Part shown: positions 1-64,000 of the stretch, piece after piece
How the letters are laid out: each line of letters opens with the position of its first letter
Numbering within the stretch: position 1 is the stretch's first letter
DNA from: an uncultured Clostridia bacterium
Lineage (GTDB): Bacteria > Bacillota > Clostridia > Oscillospirales > Ruminococcaceae
NCBI GenBank assembly: GCA_947168885.1
Contig: CAMVNQ010000001.1
Span: 554,981-618,980, forward strand
Length of the DNA stretch: 64,000 nucleotides
Direction: 5' to 3'
Made by a program: the position numbers and the translations under genes
The notes under the pieces: model-generated
Seen by the model: the letters and a program-made list of their open reading frames with translations, nothing else
What the model was told of the DNA's origin: nothing
Databases searched by the model: none

Positions 1-937
1 CATCGCATCTGGCATCGATGAGTTCCGAGAACCGTTCTTTTAAATGCGGAAGCAGAAGTGAGCCTTCACACAATTCCTGATATTTTGACCTCAGCGATAC
101 TATTTTTGCGATCATTTTTTCAGCCGATACTTTCGGAATCTCACATTCATCTGCAAACACAAAGAAGTCTTTCTTGCGGATGTGCATTTTCTTCCCGCAC
201 AGTGTGAGAGCAAACTCTTCCTTATCTTCGGGCATAATAACATTAACAGGCAGCAGGTCATACGCTGGAGAGAGAACATAAACACCGCTTGCTTCGTTAG
301 TCTCGATCAAAGAAAAGTTTTTCAGGTGCATATCCGAGTTGCCGACGACATAAGAGAAAACTATCCGCATAAACAATTCCGTCATATCCAGCTTAGACTG
401 CGAGGAGTATTTTGTTATCACCTTTGCACAGCGCTCATAAGAGCCCTTATATTTATCCTGAGTCAAGCGCAGATCAAGCTGGCAGAAATCTTCCATAGCA
501 AACATGCGAACACCTGACTTATCAAATGCTCTATCGACTCTTTTCGTGATATATGCAATTGCATCTCCGCTTCTAATAAGAGCGTGCGGCACAGTTGCTA
601 TCCCGGTAATATCCGCCATTGTCATTACCAGCTGTTCGGCTTCCGGCAGGCACTCAAATTCAGCGACCTGTGGCTTAAGTATATATCCTGTAGGATAATT
701 AACTAATGTCAGCCGTGAACCGTTTTTGTCCGAATGCAAATGGAGAGAAAGCTTTTTCTGAACGCCGGGTACGGTAATACCTTTGCTTGTATTTTCCTTT
801 GCTATTTCTTCAAGTGTTTTTTCGTCTATCTCGATTTCCGGAATGGTTTTTGTGCCGAAAAAGCGCTTGACGCACGCCGGATGCCAACCGTTTATCTCAT
901 TGTTTTTCAGCGGTTTCCCGCAACAGCAGCAGTTCAT
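1..937 (-). CDS. HipA C-terminal kinase-domain protein (HipT-like), 3' end outside window
   Basis: Reverse-strand translation from ATG at 937: MNCCCCGKPLKNNEINGWHPACVKRFFGTKTIPEIEIDEKTLEEIAKENTSKGITVPGVQKKLSLHL..., HipA C-terminal-like; ATGA overlap with the upstream gene; open to the window edge. Confidence 0.8.
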   Translation of the reverse strand, partial: MNCCCCGKPLKNNEINGWHPACVKRFFGTKTIPEIEIDEKTLEEIAKENTSKGITVPGVQKKLSLHLHSDKNGSRLTLVNYPTGYILKPQVAEFECLPEAEQLVMTMADITGIATVPHALIRSGDAIAYITKRVDRAFDKSGVRMFAMEDFCQLDLRLTQDKYKGSYERCAKVITKYSSQSKLDMTELFMRIVFSYVVGNSDMHLKNFSLIETNEASGVYVLSPAYDLLPVNVIMPEDKEEFALTLCGKKMHIRKKDFFVFADECEIPKVSAEKMIAKIVSLRSKYQELCEGSLLLPHLKERFSELIDARCD

Positions 938-1263
938 CTTTTTTCCTCCAAAACGCTGACATTCCCGATCCCGTCCTTGCACGCAACAAGAAGCAATCCA
1001 AAGCGATCTTTTGTATCTATCTTCCAATTTCTGCTGACGACACCGAGAAGCCAGCCTTCCGGGATCAGTCCGTCAAAGAACGGAAACAATGTGTTAGAGG
1101 TGTACGGCTCGCTTGACAAAGGAAGAGTCAGAGATACTGCCGATGCGTTTTCAGATCTCAGATAATCGTCATCATACGAGAACATATATCCAGAATCCGT
1201 TTCCGAAAGTAAACCCGCAAAAGTGTTTCTCACATACACATAAGCTTTTCTGAAGGCTTCCAT
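934..1263 (-). CDS. HipA N-terminal-domain-only protein (HipS-like)
   Basis: 109 aa, FAGLLSETDSGYMFSYDDDYL...LPLSSEPYTSNTLFPFFDGLIPEGWLL typical of the HipA N-terminal subdomain. Confidence 0.8.
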   Translation of the reverse strand: MEAFRKAYVYVRNTFAGLLSETDSGYMFSYDDDYLRSENASAVSLTLPLSSEPYTSNTLFPFFDGLIPEGWLLGVVSRNWKIDTKDRFGLLLVACKDGIGNVSVLEEKR

Positions 1264-1466
1264 TATCTACCGTCCTTTCTTCCCGGAACGGCAACAGCTC
1301 CGAACATCTCAAGAGCAGTATTTACCTTATCCATGCGCACAGTCTCTTTGCCTTGTTCGAGATCACGAACAAAACGAAGCCCCAGTCCTGATCTCATAGC
1401 AAACTCTTCCTGTGTAAGACCGGCTTCTTTTCTGCGTTTTTTTACGAATTCTGCAATAGGATTCAT
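1263..1466 (-). CDS. XRE-family HTH regulator (HipB-like)
   Basis: 67 aa, AEFVKKRRKEAGLTQEEFAMRSGLGLRFVRDLEQGK; overlaps the next gene. Confidence 0.85.
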   Translation of the reverse strand: MNPIAEFVKKRRKEAGLTQEEFAMRSGLGLRFVRDLEQGKETVRMDKVNTALEMFGAVAVPGRKDGR

Positions 1467-1505
1467 AGTTCTGTCCTCCCAATCAATTCTCTTTGATATA
1501 TATTA

Positions 1506-1605
1506 TATACCATATCGGGTATAATGTCAAGTATTGTTTTTATGATTTATACCCGTTATGGTATATTATTGCCTTGCGTAAAGACAATATACCTTATCAG
1601 GTATA
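1506..1605. promoter_or_regulatory. three TATACC-N6-GGTATA operators
   Basis: 1506-1523, 1548-1565 and 1588-1605, each TATACC N6 GGTATA, directly upstream of hipB. Confidence 0.8.
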
Positions 1606-1674
1606 ACGCTGACAAAAACCATATTGTCTAACAAAAGGATAGCATTTCAAAGAGCATATGAAGGCTCTTTTTGT

Positions 1675-1878
1675 TTACAACATTGCCTTTACCGATGATG
1701 TCAGCGCAGCTATAAATTGCTCGGGTGTAGGTGTTTTATCACCGAACTGCTCCCAGAACATGACCGCTTCAGGCTCTGTTGAGGACATACCGACCCTGAT
1801 CATTTCTTCAAAGTCTTTGCGTACTTCTTTGACCGAGACCCCGTTTTGCTTTGCTACTTTCTTGATAATGTTGTTCAT
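1675..1878 (-). CDS. small hypothetical protein
   Basis: MNNIIKKVAKQNGVSVKEVRKDFEEMI...; GGAAAT upstream of ATG at 1878. Confidence 0.6.
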   Translation of the reverse strand: MNNIIKKVAKQNGVSVKEVRKDFEEMIRVGMSSTEPEAVMFWEQFGDKTPTPEQFIAALTSSVKAML

Positions 1879-2021
1879 TTTTATTTCCTTCTTTCCATAT
1901 ATGAGAGGCATTATACCTCGTATAGCGGTATTATATCATAGATCTGATGTCGAAAAAACTCATAATCGGTCGGGAAATAAAAAAAGATCGGCATCTCTGC
2001 CGACCTGTCGATTATTGTCGA

Positions 2022-2351
2022 TTAATTTTTATTCTTTTGCTCCACAAGAAGATCAACAACATCAAGAATATCGCGCTGCTGCTCCTGCGATAACGCACCG
2101 ATCTTATCGCCCAGCATCGTCTGTCTGATCCCAACTTGTGTATCGAGTACATCACATAAAAGCATATCAGCCGAAACATTTAGCGCATTTGCGATATTAA
2201 TAAGTGTTTCGAGCGAAGGAGATCTTTCGCCGCGTTCAAGCACACCTATATGCTTTGATGATACATCGCAAAGCTCTGCAAGCTTATCCTGTGACATACC
2301 GGCAGCTGTACGATACTTTCGAATATAAATGCCAATTGATGAAAAATCCAT
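2022..2351 (-). CDS. XRE-family transcriptional regulator
   Basis: IRKYRTAAGMSQDKLAELCDVSSKHIGVLERGERSPSLETLINIANAL. Confidence 0.9.
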   Translation of the reverse strand: MDFSSIGIYIRKYRTAAGMSQDKLAELCDVSSKHIGVLERGERSPSLETLINIANALNVSADMLLCDVLDTQVGIRQTMLGDKIGALSQEQQRDILDVVDLLVEQKNKN

Positions 2352-2489
2352 AAAAACACCCGCTCTCAGACTACAATTACCTCTAATAGTATATCCTAAT
2401 CAAAGCAAATGTAAAACAAGATATCGGATGCAATATGCCTCACAATGAGGCATTTGATGATTAGTTGAAAAGCGATCGATACCTTCGAT

Positions 2490-2606
2490 AAATAGACCAA
2501 AAGTGGTCTATTTTTATCAGTATATAGACCACTATTGGTACATAAATGGTCTATTTTTTATCAGTATATAGACCACTATTGGTACATAAATGGTCTATTT
2601 TTTATA
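2490..2606. repeat. 43-44 bp tandem repeat with alternating TAGACCA/TGGTCTA half sites
   Basis: TGGTCTATTTTT(T)ATCAGTATATAGACCACTATTGGTACATAAA starts at 2504, 2547 and 2591 (third partial). Confidence 0.85.
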
Positions 2607-3209
2607 TTTAGTTTTGTCACGCATAGGAGAAAAGTATATAGCTCGAAAATCAATTATAGTTAGACTTTCAAACGTGACATTTGATTAAAAATGATGTAAA
2701 AATATACTTTGGCCAGGGTGTGACATAGAGGTGATGGGGTTGGCCAGAAATCGCAGAAAGAAGTGCTTGATAATCAAGGGTTCAAAAAAGTTTGGCCCGA
2801 TGGTTTTCTCTGCAAAGTACGAAAAAACATGCGGGCCAAACCAATCTTTAGTCCTGATAGCGTAGGCTTAGCGGCAGTTTGGGACGAGGCGGGTCAAAGT
2901 TGACGAAAAAAAGGGGAAAGGGCATAAGAGAAAAAATCACGCGCCCCGTTTTGATGGCTTGTCCAGAAAACATTAAATTTTATCACGCGCCCGTAAAAAA
3001 CAAGGAAAAACGAACCACAGATTTTTAGGAAATAGGGCTTGTCCAGAGCGTGTCATTTTTTTGAAAATCACACATATACATTTGTAAAATTGTAAAAATA
3101 AAAAAGAAATAATTAATTACGATTGTATTAAAAAACATGAGACTGAAAAAAGCTGATATTTGTTAAAAGATACAATTACAAAAATAATCCAATTAAAATA
3201 CACGATAAG

Positions 3210-3237
3210 AAAGTTGCGGCGCGTAAGACGCGCCGCA
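3210..3237. repeat. GC-rich perfect hairpin
   Basis: TTGCGGCGCGTaagACGCGCCGCAA inside AT-rich sequence. Confidence 0.7.
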
Positions 3238-3291
3238 AAAAAGAAAAAAGGAAATGGGGTAACAAAGACAAACGAAATGATAATATGTCAC

Positions 3292-3350
3292 GGGAGCGTA
3301 AAGTGCGGATGACCAGCCATGATCCGTCGAGTGCAAATCTCGGAGCTCCC
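3292..3350 (+). ncRNA. possible structured leader or tRNA-like three-way junction
   Basis: Outer stem GGGAGC/GCTCCC, inner hairpins CGGAT..ATCCG and CGAG(TGCAAAT)CTCG. Confidence 0.35.
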
Positions 3351-3379
3351 AACTCCTTTTTGCTTATTTATTTCTTTTA

Positions 3380-3418
3380 CCCGCTTCTCTGATCAGGAAG
3401 GCGGGGCTTTTTGCTTTG
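3380..3418 (+). terminator. terminator-like hairpin
   Basis: CCCGCTTCTCTGATCAGGAAGGCGGG followed by GCTTTTTGCTTT. Confidence 0.55.
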
Positions 3419-3708
3419 ATGAGATACTTAAAATGCCGGTGCGACTCCGGCACAAAGCGACAATTTTAATTTATAGTAAAGGGTGATTTGATATGTAATA
3501 CCAAAAAACAAAAAAATACAAAAACAGAAAGTGGGCGATAAAAATGCATCAACACAAAAAATCCTGTAACAGGAAGAACAGAGATTTATTGATATGGATG
3601 TTGATACTATATGCTAATACTCATACTGGCAAGTAATGCCAAAAACAAAAATTAAAAAAGAAAGAAGGTAAACGCCGCCGGGATATTACTTCCGGCGGTG
3701 AAAAAACT

Positions 3709-4755
3709 ATGGAAACAACAAATAACATTTTCACCCCAAGCATACTCCACGAGAGCACATCCAGTGCCACACAACTCTCATTGTCTTCAGAACTTTTCAG
3801 ATCCCGCAAGCTCTTTTTAATCGGCGATGTCAATGCAGAAAGCATGGGTACGCTGATGCAAGAATTAATGATCCTCGATGCGGAATCGAATGAACCGATA
3901 GAACTATATATCAATAGCGCCGGAGGAATGGTTACGAGCGGAATGGCGGTCTATCGGTATATGACTGAGCAGATGCAGTCTCCTATTCACACATACTGTA
4001 TCGGTATTGCTGCCTCTATGGCTGCAATCCTATATCTTGCCGGATCGAAACGATTTGTGTATGAAGGTACAAAAATAGTAATCCATGACCCATTAAGTAT
4101 TTCACCATCAAGCGAAAAACCCGACGAATTAAAAGACAGACTTACATCCCTCGAAAAGACAAAAGATATGATATGTCAAATTATATCTGATATAACCGAA
4201 CATCCGTTTGATGAAATAAGTAAAATAATCAAGACTGACAAAATTTATGATGCAAATGAGGCACTGGAGTTTGGGCTTGCAACCAACATTATAAAGAAAG
4301 AGACGACAAATTATCACAACAATCCCTTTGTATCCAGACCTGATGGCAGCCATGATACAAATAGAGGCTTACCGCCGCCGATGGAACGATATCAAGAAGA
4401 GTCAGCGTGGAAACCGAATCCCGGTGACATTATCATACCGGCTGTTCCAAAGTCTCTTCTGCATTTAAAGCGGAAAGATAATACAACGGTTTTCCGATTT
4501 GGTTTTTCTTATCGTTTCACCGATGACGGCCGACCCATATACGCGAATACTGATATTTTGCCATCGCAAACCCAATTTGATAATTTTAAGTACAATCTAA
4601 ATCTCGGAGCTGCCGATAAAACATACGATTGTGAATTGTCTGACGGCAGTGGTTCTGTAACCATGACCGCACTTGAGATCGGCAAACTTTTCAAGGTAAT
4701 TCGCGATAAATATTTGGCTAAAAGAGCAAGACGGTCGATTTTGTCAATCCGTTAA
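3709..4755 (+). CDS. ClpP-like serine protease with ~140-aa C-terminal extension
   Basis: LYINSAGGMVTSGMAVY, CIGIAASMAAILYLAG (Ser), IVIHDPLS (His), TDKIYDANEALEFGLA (Asp) match ClpP motifs. Confidence 0.88.
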   Translation: METTNNIFTPSILHESTSSATQLSLSSELFRSRKLFLIGDVNAESMGTLMQELMILDAESNEPIELYINSAGGMVTSGMAVYRYMTEQMQSPIHTYCIGIAASMAAILYLAGSKRFVYEGTKIVIHDPLSISPSSEKPDELKDRLTSLEKTKDMICQIISDITEHPFDEISKIIKTDKIYDANEALEFGLATNIIKKETTNYHNNPFVSRPDGSHDTNRGLPPPMERYQEESAWKPNPGDIIIPAVPKSLLHLKRKDNTTVFRFGFSYRFTDDGRPIYANTDILPSQTQFDNFKYNLNLGAADKTYDCELSDGSGSVTMTALEIGKLFKVIRDKYLAKRARRSILSIR

Positions 4756-4847
4756 CCTATATAACTTGATTCGGGCAGATGCGATAAATAGCATATGCCC
4801 GATTTAGATAACACTACATCTAACTATTAATATTATGAGGAAAAACT

Positions 4848-4961
4848 ATGAAAAAAATAGATATATTTTACAGCAAGCTCAAAAAAGACGACGCTCTTCG
4901 CGAGGAATTCATATCAGCATTAGCCAACGGATCTCTGCTTGATTTTTTCATATCTTTGTGA
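4848..4961 (+). CDS. 37-aa Nif11-like N-terminal segment, in frame with the downstream AAA+ ORF
   Basis: GAGGAAAAACTATG start; MKKIDIFYSKLKKDDALREEFISALANGSLLDFFISL* then in-frame YDFQISDLSALFDMLQERD (ATG 5001). Confidence 0.7.
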   Translation: MKKIDIFYSKLKKDDALREEFISALANGSLLDFFISL

Positions 4962-5000
4962 TATGATTTCCAAATTAGTGACCTCTCTGCACTTTTTGAC

Positions 5001-6824
5001 ATGTTGCAAGAACGCGATAAATCGCTGTTCGAGGACATCTCTATCGAATTGGAAGAGGATCCCGCTGTTGATATTCCTCCTGAGGTGTTGGACGATATGA
5101 TCTCTCCATTTCAAGAAGATTATATACCTCCTCCGGAATTTCTAATCAATTATAATGCAAAATTTAAAGGCAGTCAGCCAATCTTATTCAGGAATGAAAT
5201 CATTCGACAGGCCTTATCCTGCCTTATATTAAAAAATAAAGCAAATGTGCTACTGATCGGACCGGCTGGTGTCGGTAAAACAAAAATCGCAGAAGAGATC
5301 GCATGTATGCTCGCAGAGAATATCCCCTTGATCCCGCCGCAATTAAAAGGATATACGATCTGGGAACTGCCGCTGTCTGCTCTGATAGCCGGCTCAAATT
5401 TTGTCGGGGATGTCGAGAAAAAAGCAAATAGGGTTATAAACTTTGCGACTGACAAGAACAATAAGGTTATTCTATACATCGATGAGATACATGTCTTGCT
5501 CAGTGGTGACAGGTCATACGGAACTATAGCACAGATGCTTAAGCCTGCACTTGCACGTGGCAATATCCGGGTGATTGGTGCGACTACACTCCAAGAAGCT
5601 AATAATTATCTTAAAGATCCGGCTTTTAATCGGCGTTTTAACCGAATCATTGTTGATGAGCTGAGCAAGGAACAGACTAAAATCATACTTAATGAGATGA
5701 GCGCAGAGCTTGCCGAACACTATAACGGAATGATCACACTTGGACGAAAAGCAATCGAAACAGCTATTGATGCTGCTGACGAGTACAAGATAGCAGGTTC
5801 ACACCGACCCGATAATGTAATTACCTTGATCGACAGGACGATGGCAGATGTTTTTGTATCACGATTTGGATACATCAAAAACTCGATACGGATCACGCCG
5901 GCAGACATTAAAAGGACAGCACTAAAACTAACTACAGGTAATAACCATAAAGATCGTGTAGATATTGATACTCTACATGAAAAATTATCAGTTATAAAAG
6001 GTCAGGAAGATGTTATTGATTGTATTATCGATTGCATACAAAGAGACAGCCTCGAACTATTTCCGCGGAAAAAACCACTTACTTTGTTGTTTGCCGGTCC
6101 GAGCGGAGTCGGTAAAACCAAAACGGCTAGGATACTAGCGCAGGAACTTACCGGGAGTCAGCCAATAATTCTTAACATGACAGAGTTTGTACATGATTCA
6201 TCCATAAATCGCATTATAGGCTCTCCTGTCGGCTATGTTGGCAGCGATTCTAAAGCGGAGCTTCCGTTTGATATACTCGATTCCAATCCGTATCAACTGA
6301 TAGTTGTTGATGAGTTCGAAAAGGCTCATAAATCTGTACAAAGGCTGTTTATGAGCGTATTTGATAATGGTGTTTTGCAACTCGCCAATGGCAAAAGTGT
6401 TGACTTCTCAAAGTCAATCATAATCGCTACAACGAATGCTGGCTCTGCTGTTATTAATAATGCGATAGGGTTTAATACAGACGATACATACGCGCCCTCT
6501 GTAGTTGACCTCTCGCACAGTTTTGATATTGAACTTCTTAACCGTTTTACCAAGATATTGTACTTCTGTCCAATTTCTGAAAGCCTTTACAGAGATATAT
6601 TGCGTGAAAGATATGCGCGGGAGATCACTGAAATAAAGCGACAAGGCAAAGCAAACAGCAGTTTGCCGGATACCATTCCTGATGATGTGCTTGATAAGCT
6701 CGTTAACGATAGTTATAACTCGGCATTTGGTGCGAGACCTGCATCGCGGATCGTTCGTGCATACATCGAAAACCTGCTCATAGATGAGCGGAAAAATCTA
6801 ACTACTACGGAGAATGAATCATGA
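5001..6824 (+). CDS. ClpA/ClpC-like two-domain AAA+ unfoldase
   Basis: Walker A GPAGVGKTK and GPSGVGKTK; Walker B VILYIDEIH and LIVVDEFEKA; IGF motif at 6465-6473. Confidence 0.88.
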   Translation: MLQERDKSLFEDISIELEEDPAVDIPPEVLDDMISPFQEDYIPPPEFLINYNAKFKGSQPILFRNEIIRQALSCLILKNKANVLLIGPAGVGKTKIAEEIACMLAENIPLIPPQLKGYTIWELPLSALIAGSNFVGDVEKKANRVINFATDKNNKVILYIDEIHVLLSGDRSYGTIAQMLKPALARGNIRVIGATTLQEANNYLKDPAFNRRFNRIIVDELSKEQTKIILNEMSAELAEHYNGMITLGRKAIETAIDAADEYKIAGSHRPDNVITLIDRTMADVFVSRFGYIKNSIRITPADIKRTALKLTTGNNHKDRVDIDTLHEKLSVIKGQEDVIDCIIDCIQRDSLELFPRKKPLTLLFAGPSGVGKTKTARILAQELTGSQPIILNMTEFVHDSSINRIIGSPVGYVGSDSKAELPFDILDSNPYQLIVVDEFEKAHKSVQRLFMSVFDNGVLQLANGKSVDFSKSIIIATTNAGSAVINNAIGFNTDDTYAPSVVDLSHSFDIELLNRFTKILYFCPISESLYRDILRERYAREITEIKRQGKANSSLPDTIPDDVLDKLVNDSYNSAFGARPASRIVRAYIENLLIDERKNLTTTENES

Positions 6825-7090
6825 AATCAATAATTGGAAAAATCTATTATGGAGAGCTGCATCCATGTTCGGAACCGGCACCGCCTACGGAGACATACAT
6901 TAAAAACCGAAAGGCTATATGTGCAATTGAAGAAGAAATCCTGCAAAAATTTCCTGATTGTCGGGAATACCTCGACAGATATAAGGACGCACTCGGCGCG
7001 GAATCACAGTATGAGTCCGAGGCTGATTTTGTTCGTGGGTTCCGACTCGGTGCTCTTATTATGTATGAGATATTAAGTGACGATGATTGA
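6821..7090 (+). CDS. DUF6809-like small protein
   Basis: Overlaps the end of the AAA+ gene; clearly paralogous to 54519..54791. Confidence 0.65.
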   Translation: MKSIIGKIYYGELHPCSEPAPPTETYIKNRKAICAIEEEILQKFPDCREYLDRYKDALGAESQYESEADFVRGFRLGALIMYEILSDDD

Positions 7091-7942
7091 TGTAATGCTA
7101 AATGCATTGTTAAATCAAGTAATTGAGACCAATACCAGAGTAACTCCAGATAAGATTACGACTACATACGATAGCCAGATGTAATATCAAAAGTTAAACA
7201 TTATCATATGCCTATATATAAGTGTATTTATATTATAATATATAGGCGGAATATCTGTATCGATACGGCAACATACGATTAGATCGGGCATTATGCGGCA
7301 GATGTTGGAAAAATGTATCTCCACCCCCCACAGGAGGAGGGAAGAAATACTATTATAATTAATCATAAGTCAAAAGTGGTGACATTAGTGACATCGGTGA
7401 CATCGGTCCTGCATGCGGGTAGACTATCGGATACTGTTAACGATCTTGTATATCCTGTCACCACACTCGCTATGGATAAAGATATTATTATGGTATTACT
7501 AAGTATCTGATGAGACATACTTAATATGAGGTTGCCACAATTATAACCAGTGATTTAATAGGATTGTTTTATCGTCCTTAGTATTATATTGGTAATTTAA
7601 AAAAATTTTACCTACTCTACATTTTGTAGGTATGTTGCACAAAAAAGTAATCTTTATAAAACCGTTAGCCGTAGACGTGCACAAAGCAAAACTGTATGCT
7701 TTTGTTGAATTGCACAATTATTACAGTTTTTTTATCAAATAATTTGGCGTCACGACATCAAAACGAGTTGTATCTGCCAAACCAATGTGATATTATCAAT
7801 ATAGCAGCTGCAAATAAATGATCGACTAATATCTGATGTAATCAATCACGATATCTTGTCACCCAAAACACAAAAAAGACAACAAACGACTTGTACGGCC
7901 GGCATGATGTCATCGTTGTCACGGACAATAAGGAGGACTTAA

Positions 7943-9916
7943 ATGAGCGATATAAACGACAATACTAACGATACATATGTATCACCGGCTACACCGGAAA
8001 TACCCATGCCCATCATGGACGATAATGACTTGCCTGCAATGATTAATAATAATGCTAATACTGGTAAGACCGCTGTATTATTGCCAATACAGTATAATCC
8101 GGACAATTATTATTGGCGTAATATGCGTACACATGGGGTGGACGACAAGGTGTATGCTGCTATCTGCGCCCCACTTAATAACATTGCTAAGGCGTTTTGG
8201 CTTGACGATACATTATACTATGTTGATGATAATGACAAAGCCAAACCTATATCTAATTTTTTAGCAGTACCTATCGAGGATGTTACTATCGACAATGGTA
8301 ATGATCAACAGCGCTATATCAGCGTCATCGCGTTAAAAAGTAATGATTTTGTTGTTGCAGAGCTGCCAAAAGTTACAATTAAGATGTCTGATCTTGCCAA
8401 GATGGATTGGGTTAATGACAAGTGGGGGTGTGATGCTATTATCTACCCACCATACTCATCCTGCAAAGACAAGCTGCGTAGTATCATGATGATGATTGGT
8501 GCGGACACTGCAAACAAAAAGACGATATACAAATACACCGGCTTGTGTCAGCACGACGGCACATGGTGCTACCTGATGCCCGGTCATGTTATCGGCACAG
8601 AGGGTGTCGATGTACAGCTTGACAGCCATCTGCAGCACTACCATTTCCCAGCTACAGATGTTAATAATGATGATCGTAACAATGCTTTACGCACAATCAT
8701 TAATGTAGCCGACAGACGTGTAATTATCCCTGTTTTGGCGCTCGTATTTTTATCACCTCTCAACGCATTTTTGCGGCAGATAGATCATGAGCCGTCGTTT
8801 GTGATGTATCTGGTCGGCAAAACACAGAGCCGCAAATCCACTCTTGCCGCATTAATGCTCTCGTTTTTTGGTAAATTTACGAGTACAACACTGCCTGCAA
8901 ATTTTAAGGATACCGTTAATGCCATTGAGGCTAAGGCTCATTTTATTAATGATGCTCTGATGGTAGTTGACGACTATCACCCCGGATCCTCCGCAGAGCG
9001 TAGGATCATGAATCAGACGATGCAGGCAATATCGCGTATGTACGGTGACCGCTGTGCCCGCGATAGATTAACTCCCACTATTGATCTGCGTCCGGGCAAT
9101 GTGCCGCACGGCAATGTTATAGTTACCGGCGAGGATATTGCAGATATAGGTCAGTCAGGCATTGCTCGCAATTTTATAATAGATATCCGTCCTGATTCAG
9201 TGCCGGTTGGCGACACGCTCAATTTGGCACAGGCGTATGCTGCAGACGGTACTCTTGGGGCAACTATGAGTGATTACATTGCACAGCTGCTCCCGCAGGC
9301 AGATGAGCTCCCGTATAAACTCAAAACAATGTTTGAGGCGTATCGCCAAAAGGCAATCGCAGAAAAAATAAGTGGTCTTGGCCGCACCGGTGACATAGTT
9401 GCATGGCTGATGGTCGGACTTGATATGCTCGCCGAGTATCTGCGTGTATGTGGCATCAATGATATTGATTTGTCTGACTCGTGGGATATCCTTAAGGAGA
9501 TTGCCGAGGCTCAGGTCAACATGTCCGATAATGTCACACCTACACAGATGTTTATTGATGGTGTCAGTCAGCTTATTGTAATGGGCAAGATCCACACCAA
9601 ATACATTGGGTTAATACCTCAGATAGATCCCGTCAAGGGCAAAAATGTCGGATACAGTGATGATGATAATTATTATTTTGTCCCGGCTACGATTTATGCC
9701 GAGATATGTAGGTATTATACATCGCAACAAATAACATATCCGATTAGTTGTCAACGGTTAATGCAGCAGCTTGCGGACGACAAGATCAGCATAACTAATG
9801 ATGGTCGCAACAACTATCAAAAACGCATAGGCAACACCCGTAACAGATACCTGTGCATCCCGCGTCAGTACATCGATGACCTGTCCGATGACCAGGACGA
9901 TAGAGATGTCACCTGA
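7943..9916 (+). CDS. DUF927-like/plasmid-type primase-helicase ATPase
   Basis: YLVGKTQSRKSTLAALMLSFFG Walker A, ALMVVDDYHPG Walker B; GGAGG upstream of ATG. Confidence 0.65.
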   Translation: MSDINDNTNDTYVSPATPEIPMPIMDDNDLPAMINNNANTGKTAVLLPIQYNPDNYYWRNMRTHGVDDKVYAAICAPLNNIAKAFWLDDTLYYVDDNDKAKPISNFLAVPIEDVTIDNGNDQQRYISVIALKSNDFVVAELPKVTIKMSDLAKMDWVNDKWGCDAIIYPPYSSCKDKLRSIMMMIGADTANKKTIYKYTGLCQHDGTWCYLMPGHVIGTEGVDVQLDSHLQHYHFPATDVNNDDRNNALRTIINVADRRVIIPVLALVFLSPLNAFLRQIDHEPSFVMYLVGKTQSRKSTLAALMLSFFGKFTSTTLPANFKDTVNAIEAKAHFINDALMVVDDYHPGSSAERRIMNQTMQAISRMYGDRCARDRLTPTIDLRPGNVPHGNVIVTGEDIADIGQSGIARNFIIDIRPDSVPVGDTLNLAQAYAADGTLGATMSDYIAQLLPQADELPYKLKTMFEAYRQKAIAEKISGLGRTGDIVAWLMVGLDMLAEYLRVCGINDIDLSDSWDILKEIAEAQVNMSDNVTPTQMFIDGVSQLIVMGKIHTKYIGLIPQIDPVKGKNVGYSDDDNYYFVPATIYAEICRYYTSQQITYPISCQRLMQQLADDKISITNDGRNNYQKRIGNTRNRYLCIPRQYIDDLSDDQDDRDVT

Positions 9917-9936
9917 TCACTTACTCACAGCAACTG

Positions 9937-9964
9937 CCGGTATATGATTAATATCATATACCGG
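9937..9964 (+). terminator. perfect 12-bp stem hairpin
   Basis: CCGGTATATGAT-TAAT-ATCATATACCGG. Confidence 0.6.
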
Positions 9965-10004
9965 TACAATAAATAATTTTATTTTATGAAAGAAGGAATT
10001 TACC

Positions 10005-10205
10005 ATGACCAAAGAAGAACTTTTGGAAAACTACAAAACAATCATCGATACCCAGTGTACGATCAACACCGATAAGTCCGTAGCAATACAAAAAGCATGG
10101 GATATGTGCATACTCTTAGGTAAACGTCACAGGTTTTGGGAACACATATACCTGGAATGCTGGTGCAAGGCTATGCAGGCTCGTGAGCGCAATGCAAAAT
10201 CGTAA
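10005..10205 (+). CDS. small hypothetical protein
   Basis: 66 aa, good RBS (AGAAGGAATT), between rep-like and recombinase genes. Confidence 0.5.
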   Translation: MTKEELLENYKTIIDTQCTINTDKSVAIQKAWDMCILLGKRHRFWEHIYLECWCKAMQARERNAKS

Positions 10206-10211
10206 TAAACC

Positions 10212-10258
10212 AAGTGGTGACACTGGTGACAGCCAGTTCAATGGCTGTCACCACTTTT
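10212..10258 (+). terminator. inverted repeat / terminator
   Basis: AGTGGTGACA...GTGACAGCCAGTTCAATGGCTGTCAC...TTTTGTC. Confidence 0.6.
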
Positions 10259-10307
10259 GTCGCTCTAATAATATTTGTGTATGAAAACTAAGACAGAAAG
10301 TGATAAT

Positions 10308-11816
10308 ATGAAAGCAGTAATATACGCAAGATACTCATGTGATAACCAACGTGAGGAATCAATCGAAGGACAGCTCCGCGAGTGCCTAGCGTTTGCAGAT
10401 CGCAAAGGGTACACAGTCATCAAAACCTATGCAGACAGAGCAATATCCGGCAAGAAAGCCGAAAATCGTCCGGAATTTCAGCAGATGATAACGGACAGTG
10501 CAAGCGGAGAATTTGACATAGTTATTGTGTGGAAGATAGATCGTTTTTCGCGAGACAAGTATGATAGCGTGGTATATAAAACTAAACTTCGCAAAAACGG
10601 TGTCTCTGTAATATCGGCAACCGAACCTATTGACGATACCCCCGAAGGTAAGCTAATGGAATCTATATTTGAGGGCTTCTCGGAATACTATATTAAGGAT
10701 ATGGCGCAAAAGACTGGACGCGGTATGACGGAAAACGCTTTAAAAGGCACCTTTAACGGCGGTACGATAACCTACGGTTATACTATTGATAAAGACAAGC
10801 ATTTTCACAAAGATCCTGCAACAGCTCCTATCGTTTCTGATATTTTTGTACGTTATGCTGAGGGCGAGCCTATCCGCAGCATAGTTGATGAGCTTAACAG
10901 CAAAGGGATAAAAACTAACAACGGCAGAAAGATTACATACCATTTTGTAAACTGGCTTCTCAAAAATCGCCGTTATCTCGGCGAGTACACTTTTCGTGAG
11001 GTGATCAACACGGAAGCCATACCGCCGCTTGTTACTCACGATGTTTTTGAAAAATGTCAGAAAAGATTATCTGATAATAAGCATAAATCTGCCTCTTTCC
11101 GGAAATTTGATGAAAAATATCTGTTGACCCGTAAGGCGTTTTGTGGGTGCTGTGGCGATACAATGTCAGGTATCAGCGGCACAGGAAAAGACAACAGCCG
11201 TTACCGTTACTATCAGTGTATGACATCAAAGACAAAAAAATGTCATAAAAAACTGATAAAAAAGGATTTGCTCGAAAACAGCGTAATACAGCTGATAATG
11301 CAGTTGTTTAAAAACAAGTCGCTGGTCAAGCGTATCTGTGATACCTGTTATGCTTTACAGAGCACGGAAAGCACAGATCTCCCGGCGTTAAGAAAGCAGT
11401 TGAGTCAGAATAAGCGGGAAATAGCCAACATTATGAAAGCTGTTAAAGCCGGACTGGTCACAAAGTCAACCAAAGCAGAGCTTGAACGCCTCGAAGAAGA
11501 GCAGCAGCGAATTGAGGCGGAGATAACCAGGGAACAGATCGCCCGTCCGATCATTTCTCGCGATTTCATCGAATCATGGATCATGGGTTTTGCAAAGTCT
11601 AACCTTAAAAACCAGGAACAGAACCAGCGGCTTATCGACATTTTCGTTAACTGCGTCTATGTTTACGATGATAAAATCGTGGTCATGTTCAATTACAAGG
11701 ATGGGGAACGGGCTATTATGCTCGAAGATGTGGAAAAAGCTATGAAAAAAGAGAACACCCACCTTTGCAGTGAGTGTTCGTCTATGTTTAAGTCTGGTGA
11801 CCCGTACGGGAATTGA
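10308..11816 (+). CDS. large serine recombinase
   Basis: MKAVIYARYSCDNQREESIEGQLREC resolvase N-term; zinc ribbon FCGCCG...YYQCMTSKTKKC; coiled coil. Confidence 0.95.
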   Translation: MKAVIYARYSCDNQREESIEGQLRECLAFADRKGYTVIKTYADRAISGKKAENRPEFQQMITDSASGEFDIVIVWKIDRFSRDKYDSVVYKTKLRKNGVSVISATEPIDDTPEGKLMESIFEGFSEYYIKDMAQKTGRGMTENALKGTFNGGTITYGYTIDKDKHFHKDPATAPIVSDIFVRYAEGEPIRSIVDELNSKGIKTNNGRKITYHFVNWLLKNRRYLGEYTFREVINTEAIPPLVTHDVFEKCQKRLSDNKHKSASFRKFDEKYLLTRKAFCGCCGDTMSGISGTGKDNSRYRYYQCMTSKTKKCHKKLIKKDLLENSVIQLIMQLFKNKSLVKRICDTCYALQSTESTDLPALRKQLSQNKREIANIMKAVKAGLVTKSTKAELERLEEEQQRIEAEITREQIARPIISRDFIESWIMGFAKSNLKNQEQNQRLIDIFVNCVYVYDDKIVVMFNYKDGERAIMLEDVEKAMKKENTHLCSECSSMFKSGDPYGN

Positions 11817-11817
11817 A
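11794..11817. repeat. left att-like direct repeat
   Basis: Identical to 54276-54299; reverse complement TTCAATTCCCGTACGGGTCACCAG resembles a tRNA-Glu 3' end. Confidence 0.8.
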
Positions 11818-11958
11818 AGCACCGCCCAATCTTGAGCTTATCTTTCGCGATTATTCCTAATGTCACGCAATCGCTTTAGTGGAGCCGGTTTAGCCTGTTG
11901 TATGTGTTGGCATTCTAAGCTTATTAATTGTATCAAAATGCAAGTTTTGAACCTTGGC

Positions 11959-11979
11959 AAAGAACAAATAAAGAACAAA
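11959..11979 (+). promoter_or_regulatory. paired integrase arm-type sites
   Basis: AAAGAACAAATAAAGAACAAA, 11-bp spacing. Confidence 0.55.
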
Positions 11980-12035
11980 TATTTTGATTAAATTATATGG
12001 CATATCTCTAATTTTTTTAATAGGAGGATTGCTTA

Positions 12036-12398
12036 ATGGGAAAAACAAATATTGACACAGTCAAGGAAAGAACCTATATTATCAATCATATCAAGATGTT
12101 ACTTGATCAACTCATTGAGCTTGAAAAGCTTGAAAATCCGGATATGACAATTGACAAGTCTCAAATCGAGAAACCTCAGGAAATGCCAAAGGCAAAACCC
12201 GGTGTACCGGTCATGCTTACTATCAAGGAATGCGTTGAGCAGTTCGATTGTCTCAAAGAGTTTACAGTTCGATGGCTTGTAAAGAACAATAAGGTTAAAT
12301 ATATAAGGCCAGGTGATACAGGCAAGGGTAGAGTGTTAATCAACAGAGACAGTATTGTTGAATATCTTGAATCGAAAAACAATAATAATTCAAAATAG
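12036..12398 (+). CDS. HTH/excisionase-type DNA-binding protein
   Basis: VMLTIKECVEQFDCLKEFTVRWLVKNNKVKYIRPG...VLINRDSIVEYLES. Confidence 0.65.
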   Translation: MGKTNIDTVKERTYIINHIKMLLDQLIELEKLENPDMTIDKSQIEKPQEMPKAKPGVPVMLTIKECVEQFDCLKEFTVRWLVKNNKVKYIRPGDTGKGRVLINRDSIVEYLESKNNNNSK

Positions 12399-12570
12399 TG
12401 TCGTACATTCTGAAAACTGATGCTAACAACAGTAAGCTACGGTATCGCACAGCACTTTACCAAACTGTAGATTTGAGTATCATTTAGCAGCTTGTTGTGA
12501 TTTGTAGCGGCAAAAAGTATTTTGACATATCCTTGTATTGTGAGTGCGCAAGTGAACGCTTGCGCACTTT

Positions 12571-12918
12571 TTATCCTTTGCCTGTATATCGTATGCCTTC
12601 CGTTATCACATTCCGATAATAAGGAAGAATGTCAGAATATCTTCTGAATTGTTCCAAAGGTTTTGCTGTAATTGAAACAGTAATATCATGTTCAAGGCTT
12701 AATTTGCTGTTAATAGCAGATACCTTGCTTCTGATCTCAGCAAGTGCTTCGAGATCCATATCAACGGTAACGAGGATATCAATATCACTCTCATCGTCAT
12801 AATCGCCGCGAGCGTAGGAGCCGTAAAGATAAACGTCTGTCAATTTATCGGCAAATAAATCGCTGCACATCTGATACGCTTGTGCAAAAATATCTAAAGC
12901 TTGATCCCTTGTACACAT
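12571..12918 (-). CDS. MNT-type nucleotidyltransferase
   Basis: DVYLYGSYARGDYDDESDIDILVTVD = GSxARG..SDID. Confidence 0.9.
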   Translation of the reverse strand: MCTRDQALDIFAQAYQMCSDLFADKLTDVYLYGSYARGDYDDESDIDILVTVDMDLEALAEIRSKVSAINSKLSLEHDITVSITAKPLEQFRRYSDILPYYRNVITEGIRYTGKG

Positions 12919-12968
12919 ATCCTTATTTCTTTCCGAATTGTACTTGACATAGTAAATGAATTTTGACT

Positions 12969-14144
12969 CTATTTTGCCAATTCTTTATAAGCCCTATTGT
13001 TTTTTGCCATAAAATGATCGGATATTGCTTTTACTTTCTCATCGGAAGCTGTCTCGATAGGTTCAGCCTCCAGTTCATCAAGAAGATGATCATCCGGAAT
13101 AGAACCGAACACATCGTTTTCAAAAGCACATTTTACCGAATCCGTGTTTCTTTTCAGGTAATCTGACGCAAAGACAGCGGAAACCTTGTATTTTCCGTTG
13201 TCTATTTCTTTTTTCAGAAATGCAAAGGAATGTTTCGGCAGATTCAGATCGAGCATATCGGTATTATGCGTAGTGAATATGAGCTGATCGTTCTTGCCAA
13301 GTCTTTCAAGCATCAAGCCAAATATCCGCTTTTCAATATCGCTTTGGATATATGAAAAATGTTCATCGCAATAATAGAAACTGCCGTTTGAGGATAGCAT
13401 TGAGGCAAGGAATATTGATACATCAATGCCCTCAGCGGTACCGCTTGAAAGAATATCCTTGTTCAGGAGCTTACCTTCCTGAATTATTATCTCCTGTCCG
13501 CGACGACGGATAATAAACGAGTCTTTCAGATCTTTTGCCATAGAAATATCCGTCAGAGTCGGATCGAGTGTTCCGATAACTGCCTGCAGAGTTTTAAGCA
13601 GGACTTCGTTTTTGATCTCTGATAGTTTCAGCGATCTTTCGATTTCCGGATACGCAAATCTGTAATTCAATGTACCGACAGCTTTTTTCAGCTTTTTAAG
13701 ACTGCCAGATATTTCATCTGAATGATCTTTCAGCTTTGAAACAGCCTTTTCGTATGAATCGCTAATCCCTATATCGGCGCTAAAATACTGTAATTCAACA
13801 TTCTGTTTGTTTACAGTACCGGATATTCTGTGCAGAGTAAAGCCCTCGTTGACAAAATCGACCTGAAAAGTCGCCGTAGCATCAGCGGACACAAGCTCTT
13901 TGAAATATGCCTCATTGGTCTCATTTAATGCATCGAATATTTTAAGGAGAGCTTTACCGAAGCTCGTCTTTCCGGCAGCATTGGCTCCCATAAGAATAAC
14001 AGCTTTCAGATAGCGGAAACGCTCGCGCCCGTCAAGATGTTCATCCTCTATAAGCGACCCTACGACTTTCTTCGGATAGGTGAAGTTGATATGAAAATTG
14101 TCGAAACCGTATATATTATTCAGCTTTACATCAAGAATTATCAT
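12969..14144 (-). CDS. AAA15-type ATPase
   Basis: VILMGANAAGKTSFGKAL Walker A; GSFYYCDEHFSYI; LIFTTHNTDMLD. Confidence 0.85.
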   Translation of the reverse strand: MIILDVKLNNIYGFDNFHINFTYPKKVVGSLIEDEHLDGRERFRYLKAVILMGANAAGKTSFGKALLKIFDALNETNEAYFKELVSADATATFQVDFVNEGFTLHRISGTVNKQNVELQYFSADIGISDSYEKAVSKLKDHSDEISGSLKKLKKAVGTLNYRFAYPEIERSLKLSEIKNEVLLKTLQAVIGTLDPTLTDISMAKDLKDSFIIRRRGQEIIIQEGKLLNKDILSSGTAEGIDVSIFLASMLSSNGSFYYCDEHFSYIQSDIEKRIFGLMLERLGKNDQLIFTTHNTDMLDLNLPKHSFAFLKKEIDNGKYKVSAVFASDYLKRNTDSVKCAFENDVFGSIPDDHLLDELEAEPIETASDEKVKAISDHFMAKNNRAYKELAK

Positions 14145-14230
14145 AACAGGTCCTCATTTCTTCGCGCTTCGCGATATAACGATAGCACGTTTTGAGGCGT
14201 TTGTCAAGACTTTTCTGCTATTTCAGTAGT

Positions 14231-14313
14231 AAGTCGGCGATAAATAAGCAGTAAACAAGCGGTAATCGGTGGTAAACAGGTGGTAAATTCAGGCGGTAAA
14301 TCGGCGGTAAAAA
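14231..14313. repeat. helically phased GGTAAA array
   Basis: GTAA at 14251, 14262, 14272, 14283, 14296 and 14307. Confidence 0.7.
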
Positions 14314-14427
14314 TACAAAACAATATGGTTAAAAGCTATTGACTTTACCCGATTTGCATGATATAATAATTTATACAGCCAAAATCGGCCGATATTTGAC
14401 GATTGAATGTGATAGGAGGCGATTATA

Positions 14428-15597
14428 ATGTCGAATATACCGTTGTACAAACTCTACCACAGCGATAAATCCGCTTACGAAAAGCAGTATAATGAATTCT
14501 TTAATAATGATGATACTATCCATATTGACATTCATGTTAAAGACAATGAAGCGTTTATCTATCCCACACCGGATATATACAAGACTATCATTGAAATAGA
14601 ACGCACGGATAAGCAGATCAATGCGCTGACATCCGAATTGCCTGAAATAGCCTTAAAGCAATATACTGTAAAGAGTCTGATCGGCGAAGTTGTCACAACC
14701 AATGACATCGAGGGTGTGAGAAGCACACGGAAGGAAATAGGAGCTATAATAGACTCTATCCCTAACAGCAAAAAATCAAAGCGGTTTACCGGACTTGTCA
14801 ACAAGTATAAAGCGCTTGCTTCCGGAGACGTGATTTCGCTGAAAACCTGCTCCGATGTCAGAAAAATATATGATGATATTTTTATTGAGGAGATTGAAGA
14901 GACCGACAAACCCGACGGAGAATTGTTCAGAGCAAAGAGCGTTATAGTCGAAGGTGATAACGGCACTGTCATCCATACCGGTTTAGAGCCTGAATCGGCT
15001 ATCAATCTTGCTATGACGAAAGCGTTAATGCTCCTGAACGATGACAGGTATGATATGCTTATCAGAATATCGGCTTTTCATTTCCTGTTCGGATATATCC
15101 ACCCGTTCTATGACGGCAACGGAAGAATGAGCCGCTTTATTAGCTGCTATTTGCTGTCAAAATGCCTTAATCCCCTGATAGGATACAGACTTTCGCATAC
15201 GATCAAAGATAATATCAATAAGTATTACAAAGGTTTCGAGATTTGCGAAAAATTCAGCAGCAAGGGTGATCTGTCGCCGTTTGTTGAAACATTCCTGAAT
15301 ATCATTCTTGCCGCTGAAAAGCAATTGCTTGATACTCTCACGGAGAAACAGCAGCTGTATAAGAATTACTATCGGTGTATATCATCATACCCCGATAAGG
15401 ACTTGTACGATCTGCTGCTGCAGGCTTCGCTTTTCTCTGATAAGGGTATCGGCTATCAAGATATGATTGATTGTCTGCATATTTCGCTGTCAACTCTTAA
15501 AACAAAGTTGGGTGAGATCAGACCGGAGCTTCTTAAAAAGTTCAAGAATAAGTATGTGTATTACTCTTTGAATTTGAACGAGCTGGATAAAGAATGA
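14428..15597 (+). CDS. Fic-domain protein with N-terminal inhibitory motif
   Basis: HPFYDGNGRMSRF; inhibitory-helix-like TNDIEG. Confidence 0.92.
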   Translation: MSNIPLYKLYHSDKSAYEKQYNEFFNNDDTIHIDIHVKDNEAFIYPTPDIYKTIIEIERTDKQINALTSELPEIALKQYTVKSLIGEVVTTNDIEGVRSTRKEIGAIIDSIPNSKKSKRFTGLVNKYKALASGDVISLKTCSDVRKIYDDIFIEEIEETDKPDGELFRAKSVIVEGDNGTVIHTGLEPESAINLAMTKALMLLNDDRYDMLIRISAFHFLFGYIHPFYDGNGRMSRFISCYLLSKCLNPLIGYRLSHTIKDNINKYYKGFEICEKFSSKGDLSPFVETFLNIILAAEKQLLDTLTEKQQLYKNYYRCISSYPDKDLYDLLLQASLFSDKGIGYQDMIDCLHISLSTLKTKLGEIRPELLKKFKNKYVYYSLNLNELDKE

Positions 15598-15604
15598 TGA
15601 TAAT

Positions 15605-15812
15605 GGAAATGCATCTGCTTTTTTGGTAGCAGTATTCAAGCCCCGCTTCCAGCTTTTCGATCTCGGTCATATCATATCCTCCGTTTCAGTTTGCCATAGC
15701 AGCCTTTTTAAGCGCAGTCTTTTTCCCGACGCTTCTGATAAACACGATGTAATCTATCACGACTATCACCGCGCAGACGCACCATATCGCGGGTTCGAGT
15801 ATCGAGAGAGAT
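15605..15812 (-). pseudogene. gene remnants: C-term of a membrane protein and first codons of a sugar O-acetyltransferase-like gene
   Basis: Reverse strand: ...LSILEPAIWCVCAVIVVIDYIVFIRSVGKKTALKKAAMAN* then MTEIEKLEAGLEYCYQKSRC...*. Confidence 0.5.
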
Positions 15813-15815
15813 CTT

Positions 15816-16148
15816 TTACGCTGCTTTCCAAAGTACGATCCCCTCTTTTGCAACATTCTTATAGAACGGAACTATCTCCTGCCATTTCTTATAGTCATCA
15901 TCCGGGATGTCAATAACCGAGAACAACTTCCCATATTTCAGATTCATATCAACGATAAAGTCAGTTAGTTTATCATCATCAGTAGCAGAAAGAGGACGGT
16001 TAATGATCAGAGCTACATCAACATCGGAATCCCTGTCTGCGGTACCGCGGGCAACGGACCCATATAGGATGATAGCACTTACTGTTCCGCCTATTATTTC
16101 GAGAATTCCTTTTACAAGTTCGTCAAGGGTAGATTGTTCTATGCTCAT
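15816..16148 (-). CDS. MNT-type nucleotidyltransferase
   Basis: SAIILYGSVARGTADRDSDVDVALIINRP; the 131-aa ORF N-terminus runs into foreign sequence, so start MSIEQ is likelier. Confidence 0.85.
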   Translation of the reverse strand: MSIEQSTLDELVKGILEIIGGTVSAIILYGSVARGTADRDSDVDVALIINRPLSATDDDKLTDFIVDMNLKYGKLFSVIDIPDDDYKKWQEIVPFYKNVAKEGIVLWKAA

Positions 16149-16180
16149 GTCCATCTTCCTTTCTGCGGCAGTAGGTGCTG

Positions 16181-16275
16181 TAAAGATATGCGTCTGTGGA
16201 TTTGCCGGCAAATAAATCGCTGCACATCTTATACGCTTGTGAGAAAAAATCTAAAGTCTGATTTATTGTACACAT
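16181..16275 (-). pseudogene. 5' fragment of a second copy of the 12571-12918 nucleotidyltransferase
   Basis: GGCAAATAAATCGCTGCACATCT(T/G)ATACGCTTGTG..AAAAA.ATCTAAAG...TGTACACATATCCTTA shared with ~12840-12925. Confidence 0.8.
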
Positions 16276-16385
16276 ATCCTTACCTCCAATCCTTGATTTT
16301 CTTTATTATACCACAGATTATTAGGAATTGCCAACAGTTCTGAAACAAGTATTTATCGCTGTGTCATCTGCCTCATCGTCCGGAT

Positions 16386-17366
16386 TTATTCGACATCATA
16401 AGCAAATTTGTCGCTAAAATTTTCCTTTACCGCTTCTACCAGCTGAGCATAGCCCGGAAACCCACTTCGATCCGTTCTGAATCCGAAACTATATCTGTCG
16501 GTATTTCCGTTCCTGCAATAAAGCACCAGCCTTCGCATATCGCCTTTAGCGAAGCCCACTTCCGGTGTCATTACCACTCTCTCTATATCCATGTCACCGA
16601 AAGGCTCGCCGTCGATATACATTGTTCCTCCTCTGAACATGATCTCATATGGTATATTTTTTGCAGACTTTTTTGACCTTCCGCAAATAAAAAGATTTAC
16701 ACCGCCGAGTATAAGCACATTCAGTATTATGGCCAGCACAAGCCAGAACCAGTTATCTTCCAGCTCATCCTGTATTATCATAGATATCAGTACCCACGAA
16801 AACAGCACTGTCAGAGACCAGAACATCATCTTTGTCAGCAATCTGTTCCGTTTGTCAATCTTTTCAGCCAGTTCAGCCGCAGGTATGGTGAAATACCTCA
16901 CACTTGCATCATCCGGTTCAAAGCCGTCGTATATAGTGCGGTGCTTCTTTCTCATGCCAGTCTCTATGATCGCTGACAGTCTGCCTGCATTCTGACTGCC
17001 GAGAAAAGAGCACTTTACTTTATGCCTGCCGTCCTTGCCGGCGATATCTATCCACCTTTCTGTTACAGGGATAACTAAGTAATAATGCGTATGCACATGC
17101 ATATACATTTCGTTTTCAGAAAAGAGATACTCTTTGTTCTTAAGATATATGCCGTTCTCATCGACTTGCAGGCTTTTTCCGATACCGCTTATGAAACCGA
17201 TGATACCGCCAAGTATAACGGCCGCCGCCAGTAGCGGAATAAACAATTTTTCTTCCATTCCCAGAGCCAGCGCTATAAGCAGTGTTATACAGCCATACAT
17301 AAACCCGCTTATAAGCCCTGTCGGTATTCCTCTGAACGGATTGCTCCTGAATTCTTCACGTTCCAT
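16386..17366 (-). CDS. membrane protein of unknown function
   Basis: 326 aa with several hydrophobic segments. Confidence 0.75.
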   Translation of the reverse strand: MEREEFRSNPFRGIPTGLISGFMYGCITLLIALALGMEEKLFIPLLAAAVILGGIIGFISGIGKSLQVDENGIYLKNKEYLFSENEMYMHVHTHYYLVIPVTERWIDIAGKDGRHKVKCSFLGSQNAGRLSAIIETGMRKKHRTIYDGFEPDDASVRYFTIPAAELAEKIDKRNRLLTKMMFWSLTVLFSWVLISMIIQDELEDNWFWLVLAIILNVLILGGVNLFICGRSKKSAKNIPYEIMFRGGTMYIDGEPFGDMDIERVVMTPEVGFAKGDMRRLVLYCRNGNTDRYSFGFRTDRSGFPGYAQLVEAVKENFSDKFAYDVE

Positions 17367-17427
17367 TTTTGCTCCTTAGATATACGTTTCACAGCCAAAA
17401 TTCCTCCAACGTATAATTATCAATGTT

Positions 17428-18432
17428 CTAAGATTTATTATTTTTTGAATTCTTTTTAGCTTCCTTTTCAATTGATTTTATAGTATTCAGATATTCCTCT
17501 TCTACGGGTGAAAGGTTCTGTACCTGGAACTTCCGGTATTCTGCTTTTGCCTTCTCTATTGCTTGGGTGTGGCTGACTGCTCCAGCGCCTTCTAATACTT
17601 TTTCGCCTGTCGTTTTCAACAGATTGTCAAGGTGCTCAACATAGTCGCTCATGTACATAGGATTATGGCGCATAGCCTGGACTTCCGCAAAGTCGAAATA
17701 CCCGGAAACGATATTATTCAGTATTTTCAGTTCGTCTTCTGTCAGATAATTTTTGGCAATTTTTACATCTTTAAGCGTTGGGAAGTCTCCGGAAAAGGCC
17801 GTGAGCCCCATAAAAGGCTTTTCGGCGTCCGCACGTTCGTAAATGACTTCTGCAGCGGTATGCCCGTGAGCTGCATAGTGCAGCTTGTTTTGCACCATTT
17901 TAAAGAAAGCAACAGACTCGCTGCTCTTTGGATCGTAATCAACGCTTGTGGCATATAGGTCGAGTACCTGACGATACATCACTTTTTCGGAAGACCGGAT
18001 ATCTCTGATCCTGTCAAGAAGCTCTTTCCAATAGTTGCCGCCGCCGAGGTTTTTCAGCCGCTCGTCATCCATTGTAAAGCCTTTGATCATATACTCTTTG
18101 AGCCGTTCGGTCGCCCAGCGGCGGAATTGAGTCGCTATAAGTGATTTTACACGGTATCCTACAGATATAATTACATCAAGATTATAATAATCAACCTGGT
18201 AGGTTTTGCCGTCTGCGGCAGTTGTTGCAATTTTTGCAACAACTGAGTCCCGTTCCAATTCGCCTTCATTAAAAACATTCTTTATATGTCTTGATATGGT
18301 TGATTTGTCTCTTTGAAAGAGTGATGACAGCTGATCCAGTGTGAGCCACACGGTCTCATCTTCAAAGCGAACGTCAATTTTGGTGTTTCCGTCTTCGGTC
18401 TGATATATAACAATATTTCCTTTATCGTCCAT
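17428..18432 (-). CDS. RhuM-family protein
   Basis: VWLTLDQLSSLFQRDKSTISRHIKNVFNEGEL...YYNLDVIISVGYRVKS..ATQFRRWATERLKEYMIKGF. Confidence 0.93.
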   Translation of the reverse strand: MDDKGNIVIYQTEDGNTKIDVRFEDETVWLTLDQLSSLFQRDKSTISRHIKNVFNEGELERDSVVAKIATTAADGKTYQVDYYNLDVIISVGYRVKSLIATQFRRWATERLKEYMIKGFTMDDERLKNLGGGNYWKELLDRIRDIRSSEKVMYRQVLDLYATSVDYDPKSSESVAFFKMVQNKLHYAAHGHTAAEVIYERADAEKPFMGLTAFSGDFPTLKDVKIAKNYLTEDELKILNNIVSGYFDFAEVQAMRHNPMYMSDYVEHLDNLLKTTGEKVLEGAGAVSHTQAIEKAKAEYRKFQVQNLSPVEEEYLNTIKSIEKEAKKNSKNNKS

Positions 18433-18436
18433 ATAG

Positions 18437-19429
18437 TCACTCTCCTAGTCTTTTTACTAATCTTATCGTCTGTGAATCTGCATCAAGCTCTGCTGTGATA
18501 CCGATAGGAATCGTCAGCATTGGCGCACAATGACTGAAATCACATTCGGCAAGCACAGGATAGTCCGGTCTGTCAAGGTAATCATATATAAATTCGTGAT
18601 ACTTTTTCTCTGTCCCGTAATGCTCGAACTGTCGGCATTTTCCAATGACAAGTCCACTGATAATGTCGAACACTCCGCTTATTTTCAGCTGCGCCAAAGT
18701 ACGTTCCACACTGCAAGCCCATTCCTCTGTATCTTCGATGAAAAGAATATCGCCCTTGCGTATTTCCGGCATGAACGGAGTACCCCATATATTGCTTATG
18801 GTATATAGATTTCCACCGATAAGTCTGCCTGTTACCTTTCCACCTCTGAGAGTAATTATCTCATTTGGGATATGCTTTTCTTCAGTTAATTCCTGCGTCC
18901 AGTCTATAACGTCATCGGAGTAGGATTCGGGGAAAACATATTCATAGCTATCTTCAAAGTTCAGCACTTCGCAAAGGCTTTTCAAAGCTGTATCCCGATA
19001 CGGACTTAGCCTTGCATAGCTTGTCACAAAGTTTGAGCCGTAATATGTGGTCACGCCTGTTTTTGCATAAAGCGCCAAAAGCAGCGCAGTCACGTCCGAC
19101 ATACCGATGACAGGTTTCGGGTTTTCCGCATAGTATTCATAATCAATGTACGGGAGCATTCCGTTTGTCACCTGACCGCCAACGCTTGCCATAAGTATAT
19201 CGACTTCGGGATCGCGGAGCAGAGTGTTGAATTCATCTGCTCTTTCTTCTGGAGAGCCGGAACGGTAGGCGTCCGCCTTGCCCCATAGCTTCCCATGCTT
19301 TACATTGAACCTACAGGAGCGGATGTATTCCTCTGCGCGGGAAGCCGCCTCGGGCGCTTCATTTGTGATGATCCACGACGGACTGAAAACGCCTATTGTT
19401 GAACCTTTATCAATTTTTATGAATTCCAC
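18437..19429 (-). CDS. S66-family LD-carboxypeptidase/MccF-like peptidase
   Basis: IGVFSPSWIITNEAPE...VDILMASVGGQVTNGMLPYIDYEYYAENPKPVIGMSDVTALLLALY. Confidence 0.9.
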   Translation of the reverse strand: MEFIKIDKGSTIGVFSPSWIITNEAPEAASRAEEYIRSCRFNVKHGKLWGKADAYRSGSPEERADEFNTLLRDPEVDILMASVGGQVTNGMLPYIDYEYYAENPKPVIGMSDVTALLLALYAKTGVTTYYGSNFVTSYARLSPYRDTALKSLCEVLNFEDSYEYVFPESYSDDVIDWTQELTEEKHIPNEIITLRGGKVTGRLIGGNLYTISNIWGTPFMPEIRKGDILFIEDTEEWACSVERTLAQLKISGVFDIISGLVIGKCRQFEHYGTEKKYHEFIYDYLDRPDYPVLAECDFSHCAPMLTIPIGITAELDADSQTIRLVKRLGE

Positions 19430-19447
19430 CCATTAATGTGAGATAAG

Positions 19448-19948
19448 TTACGACCTCGCGTCGCTATTTTTTGATCTATATAGCGTGAATCTCGGACCTT
19501 CCTCGCCGAACTTCCCGTTTCTTACGAAACCACACTTTTCGAGCACTCTCTGAGAAGCTTTGTTATCCGGATCTGTCTCCGATTCCACTGCATTGACTCC
19601 CGGCTGTGCCAAAGCCCACTCAGAAACTGCTTTTACTGCTTCGGCAGCATAACCATTGTTCCGGTATTGTTCGGAAATTCCGTATCCGATCTCAACAATA
19701 CCGTTCGGATCAAGTCCTTTAAAACACAATTCTCCGATATGTGTACCGCCTTTCAGCTCGATCATCCAGATCGCATACCATTCCCATTGATCCGGGTTGT
19801 TTAAGCAACCATTCAGCATTTCTGTATAAGCGAGCTTAAGAACATCAACAGTTTGTGATTTTATGAATTGTTCCATTTCCTCTTTAGAGGAAACATGGAT
19901 CCTCAAACGCTCGGTTTCTACTACTATATCTTTCATTTTTTCTCCCAC
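19448..19948 (-). CDS. GNAT acetyltransferase (RimJ/RimL-like)
   Basis: VEIGYGISEQYRNNGYAAEAVKAVSEWAL...NKASQRVLEKCGF. Confidence 0.9.
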   Translation of the reverse strand: MGEKMKDIVVETERLRIHVSSKEEMEQFIKSQTVDVLKLAYTEMLNGCLNNPDQWEWYAIWMIELKGGTHIGELCFKGLDPNGIVEIGYGISEQYRNNGYAAEAVKAVSEWALAQPGVNAVESETDPDNKASQRVLEKCGFVRNGKFGEEGPRFTLYRSKNSDARS

Positions 19949-19998
19949 CCAATAATTTCTAATAGCCGATTGTAAAATTTGAATTTGTCGCTCTGCTG

Positions 19999-20586
19999 TT
20001 ACAACACTTTTCGCATAACAACTTGTTCTTTTTCCCTCGCTACTTCTATAAATCCCGCTTTTTGATAAAGGCGATAAGGACCCTGGAAATCAAAATCATT
20101 TCGTTGGTCAGAAAGTTTAGCATATCCCTCAACAGCAGCATATCCCTTTGATTTGGCATCTGTGCAGACTCTGTCAATGAATGCAGATGCAATACCCATT
20201 CCCCGGTATTCCGGAGCGATCTCAAAACAAACAATCGACATCGTTTTTCCACAAGTGATGTTCCTCGCAAATTCCGGAACAAACCCGGCATAGCTATCAA
20301 TATCTGCCGCATTGCACCATCCGATCGATTGTTCTTTGTAATAAGCCAGATATCCGTGGATTATATTCCGTTCAAGCATTCCTGTTGCATACTTGCGCAG
20401 TGTCTCTTTCACACCGAATGATTTGAACTCACTTACCATCTTTTTTATCTGCTCTTCATCCTGATTGGGAGAAGTACAATAACACGGTCCGTTTGGATTA
20501 TCATCTGTAAACGCGCGACGATCGAAAAAGTCAAGATAATCAGCGTTCAATTCAGATGTCAATGGCCGAATTAGAATTGTTTTCAC
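19999..20586 (-). CDS. GNAT acetyltransferase
   Basis: IVCFEIAPEYRGMGIASAFIDRVC. Confidence 0.85.
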   Translation of the reverse strand: MKTILIRPLTSELNADYLDFFDRRAFTDDNPNGPCYCTSPNQDEEQIKKMVSEFKSFGVKETLRKYATGMLERNIIHGYLAYYKEQSIGWCNAADIDSYAGFVPEFARNITCGKTMSIVCFEIAPEYRGMGIASAFIDRVCTDAKSKGYAAVEGYAKLSDQRNDFDFQGPYRLYQKAGFIEVAREKEQVVMRKVL

Positions 20587-20622
20587 AAAATATTTCCTCC
20601 ATATAATAAATTCAAATAAATA

Positions 20623-20988
20623 TTACCAATTATCTTCATTCAGCAAGTATAAAACAGTAGGTCTGAATTCTTCTGCGACATTATCTGCGTTTTCTTTAAG
20701 AATTGCGTACGGACCTTCGGTATAGGCTTCAAGCAAATGAAGCGCTTCCTCGGCAACACCTGTATCGCTGTCGTAAACGACGACCCTCTGCAAAAGCTCT
20801 TTCAGAGGTTCATACAAAGACGAAAGATCCTTTTTGTAGTAGGGATCCATATACCAATCGAGATAGTATAACAATCTTTCTTTTGCGTGGATATCATCAC
20901 CCGTCAGGACTGCTTCTATCGCTTCTATTCCGGCATCTACTGTTTTAAACTCTTTTTCGCCATAGTGGCAGTCAAATTCATTGCTCAT
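20623..20988 (-). CDS. hypothetical protein
   Basis: 121-aa collinear ORF. Confidence 0.65.
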   Translation of the reverse strand: MSNEFDCHYGEKEFKTVDAGIEAIEAVLTGDDIHAKERLLYYLDWYMDPYYKKDLSSLYEPLKELLQRVVVYDSDTGVAEEALHLLEAYTEGPYAILKENADNVAEEFRPTVLYLLNEDNW

Positions 20989-21039
20989 CTGCTACCTCTG
21001 TTTGCTTTCTCCGTTTTAAGATTGCAAGTCGGGATAGTG

Positions 21040-21573
21040 TTACATTTTACCGTACATAATCAATCCAATCGCTTTATCAAAAGAAATGCACTCTGCATAT
21101 CTTTTGTTCCAGATAAATTCATTATAATATTTATAGGTCGTTTCGGATGACATAAATCGATTATCAAATGTACTATTAGTGTTTTCGGGAACTATCATTT
21201 TAAAGCCGTGTTCAAATCCGGCTTTGATATTTGCGTCAATGCAATACTCTGTCTGAAGCCCTATGATAACAATGGTGTTTTCATTTTTCTTCTTTAAATA
21301 TTCAAGCAGACCGGAATTTTTGAAAGCACTGTTAACACATTTATCAAAAATAGCCTCATTGTCGGCAGGCTTGAATTCGTCATATATTTCAAACCCGTCA
21401 TTACCTTTTGTGAGTTCGCAGCCAGGGCCGTCATCATGCCTTACATATATGACTTCAATGTTATTTTTACGGGCAGTATCAATAATCTGTTTAACATTGG
21501 AAACAAACAGATCATAATTATATAGCTTGTTATTTACGATCGCTTTTTGTGTGTCAACAACTAAAAGTACCAT
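21040..21573 (-). CDS. isochorismatase-family cysteine hydrolase
   Basis: LLVVDTQKAIV...VIYVRHDDGPGCEL...IIGLQTEYCIDA. Confidence 0.9.
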   Translation of the reverse strand: MVLLVVDTQKAIVNNKLYNYDLFVSNVKQIIDTARKNNIEVIYVRHDDGPGCELTKGNDGFEIYDEFKPADNEAIFDKCVNSAFKNSGLLEYLKKKNENTIVIIGLQTEYCIDANIKAGFEHGFKMIVPENTNSTFDNRFMSSETTYKYYNEFIWNKRYAECISFDKAIGLIMYGKM

Positions 21574-21611
21574 AGGATAATCTCCTGAATTAAGATTTGT
21601 TATATCGGCTC

Positions 21612-22175
21612 TTAATCTGTTGCCGATACGAGCATTACGACATATCTGTCCATGCTTTTGTCATAGATGCTCCAGCAGCAAGCGCCGTACCATTCATGCC
21701 CGTCATCAAAATAATCTGACCAGTCAGTCGTCCATTCATATATATCGAGATTATCCGTACCGTTTGGGAACAGAACCTCATTCACTTTTTTGAAGTCCTC
21801 CGGGCTGTTTCTTCCGCCGTGTATCGGCTCCATAAGCGCGTACCAATATGGAACAGTCGTGCCAAAGTTTTCGTCATTCGGTTTCCATTCGGCATCATAA
21901 GTAACGTTGCCATAATGATCGATCTTTACGATATTCGGGCAGTAGAAAAACTCGCTCTGATCCAGTGGTTTTGACTGTGCCTTATTTATATCAAAAGTCA
22001 CCGGATGAAGATGATCAAAGACAGCAATCAAGGCATCTCTGTGAGATTGAACACCTTCACAAGGCTTATTATCTGTTAAGATATGATAGTCCACTTCGCC
22101 AACACAATGACATTCGCTGTCCGGATCATATTGCTTTACAAAATCATAAAAACAGTCATTTTCTATTTCGCGCAT
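21612..22175 (-). CDS. hypothetical protein
   Basis: 187-aa collinear ORF. Confidence 0.65.
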   Translation of the reverse strand: MREIENDCFYDFVKQYDPDSECHCVGEVDYHILTDNKPCEGVQSHRDALIAVFDHLHPVTFDINKAQSKPLDQSEFFYCPNIVKIDHYGNVTYDAEWKPNDENFGTTVPYWYALMEPIHGGRNSPEDFKKVNEVLFPNGTDNLDIYEWTTDWSDYFDDGHEWYGACCWSIYDKSMDRYVVMLVSATD

Positions 22176-22241
22176 AGTACACCATGTAAATAATTGTTTA
22201 TAGTAATAGCCAGCATATTTGTCATGCGGATCAACAGCTTG

Positions 22242-23582
22242 CTATTCCACATCACTTGCTTCAAGAGTGATTATCTGTGTATTTGTCGGAGACTTTAGAC
22301 CTGAAAGCTGGGAAACGTCATTACTTTTCCAGCTTATAATTTCTTGTTCTAATTTACAATTATTGTCTATCATATAATTTATAACATCAGAATATCTGCT
22401 ATCCTTTAGAGATTTAGCTTTATTTATATCGTTTGATTCAAGGCATTTTGTGTAATCATTGAATTCTATTAAGTCGGGTATTCCCATTCTGTATGGTTGA
22501 AAATCTATACCTGTTTGACGGCGGAGATTCTCTAGTATATGGAACCCGTCAGGATCAATATCTCCAAAATGATACCAGTTTTTATTTTTGTTAAAGGAGT
22601 GAATAAGCTGTAATAAGTTGTTTTTTGCTTTATTACTATACCCGCTAAGATATATTAAAAAAGTATCTTTCCCCTTTAATCTATTATAACTGGTAAGGTT
22701 TTCAACTGACATAATATTACTATCTAATATAGAAATATTACTTAAATCTGTAATTGTTTGTGAATTCAATGCAACAGGGATTTCTGGTACTAAAGTAATA
22801 CTATATCCGTTTCTAAATGAAATGACTCCGTTTCCTTTAAAATAAATATAGGTTGGGTTTTTTACTATATTATGATTTGACAACAACATGTCATACGATT
22901 CTTTTTTGTCGTCCCCATACAGTAAATCATCGGGCGTGTTTCCGTATTTTAGCAATAGGTTACATACTTTTGATTTGTACTTGTTTTCAAATACTTTACT
23001 ATCAGAAAAAACAGCTATTGAAAGTTCACGTTCAAGTATTTCATTTTTATTATCGACAATAAAAATAATACAATCAAGTATTTTTTGTAGTTCAGAAATG
23101 TCTTTTGAAATAGAATTGTCTTTGTTCATACCTAAACGTTTTAACTGATCAATACAAATCTTTTCTATTAAGCAGTCATGGCTTATGTATTTTTCAAACA
23201 CTGATCTCTGTAAAGAAAGACTATCCGTCCTGCTTGTCATTCCAAGAATTCTGCAGTATTCATTGTACATCTCATTTTTCATAACAATAGATACTATATC
23301 GCCGTTCTTTTTTTCTATTGTTATGTAGCCACTTTTTTCAAGTTCGCTAATCTCAATGTCATATTTTGTCTTCAAATCAACATCAAGATAATCAGAATTA
23401 TAATCGGCATACACCTCAATTGGCTTACATTTGAAGTGCTGAGTCACCTTATTATCACCCGAACACGTTTTACTTTGTTCATATTTTGACAGTAATATTT
23501 TGAGCAGTTGCTCTTGTTCAACTGTTAGTGAATTCACTGATAAGTCCCTCCACAGCATTTGTGTATCTACCTGTTTCAACAA
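22242..23582 (-). CDS. jetD: Wadjet JetD (Toprim-like)
   Basis: C-terminal NWYHFGDIDPDGFHILENLRRQTG; follows jetC. Confidence 0.88.
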   Translation of the reverse strand: MLKQVDTQMLWRDLSVNSLTVEQEQLLKILLSKYEQSKTCSGDNKVTQHFKCKPIEVYADYNSDYLDVDLKTKYDIEISELEKSGYITIEKKNGDIVSIVMKNEMYNEYCRILGMTSRTDSLSLQRSVFEKYISHDCLIEKICIDQLKRLGMNKDNSISKDISELQKILDCIIFIVDNKNEILERELSIAVFSDSKVFENKYKSKVCNLLLKYGNTPDDLLYGDDKKESYDMLLSNHNIVKNPTYIYFKGNGVISFRNGYSITLVPEIPVALNSQTITDLSNISILDSNIMSVENLTSYNRLKGKDTFLIYLSGYSNKAKNNLLQLIHSFNKNKNWYHFGDIDPDGFHILENLRRQTGIDFQPYRMGIPDLIEFNDYTKCLESNDINKAKSLKDSRYSDVINYMIDNNCKLEQEIISWKSNDVSQLSGLKSPTNTQIITLEASDVE

Positions 23583-26500
23583 GGCTTATGGTAGTATCAA
23601 TGTAACTGCCTATACTGTTTATTTTCTCCGGCGGTGCAGCATACATTACTTGAAATCCGTTTTGCTCAAAATATCTAACCATTTGCTCTATTCGTTCCTG
23701 ACTTAGCGCAGCAAATGCCTCATCAATAAATGCCAGCCTTGCGCATGAGCTTTTTTTAGGATAACACTGCATAAGACTCGCTGCAAGAATTATGAAATAA
23801 GGAGTTTGCTTTTCACCGTTACTTGCGGAACCCTGCTTCTCGGATAGATCGGCTTCAATATTCTCGAGCGTGTTTTCGATATTCATATCATATACACAGT
23901 ATGTGCGATAATCGGCATAGTCTTCATCACCAACATCACGCAATATTTCATCCATCAGTTCTCGAATATCATTTCTAAGTTCCTCATCTTCATAATTCTG
24001 AGCATAAGCATTTTCTACATTTAATTGATTGTCGTAAAGCTTCTTTTTAATTCTGAAAAATGTATCTTTATCCTTTCTGGGCTTTTTGGTAAATGAATAG
24101 ACATCCTGCCCGAATGGTAATGAGGATAGTTCTTTGTTTATTGCTGAAATTTCTGTGTCTGCATTATCAATGGCTTCACAAATTGCAGATACAAATTGTG
24201 TAATGAATGCATTCTCAAGTTTTTCTCGATGTTCATCAAGAGACTGTTTTACGGTTTCTGCATCAATATTGATAACTTTATCCCGTTCTTTGCGAAACTT
24301 GCCAATATATGATACACCACGTTCATCTGGATTGAGATCTGCCATCATGCAATACTTAATCTGTTCATTTTCCATCTCATTAGCAGCCTTATCCATTTCG
24401 CGCTTGTTGTCATCAATAGTACGTTGTGAAATTGCTTCACCTGAGAGCGAGCCTTTACTTTGACGTTCATATTCCTCGACAGCTTTTTTTCGAAGGTCCA
24501 TATGCATTATTATATATTTATCAAAAATATCCTTAGCATTCTTTTCAGCCTGTACGAGTTCGTCGGTCATTTGTTCAAGTTCTGATATAGTAGATATACA
24601 TTTTTGTTGATCCGAGAACAGTTTGATTTTATTTTTCTCAGCGTTTTTAAGTTCCTTTTCAGCTGTATCTACTTGACTTTTAAGTGCAGTAAACGTAGGA
24701 TTATTATTTTGTTCATCAAGTCTTGCACGTAAGTCAGCAATCTTTTCTTTTAATTCAGGGAGTTCTTTTATTGCTTCAAAACGAACATCTGCATCTATAT
24801 GAGTGGCTTCAAGTAATGCTATATTTTGTGACAAATTATCTACAAGATCAACTAATTCGTTAAGTGTTTTTTGATTTTCCTCACGTTCTGCTATATCTCT
24901 TTCAAGTTGTAATCTAATAGCTTCCTGACCAAGAAAATACTGCACTTTATCAAAAGACATGTTTCTTACTGTATATCCTTTTGCAAGTGTACCGTCTTTC
25001 ATTAATCCTCCCAGCGGATGGTCATGCAATTCGCTAAGGTTATTGCAAAGATAAATCTTTCCTAATAAATAATTAGCGTATTTTCTAGCATATATGTTTG
25101 GAATTTTTAAGAGCTCAGCAGCAGAATTGCCATCGACTTTGAAATCCTCAATCTTATCTGTCAAAACAAGATTTGGTTTTTTCAACTTTAGACGATGAAA
25201 TATATCTAATGCCATTCCTACATATTTTCCATCAATTATCAGATCGAATTTCTTATTACTAAGATATGTTTCTATTGCGTCTCTCCATTCAGGATCCGAA
25301 ACATCTTCAACTAGATCAGCAAAAATACGAACCCTTGCATCAATACCCATTCTTTCGAGTTCAGCATTTATAGAATCGCGGGCAGAAGTAACATAACCAG
25401 GATAGCTTCTTTGTTCACTTTCGCGAAGCTTTATCTGAATTCCTAGGTCTGAAAGATTATTTTGTACTGATATAATATCGTTTTCTGTTTCCCATTGTTT
25501 CTTCTTTAATTCATCAGTTTTTCCTTTTAGCTTATCTTTAATCATTTTAACAATATAGTATTTGTCATCTGAAGATGTTCTTACTTGATCAAGCGACTCT
25601 ATTGTTTCTTTAATTCTACGATCGATTTCTAAATAAGATAATGCACCTAAAATATTATCCTTCAATTCGGATATTCTAGCAATTTCTTTACCAGTTTCTT
25701 TTATCTTTGCTTCTGTTTCGGATATTTGTTTTTCGATATTATCTGCTATAGCAAAAAAATCACTTTTACGGTAAACATACTGTGCCTCTGTATATCTCTT
25801 CTGAGCTTCTTCATATTCGATATTAGCCCTGTCACATTCTCCAATTAAGCGGTTTAATGTTTCTTTGTTCTTCGTAATATTCTGTTGATTATTGAGGCTT
25901 TTTCTTTGACTTATAATATAATTCTGCCAGAACATCTCTGCACATTTAAGATCATAGAAATTAGACTTAGTCTCATATATTTGTGTCAATCGTTCTATTT
26001 CTTCGAGTTTTTCCTGCCTTTTCAATATACCATCGTATGTTTCACAAATTTTTTCAAATTGAGCTTTTAATTCGCGAAGTTCCGAAAGAGTTGTGATTTC
26101 TACTTCAGGCAGTACACTGTCACGAATAAATTTGTCAATGTTGTTTTCCGGCTGGAAGCACATCATTTTCATTAGTTTTCTGCGGTAATCATCTGAATTA
26201 TCACAACGAATACCAAGCGCACGTTGTATTTGAGCAACGCCTTTTTCTTTCTTCATGAAATCAACAGGTTTCAATCTGATACCATTTGCTTTTAGCTCGT
26301 TTTTAGGTGTCACAATCAGTTGATTTCCTGTTTTCTTATAAAAATCAATATCTGATATTCCAGCATCCTTTATAAGAAACCAATTTGATACATAGCTTCT
26401 TTCGTCGGCTGATTCTATACATACACCAACAGTAATATTAAATCCATCGTTTGGCGAGTAAAACTCCATGGCAATATAACTGATAATACTTCCTGTTCTT

Positions 26501-26781
26501 AGATATTGAGATTTTCCCTTACTTTTAGTGTCTCCTCTGACATAAGAAAGAACGTTTCTGTCTCTGTCATTAGCGGCTGTATTGAATTTGTTGTTTCCAG
26601 AGATGACATACGTTAATGCATCGAGCACCGTGGATTTTCCACTTCCGTTTACACCTGTGAACAATGTAGAGTTATTGATTTTCATTTCTACAGCGCCGAA
26701 TCTAGACCAATTCACAAGAAGTATCTTTGTAAGTGGCTTTCTGAGAAATTCAAATTGATTCATCTTCTTCACCATCCTCAC
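23518..26781 (-). CDS. jetC: Wadjet JetC (SMC/MukB-like ATPase)
   Basis: FTGVNGSGKSTVLDALTYVISGNNKFNTAANDRDRNVLSYVRGDT; long coiled coil; LAFIDEAFAALSQERIEQM. Confidence 0.93.
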   Translation of the reverse strand: MRMVKKMNQFEFLRKPLTKILLVNWSRFGAVEMKINNSTLFTGVNGSGKSTVLDALTYVISGNNKFNTAANDRDRNVLSYVRGDTKSKGKSQYLRTGSIISYIAMEFYSPNDGFNITVGVCIESADERSYVSNWFLIKDAGISDIDFYKKTGNQLIVTPKNELKANGIRLKPVDFMKKEKGVAQIQRALGIRCDNSDDYRRKLMKMMCFQPENNIDKFIRDSVLPEVEITTLSELRELKAQFEKICETYDGILKRQEKLEEIERLTQIYETKSNFYDLKCAEMFWQNYIISQRKSLNNQQNITKNKETLNRLIGECDRANIEYEEAQKRYTEAQYVYRKSDFFAIADNIEKQISETEAKIKETGKEIARISELKDNILGALSYLEIDRRIKETIESLDQVRTSSDDKYYIVKMIKDKLKGKTDELKKKQWETENDIISVQNNLSDLGIQIKLRESEQRSYPGYVTSARDSINAELERMGIDARVRIFADLVEDVSDPEWRDAIETYLSNKKFDLIIDGKYVGMALDIFHRLKLKKPNLVLTDKIEDFKVDGNSAAELLKIPNIYARKYANYLLGKIYLCNNLSELHDHPLGGLMKDGTLAKGYTVRNMSFDKVQYFLGQEAIRLQLERDIAEREENQKTLNELVDLVDNLSQNIALLEATHIDADVRFEAIKELPELKEKIADLRARLDEQNNNPTFTALKSQVDTAEKELKNAEKNKIKLFSDQQKCISTISELEQMTDELVQAEKNAKDIFDKYIIMHMDLRKKAVEEYERQSKGSLSGEAISQRTIDDNKREMDKAANEMENEQIKYCMMADLNPDERGVSYIGKFRKERDKVINIDAETVKQSLDEHREKLENAFITQFVSAICEAIDNADTEISAINKELSSLPFGQDVYSFTKKPRKDKDTFFRIKKKLYDNQLNVENAYAQNYEDEELRNDIRELMDEILRDVGDEDYADYRTYCVYDMNIENTLENIEADLSEKQGSASNGEKQTPYFIILAASLMQCYPKKSSCARLAFIDEAFAALSQERIEQMVRYFEQNGFQVMYAAPPEKINSIGSYIDTTISLVETGRYTNAVEGLISEFTNS

Positions 26782-27421
26782 CTATGGTATAACCATCTTG
26801 CGTCGCATTACGTTCTTTTTCTCTCATGCGCTGTGCAGTTGCTTCAGCAAGCTCTCGGAAATTAGATTCTGAAAGGCTGAATTGCATAGAAGTATACATT
26901 CGTATTTTACAGTCTGGTTCGCCAATTTCACCTATAACCTCTATGAGATTGTACGCCTCAAATAATTTTAGTATTTCCTTCATAGCGGTTTTGTCTATTT
27001 TATTTTTTGCACCAACTTTTTCAAGCTGGTAGTCAAGATCCGATTTGCTTATTATTATCGCCTTTGTAAGGCTTCCATTCACCATAGATTCTTCATACTT
27101 GAGCCATAAGGCGGCAAGAACTATGCTTTCAGACAACTTTAGACGTTTTCTGTTTGACTGGATACTACCATCCTCGCCTGCAGAAGCAAGATTTACAAGC
27201 TGCGCTACTCCAGACTCCGGGTCACACATTACATCATATCCAATAATTCTGAAATATTCGCTAAAAACAGACAGATTCTTTTTAACAAAATTGAAATCTT
27301 TTCTATGTTCATCATTCTTTTCTCTAACTATAAATGTCATTTTTAATAGTTTTCGACATATCTTTTGAAAAGAAGCTACTTCTGTGGAAGTGAAATCGTC
27401 AAGTTGTATCAGTCTGCTCAT
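26750..27421 (-). CDS. jetB: Wadjet JetB (DUF4194-like)
   Basis: Position and overlaps between jetA and jetC. Confidence 0.88.
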   Translation of the reverse strand: MSRLIQLDDFTSTEVASFQKICRKLLKMTFIVREKNDEHRKDFNFVKKNLSVFSEYFRIIGYDVMCDPESGVAQLVNLASAGEDGSIQSNRKRLKLSESIVLAALWLKYEESMVNGSLTKAIIISKSDLDYQLEKVGAKNKIDKTAMKEILKLFEAYNLIEVIGEIGEPDCKIRMYTSMQFSLSESNFRELAEATAQRMREKERNATQDGYTIGEDGEEDESI

Positions 27422-28803
27422 TTTTTTCCTCCGTTTTTGGAGATCGTAAAGTTACGTATAATAAAACCGTTACTCTCTATATAATCATCATTTGTTGTTA
27501 GATCAAATCCATTTTGGCGAGAATATGCAGCCGAGGAAATAATAGCGAGTATATCCGCTTTTCGTTCTGCTGGGAAGCTGTCTGCAGAGATCTCGGTTTT
27601 GTCACCCATAACAGACAGGACATACTCTTTCATTTTTTCTTTTGAAAAAGGATTGTTGACTTCTTTTCTTTGCTGTGCTGCAGCTCTGTTTATATCATCT
27701 TGTGTCATATCTGGCACTTCAGTAACCGTAGCATCCTTTATTATTTTCTGTTTGCCAGGAAATCTCAGAGACGCAGGATCAATAAATTCCTGTGTATAGA
27801 GATCATATAAATCACCGTATATATATTCGTCCTCACTGCCTAACGAATTTATCATAAGTTTAAGCACTTGTTGAACATTACCGCGCGTGTTATCATCGTG
27901 GCTAAGCAGAAAACGTGCTCGACCGACAGCAAGATTCAAGTAAATATTTATCTTTTTTTGAATATCATTTAAAATTTTATTATAATCATTACTAAGGAAT
28001 TTTACTGTCGCTTCAAACAAGCCAATTACGCGCTGCTCTGCGGAAATTTCATCATCCAATCCCTCGTTGTCAAAGCAGTCAATCACTATAAGCTCATACA
28101 AATCCTTGTCTCTACGCATCATCTCGAGTTCTTTCAGAATAGCAGGACGATAAATATGTATATTTTGTTCTTTTATTAAACGTGAGTACTCTTTAATAAA
28201 TGATCCTTCGCAATATGACATTAAATTGTTAGTTAATTCTTCAAGAGTTTCTTCTTCAACTATCTCCTCAATAATTGATCTGATAGATGTAGATAGTTTT
28301 TTTAAAGAATTAGCAAGTTTTTTTGCATCATTGTATATGGGTTTTAATGCAAATGTGTAAGGATTGCCAGCCCATTGATCTCGATTTCTCAGACGATTAT
28401 AGATATTAAACACATAAGATGAATACTCTTCTTTAGAAGGAGTTGAAAGCTGAATTAAAAATTCAGCAAGTGCAATACCAGCTTCTGTCATTACGACTTG
28501 TTTTTCATAAGTTACATCATCAGTTTCTTCACTGAGCCAACCAGCTTCATAGAAATTTCTTATAACAGCGCCAGCTCGATCGTTAGGAGAAACATCATTA
28601 TTTTCTTCCTGTTCGAGATTATAAGTCATAAGAATTGACGCTATTGTGTCACGAACTATGTCACGACTTATTTTATATGAAATTTCATTTTCAAAGATTC
28701 TGTATATTTCCAACAAGCAATCAGCGTTAATACGATAATTACTATTTCCGGCTAACAAATTAAAGAATCTTTCTGGGATACGATCAAAAACATTTATTCC
28801 CAT
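27418..28803 (-). CDS. jetA: Wadjet JetA
   Basis: 461 aa, first gene of the jetABCD order. Confidence 0.85.
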   Translation of the reverse strand: MGINVFDRIPERFFNLLAGNSNYRINADCLLEIYRIFENEISYKISRDIVRDTIASILMTYNLEQEENNDVSPNDRAGAVIRNFYEAGWLSEETDDVTYEKQVVMTEAGIALAEFLIQLSTPSKEEYSSYVFNIYNRLRNRDQWAGNPYTFALKPIYNDAKKLANSLKKLSTSIRSIIEEIVEEETLEELTNNLMSYCEGSFIKEYSRLIKEQNIHIYRPAILKELEMMRRDKDLYELIVIDCFDNEGLDDEISAEQRVIGLFEATVKFLSNDYNKILNDIQKKINIYLNLAVGRARFLLSHDDNTRGNVQQVLKLMINSLGSEDEYIYGDLYDLYTQEFIDPASLRFPGKQKIIKDATVTEVPDMTQDDINRAAAQQRKEVNNPFSKEKMKEYVLSVMGDKTEISADSFPAERKADILAIISSAAYSRQNGFDLTTNDDYIESNGFIIRNFTISKNGGKK

Positions 28804-29172
28804 TCATTTCACCCAAATATACTCAAGTGCCCTCTTATCTGCCGAGCAGAACTCAAAGCGTTCTATATCGTCCTTACTTATCCACTCTACAGCTTCATGC
28901 TCGTTCAAAGTGATCGTTCGGGATACAATGACAGATTCGATGAAGTGCAGAGTATAATCGCCTATTTCAATAGCAACGATCTCTTTTTGGGGTTCGATAA
29001 GTATTGAAAGTTCTTCCTGACATTCACGAACAATGCAGTCAAACAGAGATTCGCCCGGCTCGACTTTTCCGCCGGGGAATTCCCATTGTCCGCCGAATCG
29101 TTTGCCTTGCGGGCGCTTGCATATCATCACTTTTTCGCCGTCTCTTATTACGGCAGCGGTTACTTGTATCAT
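28804..29172 (-). CDS. NUDIX hydrolase (MutT-like)
   Basis: GGQWEFPGGKVEPGESLFDCIVRECQEELSI NUDIX box. Confidence 0.95.
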   Translation of the reverse strand: MIQVTAAVIRDGEKVMICKRPQGKRFGGQWEFPGGKVEPGESLFDCIVRECQEELSILIEPQKEIVAIEIGDYTLHFIESVIVSRTITLNEHEAVEWISKDDIERFEFCSADKRALEYIWVK

Positions 29173-32100
29173 TATCCAACCACCAACTGATTTGTTTTCT
29201 TAAGATATTTCGCTGGAATAGGCTTTCTGAGCTTCCAGACAACGTTCATAGGTTTAGCTCCTTCCGATTTAACATAATCGGCAAGTCCAAGAAATGTGTA
29301 CGGAGCAGCACCGAGTTTTGTCGTTTTGTATTCGCGAACAAATATCATAACATTTGTACCCATTTCTCTATGATGAATATATCGTTGACCTGTACTGCTC
29401 TCTGGAGATGTCTTGTTTTGACTTTGCCAATGAAACAAAATATCATTTATAGAATAATCATTGTACATTGTAGTGGGAGAATATTCTTTATCAGATTTAT
29501 TTAATGTAACAAGAAGCACATCTGTTTTCTTTTTATCAAAGTATTTTACACCAGCCTGATAATTGGCAGATGACAAATCATCTAAAGCAGTAAAAATTTG
29601 CTTTTGTGTATAACTACAATGCAGATCAAGCGGACAGTCATAGTCAACCTGAACAGGCTCGTCAATGAAGTCTATTCGGTCATAATTGTAATACAACAGC
29701 TCAGTTATTTCTTTGAGCATAACAGGTGAATCTGCAATTTGACGGAAGCCTTCGAGCAAATCATTAAATCCACATTCCTCATACGATTTCTGCCAAATTG
29801 TAAATTGTAGCATCTGCCACATTCTTTGCTGAACACCGTCAAAATCGCTGATACTGTATTCGTTTATCTTTGGAAGGTAGTCGATCACAAGCTCAATCAG
29901 ACGATGTGAGTCAATATACGATAGCCTGGGCAGAGCCTTTGTAACTGTCTCTTCTATGCTTTCAGAGAAGTCCGGTTTAATACCAGCCTGTACGCAAAGC
30001 CTTTCAAAGCTGGATTTTGTTCCATATACCGCGCTAATATCAAGGTTATAGTAATCAAGAAAATTCGCAAGCGTAAGCGCTTTCCCGCTATCCTCGGTGA
30101 ATGTCGAAAGGCGTCTTACGATCGCGCTCTTGTTTCCGACAGCCTGACGGATATTGTCAAGAATATACCGCTGTGCCATCTTTTCGAGCTTTATGTAACA
30201 ACCCTTCGGGAGAAGCGGAAATCCGTTTTCAATCTCGTCCTTAACACTTCGCTCAGTATTTCCGAGCAATGCCGCAAATTTTGATTCAAAGTTGTATTTG
30301 GCATGAGCCTGTCCGATGAAATCGAGGACAGTAAGACAGTCCTTGCCTTCGCTAAGACGTAGGCCACGACCGAGCTGCTGCAAAAATACAGTCAAGCTCT
30401 CAGTAGGACGCAGGAACATTACCGTGTTTATCTCGGGAATATCTACACCCTCGTTATAAAGATCGACCGTGAAAATGAACTTGATTTCGCCCTTTGCAAG
30501 ACGCGACTGTGCTGTATCACGTTCGGTCTTTGAGCTGTCCGCAGTTAATGCTATAGACGGTATTTCGTGCTGGTTAAATCGCAATGACATGTATGCGGCA
30601 TGTTCTTTGGATACACAGAATCCGAGTCCCTTGACCTTATCCATGTCTGCGACATATTTGTTGAGCTCTTTTAATATAAGCACCAATCGAACGTCGTTTC
30701 CGGTATATATGTTAGAAAGGGCAGTACGGTCATATCCGCCTCGTGACCACTTAACGCTCTGGAGATCGACATCATCTGAAACACCGAAATAGTGGAACGG
30801 ACAAAGCAGTTTTCTGTCTATTGCTTCCGGTAGACGTATCTCAGCTGCAACACGATCATCAAAATAAGAAAGAATGTTCTTACCGTCCATACGTTCCGGG
30901 GTTGCTGTAAGTCCGAGCAGTATTTTCGGTTTGTAATATTCGAGAAGTTGCTGATATGTAGGAGCCGCAGCATGATGAAACTCGTCCACTATAATAAAAT
31001 CATAATAATCGGGGGATGTCTTTTTCGCAAAGTCCTGCGAATTGAATGTATCAATTGAAATAAAAAGGTTTTCAAGGCTTTCGGGAACTATGCCGCCATA
31101 GAAAAGTTCTCCGAAATTTGCATCGTGAAGCACCCCACGGAAGCAACGAATACTTTGACGCAATATCTCCTTACGGTGAGCTACAAATAACAGTCTCGCA
31201 CGCCCGTTCTCTTGCTTGAAACGCTTATAATCAAACGCAGAAATAACAGTCTTACCGGTGCCAGTCGCGGCAACAACAAGATTTTTGTAATGTCCTCTTA
31301 TTTTGCGTTCAGCAGTAAGCTTATCGAGTATTTCCTGTTGATATGAAAACGGGCGAATGTCGAAGCTGTAATCGTCCATTTCGCCATGATATTTTTCGGC
31401 TTTAAGAGCCTGCAATAAATGCTCTCTGTCAGACGATGAATAAAGTGAGAAGTCTGTGCTGTTCCAGTAGTTTTCAAATGTTGCCTGTATCTTGCGAATA
31501 GTATGTGGTTGATCGTGATAAGTGATTTTAAGATTCCACTCAAGCCCACTCGTCATCGCAGCATTCGACATGTTTGACGAACCGACATAAGCGGTTGTAA
31601 AGCCTGTATCACGATAGAAAACATAGGATTTTGCGTGCAGCCTTGTGCGCTCGGTATCATACGATACTTTTATCTCGGTATTCGGGAGTTTGCTAAGTTC
31701 TTCTACTGCCTTTACATCGGTTGCACCCATATACGAAGTCGTGATAACGCGAAGATGACCGCCGTGTGAAGTGAATTCCGAAAGTTCATCGAGTATGAGA
31801 ACAAGGCCACTCCACTTAATAAATGAAACGAGCATATCAATCTTGTTTGCTGAAACGATCTCTTTTTTTAGTTCGGTCATCATCTGGGGCTCGTGAACAG
31901 CACCTGTAAAAAGCGAACTTGCTGCCAGAGATGTCTCCGGACGTAGCATGCGTATCTGTCCCTTTATTGCATCAGGATTGTTCTGCATATTTGCGACTGC
32001 AAGAAGCTGTTCCGAACGCTTGTCCACACTAAGTCCGTCAAACTCGTCATCACCGGTCAGCTCGGTAACTGCCGAGACTATCTTATTGGCAAGCCTAAGC

Positions 32101-32288
32101 TGGCTCTCGGTATCATCACCCGCGAGTTGTGAAAGGCCCTTCTCGATAACTTCGGCAAGATATCCGGAAAGCACCTTCGAAGCCTCGGCCTTGTCAATAG
32201 AACGTTTTTCTATAAGCTGTTCGGTCGCGTCAATTTCGTTTGAGAGATCTTTATTTATTACTTGCTCGTATAGTCCGGGGTTGAGCAC
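29172..32288 (-). CDS. PLD-nuclease/DEAH helicase/DUF3427-like protein
   Basis: [31 protein letters not shown] (PLD); [42 protein letters not shown]. Confidence 0.93.
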   Translation of the reverse strand: [1038 protein letters not shown]

Positions 32289-32434
32289 TGAACATCACTC
32301 TTTCTATTTAGAATTAATTATTCTTGATTATAATTATCAATTATTATACCCTTTTTTGAGTAGATATATAAGAATTAGAGCTACTTAAAATTCAGGTTCT
32401 ATTTATTTATGATGATTAATAGAAATATGTATAT

Positions 32435-33367
32435 TTAGTATCTTAACGGGAATGGAGATTTTTCAACAGATATATCATGCTTTAAATATCTAAACAAATA
32501 TTCCACACCTTTAATAGAAATATCACTTTTGTTTTTTGACCCAACCAACACTTTTTCAATTGCATCCAACGACTTTAATGGAACCTTAATGTATGGAATA
32601 AATACTTCATTCTTAATTCTAAAATACTGTTTCCATAATTGCTCCGGTTTGTATCTTCCCCCGTCATGACCAACCATAAAAACAAATCTATATTCATGTT
32701 CGCCTTCAAAACAAGGAAGTTTAAAGAACATATTATATGCACTTATTTCTGCAGCCAAAAAATAATAAAAATCTTCTATATTTTCTTCAGTCAACTTATC
32801 AAAATCTTCCCATGTGTTGAGGTAATCAAACCCAGATGGCCAATCAAAATAACTACTTTTTATCGTTTCTTCAATAAGTTTGACCTGGGTTTCATGATTA
32901 TAGATTACCTCACCGTGTAAAACAGAATGTTTAAATGTATCAGAAAACATATTCAGCAGCTTTTTGAAGTCAAATTGTATACAATAACCGGTATAATTTG
33001 AATATGAACTCCACATTAGTGCACTGTCGTAATCCTTACAGAAAGAAATAACATAATCTCCTCCATAAGCTATAGTATCATTAACAGAAAGACCAGGTGT
33101 TTGAATTCTTTCAATCTCATTTTTTACTATATTTTTAATATTTTCACATTGTTTTTTATTTTTCATATGCTTATCAAGCACTTCGTAGAACACTTCAGTT
33201 GCAACCTTGTACTCCATTGAATCATTTAAAAAACCGTGTTCTGTAACCCAAAATCCTTCATCACAGATTCCTTTTAATCCTGAAGCTGAGGTATAATGAA
33301 ACAACTTATCACCTTCTTTAAGTTCAGGAATTACTATTGTTTCTTCCATAGGATGAACTTTGTTCAT
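32435..33367 (-). CDS. DUF2971-like protein
   Basis: LFHYTSASGLKGICDEGFWVTEHGFLNDSMEYK...ALMWSSYSNYTGYCIQFDF. Confidence 0.85.
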   Translation of the reverse strand: MNKVHPMEETIVIPELKEGDKLFHYTSASGLKGICDEGFWVTEHGFLNDSMEYKVATEVFYEVLDKHMKNKKQCENIKNIVKNEIERIQTPGLSVNDTIAYGGDYVISFCKDYDSALMWSSYSNYTGYCIQFDFKKLLNMFSDTFKHSVLHGEVIYNHETQVKLIEETIKSSYFDWPSGFDYLNTWEDFDKLTEENIEDFYYFLAAEISAYNMFFKLPCFEGEHEYRFVFMVGHDGGRYKPEQLWKQYFRIKNEVFIPYIKVPLKSLDAIEKVLVGSKNKSDISIKGVEYLFRYLKHDISVEKSPFPLRY

Positions 33368-33393
33368 ATTAACATCTCCATTTAAATGATTAT

Positions 33394-35661
33394 TTATTTA
33401 ATTATTCTGCTGAAATAACTATCCAGTTTTTTATCGCATATTTTCCTGATTTCATTCTTTTCGTCATCAGTCAGATTCTTCCACACAGTAGGCTCGACCT
33501 CGACTATACCGAGAGTTTTGGTATGCCGCAGCATCTGCATATCTTCAAAACGCTTGAACGGATTTGAAAGAATATTGCGCTGGGCCTCCTTATCGGTGTA
33601 GCCGCCTTTAGCAAAAAGACTGTTTGATTTCTCGACAACAAGACCTTTATCACGTCTGTCCTCATAATACGCCTTGAAATATGCAGTAATATCATCGAGC
33701 TTTACTCTGCCGCTTTTGTCAGCATATTCGAGAACCGCTTTTATCAGCACAGGCTTGTAAGAATAGCTCATGTCCATCTGCCGCACCATATCCATAAAAA
33801 GATCTTTGCGGTTATCGTCGTTTATCAGTTTCCAGCCAAACTGTTCAGCAGCGGCTTCAAGTGCTTCTTCAGTAAAATAATTAAAACGCTTATATTCGCT
33901 AAATTGTACAACAAGCTGCGGTTTTATCTTTTCTTCACGTATATATCTTTCGACAGTTTCCGACTGCACATCTACGCGGCGGACAAATTCCATCTGCGAA
34001 ATCATGCCCTCAGCTTCTTCCTGCCAGTTAAATACATCAACAGCTTCGTAATCCGTTGCATCAACGGGGAAGTCAAGCAGGGCATCGGGCTTCTCTCCCT
34101 TTGCATAAAGGGTGTCATCAGCCGCACATTGTTCCTTCTTTCCGAGGACGAGCTTGCCCGGTTTATATTCTTTCAGTTTGAACAGCCTGTGCATTGAGAA
34201 CGGCATATTGTACTGACTTGCATTATCCACAAAATCAAAAACTATCAGACATTCTTTGTTGTCACAAAGACGCATACCTCTTCCGAGCTGCTGAGTATAG
34301 AGTATCTTTGACATAGTTGGTCTTGCCATGAATAAAACTTCTGTTTCAGGGCAGTCCCAACCCTCGTTCAGCAAATCGCAGGCACACAATGCCTTTATTT
34401 CTGATTTCTTGAATTTTGCAAGTATCTCCTTACGTTCAGCAGACTTCATACTACCGGAAACCGCAGCAGCTTCTGCCCCGCGTTCGCGTATCATCTGTGC
34501 GATCTGTTCTGCATGTTTTACGCTTGCACAGAAAATAACGGTGCGTTTTGTACTGCAATATTCCATAAAAGTGTTGGCAATAAGCTCGTTACGTTCCGGA
34601 ACAAATATCTTGCTTTCAAGATCGCGGATGTTGTACTGAACGCTGTTAAAGCGCACTTTCGTAAGATCAATATTTGTATGTATTCTTATACAGCGCACCG
34701 GAACAAGCTCACCGATCTCAACCGCAGTCTGAATATCGAGCTTGTGAGCAGTATGCTTGAAAGTATCCAGAATACTTTTATCGTCAGGTCTGTCCGGCGT
34801 CGCAGTAAGACCGAGCGTAAACTCCGGCTTGAAATATGACAATACCTTCTGATAGCTGTCGGCAGCGGCATGATGTGCCTCGTCTATGATTATATATGCG
34901 AAATCATCTTCTTTGAAACGTTCGAGATTAAGTGCAACACTCTGGATACTGCCGCAAACAACGTAAGCATTCGGCTGTTTTATGGACTCCACATATTTTC
35001 CGACAGTAACAGTTCGCCAAAGATCACGGAAAGTCTGTGTTGCCTGTTCGACAAGCTCATGGGTGTGTGCAAGAAACAGCGTTCTTTTACCATATCGTTT
35101 TGCGTCGAGTACAGCTGTAACTGTTTTTCCCGTTCCTGTAGCATGACAGATAAGAGCAATAGTTTCGCGGTTCATTCGCATCTGTTCAAGAGCGTCAAGT
35201 GCCTGCTGCTGATGTTCCTTCAGCTTAAGATCGAATTTGTCAAATGATTTGCCGCGCTGTTCGGGAAGATAGTTCTCGGCTTCGCGGAATGTCGGGCTTG
35301 TCCCAATAAATACACGAAGCTCATCCTTGACAGTATCGGGCTGTATCTGCATCTGACGGACAGCCCAGCGGAACACGTCCCACCCCAAGTGCACCATACT
35401 ATTCTGTTTCAGCAGATCATCATAGAATTTGTTTGCCGAAATGTGACTTTTGTTATGTGACGCTTCATCGTCGATCTCTATAGCAATCTTCCGGGCACCA
35501 CTTTCAAGAAAGAAATCAGCGAACCTGTCATTCTGATAAATGTCATAGAAATGATACTGCGAATAAAGATAGCCGGCTTTCTCCGCACCGAATGTATCGG
35601 CAAACAAATCAATAAACAGATCTTCCGCGGTACTACCCGAAGCAGACTTGTATTCTGTCAT
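33394..35661 (-). CDS. DEAH helicase with N-terminal nuclease-like domain
   Basis: [69 protein letters not shown]. Confidence 0.92.
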   Translation of the reverse strand: [755 protein letters not shown]

Positions 35662-35996
35662 TAGTCATCGACCCTTTCAAGAAATATCTTTTTCTCAAAT
35701 CCGCCGCGTTTTTTGGCTTTATCTTTGCGGACACATTCCAGTTCTTCCGGAGAACTTCCAATAGCTTCGGAAAGTGCATACACGACTTCCATAATATCAG
35801 CTAGTTCCTCGACATTCTTATCCTTGTGAAACTCCGCACATTCCTCATCGAGCTTCCGGTCAAGCTCCGTTAAGCATTCGTCGTTGTCAAGAATGCGGGT
35901 ATGCGGTATCTTCCCAGCATTTTCGATTATCTCCGGTATCTTATCACGCACTAATTTGTTATATACAGGCATATATAAATCCTCCAGAAAGATCAA
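35661..35996 (-). CDS. MazG-like nucleotide pyrophosphohydrolase
   Basis: YNKLVRDKIPEIIENAGKIPHTRIL...LDEECAEFHKDKNVEELADIMEVVYAL; ATGA overlap with helicase. Confidence 0.9.
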   Translation of the reverse strand: MIFLEDLYMPVYNKLVRDKIPEIIENAGKIPHTRILDNDECLTELDRKLDEECAEFHKDKNVEELADIMEVVYALSEAIGSSPEELECVRKDKAKKRGGFEKKIFLERVDD

Positions 35997-36188
35997 AATC
36001 CGACCTATAGCCTAACTATTTGGAATACATTATTAGTTATCCAATTAAACTGATTGTGAAAACTGCACAATTCAACATTTTCAATTATACCACATAATTG
36101 TAAAAAATGCAAGCAAAAACAAGAAAATAATACAAGATTTGCCCTATCCGCAGTTATCCTGCAGATAGGGCTCATATTTGGTACCTCA

Positions 36189-36392
36189 TCAATCCAGTCC
36201 GTGCTGTTTAAGCCATTTCTGTAAAGCTTCTTCGCCCTGATTCTCTCTGATCCACTGAATCTGGCGCTTGTGTTGCTCTCTTGCCCAGCCCTTGTAGTCA
36301 CCTTTCCACTGATAGGTATTGCAGTTGTGGGTATCATATACTTTTTCAGCGGCACATATCGCGCCGAGTCCTAATAATGAAAGCAGGAACAT
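36189..36392 (-). CDS. small membrane-anchored hypothetical protein
   Basis: MFLLSLLGLGAICAAEKVYDTHNCNTYQWKG... internal start likely. Confidence 0.5.
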   Translation of the reverse strand: MFLLSLLGLGAICAAEKVYDTHNCNTYQWKGDYKGWAREQHKRQIQWIRENQGEEALQKWLKQHGLD

Positions 36393-36402
36393 ACCGGTCA
36401 CC

Positions 36403-36564
36403 TCATTTCGTCTTTTTCTTGGAAGCAGGCTTTTCCGTAGTCTTTTTCTCGTTTTCAGACTCATTTGAAGTCTTTTTCTTATTTTCCGGATTGTTGAAGT
36501 ATTTATCTCTTATTTCCTTCGGGAAATAGTCTATCGGTTCAACATATATTATTTTTCTTGCCAT
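36403..36564 (-). CDS. 53-aa Lys-rich-tail protein (below ORF-track cutoff)
   Basis: MARKIIYVEPIDYFPKEIRDKYFNNPENKKKTSNESENEKKTTEKPASKKKTK*; GGAGG upstream. Confidence 0.55.
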   Translation of the reverse strand: MARKIIYVEPIDYFPKEIRDKYFNNPENKKKTSNESENEKKTTEKPASKKKTK

Positions 36565-36585
36565 TACATTGTCCTCCTGTAAAAC

Positions 36586-36744
36586 TCATACCGCCTCGGG
36601 AAGGTAAACATCATCGAAACAAGCGTCATACACGACATTATCCTTCTTCTCGATAGGATCGTCGGTTATTTTCTGCCCGAAGTAGTCGTCCTCCCAGCTC
36701 GTGATACCGTCGTTGTCAAAATCAAATCCAAAACTTGCGCACAT
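36586..36744 (-). CDS. EF-hand-like small protein
   Basis: MCASFGFDFDNDGITSWEDDYFGQKI...; AGGAGG upstream of ATG at 36744. Confidence 0.65.
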   Translation of the reverse strand: MCASFGFDFDNDGITSWEDDYFGQKITDDPIEKKDNVVYDACFDDVYLPEAV

Positions 36745-36763
36745 AGTCAAAACCTCCTTAAAA

Positions 36764-36958
36764 TCAATAGTCGTCGCCGCCGAAGTCGTCGGAACTATCA
36801 TATCCGCTGCCAAAGTCGTCGTCATCATCATTGTCATCATTGTTACTATTGATGATGTCCTCGCTGATGCGATAGGTGAGATAGCTTTCCTCGAAGGAAA
36901 CATCGCCGTCGTTGTTGAAATCAATACCAAAACGCTTAGGTCCGTTACACATAGTCAA
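36764..36958 (-). CDS. EF-hand-like small acidic protein
   Basis: FGIDFNNDGDVSFEESYLTYRIS plus Asp-rich tail. Confidence 0.7.
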   Translation of the reverse strand: MTMCNGPKRFGIDFNNDGDVSFEESYLTYRISEDIINSNNDDNDDDDDFGSGYDSSDDFGGDDY

Positions 36959-37080
36959 TTCCTCCTGTCATTGCAGTACGGCTGTTTTCAGCCTTTTTTC
37001 CTGTTTTCTGATGTTATTATAGCATATCAGTCTTTCAAATGTTATCAAACTAAATGCATTTTCAAAAAATATGTGTTTTT

Positions 37081-38148
37081 TCAGAACCCTCCATGCTCTT
37101 CATAATAATCCTCCGCATCATAGTAGTCGAAGAAATCATCGTAGTGGTCATCATAGAAGTCTTCGGCACTATAGTAGTCCTTGACATTATAATCATCATC
37201 ATTACTTGACGATTTGCTTGATGAATTGTAATACGATTTAGTGCTCTTTACTTTGAACGAGCGGGGATCATCTCGGTCGTCCCATACCTGTATTACTTTA
37301 CCTTCGCAGCATCTTACTGAATAAATCTGTTCACCCTTGCTGTTGAACCAGTAGTATAGATTGCACTTTTTTGAGCCTTCATAGTTGCCACCGGTCTTGG
37401 AATAGCGTCCGATAGAGGTTTTAGTGATCTCAGATTCCTTCATTCCTACGCAAGGCGCTCCGTTTTTATTCCAGTTTTCCTGACGTATCCGTTCCTCTTC
37501 TTCATATCGACGATGATTCTCTGCAATTTGTTCATTTTTAAGAGGCTCAATTTCCAGTAATACATCGTTGGGAGATCGAAGTTCGTCGTGAGTCCATTTG
37601 GCTCCATAACATTTCAGTAAGTATTCAGTTGCCATAATATAGTCTTCTCTGGAATAACAATCCATCCCCTGGCAGTAGTTCTTGAGCAAATCAAGATCTT
37701 TATAGTATACCTTGTTAAGATCTGTAAAACTGAGATTGTTTAAGTCGCATACTGCGTAAAAATATTCTCCACGCTCTATCCGGTCAATAACTTTATCGTA
37801 AGCTATTTGTTTTTCAATGCGCTGACAGATAAGAACAATTGCAACTATTCCAATGATAATCAATAATACAACAATGCCAATTTTTTTTAATTCTTTAAAA
37901 AAGTCGTTATCATCTTCTTGGGGTTTATTTATTTTGACATTTGTAACTGCGTTAGAGGTATAGTGTGGCGTACTGCCGCCCGAATGCGGTACTCCTGTGC
38001 CAGTATGTAAACTATTGGATCTTGTGTCGGCAGAAGACGAGTATTTGTTGTTACTGATAGTCTCGCGTTCGATGTGGTAAGTCAAGTAACTTTCCTCAAA
38101 GCTGACTTTACCGTCATTGTTGAAGTCAAAACCAAAGTTATCACTCAT
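37081..38148 (-). CDS. EF-hand-like membrane protein
   Basis: MSDNFGFDFNNDGKVSFEESYLTYHIERET; TM VVLLIIIGIVAIVLIC; acidic/Tyr-rich C-terminus. Confidence 0.75.
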   Translation of the reverse strand: MSDNFGFDFNNDGKVSFEESYLTYHIERETISNNKYSSSADTRSNSLHTGTGVPHSGGSTPHYTSNAVTNVKINKPQEDDNDFFKELKKIGIVVLLIIIGIVAIVLICQRIEKQIAYDKVIDRIERGEYFYAVCDLNNLSFTDLNKVYYKDLDLLKNYCQGMDCYSREDYIMATEYLLKCYGAKWTHDELRSPNDVLLEIEPLKNEQIAENHRRYEEEERIRQENWNKNGAPCVGMKESEITKTSIGRYSKTGGNYEGSKKCNLYYWFNSKGEQIYSVRCCEGKVIQVWDDRDDPRSFKVKSTKSYYNSSSKSSSNDDDYNVKDYYSAEDFYDDHYDDFFDYYDAEDYYEEHGGF

Positions 38149-38348
38149 ATCAGCACCCTCTTTCCTTATCTTTATACATATTATACCATATCAGTTGTTC
38201 ATTTGTTGCTCAACTGCACGTATTTACATAAACTTTACAATAAGATTTTCTCAACACGTTAGTTTCTATCCTTTCATATTAATCTTATCACAAGATTTAC
38301 TGTTTTTCAAGGATTCCGCATACAACTGTACCATTTATGGGACACTTA

Positions 38349-38702
38349 TCAAAATAACTCATCATCCTCTCTGAGCTCAAACAACCCATTGATCCGGACC
38401 TGTATAGTCATGTGGCTGTCGCCCGGGACGAATGTGAGCTCATCCGCCTGTCGGAGCAGAGAAATGACCCGCTCGGGAGCGTCAAGCATATCTACATAGA
38501 ACGAACCTAGCTGAATCGACATGATCGCATCTGTTCCGTCAACTCTGAGATCACACCCGTAAAAGTCGCTCTCCGCTATCAGGATAAGTTCGGTCATGAT
38601 CTGCATTGCAAGTTTCATTTTATTATCGACAAGGCAGTACCATTTCTCTTCTTCATAGGGATGTCCCCTGCCGATGGATTCAAAGAATTTGCTGTCTCTC
38701 AT
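38349..38702 (-). CDS. hypothetical protein
   Basis: 117 aa, collinear with next gene. Confidence 0.6.
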   Translation of the reverse strand: MRDSKFFESIGRGHPYEEEKWYCLVDNKMKLAMQIMTELILIAESDFYGCDLRVDGTDAIMSIQLGSFYVDMLDAPERVISLLRQADELTFVPGDSHMTIQVRINGLFELREDDELF

Positions 38703-38706
38703 AAGC

Positions 38707-39195
38707 TCACCTCAGTTTCACATATTTGCCTATAGTCCACGAAAGCGCGATTTCAATCACATCAGCGTCGTATTTTGCATCAAAGGTACGACCGCAGTGA
38801 TCAAGAATGTTGAGGAAAATCCCGATCTCGTCCCCGGAGAACGTAAACGGGGAATCCGCGATGATATGAATATCCGCGTCAAGTATCGGAATACGGCCAC
38901 GCTCGGTCATCAATATTCTGCGAACCGGCTTGTAGTCAACTTCCGCGCCTTGATCCTTGAAGAACTGTACAGTCCGTTTCATCTCCGCCACCGCACGCTG
39001 GTCGAGCATGAAAGCGGTGTTGCGACACATCTCATCAAGTTCCTGTTCGTGACGAAGCTTCATCTGCTCTTTCTCCTCATCTGTCAAGCTGCCCAGATAA
39101 TTGAGCATCTCGCGGAAAAGAGCATTTGCGGCAGCCTCCTCCGGCGTAGTATTAAGAATACGCCGAACCTCATCTCTCGAATGTTCGTCTTTCAT
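38707..39195 (-). CDS. hypothetical protein
   Basis: 162 aa with RBS AGGAGG. Confidence 0.65.
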   Translation of the reverse strand: MKDEHSRDEVRRILNTTPEEAAANALFREMLNYLGSLTDEEKEQMKLRHEQELDEMCRNTAFMLDQRAVAEMKRTVQFFKDQGAEVDYKPVRRILMTERGRIPILDADIHIIADSPFTFSGDEIGIFLNILDHCGRTFDAKYDADVIEIALSWTIGKYVKLR

Positions 39196-39270
39196 TTTGC
39201 ACCTCCTGAATAGAAATAATTATCCCTAAACTAGATAACCTGTCCTACATCCATATCATTCACCACCTCC

Positions 39271-39546
39271 TCAGCGTATGTAATCGGGCGTTTTTACCCG
39301 GGCTACATAATACCGACAACCTTTTCTCAGGCAATCGTGTTTATTTCGCAGTTCTTTGGTAAGAAAGCCTTTGTGCTCATAAAAGGTACAGTATCCAACG
39401 CATTTTCCGCAGCCGGTCACAGTGCCGTCGATACAGCGACGGTTGTATTTATTGCCGCTGAATCCTCGATCGAATGCAGAGTAGGGCATATCGGAACTGT
39501 GGATGTATCTCCCGTTAAATGTGATAGTAACTGTAGAAGTATTCAT
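39271..39546 (-). CDS. Cys-rich hypothetical protein
   Basis: 91 aa with RRCIDGTVTGCGKCVGYC. Confidence 0.55.
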   Translation of the reverse strand: MNTSTVTITFNGRYIHSSDMPYSAFDRGFSGNKYNRRCIDGTVTGCGKCVGYCTFYEHKGFLTKELRNKHDCLRKGCRYYVARVKTPDYIR

Positions 39547-39716
39547 AATTGTACCTGTCCTTTCTGATCGTTTATGTAGTATTTTTTCATTGATATTGGC
39601 ATGCCGTGTTCAAGCTCCCATTTTCGGTCACTCAATGGATAGTCATACTCAGATAAAAAATATGATCTGTCCTCTGTACATCTCCAGTTGTCATCATACC
39701 AACCATCAAATCTCAT
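39543..39716 (-). CDS. 57-aa hypothetical (below ORF-track cutoff)
   Basis: MRFDGWYDDNWRCTEDRSYFLSEYDYPLSDRKWELEHGMPISMKKYYINDQKGQVQL*; AAGGAGGAC upstream; ATGA overlap with next gene. Confidence 0.6.
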   Translation of the reverse strand: MRFDGWYDDNWRCTEDRSYFLSEYDYPLSDRKWELEHGMPISMKKYYINDQKGQVQL

Positions 39717-39895
39717 ATAAATGTCCTCCTTGTAAAAATAATAAAAGCCCGAAGGCTAAATAAATCAAACTGTACGAATTCCCATCTAATCAGCAAAATA
39801 GTGGTAATAAGAAGGAACCGAGTGCAAAAAAAGCCCCGAAAGATAAGCAACGACCCGACCGAAAGAAACGGTCGAGCCGCAAAAACTCACATAAT

Positions 39896-40696
39896 ATAGG
39901 GAATGGGTGGACAAGAAACCCACTGCCAACAACTCCTCTCAAAAAGAACGTAACGGGTGGACAAGAAACCATCACTGAACAATGTATATCGGAACACCCG
40001 CAACCACATCCAGTATATATGCGTCAAGTGCGCCACCCAAGTAATCACATACATACATACTGCAAACGTGATCCACACACTATATAACGGTAACGAGGCA
40101 ACCATTTCTGATATATACGCAAAAAGTGTGCCCACACGTGTACATACCGTTATATATAAGCGAAATAGGGTCAACCACTCATATATTGTAACAGAGTCAA
40201 CTCATGCAGGGTCAACCGTGTAGCGGTCAACACATAGGTAAATAGGGTCAACCGTGAACGGGTCAACCCATAGGTAACACGGGTCAACCAATGAAAGTAT
40301 GCGTCAAGTGTGCCCAAGTAATAATCACACATACTGTAAACATGGTGCATGAACACTATGCTATATAATGGTAACGGCGCAACCATCCCTGTATGGGTCA
40401 ACCGTACATATAAGGAAACACAAGTCAACCCCGTGTAATATATACGCAAAAAGTGCGCCCACAAGAGCTCAGAAGAAACGCCGTAAGGTCAAACCAATAA
40501 GCCGTCACGAAACATACTGTAAAAGTGATGCATGATCGCAATGTATATCGAAACACCTGCAACCATCACGAGCTGTCTGCCTCACTTAATGTCCGCAGCC
40601 GCCCCACTGAATACACCTGCAACAGCTGCCCCGCAAAACTAAGGGAATGAGTGGAAAATAAATACTGCTATATAACGGTATAGACAACCATATTGC
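39896..40696. repeat. noncoding degenerate repeat region (GGGTCAACC and longer paired repeats)
   Basis: Six GGGTCAACC; duplicated GCGTCAAGTG..GCCC...ATACTG.AAAC, ATATATACGCAAAAAGTG.GCCCACA, CTATATAA.GGTA...CAACCAT. Confidence 0.85.
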
Positions 40697-40908
40697 AGCC
40701 ACCGTATCGACTGTCAAAATGCCAGCAAGCCCGCTTGTGAAAAGGATTTGCTAGGAAAACATCATTCTGCACTCAGAAAAAATTTTTCGAAAATCTCTAT
40801 TTTGCACAAATTTTAAATCGATATTTGTTTATTTGCACAAAAATAAAGCTCGTCAAAAACGGCGAGCTGTACTCTGTGTATATAAGCGCTATACCAAATG
40901 TTAAATAA

Positions 40909-41178
40909 TTATCGGATACCCATAGCTTTCTCAACAAAAAAGAGAATCCAGCCGAGTGCCGAGGCTCCGAGTATAAGATAAATGATCCAATTACCACCTT
41001 TTGATTTATTATTGATATTCTTGTCATAGGAGGTACCTTTGCTTGTTTGATTGCGACGGGGAGAATAGTTGCCGGAGTTTTTTCTTGCCGTTTCACGCTC
41101 AATATGGTATGTAAGCTGACTTTCTTCAAAGCTGACCTTGCCATCGTTATTGAAATCGAAACCGTAGCGATCGCTCAT
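40909..41178 (-). CDS. EF-hand-like small membrane protein
   Basis: MSDRYGFDFNNDGKVSFEESQLTYHIERETARKNSGN; TM WIIYLILGASALGWILFF. Confidence 0.75.
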   Translation of the reverse strand: MSDRYGFDFNNDGKVSFEESQLTYHIERETARKNSGNYSPRRNQTSKGTSYDKNINNKSKGGNWIIYLILGASALGWILFFVEKAMGIR

Positions 41179-41210
41179 ATCTACCCTCAGATTAATAAAA
41201 TATCCTGTAA

Positions 41211-50907: not shown

Positions 50908-52544
50908 AGCAGCGTCTGCAATATATCCTTGACCCCGATAAAACCGAGGGACTGTTTTATTGCGATTCGCACAACTGCCTCACCAATGCCGAAGACGCAT
51001 ACCAGAACATGAAATTTATATATGAGAACTTCACGCATCATAAGTTTGAGGAGTCTATCCCCGAAAAAGGCAAGGCTCGCGTGAAGCTGCTTCACTATGT
51101 CCAGTCGTTTTCGCCCGACGATAATGTAACACCGGAACTCGCACACCGCATGGGAAAAGCATGGATACGAAAATCATTCGGAGACAATGTCCAGGCAGTT
51201 ATAGCGACCCATGTGGATAAAGCTCATATACATAACCATGTGATCATTAATGTCTACGGAATCGACGGTTACAAGTACAACAGTAATAAAAAGACGCTTG
51301 CGAGGATACGAGAACACTCCGACCGGGTATGCCTTGCTTTTGGCATTCAGCCGATCATGAACAACAGGCACCAAGGCATGAGCTACAAGGAATGGGACGC
51401 GCACCGCAAGGGTACATCGTTCAAGGAAAAAATACGACGCGAGATCGACACGCTGGTGCTGTGCTGCAGGAATTACGATCACCTCCGCGCAACTCTTGAA
51501 GAAAAGGGATATGAATTTCGCTGTAAACCAGAAGAATCCATAAGAGCGCCGGGTCAGAAGTATTTTACCCATCTGAGAACGCTCGGCGCAGCGTATACCA
51601 TATCTGCTATCGAATCGCGTATTGAGTTCAGAGATGATCTTGGCAAAGCTTCCCATGAGGACGCTTACAACAAGGGACACGAGCTTGAGATACGTTACTG
51701 CGATGCAATATCCCGCGCTGCTAAATTGATAGTTGAGAGGAAAATGAAAGGAAAGAAGCATGATGAAACTCTGCCATATCTGCCGCATAACGATCGTGAT
51801 GTATTCCAACTGAGTGCGCAGCTTATAATTATCAATCGCTTTAGTCTATATTCCATTCATGCGGTAAATACAAAAATAAAGACGGTGACAAAGGAGCGCG
51901 ATAAGCTGACCTCCGAGCTTAATGACATCTTAAAAGAACAGCGTCGTGTGACCGATCTGCTGAATCAGTATGAAATCTGGTGCGAGCTTAACGGTAAGCG
52001 TGACGCGTCTATCGGAGAAAAGCTAAAGCTGAAAATGGCTACTATGACGCTAGCCCGTCACGGTTACGAATTCCCGTCAAATGCCTGGATACTTAAATCC
52101 GAAAAGGAAAAGCTGGATCGGGAAGTTGCATCACTACGGTTTGACCTCGAAAATAAGAACAATCTTATTACAGCTCTGCATGAAATAGTCGATACCTTCC
52201 TCGATATAGATGATCGTAGAAAAGGTGACTACGTTGAGAGACTTTATTCGCGCAATAAGGTTATTGAGGAACCGGAAGTCAAGGAAGACGAAAAAGAAAA
52301 GCCGACAGAACCCGAGCAGAAACCGCCCGTGCAGGATACGCCCAAACCGGCAGCGCCTCCGCCGAAGCAGCCAATACAGGATACACCAAAGCCGGTTGCA
52401 CCTACGCCGAAGCCGCCTGTGCAGAACACACCGAAACCTGTTGAGCCCGAGCCGAAGCCGCCTGTACATGAGACGCCAAAGCAGGACGAGCCTACACAAA
52501 AACCGCCGGAACAGAACAAGTCCCGCGGAATGAAGCGAAGATAA
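50868..52544 (+). CDS. relaxase/mobilization nuclease
   Basis: THVDKAHIHNHVIINVYGIDGYKYN motif; Pro-rich PKPPVQ(D/N)TPKP repeats at C-term. Confidence 0.93.
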   Translation: MPYVKCKAIHTGMKQRLQYILDPDKTEGLFYCDSHNCLTNAEDAYQNMKFIYENFTHHKFEESIPEKGKARVKLLHYVQSFSPDDNVTPELAHRMGKAWIRKSFGDNVQAVIATHVDKAHIHNHVIINVYGIDGYKYNSNKKTLARIREHSDRVCLAFGIQPIMNNRHQGMSYKEWDAHRKGTSFKEKIRREIDTLVLCCRNYDHLRATLEEKGYEFRCKPEESIRAPGQKYFTHLRTLGAAYTISAIESRIEFRDDLGKASHEDAYNKGHELEIRYCDAISRAAKLIVERKMKGKKHDETLPYLPHNDRDVFQLSAQLIIINRFSLYSIHAVNTKIKTVTKERDKLTSELNDILKEQRRVTDLLNQYEIWCELNGKRDASIGEKLKLKMATMTLARHGYEFPSNAWILKSEKEKLDREVASLRFDLENKNNLITALHEIVDTFLDIDDRRKGDYVERLYSRNKVIEEPEVKEDEKEKPTEPEQKPPVQDTPKPAAPPPKQPIQDTPKPVAPTPKPPVQNTPKPVEPEPKPPVHETPKQDEPTQKPPEQNKSRGMKRR

Positions 52545-52681
52545 GAGGTGGTGAACGTTTATGATCTACATATACGGAGGTGTGCCGCCGTAGCTTTGCT
52601 ATGCCCGGTCACGGGCAACACCAGCATACAGAAAGATATATAAACTAAACATGACAATGAAATGATCAAGGAGGAAACAAC

Positions 52682-52870
52682 ATGAGAAGAATTCTTACAA
52701 TCAAGGAAGCAGCGAAACTTATCGAGGGTCTCACCGAGTACCGCATCCGTCAGATGTGCAAATCCGGCCAGCTCCCATGTTTTATGGCGGGAAAGAAGTA
52801 TCTAATTGACGAGCAGGCGCTCTACAAGGCGGTGTTCGGGGAAATACCGGAAGACATTAAAACCGCATAA
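52682..52870 (+). CDS. excisionase-type small HTH protein
   Basis: RRILTIKEAAKLIEGLTEYRIRQMCKSGQLPCFMAGKKYLIDEQAL. Confidence 0.85.
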   Translation: MRRILTIKEAAKLIEGLTEYRIRQMCKSGQLPCFMAGKKYLIDEQALYKAVFGEIPEDIKTA

Positions 52871-52887
52871 AGAAAACAATGAAATGA

Positions 52888-52960
52888 TATGGCGTATCTC
52901 TAAAAACGTCTTGACTTTAAATTAATAAAGTGATATAATAGACAATAGAGATATGCCATA
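52888..52960 (+). promoter_or_regulatory. integrase promoter flanked by an inverted 15-mer operator
   Basis: TTGACT (52911) 17 bp TATAAT (52934); TATGGCGTATCTCTA at 52888 and TAGAGATATGCCATA at 52946. Confidence 0.75.
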
Positions 52961-52981
52961 ATGTAGCAGGAGGATATGATT

Positions 52982-54172
52982 ATGGCAACTATTCAGAAAA
53001 GAAGTAACAGCTACTTAATAAGAGTAAGCTGCGGATATGACAGCAAGGGCAAGCAGGTTATCCAGTCAACAACATGGAAGCCTGAGCCTAATATGACACC
53101 CAGACAGATCGAAAAAGAACTTAACCGTCAGGCGGTCATGTTTGAAGAAAAATGTCTTAAGGGCTATCAAGGCAGGGCAATAAAGTTTGAAGAATTTGCT
53201 GAAGAATGGTTTGAAGAGTACGCAAAACCTAATCTGCGCCATACAACATATGTGAGGTTGTTACAGTTGCGTGGAAGAACATATGCAGCTATCGGACATT
53301 TGCGCATGGATAAGATCACCCCTCGGCAGATACAGGTGTTCGTTAATACGCTTTCTAAAGACGGCGCGAACGAACGTACCGGGCAGCCGCTTGCTCCCAA
53401 GACTATCCGTCATTATTTAAGTCTTATCTCCGATGTGTTCACATATGCAGTCAGAGTTGGCGTCGCACCCGAAAATCCCTGTTCAAAGGTTATGGTACCT
53501 AAGGATCCGCCCAAAGAGAAGAAAATCTATACCCGCGAAGAAGTTGAACGCTTCCTTGACCTGCTCGATAAAGAACCGCTGAAGTACAGGGTTTTCTTTA
53601 ATCTCTTGATTTACAGTGGTTTTCGCAGAGGTGAGATGCTTGGCCTGGAGTGGAAGGATGTTGATTTTGAGAACAGTATTATAAGTGTTCGTCGTACATC
53701 CAACTACACGGGAAAGGACGGTATATATACTGACACTACGAAAACACGCAGGTCGCAGCGCACTCTTAAGTTTCCGAAAGAAATAATGGACATGCTCAGG
53801 GAGTTCAAGGATGAGCAGGATGCTGAGGCCTTGCGTCTTGGTGATAAGTGGCATGAGACAGATCGCCTGTTTGTAAAATGGGATGGTAGGCCGATGCACA
53901 ATAATACGCCATATTTCTGGCTCGGAGAATTCTGTGAAAAACACGATCTCCCTTTTTACGGCTTACATTCATATCGTCATTTGTTCGCATCACTTCTTGT
54001 CAATCAGGGTGTGGATATAGTGACGGTATCGGGAGCATTAGGTCACTCTGCCGTTTCCACGACGAGCAATGTCTACTGCCATATGCTGCAGGAGGCACAG
54101 GCTAAAGTGTCCGAAGCAGTGACCAATGCACTTGATTTCAGAAGGAAAAATGACGAAAAAAACAGCGCATAA
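52982..54172 (+). CDS. int: tyrosine integrase
   Basis: SGFRRGEMLGLEWKDV; YGLHSYRHLFASLLVNQGVD; LGHSAVSTTSNVYCH. Confidence 0.96.
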   Translation: MATIQKRSNSYLIRVSCGYDSKGKQVIQSTTWKPEPNMTPRQIEKELNRQAVMFEEKCLKGYQGRAIKFEEFAEEWFEEYAKPNLRHTTYVRLLQLRGRTYAAIGHLRMDKITPRQIQVFVNTLSKDGANERTGQPLAPKTIRHYLSLISDVFTYAVRVGVAPENPCSKVMVPKDPPKEKKIYTREEVERFLDLLDKEPLKYRVFFNLLIYSGFRRGEMLGLEWKDVDFENSIISVRRTSNYTGKDGIYTDTTKTRRSQRTLKFPKEIMDMLREFKDEQDAEALRLGDKWHETDRLFVKWDGRPMHNNTPYFWLGEFCEKHDLPFYGLHSYRHLFASLLVNQGVDIVTVSGALGHSAVSTTSNVYCHMLQEAQAKVSEAVTNALDFRRKNDEKNSA

Positions 54173-54189
54173 ACAGGGTTTTCAAAAAT

Positions 54190-54209
54190 AAAGAACAAGC
54201 AAAGAACAA
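54190..54209 (+). promoter_or_regulatory. paired integrase arm-type sites
   Basis: AAAGAACAAGCAAAGAACAA, 11-bp spacing, as at 11959. Confidence 0.55.
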
Positions 54210-54234
54210 CACGTTTTTCAGGCATAAAACAAAG

Positions 54235-54268
54235 TCCCACAAATGGCTTTATAAAGCCATTTGTGGGA
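54235..54268. terminator. 34-bp perfect palindrome
   Basis: TCCCACAAATGGCTTTATAAAGCCATTTGTGGGA just before the right att. Confidence 0.75.
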
Positions 54269-54275
54269 ACCTTTG

Positions 54276-54299
54276 CTGGTGACCCGTACGGGAATTGAA
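54276..54299. repeat. right att-like direct repeat
   Basis: Identical to 11794-11817. Confidence 0.8.
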
Positions 54300-54518
54300 T
54301 TGACCCCCAAGCATTTTGTCATTTTTGGCAATCTCTCGTTTTTCCTTTTATAATGCGGTTTCCGACGTTTCATCATATATTTTTTTAGTTAATTTAAGTC
54401 TTTTTTAACATAAATAAGTGGCAAATAAGTGGCAGACAAGTTAGATTGGTAAAGCACATTTCTATCGTCTTTTCGGATATTGGCTGTGACATAACAAATC
54501 ACAACGGAGGATAATCAA

Positions 54519-54791
54519 ATGAAAAGTATAATAGAACAGCTTTACTATGGCGAAATCTGCCCTTGCGAGAAGCCTGCCCCTCAGACCGAGCGTTGCATTG
54601 AGAACAGAAAGACCATCTGTGACACTGAGGAACAGCTTCTTAAACAGTTTCCGACGTGTAAGGAACTGTTAGATACCTACACCGACGCTCTACACATTGA
54701 AACACAGTTAGAATGTGAAGCGGACTTCGAGCGAGGATTCAGGCTCGGCGCAACTCTGATATTAGATATTTTTGATATACAGCGTGAATAA
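54519..54791 (+). CDS. DUF6809-like small protein
   Basis: Paralog of 6821..7090; RBS GGAGG. Confidence 0.7.
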   Translation: MKSIIEQLYYGEICPCEKPAPQTERCIENRKTICDTEEQLLKQFPTCKELLDTYTDALHIETQLECEADFERGFRLGATLILDIFDIQRE

Positions 54792-54925
54792 TAACTAAAC
54801 CGGCTTCCGGATTGGGTAATACCACTATAGAAGTTTTCACAAACACTATGGTTCAGGCAACCAGCGGGTAAATAAAGAACAGTATCACAAAAATGATACT
54901 GTTCTTTTTTATATACCTTATTATA

Positions 54926-55639
54926 TTATCTGCAAGCTCTCACAAAAGCAGAAAAAATTTCTCTGCTCTCCTCGCTTACTTTATACGAGAATTCCGGATG
55001 CCACTGTACGGCCCAGAGGAACGTCTGCTCAGGACAGTACACTGCTTCGGCCAGTCCGTCCTCCGATAGCGCCATACATTTAAGGCGCGGGGAGAGCTCA
55101 CATACTCCCGAATGGTGATAGCTGTTGACATTTATATGTTCTCTTCTGAACAGGTCATAAAGCGGAGTCCCGTTTATTATCCTGACCTCATGCGATGGAC
55201 GGTCATACGGTGGCTTCTGATGATGCTCGATCGTGGAAGGGAGCTGGGTCGGAATATCCTGATAAAGTGTCCCGCCAAGTGCCGCATTTATAAACTGTAT
55301 TCCTCTGCAAATGCCGAGAACAGGTCTGTCGGTGTCCATTGCGATATTCAGCAGTTCGGTTTCCATGCTGTCGCGCTCGGGACAGCACTCACCGCAGATA
55401 TTCAGCTTTATACCTTTGTATATCTCGGGAGAAACGTCCTGGCCACCGGTAAAAAGGAATCCGTCAAGATGCCCGGTGAGCTGCGTCAGTATCTCACGGT
55501 CGCTTGTAAGCGGAAGCACGATCGGTATAGCTCCCGCCTGTAATAGTCCGTCCAGATAACCGGGCAGCATCCAGAGGCTCTCCCGCTGTATATCAACAAG
55601 CGGCGTAACTCCTATCAAAGGCTTTTTTATAGTATCCAT
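54926..55639 (-). CDS. gamma-glutamyl-GABA hydrolase-like class I GATase (C26)
   Basis: GFLFTGGQDVSPEIYKG...RPVLGICRGIQFINAALGGTLYQD. Confidence 0.93.
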   Translation of the reverse strand: MDTIKKPLIGVTPLVDIQRESLWMLPGYLDGLLQAGAIPIVLPLTSDREILTQLTGHLDGFLFTGGQDVSPEIYKGIKLNICGECCPERDSMETELLNIAMDTDRPVLGICRGIQFINAALGGTLYQDIPTQLPSTIEHHQKPPYDRPSHEVRIINGTPLYDLFRREHINVNSYHHSGVCELSPRLKCMALSEDGLAEAVYCPEQTFLWAVQWHPEFSYKVSEESREIFSAFVRACR

Positions 55640-55656
55640 TTTTCCACCTCGTTTGT

Positions 55657-56946
55657 TTATCTGTTCAGAAACTCGCTTCTGTGTATTCTTTTCAACCGTT
55701 TCACGGTAGCGTTACCGCCGCCGTCGCCGACATATACATCATATTCGCCCTCAATGCTTCCGAAAGTGACAGTTTTATCCGCACCGACATACTCTTTCAG
55801 CTTTTTGATCATTTCCTGCTTTGAAGCCTTATCCGAGAATACTTTGAGATACGAAAACCCTCTGTATTCCGACGGTGAGACCGTTATCTTGACCGTATCG
55901 CCAAGTTTTTCCCGCAGTCTTTCTTCGAGTCCGGAAATATCAGCGTCCTCTGCCAGCACAGTCAGGTACAGGACTTTCTCCGAGCCGTCATTGTGTCGGT
56001 ATGACGACCTGATGTAGTTTCTGAACGGCGAATGTCTGTGAGTTTCAAAAAGGTCTTTTTCCGCGGAGTTTTTTAGTTCGCCGTAAAAGATCAGCAGAGT
56101 CGAGTCATACATCGTGTTCACAAAGCAGTGCAGACCGCTTTCGGCTATTATCCTTTCGGCTTTGGCGCAGATTTCCTGCGGCAGAAAGACCGTTTCTATG
56201 TATTGCTTCTCCTTTATATCGTAAATTGCGGCGCCGTCCATAACAATGACCGGCAGTTCAAGCTCGACTCCTTTCATTATGGAGATAAGCTCTGCCGGCG
56301 TGCGGACTGTCGATATTGTGAACTTTATACCGTTTTTTATCAGCCTGTTCAGTTCCACCTTGCTGAACGATGCCGTGTGAGAGTCCGATGAAACAAGAAC
56401 ATCGTCTATACCGCTTATGTAAAGCGTTTCGCTGTCGTGGTACCTTACCGGCAGTCGGAAGTCGTTCACAGCAACGCCGATCAGTATGCCGATGAATGTA
56501 TCTATCACTCTGTTGAAAACGAAGATATACGGATCCTCGTCAAAGGAGTGGGTCAGCGCGATGCTCAGGAATACCACACAGGAAAAGAATGACGCGGTGC
56601 GTTTATCAAGAACGACCGTGGAATAGATCACCGGAACGATCAGGACGCTTGCGGACAGATATACGAGTGTCGGCTCCCGCAGATCAAGGCACTTTACGGC
56701 TATGAGAAACACAAGTCCGAACACGGCGCCTATTATCGTTCCGGATAAACGCTGCCACGCATTGTTTTTGGTCTTGTCGGCATACGGCTGCATACACCAG
56801 AGCGCGGCAAGTGCGCTGTAGAACGGTATCCCGTTCGCTACCGGAAGCAGAGTACGGATGAAATATACGGCCATGCACAGCATTACCGCAAGCGCCGATT
56901 TGATTATCCTCGCGCCTATCGGCGGCAGCTTCTTCAATGTTACCAT
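55657..56946 (-). CDS. FUSC-like membrane protein fused to a degenerate Cof/HAD domain
   Basis: N-term TM FUSC-like; C-term ETLYISGIDDVLVSSDS...PVIVMDGAAIYD. Confidence 0.75.
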   Translation of the reverse strand: MVTLKKLPPIGARIIKSALAVMLCMAVYFIRTLLPVANGIPFYSALAALWCMQPYADKTKNNAWQRLSGTIIGAVFGLVFLIAVKCLDLREPTLVYLSASVLIVPVIYSTVVLDKRTASFFSCVVFLSIALTHSFDEDPYIFVFNRVIDTFIGILIGVAVNDFRLPVRYHDSETLYISGIDDVLVSSDSHTASFSKVELNRLIKNGIKFTISTVRTPAELISIMKGVELELPVIVMDGAAIYDIKEKQYIETVFLPQEICAKAERIIAESGLHCFVNTMYDSTLLIFYGELKNSAEKDLFETHRHSPFRNYIRSSYRHNDGSEKVLYLTVLAEDADISGLEERLREKLGDTVKITVSPSEYRGFSYLKVFSDKASKQEMIKKLKEYVGADKTVTFGSIEGEYDVYVGDGGGNATVKRLKRIHRSEFLNR

Positions 56947-56947
56947 T

Positions 56948-57871
56948 TTATCTGATTATCTTGCAGCAGACAGTCTTCTCGCTGATGAGAGGACTTTTGT
57001 ACTCGAAATAAACTATCCCGGGAACGGGAGAGCGCACCTCCGCCTTAACCGTACCCTCAAACGGGTCGGTCACCTTGCCGAGCAGGTCGCCCACAGCCAC
57101 AGTCTTTCCTATTTTCACTGCGCCTATGTATATCCCGGCGGATTCCGACTGCACATTGAACGTGTTTGCTTCATGCACTATCAGTGTGTTGTAGCCCGGA
57201 CGCACATTGACGATCAGCGCACCCACGCTGCCCAGAAAACGAAGCATAGCACAGACAGCCTCATCCGCGGACTCCTCATCTATCGTGTCGGTCGAGTTGG
57301 TATAGACAGAAAATGCCTTCGTTTCCCATACCTGCCAGTTGTAATTGAGCGTGGTGGTATCGTAAGGGCGCGGAACTCTGATTATGCCGAACTGTAAACC
57401 GAATTTCTGCATCAGCTTAGGGTCGGTGAAGCCGGTGTCCATCATTTTGACGTGCGGCAGGAAATTGCCCTGCTGATAGAAGCTCGCGAGCTGCATACCA
57501 TACTCGTAGCCCTGTAAATTACGGAATATGCCGTCTGCAATACGCTGAGTGGTCTCGCCCTGATCATACCCCGGGAACATTCTGTTTATATCCGTGTTGT
57601 CCATAGCCCAGAACCGCTTGCCGATATTCATTGAGTAGCAGTTCACGCACGGCACGACCATGATCTCGATGCCGTCTGTTATGCAGTGCTTTTCCTCAAG
57701 CGTTTTCAGCTCCGCGATCATGCGGCTGCAAACATACATCTGTTGTATCTCGTTGCCGCGCAGAGCGCCTACAATTGCTGCGAGTTTCTTTCCGCTTCCG
57801 AACTTGTAGCCTATAATGTCGAGCTGCTCACGATACGGCGAGCGAAGTGAATACAAAATTTCCTTTCTCAT
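56948..57871 (-). CDS. succinylglutamate desuccinylase/aspartoacylase-family (M14) protein
   Basis: LAAIVGALRGNEIQQMYVC...ISEKTVCCKIIR; overlaps next gene by 4 bp. Confidence 0.88.
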   Translation of the reverse strand: MRKEILYSLRSPYREQLDIIGYKFGSGKKLAAIVGALRGNEIQQMYVCSRMIAELKTLEEKHCITDGIEIMVVPCVNCYSMNIGKRFWAMDNTDINRMFPGYDQGETTQRIADGIFRNLQGYEYGMQLASFYQQGNFLPHVKMMDTGFTDPKLMQKFGLQFGIIRVPRPYDTTTLNYNWQVWETKAFSVYTNSTDTIDEESADEAVCAMLRFLGSVGALIVNVRPGYNTLIVHEANTFNVQSESAGIYIGAVKIGKTVAVGDLLGKVTDPFEGTVKAEVRSPVPGIVYFEYKSPLISEKTVCCKIIR

Positions 57872-58818
57872 ACGGCAGTCACCTCTTTTTCGGGTTTCAG
57901 TATTCTCGCAAGCAGCGAGCCGCCGTAAACTATCGGATATTCGCGCAGGGTAAACACAAGCCCGTCGCTGATCGCGCTGATATACTCCGCGACAGTACCG
58001 TTAAGCGGATCAAGCACCTCGCCGATACATTCGCCCTCATGCACGGTGTCGCCGAAATGTATTCGCGGCACGAAAACTCCCGCAGCGTCGGAATTGACAA
58101 AACCGACCTCTCTGCCTATAGACACGACAGGCTCTCTTACCGCGGAAACCTCGCCTGTCCATATCCCGAGCTCCTTCATCAGATTCAGCACGCCGATAAA
58201 CAGTTGTTCGCCGTATTCCTGTGTTATCCTCATTCCCACGCCCATTTCCACAACCAGCGTCTTTACGCCGCGCGTGTTGAGCGTATGCGCGAGTGTGGAT
58301 TCAAGCACAGTCGCGGATTCATGCACCCAGATCAGATCGACATTCATCAGCTTTGCGTACGGAACAAGAGTCTCCGCAGTCGGTACGCTTATGCGTATCT
58401 GCGGTATCTCACGAAGAAAAATGTTGCTCGAATGAACATCAATGCAGACATCGGAGCCGAGCAGGTCTTCAACGATCGAAGCGCAAAGCACCTCCGCCAT
58501 TGTACCGTCCTTCGACCCGGGAAACACGCGGTTCATATCGAGATCAAACATCGGTATCCCGCGGCTTATGGAGTCGATACCCATAGGGTTGAGCGCGGGG
58601 TATATATCGACAGTTCCGTTGACCTTGTCAAGATTGTCGTTAAGAAATCTGCCGAGACGGTAAGCGAGATACTGCCCCTCAAGCTCGTCGCCGTGGGTCC
58701 CCGTTACTATGCTTATTCGCTTTGAACCGCTGCCGTGGGTTATACGCCTCTTCTGGATTATCAGATGCTCGTTTACCCCGAGAGCGGCTTTTGCGACTGT
58801 CTGAACCATTTTTATCAC
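57868..58818 (-). CDS. succinylglutamate desuccinylase/aspartoacylase-family (M14) protein
   Basis: SIVTGTHGDELEGQYLAYRL...CIDVHSSNIFLREIPQ. Confidence 0.92.
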   Translation of the reverse strand: MIKMVQTVAKAALGVNEHLIIQKRRITHGSGSKRISIVTGTHGDELEGQYLAYRLGRFLNDNLDKVNGTVDIYPALNPMGIDSISRGIPMFDLDMNRVFPGSKDGTMAEVLCASIVEDLLGSDVCIDVHSSNIFLREIPQIRISVPTAETLVPYAKLMNVDLIWVHESATVLESTLAHTLNTRGVKTLVVEMGVGMRITQEYGEQLFIGVLNLMKELGIWTGEVSAVREPVVSIGREVGFVNSDAAGVFVPRIHFGDTVHEGECIGEVLDPLNGTVAEYISAISDGLVFTLREYPIVYGGSLLARILKPEKEVTAV

Positions 58819-58833
58819 CAGTTTTCCTATATA

Positions 58834-59616
58834 CTAATAGCCTTGCTGCATTACCGAGCGTACAAGTGTAAGCTGTCTCGTGTAGCTGCCGAACATCACA
58901 CCACGGTCTATCGCGCAGTCAGCGAAATCGCGGCCTTGCGAAAGTACAAGATAGTCCTCGTTCACAGGACGGTCGTTTGCGGGATCAAAGCTCTTCCATA
59001 CGCCGTCCTCGAAGTATTCTATCCATGAGTGGGTCTCGCCGTCACAGAACGCGAGCCCCGCTATATAGCGGCATGGAATATGGTTCAGCCTGAGCAGCGA
59101 CAGCATTATATGCGAAAAGTCCTGACATACTCCGGCGCTCGTCTCGAACGCTTCTGCGGCGGTCGTGTGGGATGTTGTCACGTCCTTCTGATATCTGAAC
59201 ACATCGGACAGCTTCGACGAGATAGTCTGTACGCGCTCCGACACCGACGCCTCCGAAAGATCATCGGAAAGTGTTTCCAGAAACGAGGCAAGCGCTGCCG
59301 ACGGCTTTGTGAATGCCGACTGGTACAGATAGCATGGCATATAATCCGTTCTGTGTCTTGTACAGTCGGTCTCGGCGGTACCCTTTATCTCGAAATCGAG
59401 AAAGCGGTGGTCGCCTTTTATGTAGCCTGCCGTCACGTTATTGCCGAATGCGTCGGTGTTGTGATCGACAGCGGTTATCGGGGATATGCTCAGTTCACAG
59501 CTGACAATGTGCTGAGTCGGTGTCTCGGGCGGTATAACCCGAAGAGCGAACGAATGCTCATGCACATAGTCGTCGAATGTGAGCTTTGTGGAAAAATAAA
59601 AGTTTATCTTCTTCAT
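58834..59616 (-). CDS. transglutaminase-like protein
   Basis: AFETSAGVCQDFSHIMLSLLRLNHIPCRYIAGL...THSWIEYFEDG. Confidence 0.93.
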   Translation of the reverse strand: MKKINFYFSTKLTFDDYVHEHSFALRVIPPETPTQHIVSCELSISPITAVDHNTDAFGNNVTAGYIKGDHRFLDFEIKGTAETDCTRHRTDYMPCYLYQSAFTKPSAALASFLETLSDDLSEASVSERVQTISSKLSDVFRYQKDVTTSHTTAAEAFETSAGVCQDFSHIMLSLLRLNHIPCRYIAGLAFCDGETHSWIEYFEDGVWKSFDPANDRPVNEDYLVLSQGRDFADCAIDRGVMFGSYTRQLTLVRSVMQQGY

Positions 59617-59627
59617 AAAGTCTCCGT

Positions 59628-60317
59628 TTATGCTGATTCAAACAGCCTTTCGAGGCTTGCTACCGCCGCGCCCGATTTAAGGTCATACTCGTTTTCCTCG
59701 CCGATTATCTCTACAAGGTCGGAAAGGAACCTTGTGTTATAGCGGTACGGAGTGTTCTTCGGTACGCGCCCGAGGCGTATGCAGAGCCGCTCGAATTCCT
59801 TATGTACCTCCTCATACGGATATTTCATACGCAGATAGAGGTCGAGCCGTTCTGTTGATTTTCCGCAGTATATGATATTTTTGGTTTCCTCATCGTAGAT
59901 GTTATCCGCTATACAGCCCCAGAAGCCGTACAGCACATCTTCCAGCGGCAGCAGCGCGAACCGCGTGTTTTCCGAGCCCTTCGCACCTTTGAGCGTGTCC
60001 TTCGCTATCTGCAAAAACGAGAATGCCCCGCTCGAAATATCCTCGCGCAGAACTATCCCGTTGTCGTAAGCGCGTTCAAGGCTGTATGCCACGGAACTGA
60101 AGTTGTCCTTGTCGAACAGAAAACTTCTGAAAAAGCTCTTGCTATCGTTATAGATATCCGGCAGATCAAAGTACCCGAGATACTCCTGATACCCTATCCC
60201 GCCGTCCAGCATTTTATCATAAGTTTCCTGCAGCGCTTTCAGGGTCGTGAAAACACGTTCTGTGTATCTTCCGAGCCAGTAAAGATTGTTGCCGTGTTCT
60301 ATTGAGATCGTACCCAT
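59628..60317 (-). CDS. alpha-E domain protein
   Basis: ISIEHGNNLYWLGRYTERVFTTLKALQETYD. Confidence 0.88.
   Translation of the reverse strand: MGTISIEHGNNLYWLGRYTERVFTTLKALQETYDKMLDGGIGYQEYLGYFDLPDIYNDSKSFFRSFLFDKDNFSSVAYSLERAYDNGIVLREDISSGAFSFLQIAKDTLKGAKGSENTRFALLPLEDVLYGFWGCIADNIYDEETKNIIYCGKSTERLDLYLRMKYPYEEVHKEFERLCIRLGRVPKNTPYRYNTRFLSDLVEIIGEENEYDLKSGAAVASLERLFESA

Positions 60318-64000: not shown

Follow-up and report, generated by a model that had tools for sequence, protein, structure and literature searches.

A Divergent ClpP Encoded beside a ClpA-Like AAA+ ATPase on a Putative Small Integrated Element

Clp Pairs on Mobile Genomes and the Element Studied Here

Mobile elements usually borrow the Clp machine of their host. 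A mobile element with both a ClpP and an unfoldase is unusual but has precedent, and it does not form a new category, since Bacillus phage G carries adjacent genes for a ClpP (gp257) and a ClpX-like unfoldase (gp258). The pair described here resembles that of phage G in the adjacency of the two genes on a mobile element, whereas phage G is a 500-kb lytic phage with a single-ring, ClpX-type unfoldase and a canonical ClpP that lacks a C-terminal domain and is 29% identical to ours. The Clp set of Agrobacterium phage Atu_ph07 consists of ClpA (gp292), ClpP (gp676), ClpX, ClpB, and ClpS (PMC6102473). As in our locus, a ClpA-type AAA+ with an IGF loop and a ClpP occur on one mobile genome, but Atu_ph07 is a jumbo phage, its clp genes are unlinked, and its AAA+, ~765 aa long, is 34% identical to the one studied. 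With Escherichia coli ClpAP, our pair shares the order of the AAA modules, the IGL/IGF loop, and the ClpP triad; in contrast to it, our AAA+ lacks the Clp N-domain, ClpS was not seen nearby, and the ClpP has a C-terminal domain and lacks the RGER axial motif. Our literature search found nothing direct on plasmid-borne ClpP, DUF6809, or a Clp defense system.

The window, by which we mean the whole 64,000-nt stretch analyzed, covers positions 554,981 to 618,980 of the forward strand of contig CAMVNQ010000001.1 (assembly GCA_947168885.1) in a 3.78-Mb source genome; the genes given below with window coordinates lie on its plus strand. Upstream of clpP, a 1.3-kb noncoding region holds direct repeats (2498..2602, without strand assignment) found by a repeat search, two exact copies of 44 bp and a partial third, which are iteron- or operator-like and could have such a function. 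An RNA stem-loop of 11 bp (3673..3700, plus strand; predicted fold −20.8 kcal/mol, z −4.9) is placed between a GAAGG and the clpP start codon, and the Rfam search gave no match. Downstream of the clp genes, we found by domain match the rep-like ATPase and serine recombinase with which the original prediction had associated them. The first is a DUF927/primase-helicase-like Rep ATPase (7943..9916; Pfam DUF927, PHROG DNA primase/helicase 2e-5), a homolog of which (47% identity) is encoded at a distance of ~40 kb on this contig; the homolog belongs to an integrated mobilizable-type element that also has a tyrosine integrase and a relaxase-like protein, both named by sequence reading. The Rep gene is followed by a 66-aa ORF matching no family (10005..10205), a large serine recombinase with Resolvase, Recombinase, and Zn_ribbon domains (10275..11816), and an excisionase-like HTH protein scoring under the curated cut-offs (12036..12398). 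The recombinase has a 44% identical homolog on a Subdoligranulum plasmid, from which the remaining genes of the element are absent. A site-specific recombinase and a replication gene, as expected of an integrative mobile element, are both present, and the gene content suggests that ClpP and AAA+ are carried by a small integrated element. A search for repeats at its ends found none; serine recombinases do not require them.

Within the window, the element adjoins an AbiL-like ATPase/nucleotidyltransferase pair and other defense-type genes. This neighborhood fits a role of the clp genes in antiphage defense or host takeover, as had been suggested at the outset. PADLOC, however, gave no match for ClpP, DUF6809, or Rep, and for the AAA+ only cross-matches to other AAA+ models; there is no sensor gene and no recurrence in defense islands, and the relatives of the AAA+ sit in plasmid operons of DNA metabolism (see below). 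We therefore regard a defense or takeover system as very improbable.

The Element ClpP and Its C-Terminal Extension

The ORF at 3709..4755 encodes a 348-aa protein of the ClpP family (Pfam CLP_protease, 2e-40), an assignment based on profile match, alignment, an AlphaFold2 model, and Foldseek. The catalytic residues Ser103 (4015-4017), His126 (4084-4086), and Asp177 (4237-4239) align with S97, H122, and D171 of E. coli ClpP, bearing out the Ser/His/Asp triad read originally from the sequence. The AlphaFold2 model, built on a 60-row alignment, has pLDDT >90 in the core, and its matches in the PDB are ClpP structures (5dkp, E ~1e-19, TM ~0.93 when normalized by the target). At the sequence level, the protein is 26–35% identical to the 13 ClpPs compared, among them the host's own ClpP (~30%), and 38–39% identical to the best viral contig. 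TIGR00493, the equivalog model of housekeeping ClpP, scored 98.5 bits and stayed below its curated cut-off of 308.6. By alignment and model, the ORF encodes a genuine, very divergent ClpP that is, as judged by sequence, catalytically complete. Its branch is so long (2.2–3.0 changes per site) that placement in ClpP trees was impossible. A phage head-maturation protease was considered as the closest reading and rejected, as the ClpP models score 135 bits versus 72–77 for the head-maturation models and no capsid or portal genes were recognized adjoining the gene.

Several features of canonical ClpPs are missing from the alignment. The RGER axial-loop motif is replaced by SSAT, the GG-QA handle motif is absent, and the Asp/Glu-Arg pair that precedes the catalytic Asp and acts as the sensor of tetradecamer oligomerization reads K175-T176. 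Of the eight positions defined in E. coli for the hydrophobic clefts that receive the IGF loop, six are hydrophobic or aromatic in the element ClpP, and two are polar (Y60 to E65 and F82 to Q88).

Past residue ~205, the protein continues into an extension of ~150 aa (4321..4752), close to the ~140 aa of novel C-terminal sequence first proposed. A low-confidence linker leads to a predicted domain at residues ~249–347 with the element order β-β-β-α-β-β-α, modeled by AlphaFold2 with pLDDT 73–80 at residues ~301–340. A single-sequence model of the domain reached a pLDDT of 49, yet showed an identical order of elements; it was left out of the fold search. The novelty of the extension held in genome, family, and phage searches: no relatives were found in 394 genomes of the order, and there was no match in Pfam or PHROG up to E=10 or in phages up to E=1. 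Similarly, none of the phage or plasmid alignments to the ClpP extends beyond residue ~261. A resemblance of the domain to DUF4376 was dismissed because Pfam gave no match up to E=10; 80 relatives in which the family was sought for a direct comparison did not yield it.

The ClpA-Like AAA+ and Its Relatives

Adjacent to clpP and in the same direction lies the gene of an AAA+ ATPase (5001..6824, 607 aa from ATG 5001), which profile and alignment identify as ClpA-like with two rings and no Clp N-domain. Its best equivalog model is that of ClpA (7e-101), although the score against TIGR02639, 338.6 bits, does not reach the curated cut-off of 993.15. Residues 49–594 align to E. coli ClpA as a single piece; two AAA rings are therefore present and a middle domain is absent, in agreement with the two-domain ClpA/C-like architecture predicted. 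Fewer than 50 residues precede D1, and Clp_N is not among the 25 families listed as matching. A Nif11-like N-terminus was considered as well, but gave no match. Motif reading located the Walker A motifs (D1, 5259-5282; D2, 6096-6119) and showed that Walker B, both sensors (1 and 2), and the arginine fingers are retained, along with an aromatic pore loop (GYVG) in the second ring.

The D2 ring carries the tripeptide IGF (6465..6473; residues 489–491), which was noted originally as standing in the place of the ClpP-docking loop. In a HMMER alignment, it falls on I617-G618-L619 of E. coli ClpA. Paralogs from the same genome served as controls: at this position, two ClpC-type proteins of the host read GMGF and SFGF, whereas a ClpB-type paralog reads GINEN and has no docking tripeptide. 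Moreover, each of the five AAA+ orthologs described below has IGF or LGF. Because the alignment to ClpA, the same-genome controls, and the ortholog conservation agree, we consider the IGF to be a real docking signature, as judged by sequence, and no chance tripeptide.

The start of the gene is less straightforward. An ATG at 4848, preceded by an SD-like AGGA, shares the frame of the AAA+, but the stretch that it opens (4848..4961) ends after 37 codons in an in-frame TGA (codon 38, 4959-4961). The next in-frame start is ATG 5001, which has no SD-like sequence before it; the distance from the ClpP stop is 92 bp to ATG 4848 and 245 bp to ATG 5001. The TGA may reflect a nonsense truncation, an assembly error, or a 37-aa leader upstream of the gene. 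Taken as a nonsense codon, and together with the very long branch of the ClpP and the missing SD-like sequence at ATG 5001, it would agree with the genes being decaying cargo whose pair no longer works in the source strain. Against such decay, 607 codons are open beyond the TGA with every ATPase motif intact, and ClpP, DUF6809, Rep, and the recombinase are intact as well; an assembly error or a boundary between a leader ORF and the gene could also explain the TGA. Every AAA+ motif comes after ATG 5001, so the core is intact under any of the starts, and we find decay improbable.

Relatives of the AAA+ were few. A tblastn search of plasmids gave three proteins clearly closer to it than any housekeeping Clp, with identities of 44% (Streptomyces), 42% (Rhodococcus), and 42% (Gordonia pGKT2); the actinobacterial plasmids with an ortholog are pGKT2, pGS01, and that of Streptomyces NBC_01454. 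A genome scan added an Arthrobacter ortholog (46%), and IMG/VR a single 251-kb contig, IMGVR_UViG_3300021431_004083, with the nearest relative (48%). Single-protein scans of viral contigs had no match, and no other clear orthologs were present in the samples of the order, phylum, and family (394, 399, and 299 genomes). Two weaker matches in the family sample, to ~790 aa, were judged by their length to be longer Clp ATPases.

The five orthologs (42–48% identity) resemble the window AAA+ in having no Clp N-domain and in the [IL]GF docking loop, but unlike it they have no adjacent ClpP and belong to an operon. In all five loci, the gene order is MoxR-type ATPase, VWA-like protein (with the motif DTSGSIS and no Pfam match), AAA+, and UvrD helicase, whereas MoxR, VWA-like, and UvrD partners are absent from the window and the upstream stretches examined. 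Given the few orthologs recovered in the plasmid, viral, and genome searches, the AAA+ represents a rare, mostly plasmid-borne subfamily without the N-domain rather than a stray housekeeping ClpA, and the window copy seems to have left the MoxR–VWA-like–AAA+–UvrD operon and now to stand beside a ClpP. That the two genes are ordinary chromosomal clp paralogs, the outcome named beforehand as counting against the cassette, is not what we found: the host ClpP is only ~30% identical to that of the element, and the AAA+ falls in the separate plasmid subfamily.

We then asked whether the AAA+ travels with a ClpP, as a lack of co-occurrence of the genes across genomes had been named beforehand as a second refutation. 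The 251-kb contig encodes a canonical ClpP at 137.1 kb, on the strand of its AAA+ and 19 kb apart from it, which speaks in favor of a link. Outside the window, no AAA+ locus examined has a ClpP within 8 kb, and none of the three complete actinobacterial plasmids with the AAA+ encodes one; the two genes thus share a molecule in two of five records (the window element and the 251-kb contig, but not the three plasmids), and the adjacent arrangement was seen in the window only (n=1), a thin co-occurrence. A self-contained degradation machine is plausible.

The same data bear on a different division of labor, in which the AAA+ uses the host ClpP or remodels DNA–protein complexes without a peptidase, while the ClpP of the element serves as a separate, accessory protease that neighbors it by chance. 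Such an arrangement would suit the three plasmids that have an AAA+ with the xGF loop and no ClpP, the operon with MoxR, VWA-like protein, and UvrD, the presence of a canonical ClpP in the host, and the weakened cleft and sensor of the element ClpP. It is at odds with the position of clpP directly upstream in the same orientation, with the second contig having both genes, and with the dependence of ClpP on an unfoldase for folded substrates. We hold this division of labor to be rather unlikely, if not strongly so.

A Candidate Private Protease and the Neighboring DUF6809 Gene

The best explanation that we can offer is that the element carries its own ClpAP-type protease, which would turn over the replication and recombination proteins of the element; we give it just short of even confidence. 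The two parts of the explanation differ. Whether the ClpP and the AAA+ form a protease is, judging from the genes, evenly balanced, while the naming of the element's replication and recombination proteins as the substrate class is considerably more doubtful. In its favor we counted the family, triad, and fold of the ClpP, the motifs and docking loop of the AAA+, the codirectional neighboring genes, the 251-kb contig with both, the phage G precedent, and the DNA-metabolism setting of the subfamily on plasmids. We counted against the explanation the single case of adjacency, the three plasmids that have the AAA+ and no ClpP, the in-frame TGA, the polar cleft positions, and the changed sensor pair K175/T176.

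Under the proposed ClpAP-type mechanism, a hexamer of the AAA+ would dock on the element ClpP through its IGF loops and thread substrates into it. The C-terminal domain of the ClpP could replace the lost axial-loop motif as a gate, scaffold, tether, or recruiter. As the AAA+ has no Clp N-domain, the choice of substrate would have to come from its short N-terminus, from the C-terminal domain of the ClpP, or from an adaptor. The element's own replication and recombination proteins are suggested as the likeliest substrates solely by the neighbors: UvrD and MoxR/VWA genes accompany the sister AAA+ proteins on plasmids, and the window AAA+ lies upstream of the Rep ATPase. Degradation might then act on an initiator or a nucleoprotein complex, in the way that ClpXP acts on lambda O (discussed in PMC6102473). 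A more specific version, in which a ClpA-like lineage without the N-domain, normally a subunit with MoxR, VWA, and UvrD, has been paired with a ClpP bearing a new substrate-handling domain to make a private machine that controls the replication complex of the element, is in our estimate unlikely.

If the private protease exists, an element with its own chamber and motor could control how stable proteins are without depending on its host. The rarity of the AAA+ subfamily and the operon that it occupies on plasmids further suggest a plasmid-encoded remodeling module, of which we found no description in the literature searched. The C-terminal domain also raises the question of whether gating or recruitment can be the task of a domain built into the ClpP itself.

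The third gene of the predicted cassette is a DUF6809 protein of 89 aa (6821..7090; 2.6e-18). As originally described, its ORF overlaps the AAA+, here by an ATGA at the stop codon, and because of this overlap the two are probably cotranscribed. The cassette of clpP, AAA+, and DUF6809 did not recur as a unit: the AAA+ orthologs lack both neighbors, and none of the inspected DUF6809 copies in the source genome has clp genes beside it, their neighbors being integrases or unrelated genes. With about 18 matches in the source genome, DUF6809 is a widespread mobile-element gene and not a signature of the cassette.

An operon shared by relatives of the AAA+ gene

In five loci carrying orthologs of the ClpA-like AAA+ gene, we found the same gene order of MoxR ATPase, VWA-like protein, ClpA-like AAA+ and UvrD helicase (L138:4861-12535, L054:4646-13247, L050:4657-14609, L051:4424-13982 and L052:4420-14159). 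The operon is common to actinobacterial plasmids, Arthrobacter and one 251-kb contig, IMGVR_UViG_3300021431_004083, which is probably clostridial. It looks like a plasmid DNA-metabolism module, and the papers searched contained no published account of it. Reading of the contig sequence (pieces L269-L276) revealed dockerin-like proteins and a TraG/VirD4-like fragment; although catalogued as viral, the contig looks on this reading more like a conjugative megaplasmid.

Starts of clpP and the AAA+ gene

The ATG of clpP is separated from a GAAGG sequence by a very stable 11-bp hairpin (window 3664-3711), which could bring a distant ribosome-binding site beside the start codon. Another strong 11-bp hairpin, GC-rich and terminator-like on the minus strand, was observed in the non-coding region 5' of clpP (3214-3238). 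In frame with the AAA+ gene, an ORF preceded by a Shine–Dalgarno sequence (4848-4961) is ended by TGA, reflecting either a nonsense mutation, an assembly error or a leader peptide.

Rep relatives and neighbouring genes

The window Rep has a 47% homolog 40 kb upstream on the same contig (G000:C1:521075-522781; L169:12950-14785), in an element whose tyrosine integrase and relaxase-like protein were recognized from sequence reading. Related Reps were found in three other genomes of the family. The recombinase end of the element is abutted by a nucleotidyltransferase and adjoining AbiL-like ATPase (12571-14144, minus strand; PADLOC AbiLi, 4e-27). Further along, a minus-strand run of four genes encoding 461, 223, 1087 (SMC-like) and 446 aa (22242-28803) resembles a Wadjet/JetABCD system in the order and sizes of its genes. 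Upstream of the element are HipA-like and HipB-like genes (1-1466, minus strand), recognized from sequence reading only.

Follow-up and report, generated by a model that had tools for sequence, protein, structure and literature searches.

Type III toxin–antitoxin loci carry their RNA antitoxin (ToxI, CptI or TenpI) in a block of several near-identical tandem repeats of about 35–50 nt, followed by a terminator and a small open reading frame; the repeats are reported to vary strongly from one locus to another (PMC4627078). Iteron origins and parS/parC-type partition loci contain short direct repeats of one orientation within mobile elements, iterons being regular repeats of about 17–22 bp with an adjacent initiator gene and DnaA boxes. 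In attenuated 5′ leaders, a long untranslated stretch in operon orientation ends in a terminator-like hairpin immediately before the Shine–Dalgarno sequence of the first gene. The large ornate noncoding RNAs ROOL, GOLLD and OLE are long noncoding stretches on mobile elements of gut or rumen Firmicutes. The repeat array described here shares with the first of these the order of repeat block, terminator and small open reading frame, with the second the short direct repeats of one orientation in a mobile element, with the third the untranslated stretch and the position of the hairpin, and with the last the long noncoding stretch and the type of element and host.

Structure and setting of the array

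The window, the whole 64,000-nt stretch of DNA that was analysed, extends to the terminus of its contig, which is 619 kb long and belongs to a 3.8-Mb genome. All genes between about 16 and 49 kb lie on the minus strand (Table 1). The array looks like part of the defence cargo of an integrated mobilizable element, since beyond the defence genes lie those for MobC, a relaxase and a tyrosine integrase. The minus-strand genes for the EF-hand-like and the 57-aa proteins are separated by about 1.2 kb in which no plausible gene is seen, and the array occupies the middle of this interval.

Table 1. Features of the array and its surroundings
Feature	Position	Strand	Remarks
Repeat-rich noncoding region	39896..40690	- (presumed sense)	Repeat families, 8-mer counts, composition
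GGGTCAACC, six exact copies (GGTTGACCC on minus strand)	40168, 40209, 40245, 40260, 40281, 40395	+	Span 40168..40403
Large block, copy 1 (TATGCGTCAAG..., ATACTG..., TATATAACGGTA..., ATATATACGCAAAAAGTG)	40018..40136	-	Families D1, D5, D7, D8
Large block, copy 2	40298..40463	-	Extra GGGTCAACC units; longer sub-blocks 78-82% identical
Partial third block copy (ATACTGTAAAAGTG, CAATGTATATCG, CTATATAACGGTA)	40512..40680	-	Families D1, D3, D8
AT-rich element TTTGTGCAAA-N21-TTTGTGCAAA, 5′ of array	40801..40841	-	Similar pair at same place in L019
Terminator-like hairpin (AGCTCGCCG...GACGAGCT + T-rich tail), 3′ of EF-hand-like gene	40847..40868	-	Sequence; aligned in L019
Strong terminator-like hairpin, 3′ end of array	39850..39880	-	12 pairs
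Short terminator-like hairpin AGCC-TTCG-GGCT + T run	39734..39757	-	Adjoins Shine–Dalgarno
57-aa gene	39543..39716	-	81% identical in L019; no family match
91-aa Cys-rich protein gene	39271..39546	-	Relatives in G070, G091, L024, L025
89-aa protein gene, EF-hand-like N-terminus (GFDFNNDGKVSFEE), 5′ side of array	40909..41178	-	
Wadjet JetA/JetD and associated genes	22-29 kb		
Two ResIII/DEAD helicase genes	29-36 kb		Type annotated as mREase_IV
DrmD-like SNF2 helicase and sacsin-like (TmtA-like) protein	41-47 kb		
Cro/C1-type HTH protein gene	47517-47939		
MobC, relaxase, tyrosine integrase	50.6-54.2 kb		

Repeat searches revealed nine families of imperfect direct repeats in the array, with copies 62–93% identical to the family reference. 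The array contains 123 pairs of repeated 8-mers, compared with 13.2 ± 4.8 in dinucleotide shuffles, which is the maximum among all 800-nt stretches of the window. A sequence-only reading of this DNA had reported six exact copies of GGGTCAACC with further degenerate ones, and long duplicated blocks at about 39979 and 40540, 40021 and 40301, and 40110 and 40438. The count against shuffles confirmed the former, and the blocks are present where they had been placed. All exact copies of GGGTCAACC are on the plus strand, with no other copy in the 64 kb; 0.12 ± 0.33 copies are expected and none of the shuffles reached six. Degenerate copies include those at 40194, 40224, 40422 and 40486. The spacing of the motif is irregular (15, 21, 15, 15, 26, 73 and 98 nt; 15 to 134 nt from start to start). 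The duplicated blocks comprise the pairs 40018/40298 (32 nt, 78% identical), 40093/40420 (44 nt, 82%) and 39980/40539 (27 nt, 93%), the triple 40055/40329/40512 and, at 40208/40244, two 36-nt copies in tandem. Together they make up an arrangement of about 280–330 nt that is present in three diverged copies, two long and one partial, the middle copy being enlarged by GGGTCAACC units 15–36 nt apart. The array is a single locus in the genome.

The minus strand of the array is 61% G+T, and in G+T content the stretches that overlap it are the most extreme ones of the window (63%; mean 50.5%, standard deviation 3%). Compared with shuffles, this strand folds with z = −3.4 when the terminal hairpin is included. 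This first value was discarded as a measure of structure, as it is inflated by the terminator hairpin; once the hairpin is removed, z is −2.0. The mean z of 240-nt segments is −1.2, and the plus strand folds no better than shuffles (z = +1.3 with and +0.7 without the terminal hairpin). Self-pairing of GGUUGACC needs G-U pairs and could occur only in minus-strand RNA. No Rfam covariance model matched the array, even at E ≤ 10.

Other repeats were observed in the window. The roughly 1.5 kb of noncoding DNA upstream of the MobC and relaxase genes (48900–50480) contains some eight diverged units of about 130–180 nt, each beginning near a TTATATATGAGAGG-like motif. Both strands of 795-nt segments fold strongly here, with z = −6.3 and −5.7 at 48700 and with −2.6 and −3.1 at 49500. 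This region is possibly an oriT with a regulatory region. At 2496–2605, a 44-nt unit with inverted repeats of TGGTCTAT is repeated 2.3 times almost perfectly upstream of an HTH-like gene (2022–2351, minus strand); this repeat is operator-like. An 11-nt tandem repeat, TGGGACTAAAT, is present in 6.6 copies at 63790–63861, near the contig end.

Comparison with related loci

In 60 related genomes, the only match to the array DNA was 38 nt long and attributable to chance; plasmids and phages gave no match over the array. The 91-aa, 57-aa, EF-hand-like and sacsin-like proteins were used as baits for syntenic loci in genomes of the genus, family and order and in IMG/VR. Only one locus keeping the module was found, through the 91-aa protein: L019, on contig 147 of genome G091, which belongs to another species of the same genus. 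Two further matches were rejected; the one in G457 is GatB, and the one in G046 lies among unrelated genes. No repeat-rich stretch was present upstream of the relatives of the 91-aa gene in G070, L024 and L025, or beside the relatives of the EF-hand-like gene that were checked.

The gene order in L019 is HTH protein, SNF2 helicase, sacsin-like remnant, EF-hand-like protein, spacer, 57-aa protein and 107-aa homologue. Its products are 81% (57-aa protein) and 64% (91-aa protein) identical to those of the window. The spacer is noncoding and repeat-rich, with 94 repeated 8-mer pairs versus 2.7 ± 2.4 in shuffles, but it measures about 350 nt compared with about 800 nt in the window, and its repeats differ from the window units. 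They comprise five copies of a 29-nt unit and three of a 49-nt unit, two of the latter being 92% identical, and include the near-palindrome GTTACATATATAGTGAC. The spacer folds with z = −4.3 in the sense and −3.4 in the antisense orientation. The excess of structure is weak in the window and stronger in G091; the strand and folding results as a whole are suggestive and fall short of proof.

What is conserved lies at the edges. On the 5′ side this holds for the first 130 nt, in which the terminator-like hairpin and TTTTTGTGCAAA...TTTTGTGCRAAA lie, and on the 3′ side for the last 70 nt, where a hairpin and T run lead into AAGGAGG. Local alignment gave z = 13.8 for the 5′ flank and 9.7 for the 3′ flank, compared with 3.8 for the array. 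The L019 equivalent of the short hairpin is AGCCT-TTGC-AGGCT followed by T8. The array sequences can hardly be aligned with each other. Their residual similarity is seen only in the sense orientation (p 0.008–0.05, dinucleotide shuffles), and they have no more distinct 6- to 8-mers in common than expected by chance. The two arrays appear to share only weak collinear similarity. A motif that by eye had seemed common to both, TTGAC-N-GTTAC-TATATAG, was withdrawn: a model built from both arrays finds clusters only at those two loci, which is circular, and a matrix from the window copies alone misses the G091 copies (p = 0.17).

Two minus-strand open reading frames of 95 and 97 aa run through the array. 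Neither has a counterpart of at least 50 aa on the sense strand of the L019 array, and coding through the array was rejected, as the frames are not conserved. The suggestion that the region holds no plausible gene was thereby borne out. The sequence-only reading had also held that related elements lacking the repeats would speak against it. The G091 locus cuts both ways, being repeat-rich at the same place, in favour of that reading, but with different repeats, against it. It is notable that at these two loci the place and the repetitiveness are conserved while the sequence is lost.

The AT-rich TTTTTGTGCAAA with a second TTTGTGCAA 12–28 nt further on occurs at 40801–40841 in the window, at about 6180–6225 in L019, at 1501 in L002 and at 2995–3050 in L020. 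Phage MT835855 carries the element next to a CTAAC/TTAGT repeat stretch, and it is also found in 11 IMG/VR contigs and, as a single copy, upstream of an ECF-like sigma gene of the same genome as the array. The TTTGTGCAAA pair was dismissed as a marker of such arrays; MT835855 and IMG/VR contigs carry the pair, but there is no constant link to arrays.

The EF-hand-like gene beside the array belongs to a family of small proteins starting with GFDFNNDGKVSFEESYLTYHI, encoded in the window at 36764–36958, 37081–38148 and 40909–41178 and in L060 and L063. These proteins have an EF-hand-like N-terminus and often a transmembrane segment, occur in several copies per genome and adjoin Cys-rich 91-aa proteins; no Pfam family was found for them. 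AlphaFold confidence is low for the 91-aa protein (38.6) and the 57-aa protein (65.6).

Possible roles of the array

We tentatively favour, at somewhat below even chances, the view that the array is a minus-strand untranslated RNA, either a small noncoding RNA or a long 5′ leader of the operon whose first gene encodes the 57-aa protein. It is favoured because a hairpin with a T run directly precedes the Shine–Dalgarno sequence in both species. This arrangement implies either transcription that enters the operon after crossing the array or a promoter squeezed into a very small space. The sequence and the L019 alignment leave no evident room for a promoter between the intrinsic-terminator-like hairpin, which separates the untranslated stretch from the 57-aa gene, and that gene. 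Both conserved flanks would point to minus-strand transcription of the array, although the promoter scan gave no good sigma-70 promoter in front of it. Also in keeping with this view are the shared minus-strand direction of the genes from about 16 to 49 kb, the repeat-rich and structured stretch at the same place in G091, the better folding and the G+T richness of the minus strand, and the self-complementarity of GGUUGACC in minus-strand RNA. Against it stand the weak excess of structure once the terminator hairpin is removed, arrays that can hardly be aligned between the two species, the lack of an Rfam match and the small number of examples, two in the data covered. We infer transcription, attenuation and any role of the repeats alike. 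The transcript would begin close to the conserved TTTGTGCAAA element, at about 40.80–40.84 kb, cross the repeats and mostly stop at the two terminator-like hairpins (39880–39850 and 39757–39734). Read-through of the second hairpin would allow expression of the 57-aa and 91-aa genes. The repeats would change fast by duplication and divergence, so that position, flanks and repetitiveness are kept and the exact sequence is not. Unlike known attenuated leaders, the array is repeat-rich and poorly conserved, and neither a ligand-binding fold nor a leader peptide nor a matching Rfam family was found. It differs from the large ornate RNAs in its weak folding signal, its unconserved sequence and the lack of an Rfam match. 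A more specific form of the RNA reading, which we regard as improbable, is a regulatory RNA of the defence island with many mutually pairing GGUUGACC-type units, whose architecture matters rather than its sequence and whose repeats are replaced between species, possibly in conflict with phages.

Nearly as likely as a leader or small RNA is a neutral repeat-rich spacer with little or no function, which would have expanded through local duplication events (slippage, illegitimate recombination) and then diverged, only the flanking regulatory elements being of importance. Such a spacer accounts equally simply for the divergence of the arrays: the copies are old, imperfect and irregularly spaced, size and sequence differ strongly although the flanking genes are well conserved, and short words are shared only at chance level. 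It fits less well with repeats far above shuffles at the same place in both species, with a G+T strand bias that is unusual for the window and with the clear excess of structure in the G091 array. A cluster of protein-binding DNA sites (operators, iterons or partition/centromere-like sites), for example for the Cro/C1-type HTH protein of the island or an element-coded protein, is unlikely. The common orientation of the direct repeats, the near-palindrome in the G091 repeats and the HTH gene within the module in both species agree with it. However, the spacing is neither helical nor of the regular iteron kind, and the window-copy matrix misses the G091 repeats even though the DNA-binding parts of the two HTH proteins look almost the same, so that similar sites would be expected. 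The single occurrence of the array in the genome also argues against it. The proposal of an iteron-like replication or partition locus made in the sequence-only reading is not supported, for further reasons: no DnaA box TTATNCACA lies within 5 kb of the array (the nearest is at 34223), no replication or partition gene adjoins it, no Rep domain occurs among its neighbours, which are defence genes and small genes without assigned function, and it has no plasmid or phage relative. The description of a noncoding repeat region in the same reading stands, and its other proposal, a repeat-derived noncoding RNA, is retained as a slight favourite. The likeness to a type III toxin–antitoxin locus, with repeats giving an RNA antitoxin before a leaky terminator and a toxin gene, is one in outline only, and we consider such a locus highly improbable. 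The promoter-side element, repeats, terminator and small open reading frame follow one another as in ToxIN/CptIN, the setting is a defence island and repeats of this class are reported to vary widely between loci (PMC4627078). Nevertheless, the window repeats are dispersed and neither regular nor near-identical, the first downstream gene encodes just 57 aa, and comparison of the downstream products, each with some or all of Pfam, PADLOC, NCBIfam and PHROGs, gave no match to ToxN, CptN or TenpN toxins or to any other family.

As a neutral spacer, the array would be nothing out of the ordinary. As a functional leader or small RNA, it would represent a repeat RNA in a defence island that is conserved in position and replaced in sequence, and RNAs of this kind would escape searches based on sequence or covariance.
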